Assembly: GCA_017480095.1 (NCBI GenBank)
Contig: JAFVBG010000001.1
Location: forward strand, 1 to 49,924
DNA from: Candidatus Saccharimonadota bacterium
Lineage (GTDB): Bacteria > Patescibacteriota > Saccharimonadia > Saccharimonadales > Saccharimonadaceae
Length of the DNA: 49,924 nucleotides
Direction of reading: 5' to 3'
Positions within the stretch are counted from its first letter, which is position 1. Every line of letters starts with the position of its first letter. The notes beneath the pieces were generated by a model. That model ran no database searches, was not told the DNA's origin, and was given only the letters and a program-made list of their open reading frames with translations. Made by a program: the position numbers and the translations under genes. Of the stretch, positions 1-49,924 are shown piece after piece.

Positions 1-346
<346 letters not shown>

Positions 347-500
347 GGAGTTTGATGAGCATGAATCCGCAAGGACGCATGTATCAAGGTCGGTTGTAGT
401 CGTGCTTGTAAGCTTAGAGCATGACATTTCCTCTTCGGAGGTGCAACAGTAAGCTATAAACTACGATGTGGATTGCACAACTAAGCTGTTAAAATGGTAA

Positions 501-523
501 AAATGCCCAGATGGGCATTTTTC
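501..523 (+). terminator. Intrinsic terminator after 16S rRNA
   Basis: AAATGCCC-AGAT-GGGCATTT followed by TTC. It lies about 155 nt after the mature 16S end; the stretch between (347-500) holds no gene I can see and probably forms the processing stem with the 16S leader outside the window. It implies that 16S is transcribed as a single-gene unit. Confidence 0.8.
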
Positions 524-583
524 TATGAGAGTTTTATTCTGCAGAAAGAAAATAGTTGATAGATTGTGATATAATTACAGAAA

Positions 584-1114
584 ATGGAAGAAGATACACG
601 AAATTTGGTTGATGAGTTAAAAGGCTTAGCTAATGAAGAAGTTTTTGCGCACCTAGATGAGAGGCGGAGCGAACTTGAGGTGGCGATTGAAAATGTGGAA
701 CATGATTTTAATGCGGGGACAATCGTGCGCAGTGCGAACAATTTTAACGTGGCCTGTGTACACATTATTGGGCGCAAGAAGTATAATCGGCGGGGTGCGA
801 TGTGTACGGATAAGTATTTAACGGTAAAACACTGGGCGACAGTAGCAGAATTTATCGCAGATCAGAAGATTCGCGGTCAGGAGGTGGTGGCGATTGAGAA
901 TAACACGCCAAGAGTACAGCCGCTGGGGAAGAAACAGTTTAAAAATAAGACGACTTTAGTATTTGGCAGCGAGGGAAATGGGCTGTCGGAAGAGATGCTA
1001 GAAGCCGTGGACGATGTGCGAGAAATTGAGAGCTTTGGCTCAACGCGGAGTGTCAACGTGGGGGTAGCGGCGGGGATTGCGATGTATGAGTGGGTGCGGC
1101 AGAGGAAATTGTAA
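584..1114 (+). CDS. TrmH/SpoU-family RNA 2'-O-ribose methyltransferase
   Basis: A 176-residue SPOUT-fold methylase without an N-terminal RNA-binding extension. The family motifs are visible: an N-terminal NxGTIVRSANNF-like segment (motif 1, about residues 43-54), the LVFGSEGNGLSEE segment (motif 2, about 125-137) and the C-terminal SVNVGVAAGIAMYEW (motif 3, about 158-171), which forms the trefoil knot binding S-adenosylmethionine. Substrate (tRNA or rRNA) cannot be told. A TATAAT box at 570-575 leaves 8 nt to the ATG and no Shine-Dalgarno is present, so the mRNA is probably leaderless or nearly so. It sits between 16S and the tRNA-Ile/Ala pair, where the 23S spacer would normally be. Confidence 0.9.
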   Translation: MEEDTRNLVDELKGLANEEVFAHLDERRSELEVAIENVEHDFNAGTIVRSANNFNVACVHIIGRKKYNRRGAMCTDKYLTVKHWATVAEFIADQKIRGQEVVAIENNTPRVQPLGKKQFKNKTTLVFGSEGNGLSEEMLEAVDDVREIESFGSTRSVNVGVAAGIAMYEWVRQRKL

Positions 1115-1122
1115 TAAACCCC

Positions 1123-1151
1123 TTGATTTTTAGAGGGAAATAGTGTAAAAT
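1123..1151 (+). promoter_or_regulatory. Promoter of tRNA-Ile/tRNA-Ala
   Basis: TTGATT (1123-1128), 17-nt spacer, TAAAAT (1146-1151), with a predicted start about 15 nt before tRNA-Ile. It shows the tRNA pair is transcribed independently of the 16S gene. Confidence 0.65.
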
Positions 1152-1172
1152 AAGGAAGTATTGGTTATATCT

Positions 1173-1249
1173 GGGGATATAGCTCAGCTGGTTAGAGCGC
1201 GTCACTGATAATGACGAGGTCTGTGGTTCAAGTCCACATATCCCCACCA
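1173..1249 (+). tRNA. tRNA-Ile(GAT)
   Basis: Cloverleaf: acceptor GGGGATA/TATCCCC, anticodon stem CGTCA/TGACG with loop CTGATAA (anticodon GAT), T arm with GGTTCAAGTCC. The CCA end is encoded. Confidence 0.97.
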
Positions 1250-1260
1250 TTAATAATTTG

Positions 1261-1336
1261 GGGTAATAGCTCAGCTGATTAGAGCGCCGCCTTTGCAAGG
1301 CGGAGGTCCAGGGTTTGAATCCCTGTTACTCCACCA
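1261..1336 (+). tRNA. tRNA-Ala(TGC)
   Basis: Acceptor GGGGTAA/TTACTCC contains the G3:U70 alanine identity pair; anticodon stem CCGCC/GGCGG with loop TTTGCAA (anticodon TGC); encoded CCA. It forms the classic Ile-Ala dyad normally found in the 16S-23S spacer. Confidence 0.97.
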
Positions 1337-1349
1337 CGATTCAAGAAAA

Positions 1350-1370
1350 ATCGCCGCAAGGCGCTTTTTT
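1350..1370 (+). terminator. Terminator after tRNA-Ala
   Basis: CGCC-GCAA-GGCG followed by C and six T. It ends the tRNA transcript just before the next promoter. Confidence 0.75.
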
Positions 1371-1386
1371 GTGTTATAATAATGTT

Positions 1387-1620
1387 ATGGATTGGAATTT
1401 TAGTTTGGGGTGGTTCATTCTGGGGTTATTTATTTTCATCGCAGGGGCTTTGATAGTTTTGTTCTATCAGCCGATTTCAGACAATATGGCGAGTGGTCCA
1501 TCCTCATACCAAAAGATGAAATTCTGGGGAGTAGTGATTGCGGCCGTAGGGTTTCTGGTGATGGCAAACTTACATACACTAGTACTAACAATGTTTGTAA
1601 AACTAGCCTTCAACAGATAA
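1387..1620 (+). CDS. Small two-helix membrane protein, unknown function
   Basis: 77 residues starting MDWNFSLGWF. Two hydrophobic segments (about residues 7-27 and 46-70) flank a polar loop YQPISDNMASGPSSYQKMK. No family recognised. The reading frame stays open upstream into tRNA-Ala, but the start is set at 1387 because TATAAT (1375-1380) leaves exactly 6 nt before this ATG, predicting a leaderless mRNA. It ends in a strong terminator (1622-1650). Confidence 0.7.
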   Translation: MDWNFSLGWFILGLFIFIAGALIVLFYQPISDNMASGPSSYQKMKFWGVVIAAVGFLVMANLHTLVLTMFVKLAFNR

Positions 1621-1621
1621 A

Positions 1622-1650
1622 GAAATCCCCTCCAAGAGAGGGGATTTTTG
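1622..1650 (+). terminator. Terminator after small membrane protein gene
   Basis: AAATCCCCT / AGGGGATTT stem followed by TTTG. Confidence 0.75.
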
Positions 1651-1726
1651 ACGCATTCTAAGCCGTTTTAAGGCCTGTTTGGACTAAAAGTAGGGAATTA
1701 TAGTGTCTTTTGCAATAAGTTAAAGA

Positions 1727-1823
1727 AACAAGATACCGCCACTGATTTTGGTGGCGGTAGAGGGTCATATAAATTTGAGTAGTCTCGCAGTTCTGGATTT
1801 TATCCATTACCTACTCAAACTTA
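1727..1823 (-). ncRNA. Candidate orphan small RNA, about 100 nt, unknown family
   Basis: No ORF is visible. On the minus strand a near-consensus promoter (1829-1857) is followed by a helix TTTGAGTAG/CTACTCAAA (1811-1819 with 1774-1782) that encloses a small hairpin TGGAT-AAA-ATCCA (1794-1806) with asymmetric internal loops. An 8-bp terminator hairpin ACCGCCAC/GTGGCGGT (1735-1758) follows, with a U-rich tail. Transcription runs into the 3' end of a gene on the opposite strand, so this is not a leader of any gene and not a riboswitch in the usual sense. I could not match it to 6S, 4.5S, RNase P or tmRNA consensus. Confidence 0.6.
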
Positions 1824-1828
1824 CCCCT

Positions 1829-1857
1829 ATTGTATATCACGAGATGAATAATGTCAA
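1829..1857 (-). promoter_or_regulatory. Strong minus-strand promoter of the orphan RNA
   Basis: Read on the minus strand: TTGACA (1857-1852), 17-nt spacer, TACAAT (1834-1829). Predicted transcription start about 1822-1824. Confidence 0.75.
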
Positions 1858-1969
1858 TAGTTTTTTAAAAGAATTGTTCGGCATTTTTTGAAAAATTTGT
1901 TCGGGCGAATAATAAAATTTCGGCCTAACTTAGTTCGCATATTATAACATAAAATTAAACAAAAGTGTA

Positions 1970-1998
1970 TTGACAGGATAAAGAACTTGTGCTATAAT
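1970..1998 (+). promoter_or_regulatory. Consensus promoter of the KGG-repeat protein gene
   Basis: TTGACA (1970-1975), 17-nt spacer, TATAAT (1993-1998): a perfect consensus promoter with a leader of about 26 nt. The stretch 1858-1969 upstream is AT-rich and holds nothing else recognised. Confidence 0.85.
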
Positions 1999-2030
1999 TA
2001 AAGACATAATCAGTTAATTGGTGGGCGGAA

Positions 2031-2249
2031 ATGGAAATTAATAAGATGGCTGGAACCAAAGCTGGTGGCCTTAAGGCTGCTGCCACCAACCGCGCTAAAT
2101 ACGGCAAAGAATTCTATGCTCAGATTGGCGCTAAAGGTGGCCGTAACGGTCATACCGGTGGATTCGCTGCCAATAAAGCTCTCGCTCGTATCGCTGGTGC
2201 TAAAGGTGGTCGTATCTCCCGTCGTGGCCCAAGCAAAAAAACTGCCTAG
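2031..2249 (+). CDS. Small basic KGG-repeat (stress-protein-like) protein
   Basis: 72 residues, rich in Ala, Gly, Lys and Arg, with repeated AxxGG/KGG units (TKAGGLKAA, IGAKGGRNGHTGGF, AGAKGGRISRRG). This matches the KGG stress-induced repeat type seen in GsiB-like proteins; function is not established. The strong consensus promoter suggests high expression. An internal ATG at 2046 (MAGTKAGG) is an alternative start, since neither start has a clear Shine-Dalgarno site. A terminator follows at 2257-2284. Confidence 0.75.
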   Translation: MEINKMAGTKAGGLKAAATNRAKYGKEFYAQIGAKGGRNGHTGGFAANKALARIAGAKGGRISRRGPSKKTA

Positions 2250-2256
2250 TTTTTTG

Positions 2257-2284
2257 AAAATCCCCTGTAAGAGGGGATTTTTTG
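2257..2284 (+). terminator. Terminator after KGG-repeat gene
   Basis: AAAATCCCCT / AGGGGATTTT stem with a T-run. Confidence 0.8.
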
Positions 2285-2319
2285 TGCTATATTATATATA
2301 ATATATAACAGGAGGTAAA

Positions 2320-2661
2320 ATGGAGTTTGATGATTATCAGAGGCGAGCAAAGAAATACGATCAGTTTGACGATACGAGTAATCCAAAAGAGGTGGGCTTA
2401 ATCGAGAAGGTATTGGGGCTACCAGGGGAAGCGGGGGAAGTGGCAGATAAGTTCAAAAAGATTTTGAGAGATAAAGATGGCAAGATCGGGGAGTCTGAAA
2501 AAGAGGAGATTAAGAAGGAGCTGGGGGATGTGCTCTGGTATTTGGCGGCGGTTTCAAGGGATTTGGGTATTCCACTATCCGAGGTGGCAGAAGGTAATTT
2601 AGAAAAGTTGGAGAGTCGCTACCAGAGGGGGAAGCTTGGTGGCTCAGGGGATAATCGCTGA
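2320..2661 (+). CDS. MazG-like nucleotide pyrophosphohydrolase
   Basis: 113 residues with the all-alpha NTP pyrophosphatase signature: GLPGEAGEVADKFKK (EExxE-type metal site, about residues 35-49) followed by KKELGDVLWYLAA (ExxD-type second half, about 66-78). The family hydrolyses (d)NTPs to NMP and pyrophosphate, for house-cleaning or alarmone control. It starts 4 nt after an AGGAGGT site (2310-2316). It is convergent with the next gene. Confidence 0.88.
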   Translation: MEFDDYQRRAKKYDQFDDTSNPKEVGLIEKVLGLPGEAGEVADKFKKILRDKDGKIGESEKEEIKKELGDVLWYLAAVSRDLGIPLSEVAEGNLEKLESRYQRGKLGGSGDNR

Positions 2662-2703
2662 GTATCGATTAAGGAACCCGCGCAAGATGGGGCAGAACAC
2701 TAA

Positions 2704-2748
2704 TTGAGAAGTCCGTGCGAGTTGGTGGGCCGAACACGGACTTCTCAA
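2704..2748. terminator. Bidirectional hairpin between convergent genes
   Basis: Perfect 14-bp inverted repeat TTGAGAAGTCCGTG (2704-2717) / CACGGACTTCTCAA (2735-2748), between the MazG-like gene (+) and the protease gene (-). No long T-run on either side. A partly repeated segment GCAAGATGGGGCAGAACAC (2682-2700) resembles the loop. Confidence 0.55.
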
Positions 2749-2750
2749 GA

Positions 2751-3245
2751 TTATCTAAAATTTTCGCAATAAGGACAATGAAAAACACCGTCATCACTCT
2801 GGAAGCGGGTCAGACCGCAATTTGGACAGCGGGCTAGGGAATGGAGCCAGTCGCGATAGGTGTCGAGTGAGGCTTCGACAAAATCTTCACTCCAGTGGTC
2901 GGGACATAGACTTTGATATTTACTAAATAGCGTTCTGGCGCGTTCCCAGGCCTCTCGCTCGACTTTTAATCGCGAAACGCCTGTGGACACGTCTTTGTGC
3001 CCACAAAGGGCGTGTGCGAGCTCGTGGAGCGTCTGGAGGGCAAAATACGGCTGGGGTGGACCCAAAATAATAGTTTTTTTGCGATTTGGGCGATAGACGA
3101 ATTTTCTGCCGGTATAAAAAACAAAATCAGGATGATCTGAGGCGATTTGTTGGATTAAGTTTAAGCAGTTTGGGGGTATTTTTGAGGTATCAAGAGTGGC
3201 CTTCTTAGCCACGGGAAACTCCCTCACGGGCTTTTTGCTCGCCAT
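2751..3245 (-). CDS. ImmA/IrrE-like zinc metallopeptidase with C-terminal zinc ribbon
   Basis: The central TLHELAHALCGH supplies the HExxH zinc site, and a downstream Glu in VEREAWERA fits the third ligand, as in IrrE/ImmA-type proteases. The C-terminus has CPNCG and CPYC, a rubredoxin-like zinc ribbon. It lies downstream of and overlaps the ROK gene. The ATG at 3245 gives a 41-nt overlap; a GTG at 3212, preceded by GAGGGAG at 6 nt spacing, would give an 8-nt overlap and may be the true start. Substrate unknown. Confidence 0.75.
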   Translation of the reverse strand: MASKKPVREFPVAKKATLDTSKIPPNCLNLIQQIASDHPDFVFYTGRKFVYRPNRKKTIILGPPQPYFALQTLHELAHALCGHKDVSTGVSRLKVEREAWERARTLFSKYQSLCPDHWSEDFVEASLDTYRDWLHSLARCPNCGLTRFQSDDGVFHCPYCENFR

Positions 3246-4050
3246 AGAGACAAGCCCCATAAGATACACAGAAGTTTGGTTTCTTAGCACGAGTGATTTT
3301 TGGCAAAGGGATATTGGCAGATAGGGAATCGCGCAAGATGATTTTTAGAGGTAAGCGCCATTTTTTTAAGGTAAGAGCAAGTGGCCCACCCACAATAATA
3401 ACATCTGGCTGGTGCTCTAGAATTATGTCGCGAAGTCCGACGGCGACACGGTTTGCAATATCAAAAAAGGTAGCACGCCCCCGGAGAGTGGTGACTGGGC
3501 GATTGTCATAAAAATGGCGGATGGCACCAGCCGAGGCAATATCTTCCCACTCACAAGGTTGACCGTTCCAGATGTAAATTTTGTGTCCAGGCTCAAAATC
3601 AGCGGATTCAGGGGTGAGCGTAGCAAGGCGAGAACGAGCGGTGAGAGTCTTGGACGCAGTGGCGATGCCACCGCCAATGCCAGTCGAGAAGGTCAGATAG
3701 ATTGATTTGCCTGGATAAAAATGTGATTCGTAAAGGGTGGCGGAATCGGCATCGTTGATGAAGAAGACTGGGCAAGTGAACAACTTTTTTATGGTTTCTT
3801 GTAGGGGTGGATTATGCCAGTCTAGATTGCCAAACCAAGACGGACGATTGTTTTTGATGACGCCAGCTACGGCAACGACGACATTAGTCGGCTGAGCATC
3901 CTGATAGTCCTGTAGATGAGTAAAAAATGTGTTCAGAAAATCGTCTTGATTTTGGTTGGTGGGGAACTTCACGTACTTGACGATATGGTGGCGAGAGTCA
4001 AAAAGGGCGATAAAAGTTTTGGTGCCGCCAATGTCAACCGTGAGATACAT
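3205..4050 (-). CDS. ROK-family sugar kinase-like protein
   Basis: About 281 residues. The N-terminal TVDIGGTKTFIALFD is the ASKHA phosphate-1 loop, followed by FINDADSATL and TFSTGIGGGIA (phosphate-2 region) and a C-terminal VIIVGGPLAL. Family members phosphorylate glucose, N-acetylglucosamine or N-acetylmannosamine, or act as repressors. The usual ROK zinc motif CxCGxxGCxE is degenerate (GQPCEWEDIASAGA), so zinc binding is doubtful. The start is placed at 4050 because the minus-strand TATAAT (4062-4057) ends exactly 6 nt before it (leaderless). Confidence 0.85.
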   Translation of the reverse strand: MYLTVDIGGTKTFIALFDSRHHIVKYVKFPTNQNQDDFLNTFFTHLQDYQDAQPTNVVVAVAGVIKNNRPSWFGNLDWHNPPLQETIKKLFTCPVFFINDADSATLYESHFYPGKSIYLTFSTGIGGGIATASKTLTARSRLATLTPESADFEPGHKIYIWNGQPCEWEDIASAGAIRHFYDNRPVTTLRGRATFFDIANRVAVGLRDIILEHQPDVIIVGGPLALTLKKWRLPLKIILRDSLSANIPLPKITRAKKPNFCVSYGACLYGEQKAREGVSRG

Positions 4051-4162
4051 ACTTACATTATAACACAAGGATGGCAAGAGAAGAAGATGGACTGGTTGGC
4101 TGATAAGCTGGCATTATAGGGTAGACAAAACGAGGGAAATTTGATAAAATAGAAAGATATTT

Positions 4163-4240
4163 GGGCTCGTTCAAGAGCTTTTGAGGTGATTTAGGCTTAG
4201 CCAGGGACACTCGAAAGTTGTTGAACGGGTCCAAGGAAGG
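4163..4240 (+). promoter_or_regulatory. Structured 5' leader of rpsA
   Basis: A 12-bp helix (4163-4174 with 4221-4232, including three G-U pairs) encloses a 46-nt region containing a GGCT/GCC mini-hairpin (4194-4202). The putative Shine-Dalgarno AAGGAAGG (4233-4240) begins directly after the helix, so folding could gate translation. TAAAAT (4145-4150) may be the -10 box. S1 autoregulates its own mRNA in other bacteria; a similar role here is inference. Confidence 0.55.
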
Positions 4241-4252
4241 AAAATATCATAA

Positions 4253-5314
4253 ATGGCTAAAGCCACTAAAATGACAATGGACGAGCTGCTTGCTGCAGAA
4301 GAGTCCGTAAAGAGACTGACGGCTGGAGATACTGTTGACGGTATCGTGATGTCGGTCAAAAAGCACGAGATTCTAGTTGATCTCGGCGCAAACGGCGTTG
4401 GTATGGTGCCACGTCGTGAGGCTGCGTTTGCACGCAATCTCGAAGTAGGTCAGGAAGTTTCTGCATCTGTAATTGATGCCGAGATGGATGACGGAACAGT
4501 TTTGCTTTCGATGCGCAAAGCTGTAAAAGATAAAGGTTGGGATGAAATTACCGCCAAGGCAGAAGCTGGAGAAATCGTCGAGGTGACTCCGTTCGATGCT
4601 AACCGTGGTGGTCTCCTCGTAGAATACGAAGGAATCCGTGGATTCCTACCTGTTTCTCAGCTTTCCGCTGAACACTATCCACGCGTGAGCTCGGCTGACA
4701 AGGATGAAATCTTGCAGCGCTTGAACTCTCTCGTTGGTAAGGGCTTGAAAGTACGTGTACTTGACGCTCAGAAGAAAGAGAACAAGCTCATCTTCTCTGA
4801 GAAAGAGGCAGTCAAGGATGTACTCGCTGCTCGCTTTGCCGAAATGAAAGTTGGCGACGTAGTGAAAGGTCTAGTCACTGGCGTGGTTGACTTCGGCGTA
4901 TTCGTAAACGTTGATGGCATCGAAGGTTTGATTCATATCTCCGAGATTTCTTGGGAGCGTGTAAACAATCCAGCTGATTATGTCAAAGTTGGTGATACGA
5001 TTGAGGCTAAGATTATCGCGATTGACAAGGAGCGCCTGAGCCTCTCGATGAAACAGCTCAAGGAAGATCCATGGCTCTCTGAAGTTGAAGGCTTGAAGGC
5101 TGGTTCAAAGGTAGAGGGAACTGTCACTCGCATCACTCCGTTTGGTGCGTTTGTACAGATTTCGCCAGCGGTGGAAGCACTTGTCCATGTCTCTGAGCTG
5201 GGTGAGGGTAACGACGTTGATCCAGAGAAGGTCTTTACGCTAAATGAGCGTAAAGAGTTCCGCGTGATTGATGTGGACCGTGAAGGTCGCAAGATTTCAC
5301 TCTCAATCGCTTAA
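4253..5314 (+). CDS. rpsA: 30S ribosomal protein S1 (four S1 domains)
   Basis: 353 residues made of four OB-fold S1 repeats, for example GDTVDGIVMSVKKHEILVDLG, VGDVVKGLVTGVVDFGVFV and AGSKVEGTVTRITPFGAFV, each followed by the conserved LIHISE or LVHVSE-like strand. S1 binds mRNA on the 30S subunit and helps initiation of structured mRNAs. E. coli S1 has six domains; four is common in Gram-positive-like and reduced genomes. It is monocistronic, with a structured leader and a terminator at 5318-5348. Confidence 0.95.
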   Translation: MAKATKMTMDELLAAEESVKRLTAGDTVDGIVMSVKKHEILVDLGANGVGMVPRREAAFARNLEVGQEVSASVIDAEMDDGTVLLSMRKAVKDKGWDEITAKAEAGEIVEVTPFDANRGGLLVEYEGIRGFLPVSQLSAEHYPRVSSADKDEILQRLNSLVGKGLKVRVLDAQKKENKLIFSEKEAVKDVLAARFAEMKVGDVVKGLVTGVVDFGVFVNVDGIEGLIHISEISWERVNNPADYVKVGDTIEAKIIAIDKERLSLSMKQLKEDPWLSEVEGLKAGSKVEGTVTRITPFGAFVQISPAVEALVHVSELGEGNDVDPEKVFTLNERKEFRVIDVDREGRKISLSIA

Positions 5315-5317
5315 TTA

Positions 5318-5348
5318 AAAAATCACCCGTTTGAACGGGTGATTTTTT
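5318..5348 (+). terminator. Terminator after rpsA
   Basis: AAAATCACCCGTT-TG-AACGGGTGATTTT followed by TT. Confidence 0.85.
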
Positions 5349-5383
5349 GTGCTACAATAGATAGTAGGCTAAGGAGGTAATTG

Positions 5384-6130
5384 ATGAGAATTTGCCAGTT
5401 GAACGTATGGATGGGGAAGGTTGAAGGGGAACTAGAGCGGTTTTTGCAGAATAATCAGTTTGATGTGATTTGCATGCAAGAGGTGATGCACGCGCACGAG
5501 CCAGAGACAGAACTGCATCTATCGAGGCTATGCGTAGATGCTTCTAGGCTACAAAAGGCGAGCGGGATGCCACATGCATATTTCTCGGCGAACTGGAGTA
5601 GTAAAATTGCTAACGGTAAATTTGACCTGGGAAATCTAATCTTGAGTCGGATACCAATTATAGAGGAGAAGTATTTTTTCGTAAATGGGGAGTATCTGCC
5701 AGATGTAGTTTTACAGGGCACGCCATCGAATGCGCTATGTGTGCAGATAGCGAAGCTGAAAAATGGTGTGACAGTGCTTAATCATCACGGTTTTTGGCGT
5801 AAAAATCCAACGGGCGATGAAAATAGTGTAAGGGCTTTTAATAATTTGGCAGAAATTATTAAAAGAGAAGTCGATATTAATGAACCGTTAGTATTATGTG
5901 GAGATTTGAACGTAATTCATGAATCGCCAGCGATGCGGGCGCTGGACTTTTTAAGAGACTTGACCTTTGAAAACGGAGTGGATAATACGTTGTCGGGCTT
6001 AAAGTTTAATGGTAAAGTGGCTTGCGATCATATCATGGTTAATGATAGAATGAGGGTGGAGAGTTTTGAGGTGATGCAGTCAATGGCATCCGATCATTTG
6101 CCAGTGATAGCGGAAATGGAGGTAAAATGA
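5384..6130 (+). CDS. Endonuclease/exonuclease/phosphatase-family protein
   Basis: 248 residues. Family metal and catalytic motifs are in order: LNVWMG (Asn, residue 7), DVICMQEV (Glu), NHHGFW (His), LCGDLNV (Asp and Asn, about residues 170-176), CDHIMV and the C-terminal SDHLPVIAEM (catalytic Asp-His). The fold covers DNA-repair exonucleases, sphingomyelinases and inositol phosphatases, and no subfamily can be assigned. It has a perfect AAGGAGGTAA site 6 nt before ATG 5384 and TACAAT at 5352-5357. Its stop overlaps the next start (ATGA). Confidence 0.85.
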   Translation: MRICQLNVWMGKVEGELERFLQNNQFDVICMQEVMHAHEPETELHLSRLCVDASRLQKASGMPHAYFSANWSSKIANGKFDLGNLILSRIPIIEEKYFFVNGEYLPDVVLQGTPSNALCVQIAKLKNGVTVLNHHGFWRKNPTGDENSVRAFNNLAEIIKREVDINEPLVLCGDLNVIHESPAMRALDFLRDLTFENGVDNTLSGLKFNGKVACDHIMVNDRMRVESFEVMQSMASDHLPVIAEMEVK

Positions 6131-6735
6131 GTACAAAAGTAACGGTAAAGACCGAGAAAACAGATTGGCTAGGGGTGATACGTAAGAGCATTGGCGCGGC
6201 GGTGTTGATTGGGCTGGGAAACTTTGCACTGCTGAAGCTGGGAAATCCGATTGGGCCGGTGATTTTTGCCTTTGGACTACTCGGAGTTTGCTATCTGGGG
6301 CAGAATCTTTTTACGGGGAAATGCGGATTTTTCATTCAAGATAAAATACCGCTAAAGCAACTGCTGACGATTTTGGCGGTTAATTTGGCGGCGGGGTGGT
6401 TGATTGGCTGGATTTTTGCAGCCGCAGACCCTAGTATCGTAGAGGCGGCGACGGCAAAAGTGACGAGTTGGGATTTTTCGTTGGCGTTTTTTCTAAAGGC
6501 GGTGCTTTGCGGAGTGATAATGTATCTGGCGGTGGCAATGTATAAAAAGGGAACGCCACTAGGGGTAATTTTCGGTATTCCACTGTTTATCTTCTGCGGC
6601 TTTCAACACTGCATCGCTAATGTGATTACGCTGGGCGTAGCGACGACTTGGAGCTGGACGTTAGCCTTGGCGGTGTTAGGGAACTTCGTAGGCTCGCTGG
6701 TGATGTGGTGGCTAAGTAAGAGTGGCGAAAAATAG
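6127..6735 (+). CDS. Formate/nitrite transporter (FNT) family channel
   Basis: 202 residues, about six hydrophobic helices. FNT-like signatures are LGQNLFTGKCGFF (about residues 56-68, the LFTG pore loop) and FIFCGFQHCIANVITL (about 155-170, with the central pore His). These channels pass small monovalent acids such as formate, nitrite or lactate. In a fermentative host-associated cell, acid export is plausible but not shown. It is translationally coupled to the upstream gene (ATGA overlap, GGAGGT site inside the upstream 3' end). Confidence 0.85.
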   Translation: MSTKVTVKTEKTDWLGVIRKSIGAAVLIGLGNFALLKLGNPIGPVIFAFGLLGVCYLGQNLFTGKCGFFIQDKIPLKQLLTILAVNLAAGWLIGWIFAAADPSIVEAATAKVTSWDFSLAFFLKAVLCGVIMYLAVAMYKKGTPLGVIFGIPLFIFCGFQHCIANVITLGVATTWSWTLALAVLGNFVGSLVMWWLSKSGEK

Positions 6736-6745
6736 TATTTTGCGC

Positions 6746-6774
6746 TTGCAATTCCGCTCTATTTAGCTTATACT
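6746..6774 (+). promoter_or_regulatory. Leaderless promoter of the first DUF5663 gene
   Basis: TTGCAA (6746-6751), 17-nt spacer, TATACT (6769-6774). The ATG follows after exactly 6 nt. Confidence 0.75.
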
Positions 6775-6780
6775 TAGAAT

Positions 6781-7197
6781 ATGAAATTTGACGACAATTT
6801 TCTGATGGAAGTGGGCCTCCAGGCATTGCCGGAGAGTCAGAAAAAAGAGTTCTTGGCACAGGCGCAAGAGGAACTTGAGGTGCGCGTGGGGGAAATAATG
6901 TGTGAAGGAATGAGTGATGAGCAGTTGCTTGAGTTTGAGAAATTGATGGAGAATGACCAAGAAACTATCCGCAAGATGGTGTTTGAGCTGAAGGAAGATT
7001 TTCGAGTGGATCCAGTTTATCTGAAGCTGTTGAAGAAACATGGCGTGAAAGAAGGGAACTGGGAGATTTTGTCAGAGTATCTTTCTGTAAAATGGATTCA
7101 AAAGAATCGGCCGGAGCATAAGAAGGTTGTCGAGGAAGTGGCAGAAGCGCTGAAAGCCGAGATTCGGGCGCAAGCACCAGAGATTTTAGGGAATTAA
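6781..7197 (+). CDS. DUF5663 domain protein
   Basis: 138 residues, acidic and alpha-helical. The start MKFDDNFLMEVGLQALPESQ followed by EFLAQAQEELEVRVGE is the pattern I associate with DUF5663, common in Patescibacteria and of unknown function. A second, shorter member is at 25537. It starts at the predicted transcription start (leaderless) and ends before a terminator at 7201-7222. Confidence 0.7.
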   Translation: MKFDDNFLMEVGLQALPESQKKEFLAQAQEELEVRVGEIMCEGMSDEQLLEFEKLMENDQETIRKMVFELKEDFRVDPVYLKLLKKHGVKEGNWEILSEYLSVKWIQKNRPEHKKVVEEVAEALKAEIRAQAPEILGN

Positions 7198-7200
7198 AAT

Positions 7201-7222
7201 AACCCCCTCGGAAGAGGGGGTT
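7201..7222 (+). terminator. Terminator after DUF5663 gene
   Basis: AACCCCCTC-GGAA-GAGGGGGTT. Confidence 0.8.
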
Positions 7223-7276
7223 ATTGATTGACTAGTTTGAGTAGTTCGAGTCCGACGGCGGGAGCCAAAAATGGGG

Positions 7277-7304
7277 TTGATTTTTCTGTAAAACGGAGTA
7301 TAAT
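7277..7304 (+). promoter_or_regulatory. Promoter of tRNA-Asn
   Basis: TTGATT (7277-7282), 16-nt spacer, TATAAT (7299-7304), 11 nt before the mature tRNA 5' end. Confidence 0.7.
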
Positions 7305-7315
7305 GAGAAACACGT

Positions 7316-7390
7316 TCCCCGGTAGCTCAATGGTAGAGCGTTCGGCTGTTAACCGAAATGTTACTGGTTCGAATCCAGTCCGGGGAGCCA
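7316..7390 (+). tRNA. tRNA-Asn(GTT)
   Basis: Acceptor TCCCCGG/CCGGGGA, anticodon stem TTCGG/CCGAA with loop CTGTTAA (anticodon GTT), T arm GGTTCGAATCC, discriminator G, encoded CCA. Confidence 0.97.
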
Positions 7391-7452
7391 TTTTTGTGCA
7401 AGACTCTTTAGAGGTTTGCAGCAAAAATGCGAGCGGACGTTGGATCCATATT

Positions 7453-7467
7453 CAGTCCGGGGAGCCA
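7453..7467 (+). repeat. 15-bp duplicate of the tRNA-Asn 3' end
   Basis: CAGTCCGGGGAGCCA here is identical to 7376-7390, the 3' end of tRNA-Asn including CCA. The rest of the tRNA is missing. Such direct repeats are typical of integrase attachment-site duplications or of a decayed tandem tRNA; only 62 bp separate the copies. Confidence 0.7.
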
Positions 7468-7472
7468 TAAAT

Positions 7473-7498
7473 GAGACCCCTTAGGTCTCTATTTTTTA
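7473..7498. terminator. Bidirectional terminator
   Basis: GAGACC / GGTCTC hairpin (7473-7489) followed by TATTTTTTATT on the plus strand. It overlaps the end of the minus-strand gene. Confidence 0.65.
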
Positions 7499-7713
7499 TT
7501 CTTTCTGTTCTTTGACATCTGGAAAATGTATTCAAAAATGCCAACGAACACACCGATTACAATCGGCTCGATTACGTATTTGTAGGTATCCCACTCTTTA
7601 ACCCCGCCTTGAAAAAGCATTTCAAAGAGCGGCGTACAAATTGCCCAGATTACCGCTACGGATATTGCCGTAGCTACGGCTTGGCCAATGCGAGATTTCA
7701 GAAAGTCTTTCAT
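7489..7713 (-). CDS. Small two-helix membrane protein, unknown function
   Basis: 74 residues. Two hydrophobic helices (about residues 10-30 and 48-66) are joined by LFQGGVKEWDTYKY and followed by a basic tail SKNRKNKK. The size and topology resemble small holin-like or phage-membrane proteins, but no family signature is visible. AAGGAGAATT lies just before the ATG, and a minus-strand TATAAT is at 7744-7739. It lies next to the duplicated tRNA-Asn end, which would fit a remnant of an integrated element (inference). Confidence 0.65.
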   Translation of the reverse strand: MKDFLKSRIGQAVATAISVAVIWAICTPLFEMLFQGGVKEWDTYKYVIEPIVIGVFVGIFEYIFQMSKNRKNKK

Positions 7714-7804
7714 AATTCTCCTTATCTAATTCACTTTTATTATAGCACAAACTTTGGCTGTTAGTCAGTAGCTTGGTGGGGAATTATTTATTTTCAAAAT
7801 GCTA

Positions 7805-7833
7805 TTGACTTTTTTAGAATATTTGGGTATAAT
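7805..7833 (+). promoter_or_regulatory. Promoter of the micro-peptide/QueC-like unit
   Basis: TTGACT (7805-7810), 17-nt spacer, TATAAT (7828-7833). Predicted start about 7840, giving a 12-nt leader for the micro-ORF and about 115 nt for the enzyme gene. Confidence 0.75.
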
Positions 7834-7851
7834 ATGAATTAAGAAGGGCAT

Positions 7852-7926
7852 ATGTCCAGATTAAATACTACAAATTTGACTAAGAATACTTTGAAGTCTG
7901 CCACGCTTGCGTGGTACGGCTATTAG
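7852..7926 (+). CDS. 24-aa micro-ORF, possible precursor or leader peptide
   Basis: Starts MSRLNTTNLT and ends SATLAWYGY before TAG, rich in Thr, Asn and Leu with an aromatic C-terminus. AAGAAGGG lies 3 nt upstream (short spacing). It lies between a good promoter and the QueC-like gene, 28 nt before that start codon. Codons 17-21 contain a CCACGC-TT-GCGTGG hairpin. It could be a substrate peptide for the downstream enzyme or a regulatory leader; neither is proven. Confidence 0.45.
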   Translation: MSRLNTTNLTKNTLKSATLAWYGY

Positions 7927-7954
7927 TTCTAGGCTTTAGAAATCGAGGCTTTTG

Positions 7955-8779
7955 ATGCGTGAAGAAAAAGTCGAGATTTTTTGTGCGAATAAGAATAAAA
8001 ACAAGGTTAACCGTGAGGCGATCAAGATTTTCTGCACGGGCGGTCTGGATTCTTCCTATATGTTGTGTAAGCTTTCACGGAGAAAAGTAACCTTGCAACC
8101 GATTTATGTCTTGAATCCAAAGCGAGCCAGCCGTAAATATGAACTGAAGGCAATCCGCAAGATTATTTCTAAACTCTTGAAACACCCTGGCACCAAGGCA
8201 GAGATTAAAAAGTTGAAGATTGTTAATCTCAGTAGGATTAAAATTAACAAAAAAGTAACAGAGGCTAGACACCGTTTAGGCAAGAAATATGGCGAGATGG
8301 GCTGGCAGTATGATTATCTTGTCTCGCTAACGGAGAAAATTGGGCCGGTAGGTTTGGGCATTGAGAGTAACCCTATCGACGGTGAGAATGTAACTCTGCA
8401 GAAAGCGGTGACACTGAAAAAGACTCGCTATGGCTACGTGGTTGACCGAGCAAAATCTTCGGAGGATGCGGTGACGCTATTCGGAAACTTTTTCTACCCA
8501 ATTTTGGACGATACGGAGCAGTTTATGTTGAGCTGGGCGGATAAGTATGGTTATACCGATATTTTGAAGTTGATTTGGTTTTGTCATCGCCCGATTCATG
8601 GCAAACCTTGCGGACTTTGTTCACCATGCGAAGGTAAGATGCAGGCAGGCATGGAGATTCTGTTGCCACTTGAGGCTAGAAAACGTTATTATAGGGCGAA
8701 AAAGATGAGCTTCTTTGGTAAAAACGTTTCGCATTTTTGCAAACGGACGATTTACCGAGTTTTGTTAGATTTGCTTTAA
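7955..8779 (+). CDS. QueC-like PP-loop ATPase (7-cyano-7-deazaguanine synthase homologue)
   Basis: 274 residues. The N-terminal PP-loop pyrophosphatase motif reads CTGGLDSS (residues 27-34; SGGxDS in the family). Near the C-terminus, Cys210, Cys219, Cys222 and Cys225 (C-x8-C-x2-C-x2-C in WFCHRPIHGKPCGLCSPCEG) reproduce the QueC zinc site spacing. True QueC converts carboxy-deazaguanine to preQ0 with ATP and ammonia. QueC-like proteins also act in defence systems (Qat; Cap9 of type IV CBASS), modifying proteins or nucleic acid. No queD, queE, queF or tgt gene is in the window, and the protein is longer than QueC, with a basic C-terminal tail of about 45 residues. Start at ATG 7955 after a GAGG site. 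Confidence 0.78.
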   Translation: MREEKVEIFCANKNKNKVNREAIKIFCTGGLDSSYMLCKLSRRKVTLQPIYVLNPKRASRKYELKAIRKIISKLLKHPGTKAEIKKLKIVNLSRIKINKKVTEARHRLGKKYGEMGWQYDYLVSLTEKIGPVGLGIESNPIDGENVTLQKAVTLKKTRYGYVVDRAKSSEDAVTLFGNFFYPILDDTEQFMLSWADKYGYTDILKLIWFCHRPIHGKPCGLCSPCEGKMQAGMEILLPLEARKRYYRAKKMSFFGKNVSHFCKRTIYRVLLDLL

Positions 8780-8807
8780 AAAAGCATCTGTGGTATAATT
8801 GAAAGAT

Positions 8808-10580
8808 ATGCAGGCCCAAGAAAAGGTAATCCAGATTGCTGGATCGATTACAGTTGATGAACTAGCGCAGGCGCTAGGGCTTTCTGTGACTACTTTGATT
8901 GGCCAACTTTTTAAAGAAGGCATCGTTGCAACTATCAACCAGCGCCTTGATTATGACACGGCTTCGATTATCGTCGATGAGCTGGGGCTGACTGGTGTCC
9001 GACTAGAGAAGAAAAACTCTTCTACGCAGATTTCAAACCAGCGTCGCGAGCTTTCCGATAGAGCCGTAGAACGTCCACCGGTGGTGGCGGTGATGGGGCA
9101 CGTCGATCACGGTAAAACTACTTTGCTTGATACGCTTTTGAATAAGAAGACCGTAGAGGGTGAAGCTGGTGGTATTACCCAGCACATCTCGGCCTATCAG
9201 TTGAAGCACGATGATCGGATGATTACATTCCTCGATACTCCTGGGCACGAAGCTTTTGCTGCGATTCGCCAGCACGGTGCAATGCTGACGGATATTGTTG
9301 TGATTGTGGTGGCGGCGGATGACGGTGTAAAGCCACAAACGGTAGAGGCGATTAAGTTTGCTCAAGGGGCGAACGCGAAGATTATCGTGGCGATTAACAA
9401 AATTGACCGCGAAGGTGCAGACGTACAGCGCACGATGGCAGACCTGTCTCAGCATGGTCTCCAGCCGGAGGAGTGGGGCGGTGATATTACGATGGTGCCA
9501 ATCTCGGCGAAGCGCGGGGATAACCTCGACAAACTCTTAGACATGATTCTTTTGACGGCAGACCTAGAGGAGTTGAAGGCGGATGTCGATATTCCAAGTG
9601 AAGGCTTGGTGATTGAAAGTCACATGGAAGTCGGGAAAGGCTCGGTGGTGAATCTTTTGGTGACGGGTGGCGAGCTCAAGACAGGTGAATTTATCGTGGC
9701 AGGGAACACTTATGGTAAAATCCGCACAATGCTAGATTGGAAGGGAAAACCAAAGGGTAAGGCGACGCCTTCTACCCCCGTGACGGTGACTGGCTTCAAA
9801 GAGCTGCCAAACTTTGGTGATCGTTTTATCGAGGCGAAAGATGAGAAAACCGCACGCAAGCTGGCGTTGCTCAATGCTAACGCTTCGGCCGATGCAGCAG
9901 CGAATGCCAATGTCACCTCTGGTGATTTGTTGCGCATGATGAACGTAGCAGATAATTCCAAGGTGTTTAACGTCCTGATTAAAGGTGACGTGCTCGGCTC
10001 GGTAACTTCGGTAGTGGATAGCCTGAAAATGATTGATACTAAGGGTGAAGTGACTTTGAACATCGTAGCGACAGGGGTCGGCGATGTGACGGAAAATGAT
10101 GTCTATATGGCAACAGGTGAAAACACCGTGATTTATGGCTTCAATGTTTCGGTGCCAGTCAACATCTCGAAGATGGCGGCGCGCGACAATGTGCCAATTA
10201 AGTGCTACAAGGTGATTTATGAGCTACTGGATGACGCCAAGAGTGAGATGGAAGATCTGCTTGATGCCGAAATTGTCGAGGAAGATGCTGGTGAAATGAA
10301 GGTGAAAGGAGTATTCCGTACCGAGCGTACATCGATTATCGCTGGTGGGGAAGTCTTGAAAGGTATCTGCAAAGCTGGTTTGTTGGCAAAAGTAGTGCGC
10401 AATAAGCAAGAAATCGGCGAAGTGGAAGTCGAAAGCGTCCAGAAAGAGAAGATTGCGGTCAACGAACTGGTGGCAGGGGAGACTGGCGGTTTGGCGCTAA
10501 AAACAGAACACAAGATTCAGCTGGAAATTGGCGACCGTTTGAAGTTCTTCACTAGAGAACTACGCAAAAAGAAGTTATAA
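8808..10580 (+). CDS. infB: Translation initiation factor IF-2
   Basis: 590 residues with a short N-terminus: one IF2_N helical domain (about residues 10-60), then the GTPase domain with G1 GHVDHGKTT (97-105), G3 DTPGH (143-147), G4 NKID (197-200) and SAK G5, followed by the beta-barrel and C-terminal tRNA-binding domains. IF-2 places fMet-tRNA on the 30S subunit. The long low-complexity N-terminus of E. coli IF-2 is absent. TATAAT at 8794-8799 leaves 8 nt to the ATG and there is no Shine-Dalgarno, so it is close to leaderless. It faces fmt-def, which make and remove the formyl group. Confidence 0.96.
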
Positions 10581-10583
10581 AAA

Positions 10584-11399
10584 TTACTTTTTATACCCGT
10601 TCAGGAAGGATTTTGCATCCATCCGACGTTTGCCAGCTGGCTGAAGCTCGTCGATGCATAAAAACATGCCGTCTTTACACTTCAAAGAGAGGTCGTTTTC
10701 GGCGTGGTCGGAGATGTGGGCTTGGTGGATGATGCAGTCTTTGCCGAAGAAAGTATAACGTGATTTAGGGAACTTAACATAAGCGCGAATCTCATTGTGA
10801 AGCTCTCTCGCGCTTTTTAAGGCCGGTTTGAGTTCAGACACGTCAGTTGCCAGCTTTCCGCAGAAAGTGGCCTTAGAATCGTCCTGAGGGGTGCTCAAGG
10901 GCATTTTTGAAGCATGAGCGTCTTCAGAAAGGTGCTCTAAGAGCCATTTTGCGCCAGTTATGGCTAGTTTTTCGTAAATTTCGAATTTTGGCGTGTTCTC
11001 ATCGAAGTCGAGAGTAGTTTGGTAAAAAACTGGACCGGCGTCCATACCTTTGACGAGTTTCATTACGGAGACGCCAAACAGAGTATCGCCCCTTAAGATA
11101 GCGGATTCAATTGGGGAAGAGCCGCGCAAATCTGGCAGGAAGGAAGGGTGGATGTTCAAAATACCCTCTGGCTCAAAGAGGTCGAGTAGGTCGGATTTAA
11201 TCAAAACTCCAAAAGAGGCGAGGATGCCGTGAGCTTCGGGATGCTTGAGTTTAAGCTGTTTGACCGTTTCAAGGTCTTCTTTTTTACGGGCATGAAAAAT
11301 AATTTCGACACCGCCGCTGAGTAAAGTACCTTTGACGACATCAGCAAGCATACCATTACCAAAGAAAATGACTTGAGGGTGGGAATTAGTCTTCGTCAT
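10584..11399 (-). CDS. fmt: Methionyl-tRNA formyltransferase
   Basis: 271 residues. The formyltransferase core shows GILNIHPSFLPDLRGSSPIE, with the catalytic Asn and His of NxHPS and the SLLP-like loop, and the conserved Asp in KGMDAGPVFYQ. The C-terminal anticodon-independent tRNA-binding domain follows (about residues 190-271). It transfers formyl from 10-formyl-THF to Met-tRNAi. The start ATG 11399 overlaps the def stop by 14 nt without its own Shine-Dalgarno, suggesting translational coupling. Confidence 0.93.
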   Translation of the reverse strand: MTKTNSHPQVIFFGNGMLADVVKGTLLSGGVEIIFHARKKEDLETVKQLKLKHPEAHGILASFGVLIKSDLLDLFEPEGILNIHPSFLPDLRGSSPIESAILRGDTLFGVSVMKLVKGMDAGPVFYQTTLDFDENTPKFEIYEKLAITGAKWLLEHLSEDAHASKMPLSTPQDDSKATFCGKLATDVSELKPALKSARELHNEIRAYVKFPKSRYTFFGKDCIIHQAHISDHAENDLSLKCKDGMFLCIDELQPAGKRRMDAKSFLNGYKK

Positions 11400-11970
11400 C
11401 TGGCCAAAGTTCCTTGTTGCCCTTAACCTCTTTATCGTAATCAACAGGGTCAAGGTCGCCCTTATCGTTCATACGGGCAAAAGCCTTAGGGTCGTCTTTG
11501 ACATGGTCGATAAAGAGAACGCCCTCAAGATGGTCGATTTCGTGTTGTAAGGTGCGGGCAAGGAAGCCATCAGCTTTGATGCGGACAGGGGTGCCATCTT
11601 CAAGTTCTGCCTTGATACGAACCTTATCGGGGCGCGGAACATTGGCATAGAGGTAAGGGATGGAGAGACAGCCTTCATAGTCGCGCTCGATTTTACCGTC
11701 GGTTTTGATGATTTCAGGATTTAGTAGAGCGGTAAAATGTTGATTATCCTTATCATCCAAATCATCACGGACGATAATGACGCGCTTGTTCACCCCTAGC
11801 TGAGGAGCGGCCATGGCAGCAGAAAGCTCGTGCGGATGTTCTTTCTCCCAGGCGATACATTCCTTACGCATGGTCTCGATGGCTTCGACGACTTCGGGAT
11901 CAGAAATCCGCGCCTTGATTGATTTTTGGCGCAAACGAGAATCAGGTACAGTAATAATCTTTAAACCCAT
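11386..11970 (-). CDS. def: Peptide deformylase
   Basis: 194 residues with the three deformylase motifs: AAPQLG (54-59), EGCLS with the metal-binding Cys (99-103) and HEIDH (143-147). It removes formyl from nascent N-termini using Fe2+. An acidic C-terminal tail (DEED-like) follows the catalytic domain. A minus-strand TATAAT (11986-11981) leaves 10 nt to the ATG. It is the first gene of the def-fmt operon. Confidence 0.96.
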   Translation of the reverse strand: MGLKIITVPDSRLRQKSIKARISDPEVVEAIETMRKECIAWEKEHPHELSAAMAAPQLGVNKRVIIVRDDLDDKDNQHFTALLNPEIIKTDGKIERDYEGCLSIPYLYANVPRPDKVRIKAELEDGTPVRIKADGFLARTLQHEIDHLEGVLFIDHVKDDPKAFARMNDKGDLDPVDYDKEVKGNKELWPDDED

Positions 11971-12006
11971 AATTAGAGATATTATAGCACAAAATAGTGT
12001 TTATGA

Positions 12007-13938
12007 CTAGAGGAGACTTGGTGGGTCAATCGTAAAATGAAGATGAGGATTAGGCGGGAGATGTTGAATGGCATCTTCGAGAGTTTTGCGAGAGGTGGCG
12101 CGCAAGATGAGTTGCCAGGAGTAGCCCTTCGTGCTTCGCTCATGAAAAGCTGGCGCAGGATTAGAGACGAGTAATTTTGGAAATTTCTTGAGTAAATTTT
12201 GTAAGCGGCGGATTTGAGTGAGAGCGGCGACTTCGGTTTTATAAGTCAAATCGAGGCGGGCGAGATAGGCAAAAGGTGGGAGATGGCCAGCTCTGCGACG
12301 ACTGAGCAAATATTTTGAAAAAGCGGTGTAGTCATTGTGGATGGCGGCCTGAACCACGGGATGTTCAGGCTGAAAAGTCTGCATGAAGACCTGGGCAGTG
12401 TCGAGATGACCACGTCCGACTCGACCAATCACCTGAGTGAGCAGGTGGAAAGTGCGCTCTTCGGAAGCAAAATCTGGTAGGGAAAGACCACTGTCTGCTT
12501 GGACCACGCCAACGGTGGCGAGCAGAGGCAAATCAAGACCTTTGGCGACGGTTTGAGTGCCAATAATAATGTCAAAATCACCATTTTTGACTTGTTCATA
12601 GAGAGCGTCGAGGGTGTCGGATTTTTTGTTATCAGCATCAAAACGGACGATGCGCGCCTCCTTAAAAAGTTTATTCAGTTCAGATTCAAGCAACTTAGTG
12701 CCGAAGCCTTTATGGACGATGTCGGGATGATGGCAATCTGGGCAGTTCGTTGGAACTTTGGTCTGATACCCACAGGCGTGACAGATGAGGGTATAAGAGT
12801 CGGAATGAAGATTCAAAGGGAGAAAACAAGTTGGACAGAGAGCTTGCCAACCACAGTTGGAACAGATAGTGAGCGGAGCAGAGCCACGACGATTATGAAA
12901 AATCAGGGTTTGATAATGATGTTCTAGATTGACTTTAATGGCTTTTAAGAGGCCGTCGGAAAAATAATGGTTACGGATAAAATTTTCACGTTTCTTGAGG
13001 TCGATGAGAAAAATGTCGGGCTGGATGGCGGAAGTTTTGGCGCGCTCGGTTAAGGGGATATAGGCATGATTCTTTTCGGCCAGATAATAATCCGAGACGA
13101 GAGGGGTGGCGGTGCCTTGGAGACAGGTGATTTTAAGGGTGGAAGCAATAAAACTGGCGAGACGAAGGGCGGAATACTTGGGTGCGGTCTCTTGAAAATA
13201 GGCAGATTCGTGCGCCTCGTCGATGATGATGAGACCGAGGTCGTGCAAGGGGCTAAAGAGAGCAGAACGAGGACCGATGATAATCAGAGGTGTGGCGGCA
13301 TCGTGGATTTTGTACCAGAGGTCGCGGCGAGTGGCATCGGTTTGACGACTATGCAAGCAAATTACCCTGTCGCCGAAGGAAGATTGAAAAACTTGGACCA
13401 GCTGGCTAGTCAAAGCGATTTCAGGAACCAGCAAAATAGTCGATTTTTGGTCATTTAGGGTCTCCTGAGCCATTTTAAGGTAAATATTGGTTTTACCACT
13501 ACCAGTAATGCCATGTAATAGTTTGGTGGCTGTGGCGGCAGATTTAACGGCTTCTAGGGCTGCTTTCTGGGCGGTATTCAGGGGTGGACTGTGTAGGCGA
13601 ACTGAACTTCTTGGCGACGCTTCTTGGATGTATTTCCTAGAAGGTGGCGCCGGAAGAATTAGATTAGCCACCACTGGTAGAGGTGTTAGATAGTATTCAG
13701 ATAGCCAAACCAAAGACTTTAGCAGATGTGAGGGTAGAGGTCTTTTATGTAAGACCTGAGAGATTTCTTTACACTTAAAATCTGGCTGGGGAACTTTCTT
13801 ATAGATGACACCACGAACGGTGGCTTTGCCGAGGGGAATCTCGACAAGGGTGCCAGGTTGAAGACTCTGACCAGAAGTATAAGTCAAAATACCAGAGCTG
13901 GCACGGAAAACTTTGGTCGGTATCACCTCATAAAACAT
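12007..13938 (-). CDS. priA: Primosomal protein N' (PriA helicase)
   Basis: 643 residues. The N-terminal 3'-DNA-binding domain (about residues 1-100) is followed by a helicase core with Walker A GITGSGKTN and DEAHES. A zinc module CSNCGWQALCPTC...CHACGY...CPDC is inserted, then the second RecA lobe with IGTQTVAKG and QVIGRVGRG. It restarts stalled forks and loads the replicative helicase. A minus-strand TATTAT ends 6 nt before the ATG, with AAAGGT between, so the mRNA may be leaderless. Confidence 0.95.
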   Translation of the reverse strand: MFYEVIPTKVFRASSGILTYTSGQSLQPGTLVEIPLGKATVRGVIYKKVPQPDFKCKEISQVLHKRPLPSHLLKSLVWLSEYYLTPLPVVANLILPAPPSRKYIQEASPRSSVRLHSPPLNTAQKAALEAVKSAATATKLLHGITGSGKTNIYLKMAQETLNDQKSTILLVPEIALTSQLVQVFQSSFGDRVICLHSRQTDATRRDLWYKIHDAATPLIIIGPRSALFSPLHDLGLIIIDEAHESAYFQETAPKYSALRLASFIASTLKITCLQGTATPLVSDYYLAEKNHAYIPLTERAKTSAIQPDIFLIDLKKRENFIRNHYFSDGLLKAIKVNLEHHYQTLIFHNRRGSAPLTICSNCGWQALCPTCFLPLNLHSDSYTLICHACGYQTKVPTNCPDCHHPDIVHKGFGTKLLESELNKLFKEARIVRFDADNKKSDTLDALYEQVKNGDFDIIIGTQTVAKGLDLPLLATVGVVQADSGLSLPDFASEERTFHLLTQVIGRVGRGHLDTAQVFMQTFQPEHPVVQAAIHNDYTAFSKYLLSRRRAGHLPPFAYLARLDLTYKTEVAALTQIRRLQNLLKKFPKLLVSNPAPAFHERSTKGYSWQLILRATSRKTLEDAIQHLPPNPHLHFTIDPPSLL

Positions 13939-13975
13939 ACCTTTATAATAACATAAAAATCATAATTTTAAAGTG

Positions 13976-14004
13976 TTGTAAAAATAACTTTAGCATGCTA
14001 CAAT
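13976..14004 (+). promoter_or_regulatory. Promoter of the wHTH-recJ operon
   Basis: TTGTAA (13976-13981), 17-nt spacer, TACAAT (13999-14004). The -35 lies in TGTTGTAAAAAT, the left half of the palindrome found at 32717 and 45844. Confidence 0.65.
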
Positions 14005-14034
14005 TGAGATAGGAATCATAGGAGAAAATCGGAT

Positions 14035-14337
14035 ATGTTGGATGTTTTTGTAACATCTAGAGTGCGGCGTAAGATCTTGATTGTGTTTGCGAAGTATCCA
14101 GACTTCAAGACACATGTGCGTGGACTGGCTAAGTTGATTAAGGAGGATCCAGGCAATATTCAGCGAGAGCTTAGAAGACTTGAGAAGGGTAAGTTTTTGC
14201 TTACTACGAAGAAAGGTAACACCACAATCTATCAGACGAACAAGCAATTTCCGCTCCTAAAAGAACTTCAGAGCATGGTAATTAAGAGTGAACAGATTCG
14301 CAAGGCGAATCGTCCAACTAGTAAGACCATTCTCTAA
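14035..14337 (+). CDS. Winged-helix DNA-binding protein (ArsR/MarR-like fold)
   Basis: 100 residues. The pattern VRRKILIVFAKYPDFKTHVRGLAKLIKEDPGNIQRELRRLEKGKFL, cut into helix-turn-helix plus wing (KKGNTTIYQTNKQFPL), is that of stand-alone wHTH proteins. No ligand-binding or metal residues are seen. AGGAGA lies 9 nt before the ATG. It is encoded 2 nt upstream of recJ in the same operon; targets are unknown, autoregulation is possible. Confidence 0.78.
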   Translation: MLDVFVTSRVRRKILIVFAKYPDFKTHVRGLAKLIKEDPGNIQRELRRLEKGKFLLTTKKGNTTIYQTNKQFPLLKELQSMVIKSEQIRKANRPTSKTIL

Positions 14338-14339
14338 CG

Positions 14340-16064
14340 ATGACAGATTTGTTTCGGCGACTACTAGAGGCGCGTGGTTTAGATGAGAGTTTTTTGCGTC
14401 CAGAATATGAGGATTTGGACGATGCTTTTGAGCTGCCAGAGATGGAAAGGGCAGTAGAACGCTTGAAACTGGCGGTGGATAGAGATGAAAAAGTGATTGT
14501 CTATGGCGATTATGACGTCGATGGAGTAACGGCGTCAACCGAGATGGCAGAAATCTTGGAGTTGCTAGGCTTAAAGTCATCTAATCTAGAAACTATGCTC
14601 CCAAACCGTTTTACGGATGGTTATGGCATGAGTGCGAAGTTGGTTGAGCGAGCAGTGGAAACAGGGGTAAAACTGGTTGTAACGGTGGACTGTGGTAGCA
14701 ATAACAGTGAAATCATCGCCGATTTAAGCAAAAACGGCATTGACGTCGTGGTGACAGACCATCACGAGATTTCAGGCGAGCTACCGAAGGTTTTTGATGG
14801 TAAAAAACAGGGAGAACCAGGTGGACTAGTAGTGATAGTCAATCCGAAGCGCGAAGATTTTCGGAAGAAAGTTTTGGCGCGTCAGGCGGAGATTCTGGAC
14901 TTGAAAGAGCAAAATGCGACAGATTTGCCGAAGGATATTTCGGGGCTGATGGAGCTGTGTGGCGCTGGGGTGGCGTTTATGGTGGCGCGAGCCTGCGTGA
15001 AAAAGGGGTGGATAAAGCCTGGGCGAGAGAAGTGGCTACTTGACCTGGCAATGATTGGTACGATTTGCGACGCGATGAAGCTGACAGGAGATAATCGGAT
15101 TATCTGCCATTATGGGATGATTGTACTAGAGAAAGGAGCTAGAAAAGGCCTGAAAGAGCTGATGCGGGTGGCAAAAATCGGTAAAATTGATACCGATGCG
15201 GTGGGATTTCAGCTTGGACCGCGCTTAAATGCCGCAGGACGCATGGAAACTGCAGACCTGGCCCTGAAACTGCTGCGGACCAAATCGGGCGCAGAGGCGG
15301 CAAAGATGGCCTTAGAGCTTAATTCTCTGAATAGTGAACGGCGAAAACAGCAAGAAGAAGCGACGAAAGTGATAGCCGAAAGAGGAGTAGGGGCAGACCA
15401 GGTATTAGTGGTGGAAGGGGCTTGGCACGAAGGAGTGCTGGGGATTATCGCTGGGCGGCTAGTGGAGACTTATAAGAGGCCGTGTTTTGTACTTTCGACA
15501 GAGAATGGCAAGGGGTCTGGGCGGAGTTTTGGGGAGTTTAATTTAGCACTAGCACTTAAAGAGTGCCAAGATTGTCTAGAGAAGGGGGGTGGTCATGCTG
15601 AGGCTTGCGGTCTGAAGGTCAAAACAGGGAGGGTGGATGATTTTCGGAAAACGGTCAATCGGTATTATGACAGTCTGAAGCTGAGGAATCAAGAGAGGTT
15701 TTTGCGGCGACGAGCAGATTTGCGACTGGAGGATTTTGACGAGCTGACACTTGATTTTATGGATGATCTGACCGAACTGGAACCGTTTGGAACAGGGAAT
15801 ACTGAGCCAATCTTTTTGATGGAGCGAGCTATTTTGATGGATTCGAGGCGGATGGGTAGTGATGGGCAACATTTAAGATTAGTAATAAGAGATAAGAACG
15901 GCACACTTTTTAAGTTGGTAGCTTTCAATGCACCCGAAGAATGGAATATCTCAGAGCCGGGGTTAGTAATTAATGTTTGGCTGACGGCGGTAACTAATAC
16001 TTGGAACGGGGATACTACGGTGGAGGGGAGAATTGTGCAGCTAGAGCTGGCAGAAGATTTCTAA
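14340..16064 (+). CDS. recJ: Single-stranded-DNA-specific exonuclease RecJ
   Basis: 574 residues. DHH motifs: GDYDVDG (about 56-62), VTVDCGSNN and VTDHHE (about 137-142), then GPRLNAAGRM and the DHHA1 motif GKGSGRSFG and GGGHAEACG, followed by a C-terminal OB domain. It degrades 5' ends of ssDNA in recombination and mismatch repair. It is complete for the family. It is coupled to the upstream wHTH gene (2-nt gap). Confidence 0.95.
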   Translation: MTDLFRRLLEARGLDESFLRPEYEDLDDAFELPEMERAVERLKLAVDRDEKVIVYGDYDVDGVTASTEMAEILELLGLKSSNLETMLPNRFTDGYGMSAKLVERAVETGVKLVVTVDCGSNNSEIIADLSKNGIDVVVTDHHEISGELPKVFDGKKQGEPGGLVVIVNPKREDFRKKVLARQAEILDLKEQNATDLPKDISGLMELCGAGVAFMVARACVKKGWIKPGREKWLLDLAMIGTICDAMKLTGDNRIICHYGMIVLEKGARKGLKELMRVAKIGKIDTDAVGFQLGPRLNAAGRMETADLALKLLRTKSGAEAAKMALELNSLNSERRKQQEEATKVIAERGVGADQVLVVEGAWHEGVLGIIAGRLVETYKRPCFVLSTENGKGSGRSFGEFNLALALKECQDCLEKGGGHAEACGLKVKTGRVDDFRKTVNRYYDSLKLRNQERFLRRRADLRLEDFDELTLDFMDDLTELEPFGTGNTEPIFLMERAILMDSRRMGSDGQHLRLVIRDKNGTLFKLVAFNAPEEWNISEPGLVINVWLTAVTNTWNGDTTVEGRIVQLELAEDF

Positions 16065-16071
16065 AAACTAC

Positions 16072-16100
16072 TTGAAAAAAAGAATAATCTCTGGTATAAT
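16072..16100 (+). promoter_or_regulatory. Promoter of rpsU
   Basis: TTGAAA (16072-16077), 17-nt spacer, TATAAT (16095-16100); 10 nt to the ATG. Confidence 0.75.
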
Positions 16101-16110
16101 TAACAGTAAT

Positions 16111-16329
16111 ATGGCAATTAAAGTTACAAGAAAAGACCAGAGTGAAGCGAATGAAAACATCATTCGTCGTTTCAACCGTAAGGTTCTACAGAGTGGTGTG
16201 ATGCCACTGGCAAAGTCTCAGATGCGTTTTTCGAAGCCGATTTCCAAGCGTGAGCGTCGCAATAAAGCAATCCTTCGTGAAGTGCGTCGTGCGGAGAAGG
16301 CAGAGCGCATCAAATTAGGTCTCAAGTAG
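16111..16329 (+). CDS. rpsU: 30S ribosomal protein S21
   Basis: 72 residues: MAIKVTRKDQSEANENIIRR, then FNRKVLQSGV and a basic C-terminus KRERRNKAILREVRRAEKAER, the bS21 pattern. S21 sits near the 16S 3' end and helps mRNA pairing with the anti-Shine-Dalgarno. The frame is open upstream, but the start is set at 16111 because the -10 box lies just before it and the sequence matches family N-termini. A palindromic element follows and probably serves as its terminator. Confidence 0.93.
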   Translation: MAIKVTRKDQSEANENIIRRFNRKVLQSGVMPLAKSQMRFSKPISKRERRNKAILREVRRAEKAERIKLGLK

Positions 16330-16334
16330 AAAAG

Positions 16335-16452
16335 CGCATATAAGCAGTAGTCTGCGTCTTCAGCGGGTGTGTTGTTTGTTCGCCGTATGTCAAGTATGGT
16401 TCACTCCGCTACTCCCGCTTCATCGCATCTCACTACTTATATGCGTTTTTTT
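16335..16452. repeat. Palindromic element A (type I core) in a terminator-like hairpin
   Basis: Outer stem CGCATATAAG (16335-16344) / CTTATATGCG (16436-16445) followed by seven T, exactly like an intrinsic terminator. The loop carries the about 70-bp type I core: CAGCGGGTG on the left, apical CCGTA-TGTCAAG-TATGG (16383-16398), then CTACTCCCGCTTCATCGCA. Related copies are at 21387, 23384, 25309 and 38492. Confidence 0.75.
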
Positions 16453-16493
16453 GATGAATGTGGTATAATAAAGGTGATAAGAGAAAGGGACGA

Positions 16494-17117
16494 ATGATTA
16501 TACTTTTTGGGCCGGCAGGCAGTGGCAAATCAACACAGGGACGAACAATCGCTGATAAATACGGTTGGCGTTGGCTGTCGGTTGGGCAAGTCCTGCGAGA
16601 TACGGGGAAATTTGATGAGATTTTGAAAGCTGGCGAACTGGTAGATGATGAGACTGTAGTCAAGTTAATGGGCGAGCAAATTGACCGTGCCAATGCCGAG
16701 GGAATGGAAGTGGTGTTGGATGGCTACCCAAGAGATAGGAAACAGACCGAAATCATGTTAGCAGATGAAAACTCGAAGTTTTTTGATAGCGTTGATGCGG
16801 CGGTAGTTTTGGATGTGCCAAGAGAGGAACTTTGGCAACGGATTGAGTCGCGCGGACGTGAAGATGATACGAAGGACGTCGTAGAAAAGCGTTTTGCGAT
16901 TTTTGAAGAGAATATCGGGGCGATTTTGCCGCTACTAGAAGCGCGGAATGTGCCGATTATCAGGGTGAATGGAGTCGGTGGATACGACGAAGTGACCGAG
17001 AGAATCGAAAAAGAGATTTTCAAGGTTTTGCCGACGGCGCCAGAGGTGTTTAACGACCACGATCTTGACGTAATTGAAAACGATTCGGTAGAGAAAGAAC
17101 GATCGTACGGAGAATAA
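16494..17117 (+). CDS. adk: Adenylate kinase-family nucleoside monophosphate kinase
   Basis: 207 residues. P-loop GPAGSGKSTQ (6-15; the family usually has GxPGxGKGTQ), NMP-binding LDGYPRDRKQ (about 78-87) and a short LID segment RGREDDTKDVVEKR without zinc cysteines. It transfers phosphate between ATP and AMP to keep nucleotide balance. TATAAT at 16464-16469 and GAAAGGG just before ATG 16494. An acidic C-terminal extension of about 25 residues is unusual. It heads a three-gene unit with a micro-ORF and map. Confidence 0.85.
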   Translation: MIILFGPAGSGKSTQGRTIADKYGWRWLSVGQVLRDTGKFDEILKAGELVDDETVVKLMGEQIDRANAEGMEVVLDGYPRDRKQTEIMLADENSKFFDSVDAAVVLDVPREELWQRIESRGREDDTKDVVEKRFAIFEENIGAILPLLEARNVPIIRVNGVGGYDEVTERIEKEIFKVLPTAPEVFNDHDLDVIENDSVEKERSYGE

Positions 17118-17118
17118 G

Positions 17119-17196
17119 ATGGACGAATTAGACCGAGAAGACTTGCGAGAAGAGTTGGAAGATTTGGCAGACGAGATAGAATTGGAGTGCTTTTGA
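17119..17196 (+). CDS. 25-aa acidic micro-ORF between adk and map
   Basis: Starts MDELDREDLREELEDL and ends IELECF; 13 of 25 residues are Asp or Glu and it would form an amphipathic helix. GGAG (17110-17113) lies 5-6 nt before its ATG, it begins 1 nt after the adk stop, and its TGA overlaps the map ATG (TGATG). The tight coupling supports translation. Function unknown. Confidence 0.45.
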   Translation: MDELDREDLREELEDLADEIELECF

Positions 17197-17945
17197 TGAA
17201 TACAGAAAAAATCCAGGCCATGCGTGAGGGCGGGAAGATTCTAGGTAACCTTTTGCGCGATTTGAAAGAGTATGTCAAGCCTGGCATGTCTGAAAAAGAG
17301 GTGGATAGCTGGGTGCGAAAAGAGGTAGAGAAGCGAGGTGCGAAGGTAGCTTATGATGAGCTAGAAGAGCATTTTCCGGGGGCGATTTGTATTTCGACTA
17401 ATGAGCAGCTAGTGCATGGTGCGCCAAGCGATTACGTTTTTGAAGAAGGTGATAAGGTTTCCTTTGACATGGTGATTCGCTATAAGGGATATTGTACAGA
17501 TGCGGCCTTTACGATGCTTGTAGGGGGTACTGGACGACCAGCAGTGAAGAAGATGATTTCTGTGACCGAGAGTGCTCTCTGGGAAGGAATCGAACAGGTA
17601 AGGCCAGGAGCGCACCTTGGGGACATTGGCGCGGCGGTGGAGAAAGTGCTAAAAAACGGCAAGTTAGGGGTAGTTGAAAATTACGTGGGACATTTTATCG
17701 GCAAAGAAATGCATCAAGAGCCAGACGTGCCAAATTATGGCAAAAAAGGGCATGGGTATGTATTAAAAGAGGGCGATACGCTCTGCATCGAGCCGATGTC
17801 GAGCCTAGGTAGTCCGAAAAATCACGTCGCCAAAGACGGTAGTGGCTGGACAGTGGTGCTAAATGATGGCTCGGTCGCCTGTCATTGTGAACACACAATT
17901 CTAGTAACCGAAAATGGCCACGAAGTCTTAACGCTACCTGATTAG
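17196..17945 (+). CDS. map: Methionine aminopeptidase, type I
   Basis: 249 residues. Pita-bread metal ligands are in order: Asp in VSFDMVIRYKGY, Asp in CTDAAFT, His in VGHFIGKEMHQEP, Glu in CIEPMSS and Glu in CHCEHTILV. It removes initiator Met after deformylation and so works with def and fmt nearby. No N-terminal SH3 extension. The start ATG 17196 overlaps the preceding micro-ORF stop, with GGAG about 9 nt upstream. Confidence 0.96.
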   Translation: MNTEKIQAMREGGKILGNLLRDLKEYVKPGMSEKEVDSWVRKEVEKRGAKVAYDELEEHFPGAICISTNEQLVHGAPSDYVFEEGDKVSFDMVIRYKGYCTDAAFTMLVGGTGRPAVKKMISVTESALWEGIEQVRPGAHLGDIGAAVEKVLKNGKLGVVENYVGHFIGKEMHQEPDVPNYGKKGHGYVLKEGDTLCIEPMSSLGSPKNHVAKDGSGWTVVLNDGSVACHCEHTILVTENGHEVLTLPD

Positions 17946-18030
17946 AATTGCCAATCTCACATTTTTTTCGTCGCTCGCTCGCCGAATAGGCGCGCTTCGC
18001 GCCGAGAAAAACGCAATCTTGACAATTCTA
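17943..18030. repeat. Palindromic element G1 (type II core) starting at the map stop codon
   Basis: Arms 17943-17970 and 18003-18030 form a long imperfect inverted repeat beginning with the map TAG (TAGAATTG ... CAATTCTA). The centre CGCTCGCTCGCCGAATAGG followed by CGCGCTTCGC is nearly identical to the centre of element G2 in rsmH. The right arm supplies TTGACA, the -35 box of ftsA. Confidence 0.75.
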
Positions 18031-18047
18031 GCTACAGAAGGTAAAAT
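18019..18047 (+). promoter_or_regulatory. Leaderless promoter of ftsA, -35 inside a palindromic element
   Basis: TTGACA (18019-18024), 17-nt spacer, TAAAAT (18042-18047), then exactly 6 nt to ATG 18054. Confidence 0.75.
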
Positions 18048-18053
18048 AAGCTT

Positions 18054-19286
18054 ATGGATGAATCCGCAGGATTTGGTGTAGGAATCGATGTTGGCACAGA
18101 AAATGTGCGAGCAGTGGTGATGAGCTTGAATAAAGACGGCAGTTTAGCCGTAGTTGGTTATAATGAGGGAAAAAATGCCGGTATGCGGAAGGGGACGGTG
18201 GCGAATTTGACTGGTCCAGCGGAGGCGATTGACCGAATGTTGGGTGAAGTTGAGCGGATGAGCGGCTACCAGGTGACGAAGGCCTATGTCTCGATTAATG
18301 GTGCTAATGTGATGAGTGCCAAGGCTGATGGAATGATTGCTCTGGGTGGGATAGACCATGAGATTACTTATGATGATATGGAACGTGTGGAGAATGCTGC
18401 GGTGGTTGGCAGAGTACCGGCAAACCGCACGATTTTGGATGTTTTACCGCTATCTTATACTCTTGATGAGCAGGATGGAATTAAAGACCCGATTGGTATG
18501 ACGGGTTCACGCTTGGTGATGAATGCTAGTGTGATTTCAGTTCTAGCGCCAACGGCGGCAAATCTGGCGAAGGTAGCAGAATGTGCGAAGATTGATGTGC
18601 AGAAAATGGTGCCGAGTGTAGTGGCGGCGGCCAGGGCAGTACTTTCGGAAAAACAGATGGAGAATGGCGTGGCGGTGGTTGATCTTGGGTCGGCTACGAC
18701 TTCGGTGGCGGTGTTTGAGGAAGGCGATTTGCAATATGTAGGCGTGATCCCGATTGGGGCTAATAACATCACAAATGATTTGGCCATCATGCTCCAGATT
18801 GATACGGATACAGCGGAAGACATTAAGCGACGCTTTGTGACGGGTAGTTTTGATGATAGCGATAAAGATATCATTGTGCGCAAGGGCAGGGAAGAATTGA
18901 CTTTCCCACGCGAAGAAGTTTATCAGGTGGCGCAAGACCGCCTGAAAGAGATTTTCTTAGGTGTGAAAAATGAACTAAAGACAGCGCATTATGACCATCG
19001 CTTGCCAGAGGGGATTGTTTTGGTGGGCGGGGGAGCTAAGATGCGTGAGATTAGTGCGTTTGCTAAAGAGGTTCTTGAAGCGTCGGTCCGAGTGGCGATG
19101 CCGAAGGGCTTTGGTGGGGTGGCAGATGCAATTGAGAAGCCAGAGTATGCGGCGGCGGTAGGGCTGGCGATGATGGCAACACTGGAAGGCGGGGCAGCCC
19201 CAGCCAAGAAGCAAAAGCGGAAGAGCGGGGGTGGGAAACAGGGGAAATCTGGCGGGATTTTCGCTAAGATTTTCGGTGGATTTTAG
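18054..19286 (+). CDS. ftsA: Cell division protein FtsA
   Basis: 410 residues, actin fold: GVGIDVGTENVRAVV (phosphate 1, about 8-22), VAVVDLGSATTSVAVF (phosphate 2, about 203-218) and GIVLVGGGAKMRE (adenosine motif). The C-terminal SGGIFAKIFGGF is an amphipathic membrane-targeting helix, joined by a Lys/Gly linker. FtsA tethers FtsZ to the membrane and recruits late divisome proteins. It lies upstream of ftsZ, away from the mur/fts cluster at 40-47 kb. The mRNA should begin at the AUG. Confidence 0.95.
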   Translation: MDESAGFGVGIDVGTENVRAVVMSLNKDGSLAVVGYNEGKNAGMRKGTVANLTGPAEAIDRMLGEVERMSGYQVTKAYVSINGANVMSAKADGMIALGGIDHEITYDDMERVENAAVVGRVPANRTILDVLPLSYTLDEQDGIKDPIGMTGSRLVMNASVISVLAPTAANLAKVAECAKIDVQKMVPSVVAAARAVLSEKQMENGVAVVDLGSATTSVAVFEEGDLQYVGVIPIGANNITNDLAIMLQIDTDTAEDIKRRFVTGSFDDSDKDIIVRKGREELTFPREEVYQVAQDRLKEIFLGVKNELKTAHYDHRLPEGIVLVGGGAKMREISAFAKEVLEASVRVAMPKGFGGVADAIEKPEYAAAVGLAMMATLEGGAAPAKKQKRKSGGGKQGKSGGIFAKIFGGF

Positions 19287-19335
19287 AAACTGAACAAATA
19301 ATTTGTTCAACAGGGGAGATTTTTGAAAATAGGGG

Positions 19336-19364
19336 TTGAAACTTGGCTTTCGGTATGTTACAAT
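19336..19364 (+). promoter_or_regulatory. Promoter of ftsZ
   Basis: TTGAAA (19336-19341), 17-nt spacer, TACAAT (19359-19364). Preceded by a weak hairpin GAACAAAT/ATTTGTTC after ftsA. Confidence 0.65.
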
Positions 19365-19396
19365 GAAAATAATCATTAAAGTGGAGTTGTTTAGAA

Positions 19397-20572
19397 ATGC
19401 CAGAAATCAAGCCAACAGAGGTAGAAAGCGTTGCTAGCATCAAGGTGGTCGGTGTTGGCGGTGCTGGTGGATCAGCCGTAGATCGAATGAAAGAAGTCGG
19501 TCTCTCCGGGGTGGAGTTTATCGCTATTAACACCGATGCGCAAGCATTACATCATTCTGATGCTGACACCAAGGTGCATATTGGTAAGGGGCTAGGTGCT
19601 GGCGGTGATCCTGAGAAAGGGCGTGAAGCGGCGGAGGAGAGTCGTGAGAATATTGGTAAGTCGTTAGACGGTGCTGATATGGTCTTTATCACGCTTGGTG
19701 CTGGTGGTGGTACTGGTTCTGGTGCTGGTCCAATCGTGGCGGCAGAGGCCAAATCTCGTGATATTTTGACGGTTGGCGTAGCGACAAAACCGTTCACTTT
19801 TGAAGGTGCGAAGCGTCGTGAGAATGCCGATAAAGCAATCGAAGAAATGTCTCATAACGTCGATGCTTTAATCACGATTCCAAACGACCGTTTGCTTTCG
19901 ACGATTGACCCGCGCACTCCACTCTTAGAGACTTTTAAGATTGCGGATGATGTTTTACGTCAAGGCGTTCAGGGCATTTCGGAGTTGATTACCGAGCATA
20001 GCTTGATTAACCTCGACTTTGCCGACGTAAAAGCCATCATGAAGAATGCAGGCTCAGCCTTGATGGGCATTGGGCGGGCAAGTGGCGAAAACCGTGCGGC
20101 GCTGGCGGCACAACAGGCGATTGAATCGCCGCTAATTGAGGTAAAGATTGAAGGCGCAAGGGGCGTACTCTTCTCAGTAGCTGGCGGTTATGATATGTCA
20201 ATGTCTGAAATTCAGGAAGCGGCCGAGGTGATTACCAGTGCAGTTTCACCAGATGCTAACATTATCTTTGGTGCTTCGATTCGCCCAGACCTTGAAGATG
20301 AGATTGTAATTACAGTGGTGGCGACTGGTTTTGATTCGGATTATTATCGTAATAACATGAATATGAATACTGTCGAGACCGTAAAAGAAGAGCCAGCAGT
20401 GGCCACGGTTTCGACTGATGACGAGCCAAAGTCTGGCGACAGCGTGCCACAGATGAGTTCAGAAGAATTTACCGCCGAAAATAAAGTAAACATGTGGGAC
20501 TCGCTCAAAAACAACGATTCTAGCGATGATTTAGACGTACCGCCGTCCCTCCGCGGTCGGATGCGAAAATAG
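19397..20572 (+). CDS. ftsZ: Cell division GTPase FtsZ
   Basis: 391 residues. The tubulin signature GAGGGTGSG is at 101-109, preceded by NTDAQAL, with the T7 region [12 protein letters not shown] disordered acidic linker (about residues 325-375) leads to the C-terminal peptide [14 protein letters not shown], which matches the FtsA-binding tail. GGAG lies 10 nt before the ATG. It has its own promoter in the ftsA-ftsZ gap. Confidence 0.97.
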
Positions 20573-20654
20573 CTGAGAGGGGCCTTAAAATGCGTCAGAA
20601 GGCAAAAATACTGGCGACATAAGCTTAATCGGCATAGTTTCGGAGGAGGCGAAG

Positions 20655-21119
20655 ATGGCGAATAAAATCAAAATTGGGGATAGCAAAGTGCTGGAGAGCC
20701 GTGAAGCACTGGACGGCACAATGATTCGACGTCGGCGCGTGACTAGTGATGGCATACGTTTTACCACTTATGAGCGGATTGAAATGCCTGAGTTGATTGT
20801 GAGAAAACGGAGTGGGAACAGAGAAGTTTTTGACCGTGACAAGCTAATTACTTCGGTCAGGCGGAGCGTAGGGAAGTTCTTTCAGTCGGATTTGGAGGTG
20901 GAAGCCGTGGTGGAAGAGGCAGAAAGCCGTCTGCGCGATATTAGCGAAGACGAGGTAACCTCAAAACAGATTGGCGAGACAATCCTAGAGGTACTTTCGG
21001 AGCGTAACGAGGTGGCTTATGTGCGTTATGCGAGCGTGTTTAAGGAGTTTACGACCTTGGGGGAATTTGAACAGGTGATTAGAGAACAGCGAAAAAAGAA
21101 GGATAAAGCAAAGGAGTAA
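20655..21119 (+). CDS. NrdR-like ATP-cone repressor lacking the zinc-ribbon cysteines
   Basis: 154 residues. The C-terminal ATP-cone (RKRSGNREVFDRDKLITSVRRS through YVRYASVFKEFTTLGEF) and the N-terminal frame SKVLESREALDGTMIRRRR...RFTTYER match NrdR. NrdR represses ribonucleotide reductase genes through NrdR boxes. Here the two CxxC pairs of the zinc ribbon are gone (MANKIKIGD and VTSDGI in their places) and the protein has no Cys at all. GGAGGAGG precedes the ATG, and an in-frame stop upstream excludes a longer start. No nrd gene is in the window. Confidence 0.82.
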   Translation: MANKIKIGDSKVLESREALDGTMIRRRRVTSDGIRFTTYERIEMPELIVRKRSGNREVFDRDKLITSVRRSVGKFFQSDLEVEAVVEEAESRLRDISEDEVTSKQIGETILEVLSERNEVAYVRYASVFKEFTTLGEFEQVIREQRKKKDKAKE

Positions 21120-21121
21120 AA

Positions 21122-21388
21122 ATGAGGGTGGTGATTATTTATAAGCGTGCAACAGACTATGGGCGTGAAGTTGAGGAGTGGACTCACGAGCTGAGAGCGC
21201 GAGATACGGCCGGGATGGTGCAAGAGGTAGACCCAGAGACGCGAGACGGAGAAAGCATGGCGAGAGCCTATGAAATCATGCAGTATCCAACCATCATGGC
21301 GCTGGACGACCAGGGGAGAGTGCTTTCGTCGTGGACGGGGTTGCCACTACCACGGTTGGATGAGGTCTCATACTACTTGACCGCCTAA
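21122..21388 (+). CDS. Thioredoxin-fold protein without CxxC
   Basis: 88 residues: beta strand VVIIYKR, helix YGREVEEWTHELRA, then VQEVDPETRDGESMARAYEIM and the cis-proline region QYPTIMALDDQGR typical of thioredoxins and glutaredoxins. The redox CxxC is replaced by RATDYG and the protein has no Cys, so it cannot act as a dithiol reductase. It follows the NrdR-like gene by 2 nt with AAGGAG in front. Function unknown. Confidence 0.65.
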   Translation: MRVVIIYKRATDYGREVEEWTHELRARDTAGMVQEVDPETRDGESMARAYEIMQYPTIMALDDQGRVLSSWTGLPLPRLDEVSYYLTA

Positions 21389-21506
21389 TTCGAATTCTCG
21401 ACGGATTCTTCTGCGTCAGCAGGTGCGTTGCTCACTCACCGTACGTCAAGTACGGCTCGCTTCGCTACTCCTGCTTCCTTGAATTATCTCGTCGACAATC
21501 CGAATT
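21387..21506. repeat. Palindromic element B (type I core) before ileS
   Basis: Outer arms 21387-21402 and 21491-21506 are complementary at 14 of 16 positions and start at the stop codon of the preceding gene. The core has CAGCAGGTGCG, the apical hairpin CCGTAC-GTCAA-GTACGG (21439-21455) and CTACTCCTGCTTCCTTGAAT. Its 29 bases 21431-21459 are identical to the apex of copy C inside ileS. The ileS -10 (TATAAT 21515-21520) follows directly. Confidence 0.8.
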
Positions 21507-21562
21507 TAATATGGTATAATTGGGTTAATCTAATAGAGTGTGGAAGCTCCGGAAAGGAAAAA

Positions 21563-24500
21563 ATGAAATATACGGGTGCGCCACGTCGTCGTGCTTTGGA
21601 GTACGAGAAGGCGTTGGTAGAATGGTGGAAGAAAAACAAAGTCTTTGAAAAATCGGTTGAGCAAAGGCCGATTGATGATTCCTATGTTTTTTATGATGGC
21701 CCTCCATTCATTACCGGAAATCCACACCATGGTACACTTTTGTCGTCCATCGTAAAAGATGTAGTGCCGCGCTTTTGGACCATGCGGGGTAAGCGTGTAG
21801 AGCGGCGCTGGGGTTGGGACTGTCACGGACTACCAGCAGAGAACTTTGTTGAAAAACAGTTGGGCATCACCGATCGTCGTCAGATTGGCGGCGACCCGAA
21901 GAAAGTCCCAGGGGCAATTTCGCTAGAGACTTATATCAATAAAGCTCGTGAGAGTATGGTAGCAAACTCGGAGACTTGGGAAGGGACGATTGACCGAGTT
22001 GGTCGTTGGGTAGATTTTAGGGGCGCTTACCGCACAATGGATAAAAACTTCATGGAAAGTGTCTGGTGGGCGTTTAAGACGCTTTATGAGGCGGGGAAAA
22101 TCTATGAGGGGCGGAAGGTGCTGATGTACGATACGAAGTTCGCCACGCCGGTATCGAAGGCCGAAGTGACGATGGATAACGATGCATATCAGGTAGTGAC
22201 CGACCCTAGCGCCTTCACTAGATTTTTGGTTTCTCCTGCTTCCTTGAATAAACTCGAAACTCTAGCGAAGGCGGGTCGGTTGTATCTTTTAGCTTGGACG
22301 ACAACCCCTTGGACTTTACCCGCCAACCTGGCTTTAGCCGTGAATCCAGAGATGGAATATGGCGCTTATGAGCAGAGTGATGGCATTTATATTGTGGCGA
22401 AAGATTTGGCGGAGAAGATTTTGCACGAGGAGTTGAAATTAGTAGGCTCATTTAAGGGGTCTGAGCTAAAAGGCTTACACTATGAGCCACTCTTTGACGT
22501 GACCAAACTAAAAGATGGTAAGGGTAAACTGAAGAAAGATACTTTTACCGTGGTGACGGCGAAGTTTGTCTCTGATGAAGACGGTACGGGTATTGTCCAC
22601 ATTGCGCCAGCTTATGGTGAAGATGATTACGCCCTGATGAATGATTATGAGCTGGATTTTGTGGACGTTTTGGACGAAAAAGGTTACTATCTTCCAGAGA
22701 TGGCGGAGCAGTTGAGGGCTCTCGGCGTGCGTGATACTGATGAAATCGGCATTGAAAACTGGGCGGGGAACAAGTTTATTGCGAAAGTCCTAGAAGAAAA
22801 GGGCATTGTCTATGAGATTAAGTATATCAAGCATGAATACCCATTTAATCCACGTTCAAAACAGCGCATCATGTATCGAGCTTTCCCAAGCTGGTTCTTT
22901 GACGTGCAAGACTCGAAGAGTTTGATGCTCACCGAGAATGAAAATATCAACTGGTTCCCAGATTATTTGAAACACGGACGTTTTGCGAAGAATATTGAGC
23001 AGGCGCCAGATTGGAATCTTTCGCGTGATCGTTTCTGGGCGACGGCGATGCCAGTCTGGAAGGGTGATAAGGGCACGGTGAAAGTCGTTGGTAGTTATGC
23101 CGAACTAAAAGAGCTTTCGGGGGTAGAACTCAAAGATTATCACCGCCCGTGGGTAGATGAGATTGAGTTCGACGTAGGCGATGAGCATTTTAAGCGGATT
23201 GAGAAGGTGCTGGACTGCTGGTTTGAATCTGGCTCGATGCCGTTTGCGCAGTTGCACTATCCATTTGAGAATAAAGAGAAGTTTGAACGTAACTACCCAG
23301 CCGATTTTATCGTGGAATATGTGGGGCAGGTGCGAGCGTGGTTTTACTATGTTCACTGCGTGAACACCGCTCTGGCTAGTATTGGTGCTTTCGATCAGCA
23401 GCACTCTGCTTCTTCAGCAGATGCGATGCTCACTCACCGTACGTCAAGTACGGCTCGTTCCGCTTCTCCTGCTTCATCGCATAGTACTACTGCTCGTAAG
23501 CACTTAAATCCGTTTATGAATGTCATCACTACCGGCACTCTGGCTGGCAACGATGGGCGCAAGATGAGCAAGTCGCTGGGAAACTATACCGATCCGAACG
23601 AGCTGATGGATAAGTTCTCGGCGGATAGCTTGCGGTTCCTGTTGCTCTCTAGTCCAGTATTGGCGGGTGAAGATTTTGCGCTCCTAGATAAAGACGTGTC
23701 GGATACGGCACGCAAGCTCTCGATGGTTTGGAACGTATATGATTTCTTTAATACTTATGCAAGCGTTGATAATGTTGAAACAGACGAGCTTGAGAATTTT
23801 CTTTCGGACACTCCCCTAGGAAAGAACTTGTCTAACTCGCTGGACCGATGGATTGTCTCTCGTTTGCATGAGCTAAGAGATGATATCACCAAAGGCATGG
23901 AAGAATATAATTTGCCGAAGGCGACGGCGGGAATCTTGCCGTTTATCGACGACCTCTCCAACTGGTTCGTACGCAGAAGTCGCCGGCGATTCTGGAAGTC
24001 TGAAGACGATAACGACAAGCTAGAAGCGTATGCCACTTTGTATTACGTTTTAACATACCTTGCTAAACTATTGGCGCCGTTTACGCCGTTCTTGGCCGAG
24101 GAGCTATATCAGAACATGACTGGTAGTGGCGAGAGCGTACATCTGCTGGATTGGCCAGAAGCGGGCGAAGTCGATGCGGATGTGATTGCCAAAATGGCAC
24201 GGACGCGGGAGATTATCACGGAAGGCTTGAGCTTGCGTATGAATAAATCCGAGACTGAACAGCAAATTAAAGTGCGTCAACCACTCTCGAAGTTGGAGTA
24301 TGGCGGGGAACAACTCCCTGAAGAATACGAGCAGATGATTGCGGATGAGGTGAATGTTAAAAAAGTTGTTCACGGTAAAGAAACAAAGTTAGACAAGACC
24401 CTAACGGACGTACTCAAGGCCGAGGGGTTTGCACGTGAGCTAATCCGGGCCGTGCAAGCCGCCCGCAAAAAGGCCGGGTTGAATGTGGATGATCGTATTA

Positions 24501-24655
24501 AGCTCTCCACGACGGCTAAAATCGCACCAGAATGGCTAGAAATGGTCAAAAACGAGACTTTAGCAGTAGAGTTTACCACGGATGGCAATTATACTTATGA
24601 TGAGATTGCCAAGGTTGACGGAGAAAATGTCACCATTTCACTAGAGAAGGCTTAA
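21563..24655 (+). CDS. ileS: Isoleucyl-tRNA synthetase with two in-frame palindromic insertions
   Basis: 1030 residues, class I synthetase. HIGH-type motif in PPFITGNPHHGTL, WGWDCHGLPAE, the editing-domain start LAWTTTPWTLPANLA, DGRKMSKSLGN (KMSKS) and an anticodon-binding C-terminal domain. The pattern resembles the eukaryote-like IleRS type 2. Residues about 213-239 (element F) and 608-648 (element C) are encoded by palindromic repeats. Copy C inserts about 40 Ser/Ala/Thr-rich residues between FYYVHCVNTAL and NPFMNVITTGTL, just before KMSKS. The frame is open upstream into element B, but ATG 21563 with AAAGGA and TATAAT 21515-21520 is the start. Frame and motifs are intact, so it should be functional. 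Confidence 0.95.
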   Translation: MKYTGAPRRRALEYEKALVEWWKKNKVFEKSVEQRPIDDSYVFYDGPPFITGNPHHGTLLSSIVKDVVPRFWTMRGKRVERRWGWDCHGLPAENFVEKQLGITDRRQIGGDPKKVPGAISLETYINKARESMVANSETWEGTIDRVGRWVDFRGAYRTMDKNFMESVWWAFKTLYEAGKIYEGRKVLMYDTKFATPVSKAEVTMDNDAYQVVTDPSAFTRFLVSPASLNKLETLAKAGRLYLLAWTTTPWTLPANLALAVNPEMEYGAYEQSDGIYIVAKDLAEKILHEELKLVGSFKGSELKGLHYEPLFDVTKLKDGKGKLKKDTFTVVTAKFVSDEDGTGIVHIAPAYGEDDYALMNDYELDFVDVLDEKGYYLPEMAEQLRALGVRDTDEIGIENWAGNKFIAKVLEEKGIVYEIKYIKHEYPFNPRSKQRIMYRAFPSWFFDVQDSKSLMLTENENINWFPDYLKHGRFAKNIEQAPDWNLSRDRFWATAMPVWKGDKGTVKVVGSYAELKELSGVELKDYHRPWVDEIEFDVGDEHFKRIEKVLDCWFESGSMPFAQLHYPFENKEKFERNYPADFIVEYVGQVRAWFYYVHCVNTALASIGAFDQQHSASSADAMLTHRTSSTARSASPASSHSTTARKHLNPFMNVITTGTLAGNDGRKMSKSLGNYTDPNELMDKFSADSLRFLLLSSPVLAGEDFALLDKDVSDTARKLSMVWNVYDFFNTYASVDNVETDELENFLSDTPLGKNLSNSLDRWIVSRLHELRDDITKGMEEYNLPKATAGILPFIDDLSNWFVRRSRRRFWKSEDDNDKLEAYATLYYVLTYLAKLLAPFTPFLAEELYQNMTGSGESVHLLDWPEAGEVDADVIAKMARTREIITEGLSLRMNKSETEQQIKVRQPLSKLEYGGEQLPEEYEQMIADEVNVKKVVHGKETKLDKTLTDVLKAEGFARELIRAVQAARKKAGLNVDDRIKLSTTAKIAPEWLEMVKNETLAVEFTTDGNYTYDEIAKVDGENVTISLEKA
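22200..22279. repeat. Palindromic element F inside ileS (degenerate)
   Basis: Left arm 22200-22222 (CCGACCC...CGCCTTCACTAGA) and right arm 22261-22279 (TCTAGCGAAGGCGGGTCGG) are inverted copies with one mismatch and a 4-nt bulge. Between them TCTCCTGCTTCCTTGAAT matches the right half of the type I core. It encodes residues about 213-239 of IleRS, before the conserved LAWTTTPWTLPAN. Confidence 0.6.
23384..23505. repeat. Palindromic element C (type I core) inside ileS
   Basis: Core CTTCAGCAGATGCG, apical CCGTAC-GTCAA-GTACGG (23437-23453) and CTTCTCCTGCTTCATCGCAT. The outer arms 23384-23411 and 23479-23505 pair at about 20 of 26 positions. It is kept in frame and open, encoding LTHRTSSTARSASPASS. 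Confidence 0.8.
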
Positions 24656-24812
24656 AACTGCCCAATCCCAAAGATGGTGGACCCACTATGTTAAAAATAC
24701 AACATTAGTTCTAATGTTGTATTTTTAACGTGAGGTCCAGCCTATTGTAAAATATCTAGCCACTGGCTAGATATTTTACATTCTATTCTTTGGGATTGGG
24801 CAGTTTTAAGCC
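24649..24812. repeat. Nested inverted-repeat element spanning the ileS stop codon
   Basis: Perfect 26-bp outer arms (24649-24674 and 24787-24812) include the last codon and TAA of ileS. Inside are two perfect hairpins: 19-bp arms 24690-24708/24711-24729 with loop TT, and 17-bp arms 24746-24762/24764-24780 with a 1-nt centre. The first is extended by TGGACC/GGTCCA. The whole folds as a three-way junction. It may end ileS transcription or be a MITE-like element; no clear target duplication is seen. Confidence 0.8.
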
Positions 24813-24879
24813 TCTTATAGAGATGGTGATATTACCTCTGTTAATTTGACATTTTGCCATAAAATAAGCATAAATAGTA

Positions 24880-24908
24880 TTGACATTTTTGGCGAAGTGT
24901 GCTATACT
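24880..24908 (+). promoter_or_regulatory. Consensus-like promoter
   Basis: TTGACA (24880-24885), 17-nt spacer, TATACT (24903-24908), about 68 nt of leader before the ATG at 24983. 24813-24879 holds nothing else recognised. Confidence 0.8.
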
Positions 24909-24982
24909 AAAAGCAAGTTAGACAACAAAAGCGTAAAAAAGTAAAATAAACAGTCTAACAAATAAAAACAAAAAGGAAAACC

Positions 24983-25186
24983 ATGAGTAACAATATCAAC
25001 AACTTAAAGAAAGGAGCAGAGGCGGATGGAAGCTCGCCGTTTGACTACCAATATATGTCCAATGAAGGGATGCCTTCAAAAAATAATGTAGCTATCTCTG
25101 AACATACCAGAGCGCAAATTGAAGACATCAAGCGTAGAAAAGTTAAGATTGGACTTGGTAAACTGTTACTCTGGGATGTAGCGTAA
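24983..25186 (+). CDS. Small protein of unknown function
   Basis: 67 residues. A polar, disordered-looking N-terminus (SNNINNLKKGAEADGSSPFD) is followed by ISEHTRAQIEDIKRRKVKIG and a short hydrophobic end LGKLLLWDVA. No family recognised. AAAGGAAAA lies before the ATG, and the promoter is near consensus. A terminator lies at 25277. It begins the surface-protein region, but a link is not shown. Confidence 0.6.
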   Translation: MSNNINNLKKGAEADGSSPFDYQYMSNEGMPSKNNVAISEHTRAQIEDIKRRKVKIGLGKLLLWDVA

Positions 25187-25276
25187 TAGAAGGGCAGTAA
25201 CACCTATGTAAAAATAAAAATACGGCAACATCTCCAACGACGAAAGAGAGGTAAAAATAAGTTAGAAAATTAAAAC

Positions 25277-25303
25277 AACCGAACATATTGTTCGGTTATT
25301 TTA
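25277..25303 (+). terminator. Terminator
   Basis: AACCGAACA-TAT-TGTTCGGTT followed by ATTTT. 25187-25276 before it is AT-rich with no gene seen. Confidence 0.7.
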
Positions 25304-25308
25304 ATTGC

Positions 25309-25431
25309 AGGAGCTAAAATAAGACACCATCTTCGGCGTTGACGACTCCGTTGCTCGCTCGCCGTACGGCAGAGTACGGCTCGACTCCGCTACTCATCGT
25401 CGCCTTGAATCTGGTGCCTTCTTTTAACTCC
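25309..25431. repeat. Palindromic element E (type I/II intermediate)
   Basis: Outer arms of about 38 nt (25309-25346 and 25394-25431) are complementary with scattered mismatches. The centre is TGCTCGCTCGCC, apical CCGTAC-GGCAGA-GTACGG, then CTCGACTCCGCTACTC. GCTCGCTCGCC is shared with type II elements and CCGTAC/GTACGG with type I. It lies in the 350-bp gap before the second DUF5663 gene. Confidence 0.7.
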
Positions 25432-25453
25432 TCATAAAAACGTAAAAAAGGTG

Positions 25454-25482
25454 TTGACATTCTAAAAAGCTAGTGGTATCAT
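25454..25482 (+). promoter_or_regulatory. Promoter of the surface-protein operon
   Basis: TTGACA (25454-25459), 17-nt spacer, TATCAT (25477-25482). Confidence 0.75.
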
Positions 25483-25536
25483 AAGGGGAGAATAGGTCAT
25501 ATATCAACATAAAAACAAGAAAGGCGAACATAGGCC

Positions 25537-25893
25537 ATGGATAATAATACTATTAGCAGTAGTCTGAATAATGTTTCAGACAAAGAAGCCGTTAGTCGTT
25601 TCGCCGATTCGCTGATCGAGGAAAAAGGTCTAAGCGGATTGGGTGACGACGAAAAGGCGACTCTCAAAGCATCGATTGAAGAAAAGGTTGTCGATACGAT
25701 TAACCAATCTTTGATTTATGCGCTTCCTGATGATAAGTTTGAAGAGCTTGAAAAATTGGCGGAGCGAGAAGATGTAACCGCCGAGCAGGTTTCCGAATTG
25801 ATTGCAAATTCGGGTGTTGATACACAAGCCGTGGTGACCGAAGCGATGGATAATTTCCGTCAAATCTTTTTGAACAAGAAGGGGGAAAACTAA
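25537..25893 (+). CDS. DUF5663-like protein
   Basis: 118 residues, acidic and helical: [20 protein letters not shown] followed by [20 protein letters not shown] and [11 protein letters not shown], similar in pattern to the protein at 6781. Function unknown. It ends 1 nt before the start of the large surface protein, so the two are cotranscribed and probably coupled. Confidence 0.65.
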
Positions 25894-25894
25894 A

Positions 25895-28800
25895 ATGGTA
25901 AAGCAACCAAATATGGGCGGAGGCCTGGGGGAAATCTCTAATCCAGAAGCCGAGTTGGATCGTCTGCACAATAATAAAGCCGCCAAGAAAGCAGGTGAGG
26001 GTGCAGTTGAATCTTATAATCAAGAGGTAGCGGACAACGAAATTGGTGATATGGGTGGCGAGACTGATAGGGAACATCGTCAGCCAAATATTGATGTTAA
26101 GGGTGGCATCTTTAGCCCAGACGAGAATGCTGGCGCCGCTTGGTATGCAGACGGTGAAAATGCTGGTGCTGCCTGGTATGCCGATGGCGAAGGTGCTGGC
26201 GCCGCTTGGGAAGTGCCAGCCGATGACGCTACGGATGGTGGCGATGAATCAGCCAAAAAGGCTGCCGAGAAAAAAGCTGAAGATGACAAGAAAACCGATG
26301 AGGCTGTATCTGAAGCTGACGCTGCTGCCAATGAACTAGAGAAGAAGATTGCCGACCTTGAGAAGAAAAACAGCGAACTGGCTGGTGAAAATGAGAAATT
26401 GCGTGCAGAATTAGAAGACGCTTACAAGCAGCTCGATGCCATGGAGGGCAAGATTGATGAAATCCACAGTGCCACCCCAGAAGGCAAGGCAAAAGTCGAG
26501 AAGCGTAAAGGTGTATTCTCGAGATTGAAGACGCGTATTGCGGCTGGCGTCCTCGCGGCAGTATTGCTGGTTGGTGGTATTGTTGGCGGCACGATGTTAA
26601 TGCGCAATCAAAACAACGATAAAAGCACGGGTCAAACTGCAACCATCGAGATGATGGATGAAACAGCCAGTAGCGATCAATTGGAAATTACACCAGAAAC
26701 TTTGGATGACACTGGAGAAGAGAGCGGCGCCATAGTCGGCGTAGTGCCACCACTAGCAGAAGATTTTAACGATGACGCGGCCGAGAAGCTGAGCGATGGC
26801 TACGACGTCGACTTTACCGTGAACGGTGGTAGCGAAGTGTTTGTCATTGACGTTAATGAACACGAAGGCGGACATGATGATTCGACGGATGCTTATTACC
26901 AAGCTGGCAAGTTGAGCAAACATAGCTTTGGTGCGCGGACTTACGAAGTCGGCGCTAGCGCGACGGAAATTGGGCATGATATTGTCGAGCGCGGTTTTGA
27001 GAACGTCCGAAGTTCGAGTGAAGCGCTTGGTCAGTGGGCAGTAGCACTTGGTGTGAACTCTGAGGCGGCGAATCAGCAAGGCGGCATGGCAGGCGTAAAC
27101 TCGTTTGCGGATATTTTGCGCTATGGTGATACGGACAGCTATGACGCAGTGGCGAACGATTTTAGCCAGTGGGCGGCCGAAAATGTTGATGCGGTACAGA
27201 CTGGTACGATTGAGGCTGGTACGCCTTATACTTCTTGGTATATCGCTGAGAACGGCACGAACGATAAGGGTGATGCAGACCTCAACGTCTATTCGCAATT
27301 GGCTGTACAACATAATTATGACGTGAACTATGTCCGATTATACAAGGTGGCAGACGATGGTACACGTATCGACTTGCTAAACGAAGGCAACACGAAGACA
27401 CGCATCATGCAGATGACGGCAATCCCACAGGAAAGCTGGGGCAACTATGATGTAGTGATGCTCGGTGACTGTGGTGGTTCACAGTTAGGTTTGATTCGGC
27501 ATGCGGAGCCAACACCAGAAGTGACGACTCCGGCGCCACAGGTGGTAACACCTACACCAGAAACCGTGGTGGTGACGCCAACTCCAGATACCACACCAGA
27601 GACCACGCCAACCCCAGACACTACTCCAGATAACACTCCAACCCCAGACACGACCCCAGATGATACCCCGACTCCTACTCCTACACCTACTCCAACTCCT
27701 ACACCTACTCCAACTCCGACGCCAACCCCGACACCAACCCCAACTCCAACCCCAACCCCAACCCCGACACCAACCCCGACACCAACTCCTACTCCAACAC
27801 CTACCCCTACCCCTACACCAACTCCAACTCCAACCCCAACACCGACTCCAACTCCAACTCCGACCCCGGAGACTCCAGAGCCAAAGACGGAGGATACACA
27901 GGTTAATCCAGATGAACATGAGATTTTGGATGACACACCAGAACATGACAACGTCAACCCTGGCGACCCAGACAAGACCGACGAGAATGATCGTCAGCCA
28001 GGCGGTCCCGTGGATGATGCGGATACTAGTGCCATCCCAGACAACCAACAGGTCTTAGATGAGAACGGCAATCAGCGTACGGATGAAAATGGCAACCCAT
28101 ACGTCCAGAACAACGAGATTGATCCTAAGACCCCAGAGGAGCTTGAGCAGTCGATTCAGGACGGTACTCAGACCACTCAGAGTGATAGTACCGAGGGACG
28201 TGATCCAAACTCTCAGCAGGAAGTCGATACTGACCATCCAACCGTGATTCCGGAACAGGGTGATTCAAATTCGAGAACGGGCGAAGATGTCACCTTCGAT
28301 GACGAGGGAGCAAGAAATGACTTCTACGATAGTATCTTTGGCGGCGGCAATCAGGATAGTGGCACTCCGACAGCTGCTGAACAAAGTGCGGGTCAAAATG
28401 ATGACGCTAGTGCAGGCGCGGCAGAAAGTCAACCAGCGGTGGCGATTGAACAAAATAACAACTTGACTTCTACCAATCCTGAAGCAACTACGCCAGTAGA
28501 AGAAGCGGCACCAGCTGAGCAAACTGCTTCAGCTGAACAGGCTGCCCCAGCCGAGCAACAAGCTGCTCCAGCTGAACAACAAAGTTTCATGCCAGAAGGC
28601 TTGACCCAGATGGGCGATACCTCAAGTGAACAGGCGGCAGCACCAGCGGAGCAGGCTTCAGTAGTAGAGGAACAAGCCGCCCCAGTCGAATCGCAAGGTG
28701 AAGAACTGCGTGGTGCACCAACTTTCGTAGCACCAAACCCAGAAGCCCAAGCCGAAGCCTCAGTAGAAGCATCAGCTGAGACGCCGGCTGAGACACCAGC

Positions 28801-28945
28801 GGAAGCACCAGCTGAAACGCCAGCGGTCGAACAGCAGATTGTGACGGAAGCTCCAACGGCTCCAGAAAACAACAGCGACGTGACCTTTGATGATGAATCT
28901 GCAAGAAACGACTTCTTCGGTGAAGTATTCGGTGGCGGCGAGTAA
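25895..28945 (+). CDS. Large membrane-anchored surface protein with PT-repeat stalk
   Basis: 1016 residues. Cytoplasmic N-terminus with three tandem AGAAWxxDGE-type repeats (about 79-105), an acidic Lys/Ala stretch, a coiled coil (about 145-192), and one membrane helix ([17 protein letters not shown], about 215-233) after basic [12 protein letters not shown]. The extracellular part has a globular region (about 265-540), a Thr-Pro stalk (about 568-659) and an acidic disordered C-terminus. The motif VTFDDExARNDF with a trailing FGGG occurs at about 797-820 and again at the extreme C-terminus (VFGGGE). No enzyme motif seen. The stalk suggests a protein that spans the envelope or contacts a host cell (inference). 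Confidence 0.85.
27596..27872 (+). repeat. Thr-Pro coding low-complexity repeat
   Basis: About 90 codons of alternating Thr and Pro (ACN CCN), with varied third bases, so the repeat is kept at protein level more than at DNA level. Open frames on the opposite strand here (Gly-Val repeats) are shadows. Confidence 0.9.
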
Positions 28946-28978
28946 AATTAATAAGAGGGTTAAAGGAAAGGAGAAAAA

Positions 28979-30403
28979 ATGAACACAAAAATCACACGAC
29001 TCCTGCCTGCGACACTTGCAATAGCAGGTATCGCCACTACCGGCGCGTTCATGACCCAGGACGCATCGGCAGCCGAGGCATGGGGGCCGCAGAATCGCCA
29101 GACGTTCACTTGGAACAGTCCAGCGACTTATGCGACGTTCAACTCGATGACGGACAACCCGTCTCTTGGGCACGAGTCAAACTTTGTTCGGATTCGCGAA
29201 GCGGGAACGAGCAACACCTACAAAGACGATGTTACCATCGAGGTGGGGAAGGAATACGAAGTCTTTGTTTATTACCACAATAATGGTGCCGCTAACTATG
29301 GCGCACAGGTGATGGCAGACAATGTCCGCCTCAAAGCCAATTTCCCAACCAAATTGACGGCTGGGCAGAACGGCGAAGTGCGTGGCACGATTACTGCAAC
29401 TAACACTAATCCACTAGAGGTTTGGGACACGGCCTACATGAAGGCGACGACAACCGTCTATCTGTCCTATGTGCCAAATTCTGCAGTGCTTCACAATGGT
29501 AGCACTGGCCAGTATAGCACGAATGGCTCCATCCTTGATTCCGAATCTCTCTTTGGTGATGGTGCAAAGCTAGCCTATGATTCGCGTGCTTGGGGTTTCA
29601 TCCCAGGTTGTAACGAGTATGCTGGTTATGTTACTTACCGCATCAAGGTAGATCAGCCGGGTTGGTTCACGACCAAGACCGTTTCGGCCGAAGGTAAGAA
29701 TGATTATAAAGAGACCATGACTACTAATCCAGGTGATGTGCTTGATTTCAAAATCGAGTATGCCAACACTGGTACGACTTGGCAGACTGCCGTGACCGTG
29801 CACGATCAAATGCCAAATGGTCTAGAATATGTCAAAGATTCAACCTACGTTTCTAACTCCAAGGGCAATAATCAGAAAGTATCCGACGCCCTCTTTGAAG
29901 AAAAAGGCTTGAACATTGGTGATTATAACGCTGGGCAAAAGGCTACAATCACCTATAAGGGTCGCTTGACAGGTGATGACAAAGTATTTGCTTGTGGCGA
30001 GACTACCATCTACAACAACGCATGGTTAGTCACTGAGAACGGCACACAGTATGATAAGGTTAAAATTACCGTCAAGAGAACTTGTGAAGGCACTCCAACT
30101 TGTGAAGATGGCTATACGCTTGTCGATGGCGTCTGCGTGAGTGATGACAAGTTCCCAGATGATAAGCCAGAACCAACTCCTTCCGAATATACACCAGAAA
30201 CTCCTTCCCAGCTTCCACATACTGGGCCAACCGAGATTGCATTGGCCGCGATGATTATCGTACTCTTAATCATTGGTGGAACTTACTGGTTTGTAAGCTG
30301 GACAAAGCTAAATAAGACCTCTGCTGCTGTGAAAGGCGCAGGCAAGGCTCAAAAAGCTACTGGTGATAATGAAGTCGTAAAAGACAGCATTGTCAATAAA
30401 TAA
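28979..30403 (+). CDS. Secreted DUF11-type surface protein with LPHTG-transmembrane anchor
   Basis: 474 residues. Signal peptide (KITRLLPATLAIAGIATTGAF, cleavage after ASA near residue 31). A region with NPGDVLDFKIEYANTGTTWQ and VHDQMPNGLEYVKDSTYV is typical of DUF11 repeats. A Cys-bearing segment CEGTPTCEDGYTLVDGVC and a Pro-rich linker lead to LPHTG, then one membrane helix (EIALAAMIIVLLIIGGTYWF). Unlike classical sortase substrates, about 40 residues follow the helix instead of a short basic tail. AAAGGAGA precedes the ATG. It is downstream of the PT-stalk protein, probably in the same operon. Confidence 0.82.
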   Translation: MNTKITRLLPATLAIAGIATTGAFMTQDASAAEAWGPQNRQTFTWNSPATYATFNSMTDNPSLGHESNFVRIREAGTSNTYKDDVTIEVGKEYEVFVYYHNNGAANYGAQVMADNVRLKANFPTKLTAGQNGEVRGTITATNTNPLEVWDTAYMKATTTVYLSYVPNSAVLHNGSTGQYSTNGSILDSESLFGDGAKLAYDSRAWGFIPGCNEYAGYVTYRIKVDQPGWFTTKTVSAEGKNDYKETMTTNPGDVLDFKIEYANTGTTWQTAVTVHDQMPNGLEYVKDSTYVSNSKGNNQKVSDALFEEKGLNIGDYNAGQKATITYKGRLTGDDKVFACGETTIYNNAWLVTENGTQYDKVKITVKRTCEGTPTCEDGYTLVDGVCVSDDKFPDDKPEPTPSEYTPETPSQLPHTGPTEIALAAMIIVLLIIGGTYWFVSWTKLNKTSAAVKGAGKAQKATGDNEVVKDSIVNK

Positions 30404-30510
30404 CCTTGTTTTTCAGACAGTACGGAGCCTGGCAAGGCGAGTAGTAGTGCGAAAACCCCTGTGGCGACAGGGGTTTTCGACACGTGTCTGGAAAATAAGG
30501 TTATTTATTG
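30394..30510. terminator. Long hairpin terminator spanning the stop codon of the LPHTG gene
   Basis: Outer arms 30394-30419 and 30485-30510 match at 24 of 26 positions and cover the last codons and TAA. Inside is a perfect 13-bp hairpin CGAAAACCCCTGT/ACAGGGGTTTTCG (30450-30479). The right arm ends in TTATTTATTG, whose last bases form the -35 of rplU. Confidence 0.7.
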
Positions 30511-30536
30511 ATTTTTTCTATCATCTGTGATATAAT
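30508..30536 (+). promoter_or_regulatory. Promoter of rplU
   Basis: TTGATT (30508-30513), 17-nt spacer, TATAAT (30531-30536). Confidence 0.75.
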
Positions 30537-30562
30537 TACTACCAGTAATTTAAAGGAATAAT

Positions 30563-30871
30563 ATGAAGAAAGCAGTCATTTTGGTTGGCGGGAAGCAATA
30601 TCTCGTTGCCGAAAAAGAGACCCTACGGGTGGACCTCCTCCCGGCAGGCACCAAAGAGCTCGAGACTGACGCTCTCCTCGTCATTGATGGCGATAAGACT
30701 ACGGTTGGCAACCCAACTGTAAAAGGCGTAAAAGTTTCAGCTAAAGTTGTGGAAGAAGAGGTAAAGGGCGACAAAGTGCGCGTTATCCGTTACCACTCCA
30801 AGAAACGTGTCCACAAGGAAACTGGTCATCGCCAGAAATATAGCTTAATCGAAATCACTTCGATTAAGTAG
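30563..30871 (+). CDS. rplU: 50S ribosomal protein L21
   Basis: 102 residues. VILVGGKQYLVAEKETLRVD, then GNPTVKGVKVSAKVV and the C-terminal signature VIRYHSKKRVHKETGHRQKY with SLIEITSI match bL21. AAAGGA precedes the ATG. rpmA, often the next gene, is not here; a terminator follows. Confidence 0.95.
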   Translation: MKKAVILVGGKQYLVAEKETLRVDLLPAGTKELETDALLVIDGDKTTVGNPTVKGVKVSAKVVEEEVKGDKVRVIRYHSKKRVHKETGHRQKYSLIEITSIK

Positions 30872-30878
30872 CGAAAAA

Positions 30879-30905
30879 ACAACCCCCCTTTCGGGGGTTG
30901 TTTTT
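30879..30905 (+). terminator. Terminator after rplU
   Basis: ACAACCCCC / GGGGGTTGT stem followed by five T. Confidence 0.85.
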
Positions 30906-30973
30906 GAGTGTAGGAACATCTAATTGTAAAAAAGACCCTACGGGTGGAGATGAGATATTGAAACGTTTATGGG

Positions 30974-31002
30974 TTGAATTGCCACTAATATAGTGGTATA
31001 AT
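30974..31002 (+). promoter_or_regulatory. Leaderless promoter of parA
   Basis: TTGAAT (30974-30979), 17-nt spacer, TATAAT (30997-31002), then exactly 6 nt to ATG 31009. Confidence 0.8.
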
Positions 31003-31008
31003 TGGAAT

Positions 31009-31779
31009 ATGGCTACGGTTATTTGTATAACTAACCAAAAAGGAGGTGTCGGGAAAACCACTACGGCGGTGAATCTCGGTTATTTCTTAGCAAAAGACAA
31101 GAAAAGAGTCTTGATTGTAGATTTTGATCCGCAGGGAAATGCTACGAGCGGATTGGGGGTAGAGAAAGGGAATCTTCCTGCCACGATGACAGAGGTGATT
31201 TTGGGGCAGGTGCCGATTACCCAGGTGATTGTTGCGACTAAATATAAGGGATTAGATATCGCTCCGACTACGCCACAGTTAGCAAATGCCGAAGTAGAGC
31301 TGAATAAGTTGAATAAAAAATTTATACAGTTAAAGTCGGCTCTGTCAGCGGTGGCAAGAGCTTACGATTACATCATTATTGACTCGCCGCCGTCCTTGTC
31401 GCTCTTGACGGTGAACGGGATGATTGCGGCGGATTATCTACTACTCCCGGTTCAGACGGAGTTCTACGCGCTAGAGGGTGTGGCGCAGCTCCTAGAAAGC
31501 ATGAAGCTAGTGAAGAAGGCGATGAACCCAGATCTGAAGCTCTTGGGTGTGGTGGCTACCATGTACGATAAACGCACGACGCTTTCGGTGCAAGTGTTAG
31601 AAGAAATCAAAAAATACTTCAAAGAGAAAGTATTTGAGACGACGATTCCGCGCAATGTGCGCGTGGCGGAGGCTCCGAGCCACGGCGCACCAGTTGGGAG
31701 TTATGATAAGTTTAGCAAGGGGGCAAAGGCTTACAAAGAATTAGCCAAGGAAGTCGAGCGTAGGATTGGTAAAAACTGA
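31009..31779 (+). CDS. parA: Chromosome-partitioning ATPase ParA/Soj
   Basis: 256 residues. Deviant Walker A KGGVGKTTT (11-19), LIVDFDPQGNATSGLG (Walker A'), YDYIIIDSPPSLSLLTVN (Walker B) and late PRNVRVAEAPSHG. No N-terminal helix-turn-helix, so it is the chromosomal Soj type. It is the first gene of parAB and should be translated from a leaderless mRNA. Confidence 0.96.
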   Translation: MATVICITNQKGGVGKTTTAVNLGYFLAKDKKRVLIVDFDPQGNATSGLGVEKGNLPATMTEVILGQVPITQVIVATKYKGLDIAPTTPQLANAEVELNKLNKKFIQLKSALSAVARAYDYIIIDSPPSLSLLTVNGMIAADYLLLPVQTEFYALEGVAQLLESMKLVKKAMNPDLKLLGVVATMYDKRTTLSVQVLEEIKKYFKEKVFETTIPRNVRVAEAPSHGAPVGSYDKFSKGAKAYKELAKEVERRIGKN

Positions 31780-31832
31780 ACATTTTAAGATTGAAAGCTG
31801 AATAAAAATATTATACAAGGGAATGGAGGAAA

Positions 31833-32678
31833 ATGGCAGGACACGGACTAGGTAGAGGGTTTGAATCACTGATCCCGACGGAGTTATCAGAAGATTTTGA
31901 CCCGACGATTGATGACGACAAGGCAGTTTCTAAGCTGAAGGAGCTGGATGTCGATGAGATAGTCCGTGATGAGTCTCAGCCTCGCCGTAATTTTGATGAA
32001 GAATCCTTGAATGCCTTGGCCGATTCGATTAGGGAACATGGCATCCTCCAGCCAATCGTGGTGACGAAAGTGGGGGATAAATACCAGATTGTGGCAGGTG
32101 AGCGACGTTGGCGAGCGGCGAAGATTGCTGGTCTGAAGACAATCCCGTCGATTATTCGGACGCTTGATGCACAAAATCGGCTGGAGCTTTCAATCATCGA
32201 GAACGCCCAGCGTGAAGATTTGAATGCGATTGAACTAGCAACGGCTTATGCAAAGTTGCGCGACCAGTTTAACATGACGGCGAAAGAGATTGGCGAGAAG
32301 GTAGGGAAGAGTGAAAGCTCAATCATGAACACCATGCGTCTCTTGTCTCTGCCAGATATTGCGAAGAAAGCGATGGTGGAACATAAGCTCTCGGAAGGTG
32401 TGATGCGCCCGCTAGTGACGGCGGAGCCAGAACTGGTAGAGAAGGCCGTGCCGCTGATTATCGCGGAGGGCTGGACAGCGCGCAAAGTTGAGCAGTATGT
32501 CTCACTAAACAAGAAGCGCAGCTCGACTAGGGTGTTGAAGACCAACGTCTATGCACGGCAAGAGGAGAGCTTGGGCAAGCGTTTTAATGCAAAGGTGCGG
32601 GTGAATTCGCGCTCGGTGACGTTTTCTTGTAAAAATGAGCAAGAGTTGGCTGGCTTGATTGAGCGGTTAGGGCAGTAG
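31833..32678 (+). CDS. parB: Chromosome-partitioning protein ParB/Spo0J
   Basis: 281 residues. The N-terminal ParA-interacting start GHGLGRGFESLIP is followed by the CTPase domain with SQPRRNFD (box I) and VAGERRWRAAK (box II), the helix-turn-helix MTAKEIGEKVGKSESSIMNTMRLL and a C-terminal dimer domain. The recognition-helix region (KSESSIMNTM) differs from that of B. subtilis Spo0J (KSRPHIANHL as I recall it). GGAGG lies just before the ATG. Confidence 0.96.
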   Translation: MAGHGLGRGFESLIPTELSEDFDPTIDDDKAVSKLKELDVDEIVRDESQPRRNFDEESLNALADSIREHGILQPIVVTKVGDKYQIVAGERRWRAAKIAGLKTIPSIIRTLDAQNRLELSIIENAQREDLNAIELATAYAKLRDQFNMTAKEIGEKVGKSESSIMNTMRLLSLPDIAKKAMVEHKLSEGVMRPLVTAEPELVEKAVPLIIAEGWTARKVEQYVSLNKKRSSTRVLKTNVYARQEESLGKRFNAKVRVNSRSVTFSCKNEQELAGLIERLGQ

Positions 32679-32713
32679 TCTGGAATTACGACTACCCCCG
32701 TTAAATATCTTGA

Positions 32714-32738
32714 AAATGTTGTAAAAATTACAACATTT
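32714..32738. repeat. Palindrome downstream of parB, candidate parS-like site
   Basis: Perfect palindrome with arms AAATGTTGTAA/TTACAACATTT and centre AAA. The inner 19 bp (32717-32735) recur exactly at 45844-45862 inside murG. It lies between the convergent parB and rel genes, where a promoter operator is unlikely. It could also act as a weak terminator. Confidence 0.55.
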
Positions 32739-32743
32739 AGGAA

Positions 32744-34189
32744 TTATGATTCTTTGTCTTTATTGAGCTGTTGCTTGAGTTTCTGACGGGCATGAGAAGT
32801 AAAAATCTTGCTAAACCAGCCTTCTTTGGCGGTTTGATTCTTTGAAGTTAGGACTTCGACGATGTCGCCGTGCTTGAGCCGTGTGTTGAGATTGGACATC
32901 TTACCATTGATTTTGACGCCGACGACATGACCACCGATTTCGGAATGTAAGCGATAAGCGAAATCGAGTGGCAGAGCGCCGTCTGGGAGGTCGATGATGT
33001 CGCCTTTGGGGGTATAAACAAAAATCTTATCGGCAAAAAGGTTGAGTTTGAGTTTTTTCAAATCGACTTTCTTGCCTTCACGGAGCTGGGCGGCGGCAGC
33101 CTGAAGCTCAGTAATCCAGAGCAGATTAGTCGGGAGATGCTGAATCTTGCCGGTGCGGTAGTTTTCGGTGAGTTTCTGCTCATTGTAATAGAAACTGGCA
33201 GCTAAGCCTCGCTCGGCGTATTCATGCATCTCGCGGGTGCGGATTTGGAACTCAATGACTTGCTTATCTTTAGTGATGACGGTGGTATGAATCGACTGGT
33301 AACCGTTTTGCTTTGGTACGGCGATGTAATCTTTAATCCGGCCGGACATCGGAGTGTAGAGCGAGTGAATTAAGCCCATAGCGAGATAGCAATCTGTAAT
33401 ATCATCAACAATCACGCGTAGGGCGGTGAGATCGTAGATTTCGCCCATGTTTTGATTGTGCTTGGCGAGCTTTTTATGTAAACTATAGACTGATTTGACG
33501 CGGCCACCGATTTCAAACTTAATCTTTTCGCGCGTTAGTAACTCGGAGACTTCTTCGATAACCTTTTTCAAGGTTTTTTCGGCCGACTGGGCGTGCTTGT
33601 CGATGAGAACGCGAAGCTCATTGTAGCGTTTTGGGTCAACATAAGAGAAAGCAATATCAGCCATCTCTACACGCAGGCGACCCATGTTCATGCGGTCGGC
33701 CAGGGGAGCAAAGACTTCTAGAGATTCTTTGGCGATTTTTTTCTGCTTTTCTTGGGGGAGAGCAGAGAGAGTGCGGAGATTATGTAGGCGGTCTGCTAAT
33801 TTGATAATCAAGACGCGTACATCTGAACCAACGGCTACCAGGAGGCGCAGGAGATTATCCTTAGTCTCTGGCAGGTACGTATCGAGGTCACGCATGCCAG
33901 AGCGAGCATTGGAAAGTTTAGTCACGCCATCGACGAGAAAGGCGACCTGTTCGCCAAACTCGTTTTTGATGTCGGCAACAGTAACAGGGGTATCTTCTAC
34001 TACATCATGCAAGACGGCCGCGATACAAGTGTCTTCATCCATACCCCAATCTTCAACAATTTTCATCACGGCGAGCGGGTGGACGATATAAGGGTCGCCG
34101 CTATTGCGAAACTGGCCTTCGTGAGCTTTGGTCGCAAAATCAATCGCTTTTTGGCGTTTAGCAGAATAAGCTTTAGAATCCTTGACCAT
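32744..34189 (-). CDS. rel: (p)ppGpp synthetase/hydrolase (Rel/SpoT family)
   Basis: 481 residues. HD hydrolase domain (IVHPLAVMKI, LHDVVEDT), synthetase domain (DLTALRVIV, GRIKDYIAVPKQNGYQSIHT, EFQIRTREMHEYAERGLAA) and a TGS domain (IFVYTPKGDIIDLPDGALPLDFAY). The C-terminal helical, zinc-finger and ACT domains of long Rel proteins are missing, so it is shorter than the usual ~730 residues. A minus-strand TATAAT (34201-34196) leaves exactly 6 nt to the ATG (leaderless). It is divergent from rnhA, 27 nt away. Confidence 0.94.
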   Translation of the reverse strand: MVKDSKAYSAKRQKAIDFATKAHEGQFRNSGDPYIVHPLAVMKIVEDWGMDEDTCIAAVLHDVVEDTPVTVADIKNEFGEQVAFLVDGVTKLSNARSGMRDLDTYLPETKDNLLRLLVAVGSDVRVLIIKLADRLHNLRTLSALPQEKQKKIAKESLEVFAPLADRMNMGRLRVEMADIAFSYVDPKRYNELRVLIDKHAQSAEKTLKKVIEEVSELLTREKIKFEIGGRVKSVYSLHKKLAKHNQNMGEIYDLTALRVIVDDITDCYLAMGLIHSLYTPMSGRIKDYIAVPKQNGYQSIHTTVITKDKQVIEFQIRTREMHEYAERGLAASFYYNEQKLTENYRTGKIQHLPTNLLWITELQAAAAQLREGKKVDLKKLKLNLFADKIFVYTPKGDIIDLPDGALPLDFAYRLHSEIGGHVVGVKINGKMSNLNTRLKHGDIVEVLTSKNQTAKEGWFSKIFTSHARQKLKQQLNKDKES

Positions 34190-34210
34190 ATCTATATTAT
34201 ATCATAAAAT
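34182..34210 (+). promoter_or_regulatory. Leaderless promoter of rnhA overlapping the rel start
   Basis: TTGACC (34182-34187), 17-nt spacer, TAAAAT (34205-34210), 6 nt to ATG 34217. The -35 covers the rel start codon (34187-34189 on the other strand), so the two promoters interlock. Confidence 0.65.
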
Positions 34211-34216
34211 AAAGGT

Positions 34217-34636
34217 ATGATAACATTGTGGACAGATGGAAGTGCTAACCCTAATCCAGGGCCTGGGGGCTATGCCGTGATAGAGGGCGATAAGCCAGTG
34301 GCACTGGGGAGCGAGAAAGAGTCAACTAACATCCGGATGGAAGTGATGGCGCTGATTGCTGCGATGAAATATGCAAATGGCGAGCCCTGCACGATTTATA
34401 CCGATTCGGAGTTTTGGAAAAATGTCTTGACTAAGTGGGCGGAAAAATGGGAGCTTTATGACTGGACGAAAAAAAATGGTGATGAAATTAAAAATCTAGA
34501 GCTGGTGCAGGAGGCCTATGGACTTTATAAACAGGGGAATGTGAATTTGGTTTGGACGAAGGCGCACGTCGGCACGAGAGAGAACGAGCTGGCAGATGTA
34601 TGGGCAAATAAGGCCAGAAAGGGGGCCACATTATGA
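34217..34636 (+). CDS. rnhA: Ribonuclease HI
   Basis: 139 residues. Catalytic residues Asp7 (TDGSANPNPG), Glu42 (NIRMEVMAL), Asp63 (YTDSEF) and Asp127 (ENELADVWAN), plus His117 (KAHVG). It cleaves the RNA strand of RNA-DNA hybrids. It appears leaderless, and its stop overlaps the CYTH gene start (ATGA). Confidence 0.95.
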   Translation: MITLWTDGSANPNPGPGGYAVIEGDKPVALGSEKESTNIRMEVMALIAAMKYANGEPCTIYTDSEFWKNVLTKWAEKWELYDWTKKNGDEIKNLELVQEAYGLYKQGNVNLVWTKAHVGTRENELADVWANKARKGATL

Positions 34637-35172
34637 AAAAAGCAATCGTCAAGACGAAAGTAGCCGACCGGACAATCCTAGACGAGCGGATGCGAGAATT
34701 AGGGTTGGAATTTGGTCCGGTGATTTGGCAACATGACCGAGTTTATTTGCCACGTGGCTACCGTCCGAACATGAATATGCCTCGGATGATTATGCGGACA
34801 GAGATGAAATCGGTAGATGAACCAGCAAAATACTATCTAACTTTGAAGCGTCATATTTCGGATTCGGGGATTGATATTGTGGATCAGACAAGGGTGTCGG
34901 ATTATGTGGAGGCAGTCAATATGATTCACCAGCTAGGGTTTGGCAGTGCGATTGAGGTGTCGAGGCGACGTCAGGCGATGGAGATTGGCGAATCGGCGGT
35001 GATGTATCTGGACGAAATTGAGAAAGTACCAGGGTTTTATCTAAAAATCGAGACAAAGATTGAGGATAATGATAAGGTAACTGAGGTGATGGACGACCTC
35101 AAGCGGACATTGCGATTGTTCGGACAAGATGAGAAATCAGTAGTTCAAGATACATATTCTGATTTAGTATGA
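34633..35172 (+). CDS. CYTH-domain protein (class IV adenylate cyclase/triphosphatase-like)
   Basis: 179 residues with CYTH architecture: N-terminal strand then DERMRELGLEFGPV, substrate-binding YYLTLKRH, and the late signature VMYLDEIEKVPGFYLKIETK followed by a C-terminal helix. CYTH enzymes hydrolyse or cyclise triphosphorylated substrates in a beta-tunnel. The N-terminal ExExK signature is degenerate here (AIVKTKV), removing two metal-binding Glu, so catalysis is uncertain. Translationally coupled to rnhA. Confidence 0.75.
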   Translation: MKKAIVKTKVADRTILDERMRELGLEFGPVIWQHDRVYLPRGYRPNMNMPRMIMRTEMKSVDEPAKYYLTLKRHISDSGIDIVDQTRVSDYVEAVNMIHQLGFGSAIEVSRRRQAMEIGESAVMYLDEIEKVPGFYLKIETKIEDNDKVTEVMDDLKRTLRLFGQDEKSVVQDTYSDLV

Positions 35173-35178
35173 CAAAGT

Positions 35179-35208
35179 GGGACTTTTCTTATTACGAAGA
35201 AAAGTCCC
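35179..35208. terminator. Hairpin after the CYTH gene
   Basis: Perfect 12-bp GGGACTTTTCTT / AAGAAAAGTCCC with loop ATTACG. No T-run follows, so it may act with the next palindrome. Confidence 0.5.
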
Positions 35209-35227
35209 AACGAAAAGAATCGAGTTT

Positions 35228-35264
35228 ATCATAAAAATCAGGCACATGTCCTGATTTTTATGAT
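35228..35264. repeat. 15-bp perfect palindrome abutting the DUF4868 gene promoter
   Basis: Arms 35228-35242 and 35250-35264 (ATCATAAAAATCAGG/CCTGATTTTTATGAT) with centre CACATGT. The last base is the first T of TATAAT (35264-35269). It could be an operator covering the -35 region or an upstream terminator; no good -35 box is visible at 17 nt. Confidence 0.6.
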
Positions 35265-35293
35265 ATAATAAGGGAAACAAGAGAGGATTTGAT

Positions 35294-36391
35294 ATGGACG
35301 ACGGAAAGTCTGAGGAAAAGATTGAATTTGATGTCAAAAATGCGGAAGATGCAGTGGCTGAGGAGCGGGGGAGCGAGATTGCGGCGGCGCGCGAACGAGC
35401 TTTAGAGAGTGGGGATGACCGGTTTGACGTGTTTGCTTGGGCGAACGAAGTCGATGCGATTAAAAATAACGTATCAGTAGAACTGTTTTTGTTTAATAAG
35501 AACTATACGCCGTATAAAGTGCGTTATTCGGACGGGCTGACGAACTCCGTAAAAGCAGTCTTTATGAACGAAGCGGTGAAGTTTATCATCGAGGGAGCAG
35601 ATAAAGGGCTGGAGTGTCGGGAATACGAGCGGAGCGACGGGGAAGAAAAGGTGATTTACCGGACAAAGTTGCCACGCGTAGGGCGAGCAGAAACGTTGAT
35701 TCATCTGATTGAAAATGAATATAAAGACATCGACTTTTTCACCGACAACGAATACGAGTTTAAGAAGATTAAGGGGATTATCGCTAAGTTTTCCTACCCA
35801 GATGCACAAAATGGGGGGATGAAAGGGTTCTACATTGCCAAGGGTTTAGCGGCGAGTGCGGCGCTGAAGTCTGGCGCGAGCTGGGAGCTGAACGGAGAGA
35901 GCTTTGAGCCGTTTTCGGCGGAGCTGGCGATTCGGATGCCGGATGACAACCAGGTGGCGATTATTGGCGAAGACGTGGTGATTTTCAACCAGACGAAGTT
36001 TGAGGCACTGTTCCAGTATGATTATAAATCACAGGTGATTGCCGAGGAAAAAGCGAAGGAACTAACCGAGAAATACAAACTCAGCTTTTCCGAAGGTTTG
36101 ACGCTAGATGCGCTTTTGCAAGATAAGAAGCCGATTCTGAAGAAAGTGCAGGCGATGGTGGTAGAGGAAGAGATGAGCCAAGAGCAGGTGATTGACTATG
36201 CCGACCAGATGCAACTAGAGCTGATGACGGACGACGATGGCTCGATTATTATCATGGACGATAAAGACCTCTCGATGTTTGTGAACTTGGTGAACGAAGA
36301 TTATTACGTTTCGCCGGTGAATGGGCGTAGATATGAGATTAAGAGCAAAAAATTATTGGAGGATGCTGAGGGGGAACCACCTAGGGGGTAG
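35294..36391 (+). CDS. DUF4868 / KwaB-like protein
   Basis: 365 residues, soluble. The middle VVIFNQTKFEALFQYDYKSQV, the C-terminal VNEDYYVSPVNGRRYEIKSKK and the long helical part between them match the DUF4868 pattern of KwaB, the cytoplasmic partner of the membrane sensor KwaA in the Kiwa anti-phage system. KwaA (small four-helix membrane protein) is not adjacent, so this is an orphan member. An N-terminal acidic extension (about residues 1-45) is extra. GAGAGGA precedes the ATG. Assignment is from memory of the family. Confidence 0.65.
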   Translation: MDDGKSEEKIEFDVKNAEDAVAEERGSEIAAARERALESGDDRFDVFAWANEVDAIKNNVSVELFLFNKNYTPYKVRYSDGLTNSVKAVFMNEAVKFIIEGADKGLECREYERSDGEEKVIYRTKLPRVGRAETLIHLIENEYKDIDFFTDNEYEFKKIKGIIAKFSYPDAQNGGMKGFYIAKGLAASAALKSGASWELNGESFEPFSAELAIRMPDDNQVAIIGEDVVIFNQTKFEALFQYDYKSQVIAEEKAKELTEKYKLSFSEGLTLDALLQDKKPILKKVQAMVVEEEMSQEQVIDYADQMQLELMTDDDGSIIIMDDKDLSMFVNLVNEDYYVSPVNGRRYEIKSKKLLEDAEGEPPRG

Positions 36392-36519
36392 TTCAAATTA
36401 AAACCGTCAATCTTAGCATTTTTCCAGAATTAAGTTAACCAGGCGGAAATAGAGGATTTTTAATGAACTCTTTTAGGGGTTTACTTTTTCTGAAATTTTT
36501 GGTATAATAAGCGATAATT

Positions 36520-36861
36520 ATGAGTAAAACAGATCTACATCCTAAGGATTACCGTTTCGTGGTCTTTTCCGATGAGGCTGCAGGCTTTTCGTTCCTGACT
36601 CGTTCCACTGCACAAAGTGAAGAGACTATCAAGTGGACTGATGGCAACGAATATCCTCTAGTCAAGGTTCAGATTTCTTCTGCTTCTCACCCATTCTTCA
36701 CTGGCGAAGAGAAGATTATCGATACCGAAGGTCGCGTAGATCGCTTCAAGGCTCGCGCTGCTAAGGCTGCCGCGCTTAAGAGCTCTCTTGGCAATAAGGC
36801 GAAGAAAGCTGAAAAAGAGGCGATTCGCAAAGCGGAAAAAGCTGAAAAGGCAAACGCTTAA
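36520..36861 (+). CDS. rpmE2: 50S ribosomal protein L31 type B
   Basis: 113 residues. [54 protein letters not shown] and [12 protein letters not shown] follow bL31 type B, without the zinc CxxC of type A. A Lys/Ala-rich C-terminal extension of about 30 residues is added. TATAAT (36503-36508) leaves 11 nt to the ATG with no Shine-Dalgarno. Terminator at 36881-36909. 36392-36502 upstream holds nothing recognised. Confidence 0.93.
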
Positions 36862-36880
36862 TCTATTATTAGGCCAAGTA

Positions 36881-36909
36881 AAAATCTCCTCGTCATCGAG
36901 GAGATTTTT
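36881..36909 (+). terminator. Terminator after rpmE2
   Basis: AAAATCTCCTCG-TCAT-CGAGGAGATTTTT. Self-complementary, so it also serves the convergent gene. Confidence 0.8.
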
Positions 36910-36924
36910 GTGGGCTCTTTTCTA

Positions 36925-37611
36925 TTATTTAAAGATAATCAGTGCAATCAGAGACAAGATTGCAAATACCCAAGCAGCAATTGCATTTTTAGTATTGTAA
37001 GGATGCGGATTATAGACACGGATAACTGTTGCTGCTACTGCGAAGCCGACACAGACGATTCTCGCGAAGAGTGCCACGGTATTGATGCGACTTAGAATCA
37101 TCAAAACGGTATTGTAAATTTCTGAACTACTAAACTGGTTTGAAAACTGGTTGACAATGAAGTTCACTACTGCGACTACGATAGTCAAAATTGCGAGATA
37201 GGCAAACGCGCGCGCCACACTATTACTGATGACAAGGGGGGTCTTATAGGTCTGCTTTGCTGGGTCGCCAGTCTGTGCTTGCTGCTCTGGCGGAATCGCT
37301 GGAGTCGGCTGTGCTGCCATCTGTTCGGACACCGTCTGAGCCTGTGCTACTTGCTGGGCTTGCACACCAGCTTGCTGTGCCATCTGAATCTGGGCTGAAA
37401 GCTGAGGCGTATTGTAATCATTCAAGCCCCCCTGCACTGGCTCGATAATCGGTTGTATTGGAGTGCTTTGGTTGTTCTGGACTGGAGCAGGTTGCTGATT
37501 AGGGTCGTATGCCGGCTGTTGCTGCTGCATCAGATATGGATCTTGCGGAACATTCGGGTCAACCGCACGTGGCGGAGGACCAACATAAGTATTTTGATCT
37601 TGTGGATTCAT
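36925..37611 (-). CDS. Pro/Gln-rich membrane protein of unknown function
   Basis: 228 residues. The first 120 are disordered and rich in Pro, Gln and Ala (for example YLMQQQQPAYDPNQQPAPVQ). Three hydrophobic segments follow (about 136-153, 166-190 and 208-228), the last at the very C-terminus. No catalytic motif or known family. A minus-strand TATAAT (37627-37622) leaves 10 nt to the ATG. Confidence 0.75.
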   Translation of the reverse strand: MNPQDQNTYVGPPPRAVDPNVPQDPYLMQQQQPAYDPNQQPAPVQNNQSTPIQPIIEPVQGGLNDYNTPQLSAQIQMAQQAGVQAQQVAQAQTVSEQMAAQPTPAIPPEQQAQTGDPAKQTYKTPLVISNSVARAFAYLAILTIVVAVVNFIVNQFSNQFSSSEIYNTVLMILSRINTVALFARIVCVGFAVAATVIRVYNPHPYNTKNAIAAWVFAILSLIALIIFK

Positions 37612-37693
37612 CTTGAGACCAATTATACACCAATTTATCTCAAAATGCTAGTGCTAATTAGAAAAAGTAAACCCCTAAATATAGCTTCATCTC

Positions 37694-37722
37694 TTGCATA
37701 AAATCAAGAGGCATGGTATAAT
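37694..37722 (+). promoter_or_regulatory. Promoter of rpsB
   Basis: TTGCAT (37694-37699), 17-nt spacer, TATAAT (37717-37722). Confidence 0.8.
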
Positions 37723-37744
37723 AGCCGTATAATAATTTTAATGA

Positions 37745-37808
37745 AACAGCGACATACTGTTTTCCTGGGAGTTAGCCTTGGTTGTATGTCGCAGTGAGAA
37801 AGGAAAAC
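37745..37808 (+). promoter_or_regulatory. Structured rpsB leader
   Basis: GCGACATAC (37749-37757) pairs with GTATGTCGC (37784-37792), enclosing CTGGGAGTTAGCCTTGG. The Shine-Dalgarno AAAGGAA comes right after. S2 autoregulates rpsB through leader RNA in several phyla; that this leader does so is inference. Confidence 0.5.
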
Positions 37809-38492
37809 ATGTCTGTAGATGTTGACATGAAGGCCTTGCTAGAGGCTGGTGCCCATTTCGGTCACAAATCTAGCCGTTGGCACCCAAAGATGGCGCAGTA
37901 TATCCATAGTCGTCGGGATGGTGCACATATTATTAACTTGGAGAAGACTGTCGAAGCTCTCGATACAGCTTTGCCAAAATTGACCGAGCTAGCAAAGAGC
38001 GGTAAGAAAATCCTCTTCGTCGGTACAAAGAAACAGGTCAAGGAAATCGTCAAGGAAGCTGCAGAATCTGTTGAGATGCCATACGTCACTGTGCGTTGGG
38101 TAGGCGGTACTCTGACTAACGTTGAAACTGTCAACCGCCAGATCAAGAAGGTAAAAGACCTCGAACGTCGCATGGCTTCTGGTGAGCTAGAGAATCGCTA
38201 CTCCAAGCTTGAAGTTCAGCGTTTCCAAGAGGAGATTGATGTCCTTAACGAGCGTTATGGTGGCATCAAAGACATGACTGAGCAGCCAGCTGCAATCTTT
38301 GTCGTGGACTGCCCAGAAGACAAGAATGCCATCAAAGAGGCCAAGACTTTGAACATTCCAGTTTATGCGATTGTCGATACCAACGTCGATCCAACTCCTG
38401 TAGATTACGTGATTCCAGCTAACGATGATTCTGTCAAGGCAATCAAGCTGATTCTTGGCTACGTAACTGAAGCTATCAAAGCCGGCAAGTAA
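37809..38492 (+). CDS. rpsB: 30S ribosomal protein S2
   Basis: 227 residues. LLEAGAHFGHKSSRWHPKMA, HIINLEKTVEALD, VTVRWVGGTLTNVETV and the C-terminal IFVVDCPEDKNAIKEAKTL with VIPANDDSVKAIKLIL are bS2/uS2 signatures. The upstream in-frame ATG (37782) lies inside the leader stem; ATG 37809 with AAAGGAA in front is chosen. It pairs with tsf downstream, as in most bacteria, but an element with a terminator-like arm separates them. Confidence 0.95.
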   Translation: MSVDVDMKALLEAGAHFGHKSSRWHPKMAQYIHSRRDGAHIINLEKTVEALDTALPKLTELAKSGKKILFVGTKKQVKEIVKEAAESVEMPYVTVRWVGGTLTNVETVNRQIKKVKDLERRMASGELENRYSKLEVQRFQEEIDVLNERYGGIKDMTEQPAAIFVVDCPEDKNAIKEAKTLNIPVYAIVDTNVDPTPVDYVIPANDDSVKAIKLILGYVTEAIKAGK

Positions 38493-38609
38493 AAACGCAT
38501 GAGAGAGCGAACTTCTTCTTCAGCAGGTGCGCTCCTCCCTCACGGCACGCCAAGTGCCGCTCGGTCCGGTGCTCCTGCTTCATTGAATTTCATCTCTCTC
38601 AAGCATTTT
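38492..38609. repeat. Palindromic element D (type I core) between rpsB and tsf
   Basis: Outer arms 38492-38515 and 38585-38609 pair almost fully (GCATGAGAGAG with CTCTCTCAAGC) and end in ATTTTAT. The core is CTTCAGCAGGTGCG, apical CGGCAC-GCCAA-GTGCCG, GTGCTCCTGCTTCATTGAAT. The apex differs from copies B and C by compensated base pairs (C-G for T-A), so the hairpin is conserved. Confidence 0.8.
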
Positions 38610-38636
38610 ATAGTATAATTTAAATAAGGAGAAAAA

Positions 38637-39227
38637 ATGGCAAAGATTGATATTGCTCAGATTAAAAAGCTAAAAGAGCTCTCTGGCGTGGGCTTGACCG
38701 ACGCTAAGAATGCGCTCGTTGAGGCGGATGGCGACTTCGATAAGGCTCTTGAGGCTATGCGCAAGAAGGGCTTGACCAAGGCTGAGAAACGCGGCGACCG
38801 TGAAACTCGTGAAGGCTTGATCGATTCTTACATCCACGATGGTCGGATTGGTGCAATTATCGAGGTAAACTGCGAGACTAGCTTCGTAGCAAAGACTGAT
38901 GAGTTTAAAGATCTGGCACACAAGTTGGCTATGCAGGTAGCTTCGATGGCGCCACTCTATGTCTCGATGGAAGATATTCCAGAAGACATAAAGGCGGCCA
39001 AGCTTAAAGAGCTAGAAGAGAACTTTAAGGGCCCAGAAAAGATGAAAGATCAGATTCTGGAAGGTCAGATAAAGAAGGCCTTTATCGAGAAAGTCCTGCT
39101 CGAACAGCCATATATTTTGGACGACACCAAGACCGTAGCTGAGTTTATCAAAGATTCGATCGCGAAGACTGGTGAGAATATCACCGTGCGTCAGTTTAAG
39201 CGTATCGAGCTTGGCGTAACAGAATAA
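38637..39227 (+). CDS. tsf: Translation elongation factor Ts
   Basis: 196 residues. The N-terminal UBA-like IKKLKELSGVGLTDAKNALVEADGDFDKALE and the EF-Tu-contacting IEVNCETSFVAKTDEFKDLA segment are clear. It is a short EF-Ts with one reduced core domain. It recycles EF-Tu-GDP. AAGGAGAAAA precedes the ATG, and TATAAT is at 38614-38619. Confidence 0.95.
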   Translation: MAKIDIAQIKKLKELSGVGLTDAKNALVEADGDFDKALEAMRKKGLTKAEKRGDRETREGLIDSYIHDGRIGAIIEVNCETSFVAKTDEFKDLAHKLAMQVASMAPLYVSMEDIPEDIKAAKLKELEENFKGPEKMKDQILEGQIKKAFIEKVLLEQPYILDDTKTVAEFIKDSIAKTGENITVRQFKRIELGVTE

Positions 39228-39232
39228 AAAAC

Positions 39233-39256
39233 TAGACCCTTCGGGGTCTATTTTTT
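39233..39256. terminator. Bidirectional terminator between tsf and tRNA-Lys
   Basis: TAGACCC-TTCG-GGGTCTA followed by six T on the plus strand and by TTTTTT-type bases on the minus strand. Confidence 0.85.
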
Positions 39257-39262
39257 GTTGCT

Positions 39263-39339
39263 TGGTGAGCCGGGAGAGGCTCGAACTCTCGACACCGGGC
39301 TTAAAAGGCCCGTGCTCTAACCTACTGAGCTACCGGCCC
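39263..39339 (-). tRNA. tRNA-Lys(TTT)
   Basis: Minus strand: acceptor GGGCCGG/CCGGCTC, anticodon stem CGGGC/GCCCG with loop CTTTTAA (anticodon TTT), T arm AGTTCGAGCCT, encoded CCA. Confidence 0.97.
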
Positions 39340-39360
39340 ACATTTTTATGGACTTTATTC

Positions 39361-39389
39361 ATTATATCACAAGTTTACATTAAAATCAA
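39361..39389 (-). promoter_or_regulatory. Promoter of tRNA-Lys
   Basis: Minus strand: TTGATT (39389-39384), 17-nt spacer, TATAAT (39366-39361). Confidence 0.8.
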
Positions 39390-39444
39390 GGTATTAATTA
39401 AGCTATAATTAGCCGGAAAGTCAATAGTAAATTGTTCGGCGAGG

Positions 39445-39476
39445 TGTTCGGTTTTGAATCCAGTCTAAACCGAACA
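39445..39476. repeat. 10-bp inverted repeat
   Basis: TGTTCGGTTT (39445-39454) / AAACCGAACA (39467-39476), in the 650-bp region upstream of rsmH. TGTTCGG also occurs at 39433. Role unknown. Confidence 0.5.
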
Positions 39477-39519
39477 GTCAAAACTAGCAGAAACAACAGG
39501 GAAACAGGGGAGAATTGAG

Positions 39520-39546
39520 AGTTTTCCACAGGACTTGTGGAAAACT
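39520..39546. repeat. Palindrome with two DnaA-box-like halves
   Basis: AGTTTTCCACA (39520-39530) / TGTGGAAAACT (39536-39546). Each half contains TTTTCCACA, one base from the TTATCCACA DnaA box. With only one such pair and no dnaA nearby, an origin cannot be claimed. Confidence 0.45.
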
Positions 39547-39588
39547 TTTGAAATTGCAAAAAAGTGGCGAAAAATGTGAAAAAAGCAC

Positions 39589-39617
39589 TTGCATTATTTT
39601 TGATATTGGTTTATACT
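39589..39617 (+). promoter_or_regulatory. Promoter upstream of the division cluster
   Basis: TTGCAT (39589-39594), 17-nt spacer, TATACT (39612-39617). It would give a leader of about 370 nt before rsmH. That stretch contains a 30-codon ORF (39657-39749, MKQPKTETTAFWHRT...) without a Shine-Dalgarno and a TATCAC/GTGATA hairpin; no mraZ gene is present. Confidence 0.6.
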
Positions 39618-39970
39618 AAGGACAGTGAACAATAAAAACAAAAAGCTCACAGAACAATGAAACAGCCTAAGACCGAAACGACCGCTTTTTGGCACAGAAC
39701 ATTAATAACGTTTGAGATTGGCTTACTAGGAGTTTTGACGCGGGTTTAGGATACTCGAAAGCAAAACCGCAGGTACTTTTTCGAAAACACCTCCCAATTA
39801 ACTCTAATGTAAACAACCATACGCATTAAGTCTCTCAACTATCACGATATGAGTCAGCTCCAAGTTGGCAGATTGTGATAACATTTGATGTGTATGAAAA
39901 AACTAAACAAAAATCAAACCAAAAACAAACACGGCAAAATTTCTAGTAAAGCAATCTCAAACAATGGAAG

Positions 39971-39993
39971 ATATGATATAATATATATCATAT
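39971..39993. promoter_or_regulatory. Palindromic operator-like site over the rsmH -10 box
   Basis: Arms ATATGATATA / TATATCATAT around ATA, ending just before ATG 39994. TATAAT (39977-39982) lies inside it, leaving 11 nt to the ATG. A dimeric regulator binding here would block transcription; no regulator is identified. Confidence 0.5.
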
Positions 39994-40908
39994 ATGACGA
40001 CACTACATAATCCAGTGTTATTGTCAGAAGTCATTGCAACCCTGAATCCTCAGCGTGGAGAGTCGTATCTAGACCTCACGGCTGGTTACGCAGGGCATGC
40101 AAGTTCGATTTTGGCGGCAACGCAGAATCATAAAGGCGCGACTCTAGTAGATCGCGACGAATATGCTGTCGAGTTTTTGCGGGCGAAGTATCAAGGTGAT
40201 GAAGCTCCAGAGATTTTGCATAGGGATTTTTATGGCGCTACGCTGCTTCAGATTGAGTGTGGAAAGACTTATGACATGATACTTGCAGATTTTGGAGTGT
40301 CATCTCCGCAGCTAGACAATGCAGAGCGAGGATTCTCTTTCTCAAAAGATGGACCGCTGGATATGCGCATGGATCGTAGCCAGAAACTGTCGGCAGAAAC
40401 CATCGTGAACCGGTGGGGAATGTCTGATTTGGTCGAAATCTTTGAAAAATATGGAGAAATGAGCTCAGGCTTTGCAAGGAAAGTCGCAAGAGAAATCGTC
40501 CTTCATCGTCCGTTTCATGGGACACTGGAGCTGGCAGAACGAATCAAGGGGAATGCTAGACATTCTAAGGTTCATCCCGCCACGAAAGCTTTTCAGGCGA
40601 TACGCATCGTAGTGAACGACGAGCTCGGTGAAATCGAGAGAACTCTGCCGCTGCTACCAAAACTACTGAATCCCGGTGGTAGGGTGGCGATTATCACTTT
40701 TCATAGTCTAGAAGATCGGCTGGTGAAAGATTATTTCAAGGAGGCTTCGAGCCTGGGTGAAGAATCTGAGCTGGAAATTGTCAATAAGACGCCGATTGTT
40801 GCGGGGAGTGAGGAGTTAGTTATCAACCCGCGCGCACGCTCCGCGAAACTACGGGTTGCTACTAAAAAAGTCCACCTTAGCGATTTTTCGCGCTCGCTCG
40901 CCAAATAG
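39994..40908 (+). CDS. rsmH: 16S rRNA (cytosine1402-N4)-methyltransferase RsmH
   Basis: 304 residues. HNPVLLSEVIATLNP, LDLTAGYAGHASSIL (SAM motif), MILADFGVSSPQLDNAERGFSF, GPLDMRMD and the C-terminal PGGRVAIITFHSLEDRLVKDYF with NPRARSAKLRVA are diagnostic. The target C1402 is 3 nt from the altered base 1399 of this organism's 16S rRNA. The last about 15 codons lie in palindromic element G2, giving a variable tail KKVHLSDFSRSLAK. It is the first gene of the division cluster; no Shine-Dalgarno. Confidence 0.95.
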   Translation: MTTLHNPVLLSEVIATLNPQRGESYLDLTAGYAGHASSILAATQNHKGATLVDRDEYAVEFLRAKYQGDEAPEILHRDFYGATLLQIECGKTYDMILADFGVSSPQLDNAERGFSFSKDGPLDMRMDRSQKLSAETIVNRWGMSDLVEIFEKYGEMSSGFARKVAREIVLHRPFHGTLELAERIKGNARHSKVHPATKAFQAIRIVVNDELGEIERTLPLLPKLLNPGGRVAIITFHSLEDRLVKDYFKEASSLGEESELEIVNKTPIVAGSEELVINPRARSAKLRVATKKVHLSDFSRSLAK

Positions 40909-40950
40909 GCGCGCTTCGCACGAAGAAATCACTAATCTGAACGTTTTTAG
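40862..40950. repeat. Palindromic element G2 (type II core) at the 3' end of rsmH
   Basis: Arms of about 28 nt (40862-40890 and 40921-40950) pair with few mismatches. The centre CGCTCGCTCGCCAAATAGG followed by CGCGCTTCGC matches element G1 at all but one or two positions. The left arm and centre are translated as the RsmH C-terminus and supply its stop codon. Confidence 0.75.
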
Positions 40951-41012
40951 CTATGCAACGTGCACGCGATTGATAAAAATAAAAACAAAATAAACAAAAA
41001 GGAGGGCTAAAT

Positions 41013-41078
41013 ATGCCACGTCAAATCATTGTTGCGAACAAATCTCGCGCACAGAAAATCAAGGTCCACTTCCGCTAG
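41013..41078 (+). CDS. 21-aa basic micro-ORF between rsmH and ftsL
   Basis: Starts MPRQIIVANK and ends KIKVHFR, with net charge about +6. A very strong Shine-Dalgarno AAGGAGGG (40999-41006) sits at good spacing, better than that of most genes here, which is the main evidence for translation. It could be a tiny ribosome-associated protein or a leader peptide for the structured RNA that follows. I do not recognise it. Confidence 0.55.
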   Translation: MPRQIIVANKSRAQKIKVHFR

Positions 41079-41128
41079 GAGTCGATTAGGTATGCGCGCA
41101 CGATTTGCAACTTATCGATAAAACCATA

Positions 41129-41336
41129 ATCCCTCGCTAGTGCCAAACTAGCAGGGACCACATGGAGGGAAACCTCCACCAATTCAAAATGGTTTTTACA
41201 TTAGACCAAGAGTGTTTTCAAAAAATATATGACCTTCCCGGAGCGGCCTGAAGTTACTTATAGCACTGCTTCAGATAACCGCTCTGGCCTTATGAGCTAA
41301 ACAACCGAGTAGGTTGGGCAGCCCATCCATTTTGAC
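41129..41336 (+). ncRNA. Structured region between micro-ORF and ftsL, unknown RNA
   Basis: No ORF. Helices visible in order: CCCTCGCTAGT/ACTAGCAGGG hairpin, TGGAGG-GAAA-CCTCCA with a GNRA-type loop, a long-range pair TCAAAATGG/CCATTTTGA closing the 3' half, and inside it GAGCGG/CCGCTC stacked on CTGAAG/CTTCAG and a TGGG-CAG-CCCA hairpin. It lacks tmRNA and RNase P consensus blocks. It may be a leader element controlling ftsL-ftsI or a separate small RNA. Confidence 0.45.
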
Positions 41337-41381
41337 ACATTAAATATAAAAGACAAAGATAAACAGGAAAAGCTAAAGCAA

Positions 41382-41714
41382 ATGAGAAATCAATACGCCA
41401 GTAGGTATGCGAGCTACGGACGCAACCAGAACATCGTTCGACACTCGTCACGCACGCTTGGGACAATTACGGTTTCTCTAACTTTGGTCTTGATTGTGGT
41501 CTTATTAGCATTGATTTATGTAACGCAGGGGGCGAAGGCGACGGGGTATGATTATGATATTTCGCGCGTGGATTCGGAGATTGCCGAGTTGCAGGCGCAG
41601 AAGGAAGATTTGGCGGTGGAGCAGGCGCGCTTGACTAGTGTAGTGGCTTCCGAGAACAGCGAGGTGGCAGCCAGTATGGAAAATGCCAGCGTTGCTGGAT
41701 ATGCACAAGAGTGA
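41382..41714 (+). CDS. FtsL-like septum formation protein
   Basis: 110 residues. A basic cytoplasmic N-terminus (about 1-27), one membrane helix (TVSLTLVLIVVLLALIYV, about 31-48) and an extracellular coiled coil (VDSEIAELQAQKEDLAVEQARL). Size, topology and position between rsmH and ftsI fit FtsL, which links FtsQ/B to FtsW/I. FtsL sequences diverge too much for motif proof. Confidence 0.75.
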   Translation: MRNQYASRYASYGRNQNIVRHSSRTLGTITVSLTLVLIVVLLALIYVTQGAKATGYDYDISRVDSEIAELQAQKEDLAVEQARLTSVVASENSEVAASMENASVAGYAQE

Positions 41715-41720
41715 TATAAT
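41692..41720 (+). promoter_or_regulatory. Leaderless promoter of ftsI
   Basis: TTGCTG (41692-41697), 17-nt spacer, TATAAT (41715-41720), 6 nt to ATG 41727. The -35 is inside ftsL and the -10 starts right after its TGA. Confidence 0.75.
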
Positions 41721-41726
41721 TAACAT

Positions 41727-43460
41727 ATGCAGAAACGAGTATGGCTATTCCGTGCTGGTTTTATTCTTGCGATGTTACTAATCGCTGGGCGGCTTTTTCG
41801 GATTCAGATTTTGCAACACGATAGTTGGATTGCGAAGGCGGAGGAGATGCACATTGTGCAGAGTAAAATCCCAGCTACGCGTGGGGAAATCTATATGCTG
41901 GAAAATGACGAGCCGGTGGCGGTGGTGCTGAACCAGTCTAGTTGGACGGTGGTGATTGACCCGCAGACGGCGAATCCAGAGAAGACCGAGAAGATTGTCG
42001 GCGAGCTGGTAAAAGAGCAGATGGTGGCAAAGTGGAGTGATATTTTTGCCAACCGTAATCTGCGTTATTATGTGGCGGCGCGGAATGTGACAAGAGACGT
42101 GGCTAAAAAGATTCGAGAAGAGGAGCTGACGGGGGTTTATCTCATCGAGGGGAACTCGCGCGTCTATCCAGAGGGGGAGACGGGCAGCACGATGCTGGGA
42201 TTTGTCAATGCGGAGGGAGAGGGGCAGTATGGTATCGAGGGGGCGCTAAATGAGGAGTTGGCGGGGAAAGATGGTCTGTTAAAAACCGTGACGGACGTAA
42301 ACAACGTGGCACTGTCGATTGGAGATGATAATGTGCGAGTGCCGGCCGAAGATGGCAAAAACATTGTCTTGACGGTGGATAGAGGGCTGGAACGTAAGAT
42401 TGAAAACGGCATCCGAGATTATCTGAAAGAAAAATCCGCCACGCACGCTTCGGCGCTAGTGATGGATCCGCGCACTGGGAGAGTACTGGCGATGGCGACG
42501 GTGCCGACTTACGATGCGACAAATTATGCCAGGGTGGAAGACGGTAGCGTCTATGTCAACCCAGTCACAGAAGTTGCCTATGAGCCAGCTTCGATTTGCA
42601 AGACCTTTGCCTTTGCGGCGGCGATTGAAGAGGGGAAAATGACGCCAGAGACGACTTATTACAATCCAGGGTATTTTACGATTGACTCGCAGAAGATCGA
42701 AAATGCCTACAAGGGGCAGCTAGGTGAAATCACGATGCAGACGGCGCTGAATTATTCGCTCAATACAGGCTCGATGACGGCGTTGATGTTGCTTGGTGGC
42801 TCAACTCAAGAAATCACGGCAAAGGCGCGCGAGACGCTTTATAATTACTACTACGAGCGATTTGGGCTGGGGAAATATACGGGGATTGAGCTATATGAGT
42901 CGCCGGGGACTTTAGTCGGGCCACATGATGAAGTCTATGGTCTCAACGCCTTTTATGCCAACATGACTTTTGGGCAGAACTTGCAACTTTCGATGATTCA
43001 GGTGGCGGCGGCGTTTTCGAGTGTGGTAAACGGGGGGAATTATTATCGTCCAACTATCGTAGCGGGCGAAGTGACTAAGGATGGGGAGTTTGTCCGTAGT
43101 GAGCAGGAAGGTCCGGTGCGACGGACGATTTCGGAGGAGACTTCGGCGACGATGCGACGGATGCTTTATGGCACAAGAAACTCGCGGAGACTTTACGGAA
43201 TCGACAAAACAGGGTATTATATAGGAGGGAAGACTGGCACGGCACAGACGATTATTGATGGTGCCTACTCCTTTGACGAGACGGTAGCGAGCTATATCGG
43301 CTACGGTGGGACTGAAGGGGAGCTTCCAGAATATGTTATCATGGTGAAAATCTGGGAAAAAGGGCAGAAAATAGAAGGCGAAAAAGATGCGATGCCACTG
43401 TTCGACAAGCTGTCTAACCTCACGATTGATTATCTAAAAATTAGGCCGAAAGGAGTCTAA
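41727..43460 (+). CDS. ftsI: Peptidoglycan D,D-transpeptidase FtsI/PBP2-type
   Basis: 577 residues. Membrane anchor (FILAMLLIAGRLFRI), pedestal domain, then transpeptidase motifs: the SxxK-like catalytic site in PASICKTF (Ser of S-I-C-K, about residue 288), SxN in NYSLNTG and KTGTAQ near the C-terminus. It cross-links septal peptidoglycan with FtsW. No PASTA domains. It has its own promoter and should be leaderless although it is 12 nt after ftsL. Confidence 0.94.
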   Translation: MQKRVWLFRAGFILAMLLIAGRLFRIQILQHDSWIAKAEEMHIVQSKIPATRGEIYMLENDEPVAVVLNQSSWTVVIDPQTANPEKTEKIVGELVKEQMVAKWSDIFANRNLRYYVAARNVTRDVAKKIREEELTGVYLIEGNSRVYPEGETGSTMLGFVNAEGEGQYGIEGALNEELAGKDGLLKTVTDVNNVALSIGDDNVRVPAEDGKNIVLTVDRGLERKIENGIRDYLKEKSATHASALVMDPRTGRVLAMATVPTYDATNYARVEDGSVYVNPVTEVAYEPASICKTFAFAAAIEEGKMTPETTYYNPGYFTIDSQKIENAYKGQLGEITMQTALNYSLNTGSMTALMLLGGSTQEITAKARETLYNYYYERFGLGKYTGIELYESPGTLVGPHDEVYGLNAFYANMTFGQNLQLSMIQVAAAFSSVVNGGNYYRPTIVAGEVTKDGEFVRSEQEGPVRRTISEETSATMRRMLYGTRNSRRLYGIDKTGYYIGGKTGTAQTIIDGAYSFDETVASYIGYGGTEGELPEYVIMVKIWEKGQKIEGEKDAMPLFDKLSNLTIDYLKIRPKGV

Positions 43461-43465
43461 GAAAT

Positions 43466-44494
43466 ATGCCACACGGTGCAACTAATGAATTGTTTTACGC
43501 TCTAATTCTATCGCTAGGATCGTTTCTTTTGGCGATGTTTTTGACGCCGATTTACACGCATTTTGCCTATAAATACAAGTTTTGGAAGAAGCAGAAGGAA
43601 AAGACGGCGGACGGTAAGGATTTGCCAATCATGCGGAAGTTACACGCGCATAAGTTCAAGCGGGTGTTTCCGACTATGGCGGGGATTGTTGGGGTGATTA
43701 CCGTGACGGTAGTGACGTTCGTCTGCAACTTCGACCGTGGGCAGACGTGGTTGCCACTGGCAGGCTTCCTCGGCGGGGCGATCGTGGGGCTGATTGATGA
43801 TGCCATCAACGTCTTTGGTGATGGGCATGGTGCGGCAGGGCTGCGCGCGCCGGTGAAATTTGCGATGATTACAATTGTAGGGCTGGTGCTGGGGTGGTTC
43901 TTCGCGGTAAAATTGGGGTGGAGCTCGATACATATTCCGTTTATCGGGGAATGGGTAATTCCAGAGTTCTTGATGATTGCGATTTTTGCCTTCGCTGTGG
44001 TGGCAACTTCAAATGCAGTCAACATTTCAGACGGTCTAGACGGGTTGGCCGGTGGGCTTTCGATGATAGCCTATGGCGCATACGCGGTGATTGCGATTTT
44101 CCAGGGACAGGCGATGTTAGGAGCGTTTTGTCTAACCGTGGTAGGATGGCTACTTTCCTATGTCTGGTTCAATGTGCCGCCAGCGAGGTTTATGATGGGG
44201 GATGTAGGCTCGTTTGCGCTAGGGGCAGGGTTAGGTGTAATCTCGATGATGACTAACTCTTTCTTCCTGCTACCGATTATCGGGCTGTTATTTGTAGTCG
44301 AGGCGGGGTCTTCGCTGCTTCAATTAACTTGGAAAAAGGTCTTCAAACACAAACTCTTCATCTCGGCGCCGATTCACCATCATCTGGAGGCAAAAGGTTG
44401 GGGAGAGGCAAAAATTGTGATGCGGTTCTGGGTAATCGCGGGGATTATGGCTCTGATCGGTATCTTCATGGCTTCGGCAGGAGGCATCATCTAA
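43466..44494 (+). CDS. mraY: Phospho-N-acetylmuramoyl-pentapeptide-transferase
   Basis: 342 residues, about ten membrane helices. Active-site segments: LIDDAINV (Asp pair), NISDGLDGLAGG, FMMGDVGSFALG and the HHHLEAKGWGEAK loop. It transfers phospho-MurNAc-pentapeptide to undecaprenyl phosphate, making lipid I. GGAG lies about 10 nt before the ATG. It precedes ftsW and murG; murC-F are not in the window. Confidence 0.95.
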   Translation: MPHGATNELFYALILSLGSFLLAMFLTPIYTHFAYKYKFWKKQKEKTADGKDLPIMRKLHAHKFKRVFPTMAGIVGVITVTVVTFVCNFDRGQTWLPLAGFLGGAIVGLIDDAINVFGDGHGAAGLRAPVKFAMITIVGLVLGWFFAVKLGWSSIHIPFIGEWVIPEFLMIAIFAFAVVATSNAVNISDGLDGLAGGLSMIAYGAYAVIAIFQGQAMLGAFCLTVVGWLLSYVWFNVPPARFMMGDVGSFALGAGLGVISMMTNSFFLLPIIGLLFVVEAGSSLLQLTWKKVFKHKLFISAPIHHHLEAKGWGEAKIVMRFWVIAGIMALIGIFMASAGGII

Positions 44495-44507
44495 TGGGGC
44501 TTTTCTT

Positions 44508-45716
44508 ATGAGACAACACAAGCCAAACCGACTAATCATGGGCTTGACCTTCGGCTTGATGGCGGCGGGGTTGATTGTGATTTATGCGATTGGGCCACAG
44601 CGGGCGAACTTCATGAACTCGCTCTATGGGACAGATTTTTCTTCAAATTATTTCTTTTTGCATCAACTAGTGGCGGTAGTAGTGGCGGTGGCAGCGTTTG
44701 CGGCAGGGTATGTTTTGCCGTATGCGACTTATCGCAAATATGCTAAGATTATGATGCTGGGGGCGATTATCCTAAATGCTTTTCTGGGGTTACTGGCGGC
44801 GATGCACGGCTGGCAATCTTGGGGGATTGTGAAGTGCGAGCTAGGGGCTTGTCGGTGGTTGAATCTGGGCCCGTTAGGGTTTCAACCGGCGGAGGCTTTG
44901 AAGCTGGCGCTGATTTTCTACCTGCCGAGCCTAGTGATGAAGCATAAAAAAGAAGGAACATTAGGGAAGAAAGAGTTTTTTATCCCGTATGTGATTGTGA
45001 TGGGGCTATCGCTACTGTTTTCGGTGGTCTTGCAGAAAGATATGGGGACAGGCGTGGTAATCGGGGCGATTGGGATTGCAATTCTCTGGATGAGCGGGAT
45101 AGAGTGGTGGAAGTTTGTGGGGGTGTTACTACTAGTATTAGTCGGGGGGATATTGATGATTATTTCTTCGCCACATCGCATGGAGCGGTTGATGACTTAT
45201 AGCGGAGAGGGCGATTCGGACGCGAGCTATCACATCGACAATGCGATGCTGGCGATTGGTACGGGTGGGATGTTTGGTGTGGGGATTGGGAACAGCGTGC
45301 AGGCGACAGGGTATCTGCCAGAGTCGATTAACGATTCGGTGTTTGCGGTGATGGGAGAGACCTTTGGGTTTGTTGGGCTGATGGTGGTGCTGGCGGCGTT
45401 CATGCTTCTGCTATTCTCGCTGATTAAGACGGCGGAGAACGTCGAGCAGGAGTATGCGCTAGTGGTGACGGGAGTGATGGCTTGGATTGGGGCGCACGTG
45501 GTGGTGAACGTGGCGGCGATGGTAGGGCTGATACCACTCACTGGGATTACCTTGCCGCTCCTGAGTTATGGTGGGACTTCGATGATGTTTAGCGCCTTTG
45601 CCCTGGGGTTGGCAATGCAGATTTCGCGCCTGACTGGCAGGGAAACAGAGCCGATCGAACGGCGACAGACTTGGAAAGAAGTTTCGAAGCGGAGAATGGA
45701 AAGGAGTAGAGCATGA
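44508..45716 (+). CDS. ftsW: SEDS peptidoglycan polymerase FtsW
   Basis: 402 residues, about ten membrane helices. SEDS signatures: GACRWLNLGPLGFQPAEALK, VLQKDMGTGVVI (catalytic Asp region), YLPESINDSVFAVMGETFGF and LPLLSYGGTSMM. It polymerises lipid II at the septum together with FtsI. Two Cys in VKCELGACRW are an unusual addition. Its stop overlaps the murG start (ATGA). Confidence 0.94.
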   Translation: MRQHKPNRLIMGLTFGLMAAGLIVIYAIGPQRANFMNSLYGTDFSSNYFFLHQLVAVVVAVAAFAAGYVLPYATYRKYAKIMMLGAIILNAFLGLLAAMHGWQSWGIVKCELGACRWLNLGPLGFQPAEALKLALIFYLPSLVMKHKKEGTLGKKEFFIPYVIVMGLSLLFSVVLQKDMGTGVVIGAIGIAILWMSGIEWWKFVGVLLLVLVGGILMIISSPHRMERLMTYSGEGDSDASYHIDNAMLAIGTGGMFGVGIGNSVQATGYLPESINDSVFAVMGETFGFVGLMVVLAAFMLLLFSLIKTAENVEQEYALVVTGVMAWIGAHVVVNVAAMVGLIPLTGITLPLLSYGGTSMMFSAFALGLAMQISRLTGRETEPIERRQTWKEVSKRRMERSRA

Positions 45717-46990
45717 AAGTATTAGTAGTAGGCGGAGGTTCGGGAGGACACATTACTCCGGCGCTTGCGACAGTGCGAGAGATTTTGAACTTGAAGCCAC
45801 GCACGCGTGTGGAGTTCTGGACGGATCGCAAATACTACAATAATGTTGTAAAAATTACAACAGAAATAGGGGTAAGTTGGGGCGAAAAGTCGAAATTATC
45901 AGGAAAAAGGCCGTATGTACAGGTTAAAAAAATCGCTTCGGGTAAGTTCCATCGCTATAATTGGACGTTTGCAGAATATTTTACCAACTTCGGCATTACA
46001 ATGAAAGACGTGGTCTGGGGGAATATCTGCGGGTTTGTCGGGTTTTCGTTTGGAGTTTTGCAGAGTTTGATTAGGCTAATGCGTAAGTCGAAGCGACCAG
46101 ATGTGATTTTCTTGAAAGGAGGATTTGTGGGGTTGCCAGTGGGAATCGTGGCGAAGTGGCTGAAGATTCCGTATATTGTGCACGAGAGCGACGCGGTGCC
46201 AGGCTTGGCAAACCGGATGTTGATGAAGCGGGCGATGATTGTGGCACAGGGAGTGCCGTTTGAGATGCCGGCCAAAGATGATGATTCGGAAAAGGCAAGA
46301 GAGGCGCGTAGAGTGCGGAAGAATTGGCGCTGGGTGGGGATTCCAGTGGCGCCAGAGTTTAAGCCGGTGCCAGCTGGAAGGCAGAAGCAACTGAAGAAGG
46401 CCTTTGGCTTTGACCCAGAGAAGCCGCTAGTGGTGATTACGGGCGGGAGTCAGGGGGCGGCACATCTGAACGAAACCACGCGAGAGATTTTGCCGGAGCT
46501 GTTGAAGTTTACTTCGGTCGGACTAGTGGCAGGACGCGAGAAATACGAAGAAATGGTGGATTTGAAGCAGTATGAAGATTGGGAAAAGGCAAAGCTCCAG
46601 AGTAATTTTCGTCTCTGGTCGTTCTGCTCGACCATGAACGAGCTGATGGGGGCGGCAGACCTTGTGATTTCGCGGGCGGGTGCGACCACGATTGCCGAGC
46701 TGGCGGGCTTGAGAAAAGCGGTAATCCTGGTGCCGTTTGAGAAGCTTCCGGGTGGGCATCAGGTGAAAAATGCGGATAGATTGGCAGCGCGCGAGGCGGT
46801 GGCGGTGGTTTATGACGAACGGATGGTAAAAGACCCGGAACTACTGCTAGAACTGACCAGGAAGCTGATTAGAAGCCCGAAGGTGCGGGATAATCTGGCG
46901 GGGCATCTGCACGAGATGGCAAACCCGAAGGCGGCAGGAGATTTGGCAAGGATGGTGTTAAAGGTGGGCGCGGCGAATGAGGGTCGGTAG
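45713..46990 (+). CDS. murG: UDP-GlcNAc:lipid I N-acetylglucosaminyltransferase
   Basis: 425 residues against about 360 for typical MurG. GGGSGGHITPA (7-17) is the glycine-rich lipid-binding loop. FLKGGFVGLPVGIVAKW, VHESDAVPGLANR and the C-terminal VITGGSQGAAHLNE, SRAGATTIAELAG and PGGHQVKNA cover the donor site. It completes lipid II. The extra length sits mainly in an early insertion (about residues 38-100), part of which is encoded by the 19-bp palindrome at 45844-45862. Confidence 0.94.
   Translation: MKVLVVGGGSGGHITPALATVREILNLKPRTRVEFWTDRKYYNNVVKITTEIGVSWGEKSKLSGKRPYVQVKKIASGKFHRYNWTFAEYFTNFGITMKDVVWGNICGFVGFSFGVLQSLIRLMRKSKRPDVIFLKGGFVGLPVGIVAKWLKIPYIVHESDAVPGLANRMLMKRAMIVAQGVPFEMPAKDDDSEKAREARRVRKNWRWVGIPVAPEFKPVPAGRQKQLKKAFGFDPEKPLVVITGGSQGAAHLNETTREILPELLKFTSVGLVAGREKYEEMVDLKQYEDWEKAKLQSNFRLWSFCSTMNELMGAADLVISRAGATTIAELAGLRKAVILVPFEKLPGGHQVKNADRLAAREAVAVVYDERMVKDPELLLELTRKLIRSPKVRDNLAGHLHEMANPKAAGDLARMVLKVGAANEGR
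45844..45862. repeat. Second copy of the parB-proximal palindrome, inside murG
   Basis: TGTTGTAA-AAA-TTACAACA, identical to 32717-32735, here read as codons for NVVKITT. A 19-bp exact palindromic match between two loci is unlikely by chance in a window this size. Confidence 0.7.
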
Positions 46991-47576
46991 AACTATATCA
47001 GAAGAGCGTGAGCGGATTGAGAGCGAGAGCGATCGCCTAGCTGCACGCGAGCTCAAGAAACAGCGGGAGGCGGTGCAGACGGCGATTTTGGTGGTGTCGG
47101 TGGTGGCACTAGTGATTCTGGGCGTGATTTCGGCAAAAAACTTTTTCACCAAGACGAGAGAGGCAGACAGAGATGCGACGCCGGGGAAGGTCTATGCTCC
47201 GAGTGTAGAGGTGATAGACGAGAGTGGAGCGAAACTGTCGAAAAAGATGAGTGAGTACATCGGCATGGCGGAAGAGGATTTTCGGGAGCTGGGCTACGTC
47301 GTAACGCGAGTGGCGATTCCGGCGGGGATGATGCGCGAGGTGGACGTGTATGTCCGCAAAAACGATGATGGAAGCAATACCGCGGCGGATGGTATAGCCA
47401 CTGAAGGTGAAGCGGCAGGGAATGGCGAATTGCCGTATTATTTTAAGCTGAATATCGACCGGGGGAGCGCGGTGTCGGCAGAGGATGCGGTGCGGATGGT
47501 GCGATATCTAGAAGAGCGCAACCTCACGCCAGCCTATGTGGATGTGCGGGTGGAGGGGAAGGCATTTTACCGGTAA
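46977..47576 (+). CDS. FtsQ/DivIB-like divisome protein (putative)
   Basis: 199 residues. A charged cytoplasmic N-terminus (ERERIESESDRLAARELKKQ), one membrane helix (AILVVSVVALVILGVISA, about 36-53) and an extracellular domain ending in TPAYVDVRVEGKAFYR, which resembles the last strand of FtsQ (DLRxxxRxFYR). It sits after murG, where ftsQ is usually found. The POTRA domain is not clear and the protein is shorter than usual. Overlaps murG by 14 nt. Confidence 0.6.
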   Translation: MRVGRTISEERERIESESDRLAARELKKQREAVQTAILVVSVVALVILGVISAKNFFTKTREADRDATPGKVYAPSVEVIDESGAKLSKKMSEYIGMAEEDFRELGYVVTRVAIPAGMMREVDVYVRKNDDGSNTAADGIATEGEAAGNGELPYYFKLNIDRGSAVSAEDAVRMVRYLEERNLTPAYVDVRVEGKAFYR

Positions 47577-47650
47577 AGTTGTCGTTTCGTGCAAAAATGG
47601 GGGTCTGAAAGTTGTCGTTTCGTGCAAATTCGTCAATCCAGCACAAAACG
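47575..47650. repeat. Two 21-bp direct repeats plus an inverted half-copy
   Basis: AAAGTTGTCGTTTCGTGCAAA occurs (21 bp, given here by its two halves AAAGTTGTCG and TTTCGTGCAAA) at 47575-47595 and 47608-47628, period 33 bp. GCACAAAACG at 47641-47650 is an inverted, one-mismatch copy of CGTTTCGTGC. They lie just upstream of the -35 box of the FISUMP surface gene, fitting binding sites for a regulator. Confidence 0.7.
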
Positions 47651-47651
47651 C

Positions 47652-47680
47652 TTGCGTTATAAAAATTTGTGTGCTACAAT
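47652..47680 (+). promoter_or_regulatory. Promoter of the FISUMP surface-protein gene
   Basis: TTGCGT (47652-47657), 17-nt spacer, TACAAT (47675-47680). A leader of about 138 nt follows, with a hairpin CCTGACAAAA/TTTTTGTTAGG near 47769-47793. Confidence 0.7.
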
Positions 47681-47824
47681 TAGATTAGACCTGATTCAAT
47701 CTTGTATGGCTCGGAGTCGAGTCGGAGGTACAATCGGGAGAGAGAATATAAATTGCTGCTTAGGTTCCTGACAAAAGGTTTTTGTTAGGGGCTTTTGCGG
47801 TGAAAAAACGAGAGAGAGGTTTTA

Positions 47825-49645
47825 ATGGGTCAAAAGTCAAAACAAGTTAATCGCGCCGACTCTTCGAGACGTGTGGTGACGCAGGTCTTGCCGTATGCAG
47901 TAGGAGTTTTTGGACTGGCATTTATCGCTAGTTGTGTTACAGCAAGTATCATGACGCCAGTCCAGAACTCAGATGCTGCCCAGCAGGTTTCGCTTGATTT
48001 CGACGATTCTGGGTACTATGCCAACGTTACCGCGTCCGACGTAGTGAACCTAAATCTCATCGCGACTGCGGAAGGTGCAACGGCGGTAGCGAGTGATAAT
48101 GTGGTAGTAAAAACAAACTCATCTACTGGCTATAAACTCTATATTTCTTCAACTTCCGCAACGGCAAATGCCAACCGCCTAAACAATAACGACGATTCGA
48201 GCTATTACATCTCGCCGACCAGCGGTTCGCTTGCTACGCCGGCAGTATTATCGGACAACTCCTGGGGCTACACTACGACTGCAGTCTCTGGTAACACTAG
48301 CACGATTGACGGCAGCTCGAATTTCATTGGGATGCCACTGCTAAACAGTGAGAACTTATTAAACAGCCATGCTTCCGCTTCGGAATCTGGTCATACAACA
48401 GTAGTATATTACGGGGTGAAGGCAAACACTGCGCTAAAGTCGGGCTATTACACTTCCAACGTAGTCTATACGGTGGTAGCAGAGGGTTCGCCAGCGACGG
48501 AAGGTACGGTCAACATGAGTACCTACGAGGCAACTTCGCTCACGCCAAGCTCCAGAGTAACCATCTCGACTGGGCTCTATACTAGCGCACTCCAGGTTGG
48601 CGACGTCTCCGTGACGATTGGCTCGGCAGAATGTGGTAATAAGAATGTAACGAAGAGTAGCAGTGGAGAAGTGAAGATTGAGTGTGATATCCCAAGCCAG
48701 ACTGCGCTCGGTGATTACGACGTTACCGTCTCGATTCCAAAGTTCGGCAAGACTTACACAAGGGAAGCGGGCTTCCACTACTACATCCCTTGGGAAGATA
48801 TGACCACGATGCAAGAAATGACGGCCTACGCTTGCTCGAAGGTGCCAACACCATCTGCCACCGTGAGCGACGCAACTCGCACCTACTCTTATGGTAATAG
48901 CATCACAGAAACACAGATTAAGGACACTCCAACCAGTACGGGCTATTGGAACGCAACCGTAGCTGGCAATGCTCAAATGACGAATGTCCAAGGCGTAACC
49001 AGTGCAGACGGTGCAGGCGGCACAGTGGCAGAGAAGACCCTAACCGATAGCCGCGATGGCAACACCTATCGCATCCGCAAGCTGGCTGACGGTAACTGCT
49101 GGATGACGCAGAACTTGAAACTCACCTGGACGGCTGGCAGTACAGTAACTACCCAAAACGGCACTTGGACACCAACCAACTCAACAATTTCTGGCGATGG
49201 TAGCACTTCCGTGGGTGAACAGTGGGGCTGGAATGACACGAGCCACGATTCTGAAATGCCAAGTGGCTTAGATGACAACGGCAAGAAAAACTGGCGTGCA
49301 TCTTACTCCGACCGCTCGCTCAAGGCTGGTACGAGAACTGTAGCTGACCTTGATGGGGATAGTCAAGCGATTGGAGTCTGGTACAACTGGTATGCCGCTA
49401 CGGCCGGCACAGGCACATATAGCAAGTCTTCTGGCGAAGCGACCGACTCTATCTGCCCGAAGGGCTGGCAGCTCCCAACGAATAGTGGTAGCAAGAGCTG
49501 GTATCACCTACTCTATGAAGTCTATGGTGGTTCCGATCTCAACACTGGTGACCGCCGCGTCTCGACGATTGCCGCCGCAAATGCAACTTACAAAGATTAC
49601 CATACTTACGCTATGACTAATGCCATGCGCAGAAGCCCGTTGTAG
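47825..49645 (+). CDS. FISUMP-domain surface protein, ended early by an in-frame amber codon
   Basis: 606 residues to TAG 49643-49645. An N-terminal membrane anchor or signal (VLPYAVGVFGLAFIASCVTASIM, about 22-44) is followed by a Ser/Thr-rich beta region (about 55-230), an Ig-like part (LQVGDVSVTIGSAECGNKNV) and a FISUMP-type domain: TLTDSRDGNTYRIRKLADGN, CWMTQNLKLTW, IGVWYNWYAATAG, ICPKGWQLPT. The frame continues after the TAG to 49837 and supplies the normal end of the domain. Probably surface-exposed; role unknown. GAGAGAGG precedes the ATG. Confidence 0.8.
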   Translation: MGQKSKQVNRADSSRRVVTQVLPYAVGVFGLAFIASCVTASIMTPVQNSDAAQQVSLDFDDSGYYANVTASDVVNLNLIATAEGATAVASDNVVVKTNSSTGYKLYISSTSATANANRLNNNDDSSYYISPTSGSLATPAVLSDNSWGYTTTAVSGNTSTIDGSSNFIGMPLLNSENLLNSHASASESGHTTVVYYGVKANTALKSGYYTSNVVYTVVAEGSPATEGTVNMSTYEATSLTPSSRVTISTGLYTSALQVGDVSVTIGSAECGNKNVTKSSSGEVKIECDIPSQTALGDYDVTVSIPKFGKTYTREAGFHYYIPWEDMTTMQEMTAYACSKVPTPSATVSDATRTYSYGNSITETQIKDTPTSTGYWNATVAGNAQMTNVQGVTSADGAGGTVAEKTLTDSRDGNTYRIRKLADGNCWMTQNLKLTWTAGSTVTTQNGTWTPTNSTISGDGSTSVGEQWGWNDTSHDSEMPSGLDDNGKKNWRASYSDRSLKAGTRTVADLDGDSQAIGVWYNWYAATAGTGTYSKSSGEATDSICPKGWQLPTNSGSKSWYHLLYEVYGGSDLNTGDRRVSTIAAANATYKDYHTYAMTNAMRRSPL

Positions 49646-49837
49646 CTGCCGTTTACTGGCTACGTCGGTTACACTAATGGTAATATCTCCACTGTCGGCA
49701 GCGGCGGCTACTGGTGGTCGTCTACGGCGTACTCTGCTGTGAACGCTCGGGACCTGCGCTTCTACTCCGGCTACTTCGGCCCGCAGAATTACAACGATAA
49801 GGGCTACGGATTCGCAGTACGCTGCGTCGCCCAGTAG
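49646..49837 (+). pseudogene. In-frame remainder of the FISUMP domain after the amber codon
   Basis: 63 further codons in the same frame read LPFTGYVGYTNGNISTVGSG, then GYWWSSTAYSAVNARDLRFYS and end YGFAVRCVAQ before TAG 49835-49837. This is the usual C-terminal part of FISUMP domains, so the upstream TAG is either a nonsense mutation, a read-through site or a sequencing error. Confidence 0.75.
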
Positions 49838-49924
49838 GGCGTTGCCCCTAGCTTTCCCCCTTGCGAGGCAGGCAAAACGAAAGAAAAACGTATGGTAACG
49901 AGAAAGACAAAAGGCGAAAACAAA

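Follow-up and report, generated by a model that had tools for sequence, protein, structure and literature searches.

Locus and insertion site

The window, that is the whole stretch of DNA analysed (49,924 nucleotides), belongs to an 813 kb genome in 8 contigs (97.9% complete), whose relatives are Candidatus Saccharibacteria of the episymbiont type. The part of interest holds an intact gene for a QueC-like enzyme in a small cassette between a tRNA gene and infB:

7316..7390 (+): tRNA-Asn(GTT), found by ARAGORN and Rfam; left border of the variable site
7489..7713 (-): ORF for a 74-aa membrane-type protein, part of the same insertion
7805..7833 (+): strong sigma-70-like promoter TTGACT-N17-TATAAT, matching 11 of 12 consensus positions, the best site of the region
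7852..7926 (+): 24-codon ATG ORF (MSRLNTTNLTKNTLKSATLAWYGY, stop TAG), probably incidental or a non-conserved leader
7955..8779 (+): intact gene, ATG at 7955, for a QueC-like PP-loop/zinc enzyme of 274 aa (phrog_1550 match, AlphaFold2 model, alignment)
8799..10580 (+): infB, which bounds the site on the right and has a separate TATAAT upstream

The layout of promoter, 24-codon ORF and 274-codon QueC-like ORF given in the earlier note is borne out by the sequence. The infB gene is conserved in 38 of 40 genomes of the genus, and tRNA-Asn adjoins it in most of about 29 relatives. The gap between the two measures about 165 bp in G021, closely related as judged by infB, versus about 1410 bp in the window, and in other relatives the same spot is occupied by unrelated small genes. 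The tRNA-Asn/infB interval is a variable site, and the window cassette is an insertion there. The 74-aa ORF has no match in Pfam or PHROGs. Sixteen bases around the 3' end of tRNA-Asn (CAGTCCGGGGAGCCAT, 7376-7391) recur 77 bp downstream (7453-7468), a repeat that looks like the remnant of an integration site.

A subfamily of QueC-like enzymes

The window protein carries the PP-loop TGGLDS at residues 28-33 (8036..8053, +), of which G30 and D32 are invariant in 33 homologues, and the zinc site C-x8-C-x2-C-x2-C at residues 210-225 (8582..8629, +), with all four cysteines invariant in the same set. The 33-row alignment A2 likewise displays invariant R57, E63, G116 and Q118 and a conserved W-F-C-H-x-P. 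The best-fitting profile is the phage family phrog_1550 ("QueC-like"), which the window protein matches at E=7.8e-10 and which is matched by all 33 family members (best 4.8e-16). The Pfam QueC model (PF06508) is matched at 0.0075 with 16.2 bits, under its cut-off of 22 bits, and NCBIfam QueC (TIGR00364) gives no match at E<=0.1. The designation "QueC-like" in the earlier note is correct at the level of the superfamily. Canonical QueC is defined by the motifs YxQxHxxE, VPxRN and YPDC, which form part of its substrate pocket, are tied to deazaguanine binding and are largely kept in Cap9 (PMC13329287). All three are missing from the window protein and from alignment A2, where Y-x5-R-x-S-x3-E and (L/I/M)GxQY stand in their place. 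A Pfam QueC match elsewhere in the host genome (C3:128745) was set aside as an apparent TilS, read by eye from its sequence MKKILAVSGGVDSMVLLH...

A scan of genome contigs with the single sequence and a scan of viral contigs with a small profile both found nothing; a three-row alignment recovered 37 genome loci, and the nearest homologue is from a yak reticulum genome. No plasmid relatives were found. The family occurs in Bacillota, Bacteroidota, Fibrobacterota, Verrucomicrobiota, Planctomycetota, Pseudomonadota, Actinomycetota and Saccharibacteria, and also in phages. It is annotated generically, when annotated at all. The window gene is a member of this coherent, unnamed subfamily of QueC-like (N-type ATP pyrophosphatase) enzymes. 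In Pontibacter (L032:2813-6732) apparently three genes of the family lie close together, and in Shimia (L044:5162-6747) apparently two are arranged in tandem.

The AlphaFold2 model of the window protein has a pLDDT of 91.3. Its best match among solved structures is Cap9 in its NDG complex (Z 12.5, rmsd 3.5 over 164 residues, 18% identity), which Foldseek likewise ranks first, followed by QueC (Z 11.0) and by QatC (Z 10.2), the latter tied with other PP-loop enzymes. At the sequence level phmmer found no match of the window protein in the PDB, and the family profile matches significantly only QueC (5.6e-6).

The 24-codon reading frame

The earlier note put forward the small peptide as a possible substrate of the enzyme, and some features of the leader favour such a role: the ORF shares the promoter with the enzyme gene at tight spacing, and AAGAAGG, a Shine-Dalgarno-like sequence, precedes its ATG. 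The ORF may nonetheless be a product of chance. When the 121-nt leader is shuffled with its dinucleotides preserved, 4.8% of the shuffles yield a closed ATG ORF of 24 aa or more, and 1.0% yield one with a Shine-Dalgarno-like 4-mer; the whole window contains 167 ATG ORFs of 20-40 aa, 16 of them with such a 4-mer. A search around QueC-like homologues, whose upstream regions that note had proposed to examine, found no counterpart among all 252 short ORFs lying at most 400 bp from 36 such genes (best score 28 versus a shuffled-peptide mean of 29.0, with 132 of 200 shuffles as high). Across 60 genomes of the genus, the peptide matched only the window itself and, in one of the 59 others, a sequence at chance level (G027, E=0.31) that lies beside an unrelated gene with no QueC-like gene near. 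The proteins known or proposed to be modified by Cap9 and QatC carry an N-terminal glycine (PMC13279940), whereas the peptide starts with MS and not MG. Because the peptide is not conserved, can arise by chance (1-5%), starts with MS and lies in an ordinary leader, we consider it extremely unlikely to be the substrate of the enzyme.

A riboswitch or structured leader was rejected, as the leader matches no Rfam regulatory family or riboswitch and its predicted RNA fold is ordinary (z = -0.71). These same results weaken the case for a translated leader that would tune expression of the enzyme by coupling or attenuation. Such a role agrees with the position of the ORF, which begins about 14 nt past the transcription start expected from the promoter and stops 28 nt before the ATG of the enzyme, and with its Shine-Dalgarno-like sequence; no relative has the gene at the same site. 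We regard a translated leader as rather improbable. A species-specific leader function is possible, but most likely the ORF is incidental.

Linkage to rim genes in Saccharibacteria

The family is present in 9 of 174 genomes of the host genus and, in a class-wide sample of 393 genomes, in none of the other genera (one of 153). Seven of the nine copies (G018, G209, G014, G065, G282, G438, G074) have a RimK ATP-grasp ligase gene and a RimB-like retropepsin gene as neighbours. In most cases the genes overlap by 4 bp or are separated by 0-5 bp, and at least three arrangements occur: retropepsin-RimK-QueC-like in G018 and G209, retropepsin-QueC-like-RimK in G282 and G438, and retropepsin-R2K-QueC-like-RimK in G014 and G065. 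In G074 the QueC-like gene is a fragment at the edge of a contig and is oriented away from retropepsin-RimK. The ligase neighbour matches the S6-glutamate ligase model at 1.1e-96 (RimK), and the best match of the protease neighbour is RimB (4.6e-16). In G065 (L015:606-1478) and G014 (L009:5177-6007) the ATP-grasp gene directly upstream of the QueC-like gene is R2K_3/R2K_2-like.

The linkage is retained across copies that are just about 31-53% identical to that of the window. Due to their shared ancestry, the seven linked copies do not represent seven independent events. As the retropepsin is common (62 of 100 genus genomes) and the enzyme rare, rim loci with a QueC-like gene are a minority form, and the presence of the gene in so few genomes implies that the Rim system can do without it.

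The window copy is itself solitary, with the rimB-like retropepsin and rimK genes located on contig C3 of the same genome. In the tree the window protein groups with the rim-linked copies of G018 and G209 (support 100/99), from which we take it to be a relative of operon-borne copies. In the window's genome an ATP-grasp gene of L-amino-acid-ligase type (L010:6448-7677) lies beside the retropepsin-RimK pair in divergent orientation. RimK of Pseudomonas attaches glutamates to the C-terminus of ribosomal protein S6; RimB takes them off and also stimulates the synthesis of polyglutamate (PMC11957791). The S6 protein of the host genome ends in ...GEPTEEE, and acidic S6 tails are found in all seven genomes compared (host and six relatives). 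In the open literature, with most subscription papers outside the scope, we found nothing on QueC-like proteins with ATP-grasp ligases or on Saccharibacteria with RimK.

Copies in other bacteria and in phages

Outside Saccharibacteria most copies are solitary or lie inside surface-polysaccharide loci. Among loci with reliable gene calls, ATPgrasp_TupA shares first place as the most frequent neighbour family; GC-rich Lysobacter and similar loci, whose gene calls were unreliable, were left out of this count. These neighbours occur in L033, L043 and L052, in some cases on the opposite strand, and ATP-grasp genes in polysaccharide loci could be incidental. In a Peptococcaceae genome (L031) an ATPgrasp_ST gene follows 10 bp downstream of the QueC-like gene.

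In Saccharomonospora phage PIS 136 (L103:4001-5436) the QueC-like gene overlaps an ATP-grasp gene by 1 bp; the latter matches RimK (2.6e-7) and, weakly, R2K_3. The pair is kept in a further viral contig (L108:4001-5439), with 67% identity of the QueC-like proteins and an ATP-grasp match of 1.3e-132. Mycobacteriophages of the Muddy group carry the QueC-like gene between those for the major tail protein and the tail-assembly chaperone, as in Muddy (gp16, L094:5004-5555) and phage 8UZL (L095:2959-3567), a position that suggests modification of a tail protein. Other viral copies (L104, L105, L045) follow long genes resembling tail genes. Hutinet et al. described the Muddy protein as a singleton QueC-like outlier, probably of another N-type PPase subfamily (PMC6884629).

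Possible function of the window enzyme

Enzymes with the QueC fold adenylate a carboxylate and pass it on, QueC to ammonia and Cap9 to a protein N-terminus. Like QueC and Cap9, the window enzyme would most likely adenylate a carboxylate with ATP and join it to an amine. Its closest relatives sit in rim operons, which makes a protein- or peptide-modifying role probable, and substrates of this kind are also suggested by the linkage to amino-acid-tail ligases and a protease and by that to phage tail genes. The usual partners in Saccharibacteria are the RimK ligase and the RimB-like retropepsin, whose counterparts in Pseudomonas add and remove glutamates on the S6 tail. This makes a protein tail that is acidic or polyglutamylated (that of S6, or free polyglutamate) the probable target, and the QueC-like enzyme would amidate, cap or extend it. 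The window gene, solitary between tRNA-Asn and infB, would have left the rim operon or never entered it, and we infer a partnership in trans with the rim products.

Taken together, we see about an even chance that the window enzyme forms amides in an ATP-dependent reaction, in concert with ATP-grasp ligases, on carboxylates of proteins or peptides, probably polyglutamate tails. More tentatively, and with our doubts prevailing, it may be the third arm of the S6-tail system, a QueC-fold ligase capping or amidating polyglutamate that is made by RimK and trimmed by the RimB-type retropepsin, as part of a wider, so far undescribed partnership of QueC-like and ATP-grasp enzymes that includes phages. 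A function on rim-made tails has to be reconciled with the unlinked position of the window copy, with the mostly solitary or polysaccharide-associated copies outside Saccharibacteria, and with the rarity of the gene in the genus and the common descent of its linked copies.

Several other functions have to be considered. Conjugation of 7-carboxy-7-deazaguanine (CDG), salvaged from a host or neighbour, to a protein terminus in the manner of Cap9 or QatC would agree with the closest solved fold (Cap9 in its NDG complex), with the QueC-type zinc site and with TGT, a deazaguanine enzyme, which is present in all seven genomes tested (in the window's genome at G000:C5:76599-77789). However, QueD (PF01242) was found in none of these seven genomes, which makes 7-deazaguanine chemistry doubtful; combined with the loss of the canonical pocket motifs YxQxHxxE, VPxRN and YPDC it argues against CDG, and the rim genes come without a constant partner bearing an N-terminal MG. 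We therefore consider CDG conjugation unlikely, although these seven reduced genomes, with TGT and without QueD, may salvage a queuosine precursor. The linkage and this evidence against CDG lead us to favour amide formation on acidic tails with RimK. The enzyme could instead modify a small precursor of surface sugars or polymers, similar to the amidotransferase WbpG, a related PP-loop enzyme (PMC13329287), the rim linkage then reflecting amino-acid polymer chemistry. Several copies outside Saccharibacteria do lie among LicD, Wzy, glycosyltransferase, NTP-transferase and ATPgrasp_TupA genes; the rim operons, however, lack sugar genes, the phage copies adjoin tail genes and the cysteine motif of WbpG is absent, so that we judge this explanation improbable.

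A function in anti-phage defence, as raised in the earlier note, is consistent with the patchy distribution (9 of 174 genomes) and with the insertion at a variable site beside a tRNA gene. Against it, no defence genes adjoin, the signatures of Cap9 and QatC are absent, and phages themselves carry the family; PADLOC gave weak generic QueC matches and a single match to the QatC model (one of the 33 family members, E=0.0035). We regard a defence gene as very unlikely. The placement of the enzyme outside the queuosine pathway, probably acting on proteins or peptides, has fared better: no queuosine gene lies near it, QueD was not found in the genome either, and the operons with RimK, R2K and RimB-like genes as well as the phage tail or ATP-grasp neighbours support it.

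Protein modification by QueC-fold enzymes was recently shown in CBASS and has been proposed in Qat. A subfamily linked to ATP-grasp peptide ligases in several bacterial lineages and in phages suggests that further protein- or peptide-modification chemistry exists, and the window gene probably encodes such a modifying enzyme, so far undescribed. The operons of Saccharibacteria make this directly testable because a candidate partner (RimK), an eraser (the retropepsin) and a likely target (S6) are identified.

Comparison with known systems

The window enzyme shares with canonical QueC the fold, a TGGxDS-type PP-loop and the zinc site C-x8-C-x2-C-x2-C. It differs in the first residue of the loop (T in TGGLDS versus S in the SGGxDS of QueC) and in the zinc site, where it has CH at the place of the essential CY. 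PP-loop, zinc site and fold are also common to Cap9 of type IV CBASS, which is shorter (about 185 versus 274 aa). The window enzyme lacks the YxDC and RN signatures of Cap9, and its neighbours are tRNA-Asn, the 74-aa ORF and infB instead of CD-NTase and the TGT-like Cap10. QatC measures about 400 aa, has the motif C(x)19CGxCxxRR and is flanked by qatA/B/D, while the window enzyme displays C-x8-C spacing and no qat neighbours. The CxxC(x)6CxC that distinguishes WbpG (PMC13329287) is likewise not part of the window enzyme.

The phage proteins of phrog_1550 have the same PP-loop and zinc motif as the family. Muddy gp16, encoded beside the major tail protein gene, has 183 aa versus about 250-275 aa in bacterial members, and the rim linkage is seen in Saccharibacteria copies only. 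The paper describing R2K-clade ATP-grasp systems (PMC4431377) contains none of the terms QueC, PP-loop and ExsB; in G014 and G065 an R2K-like ligase gene sits next to the QueC-like one. To the published RimABK system of Pseudomonas fluorescens belongs the phosphodiesterase RimA, but no QueC-like protein (PMC11957791). Its other two members have their counterparts, RimK and the RimB-like retropepsin, next to the QueC-like homologues in Saccharibacteria.
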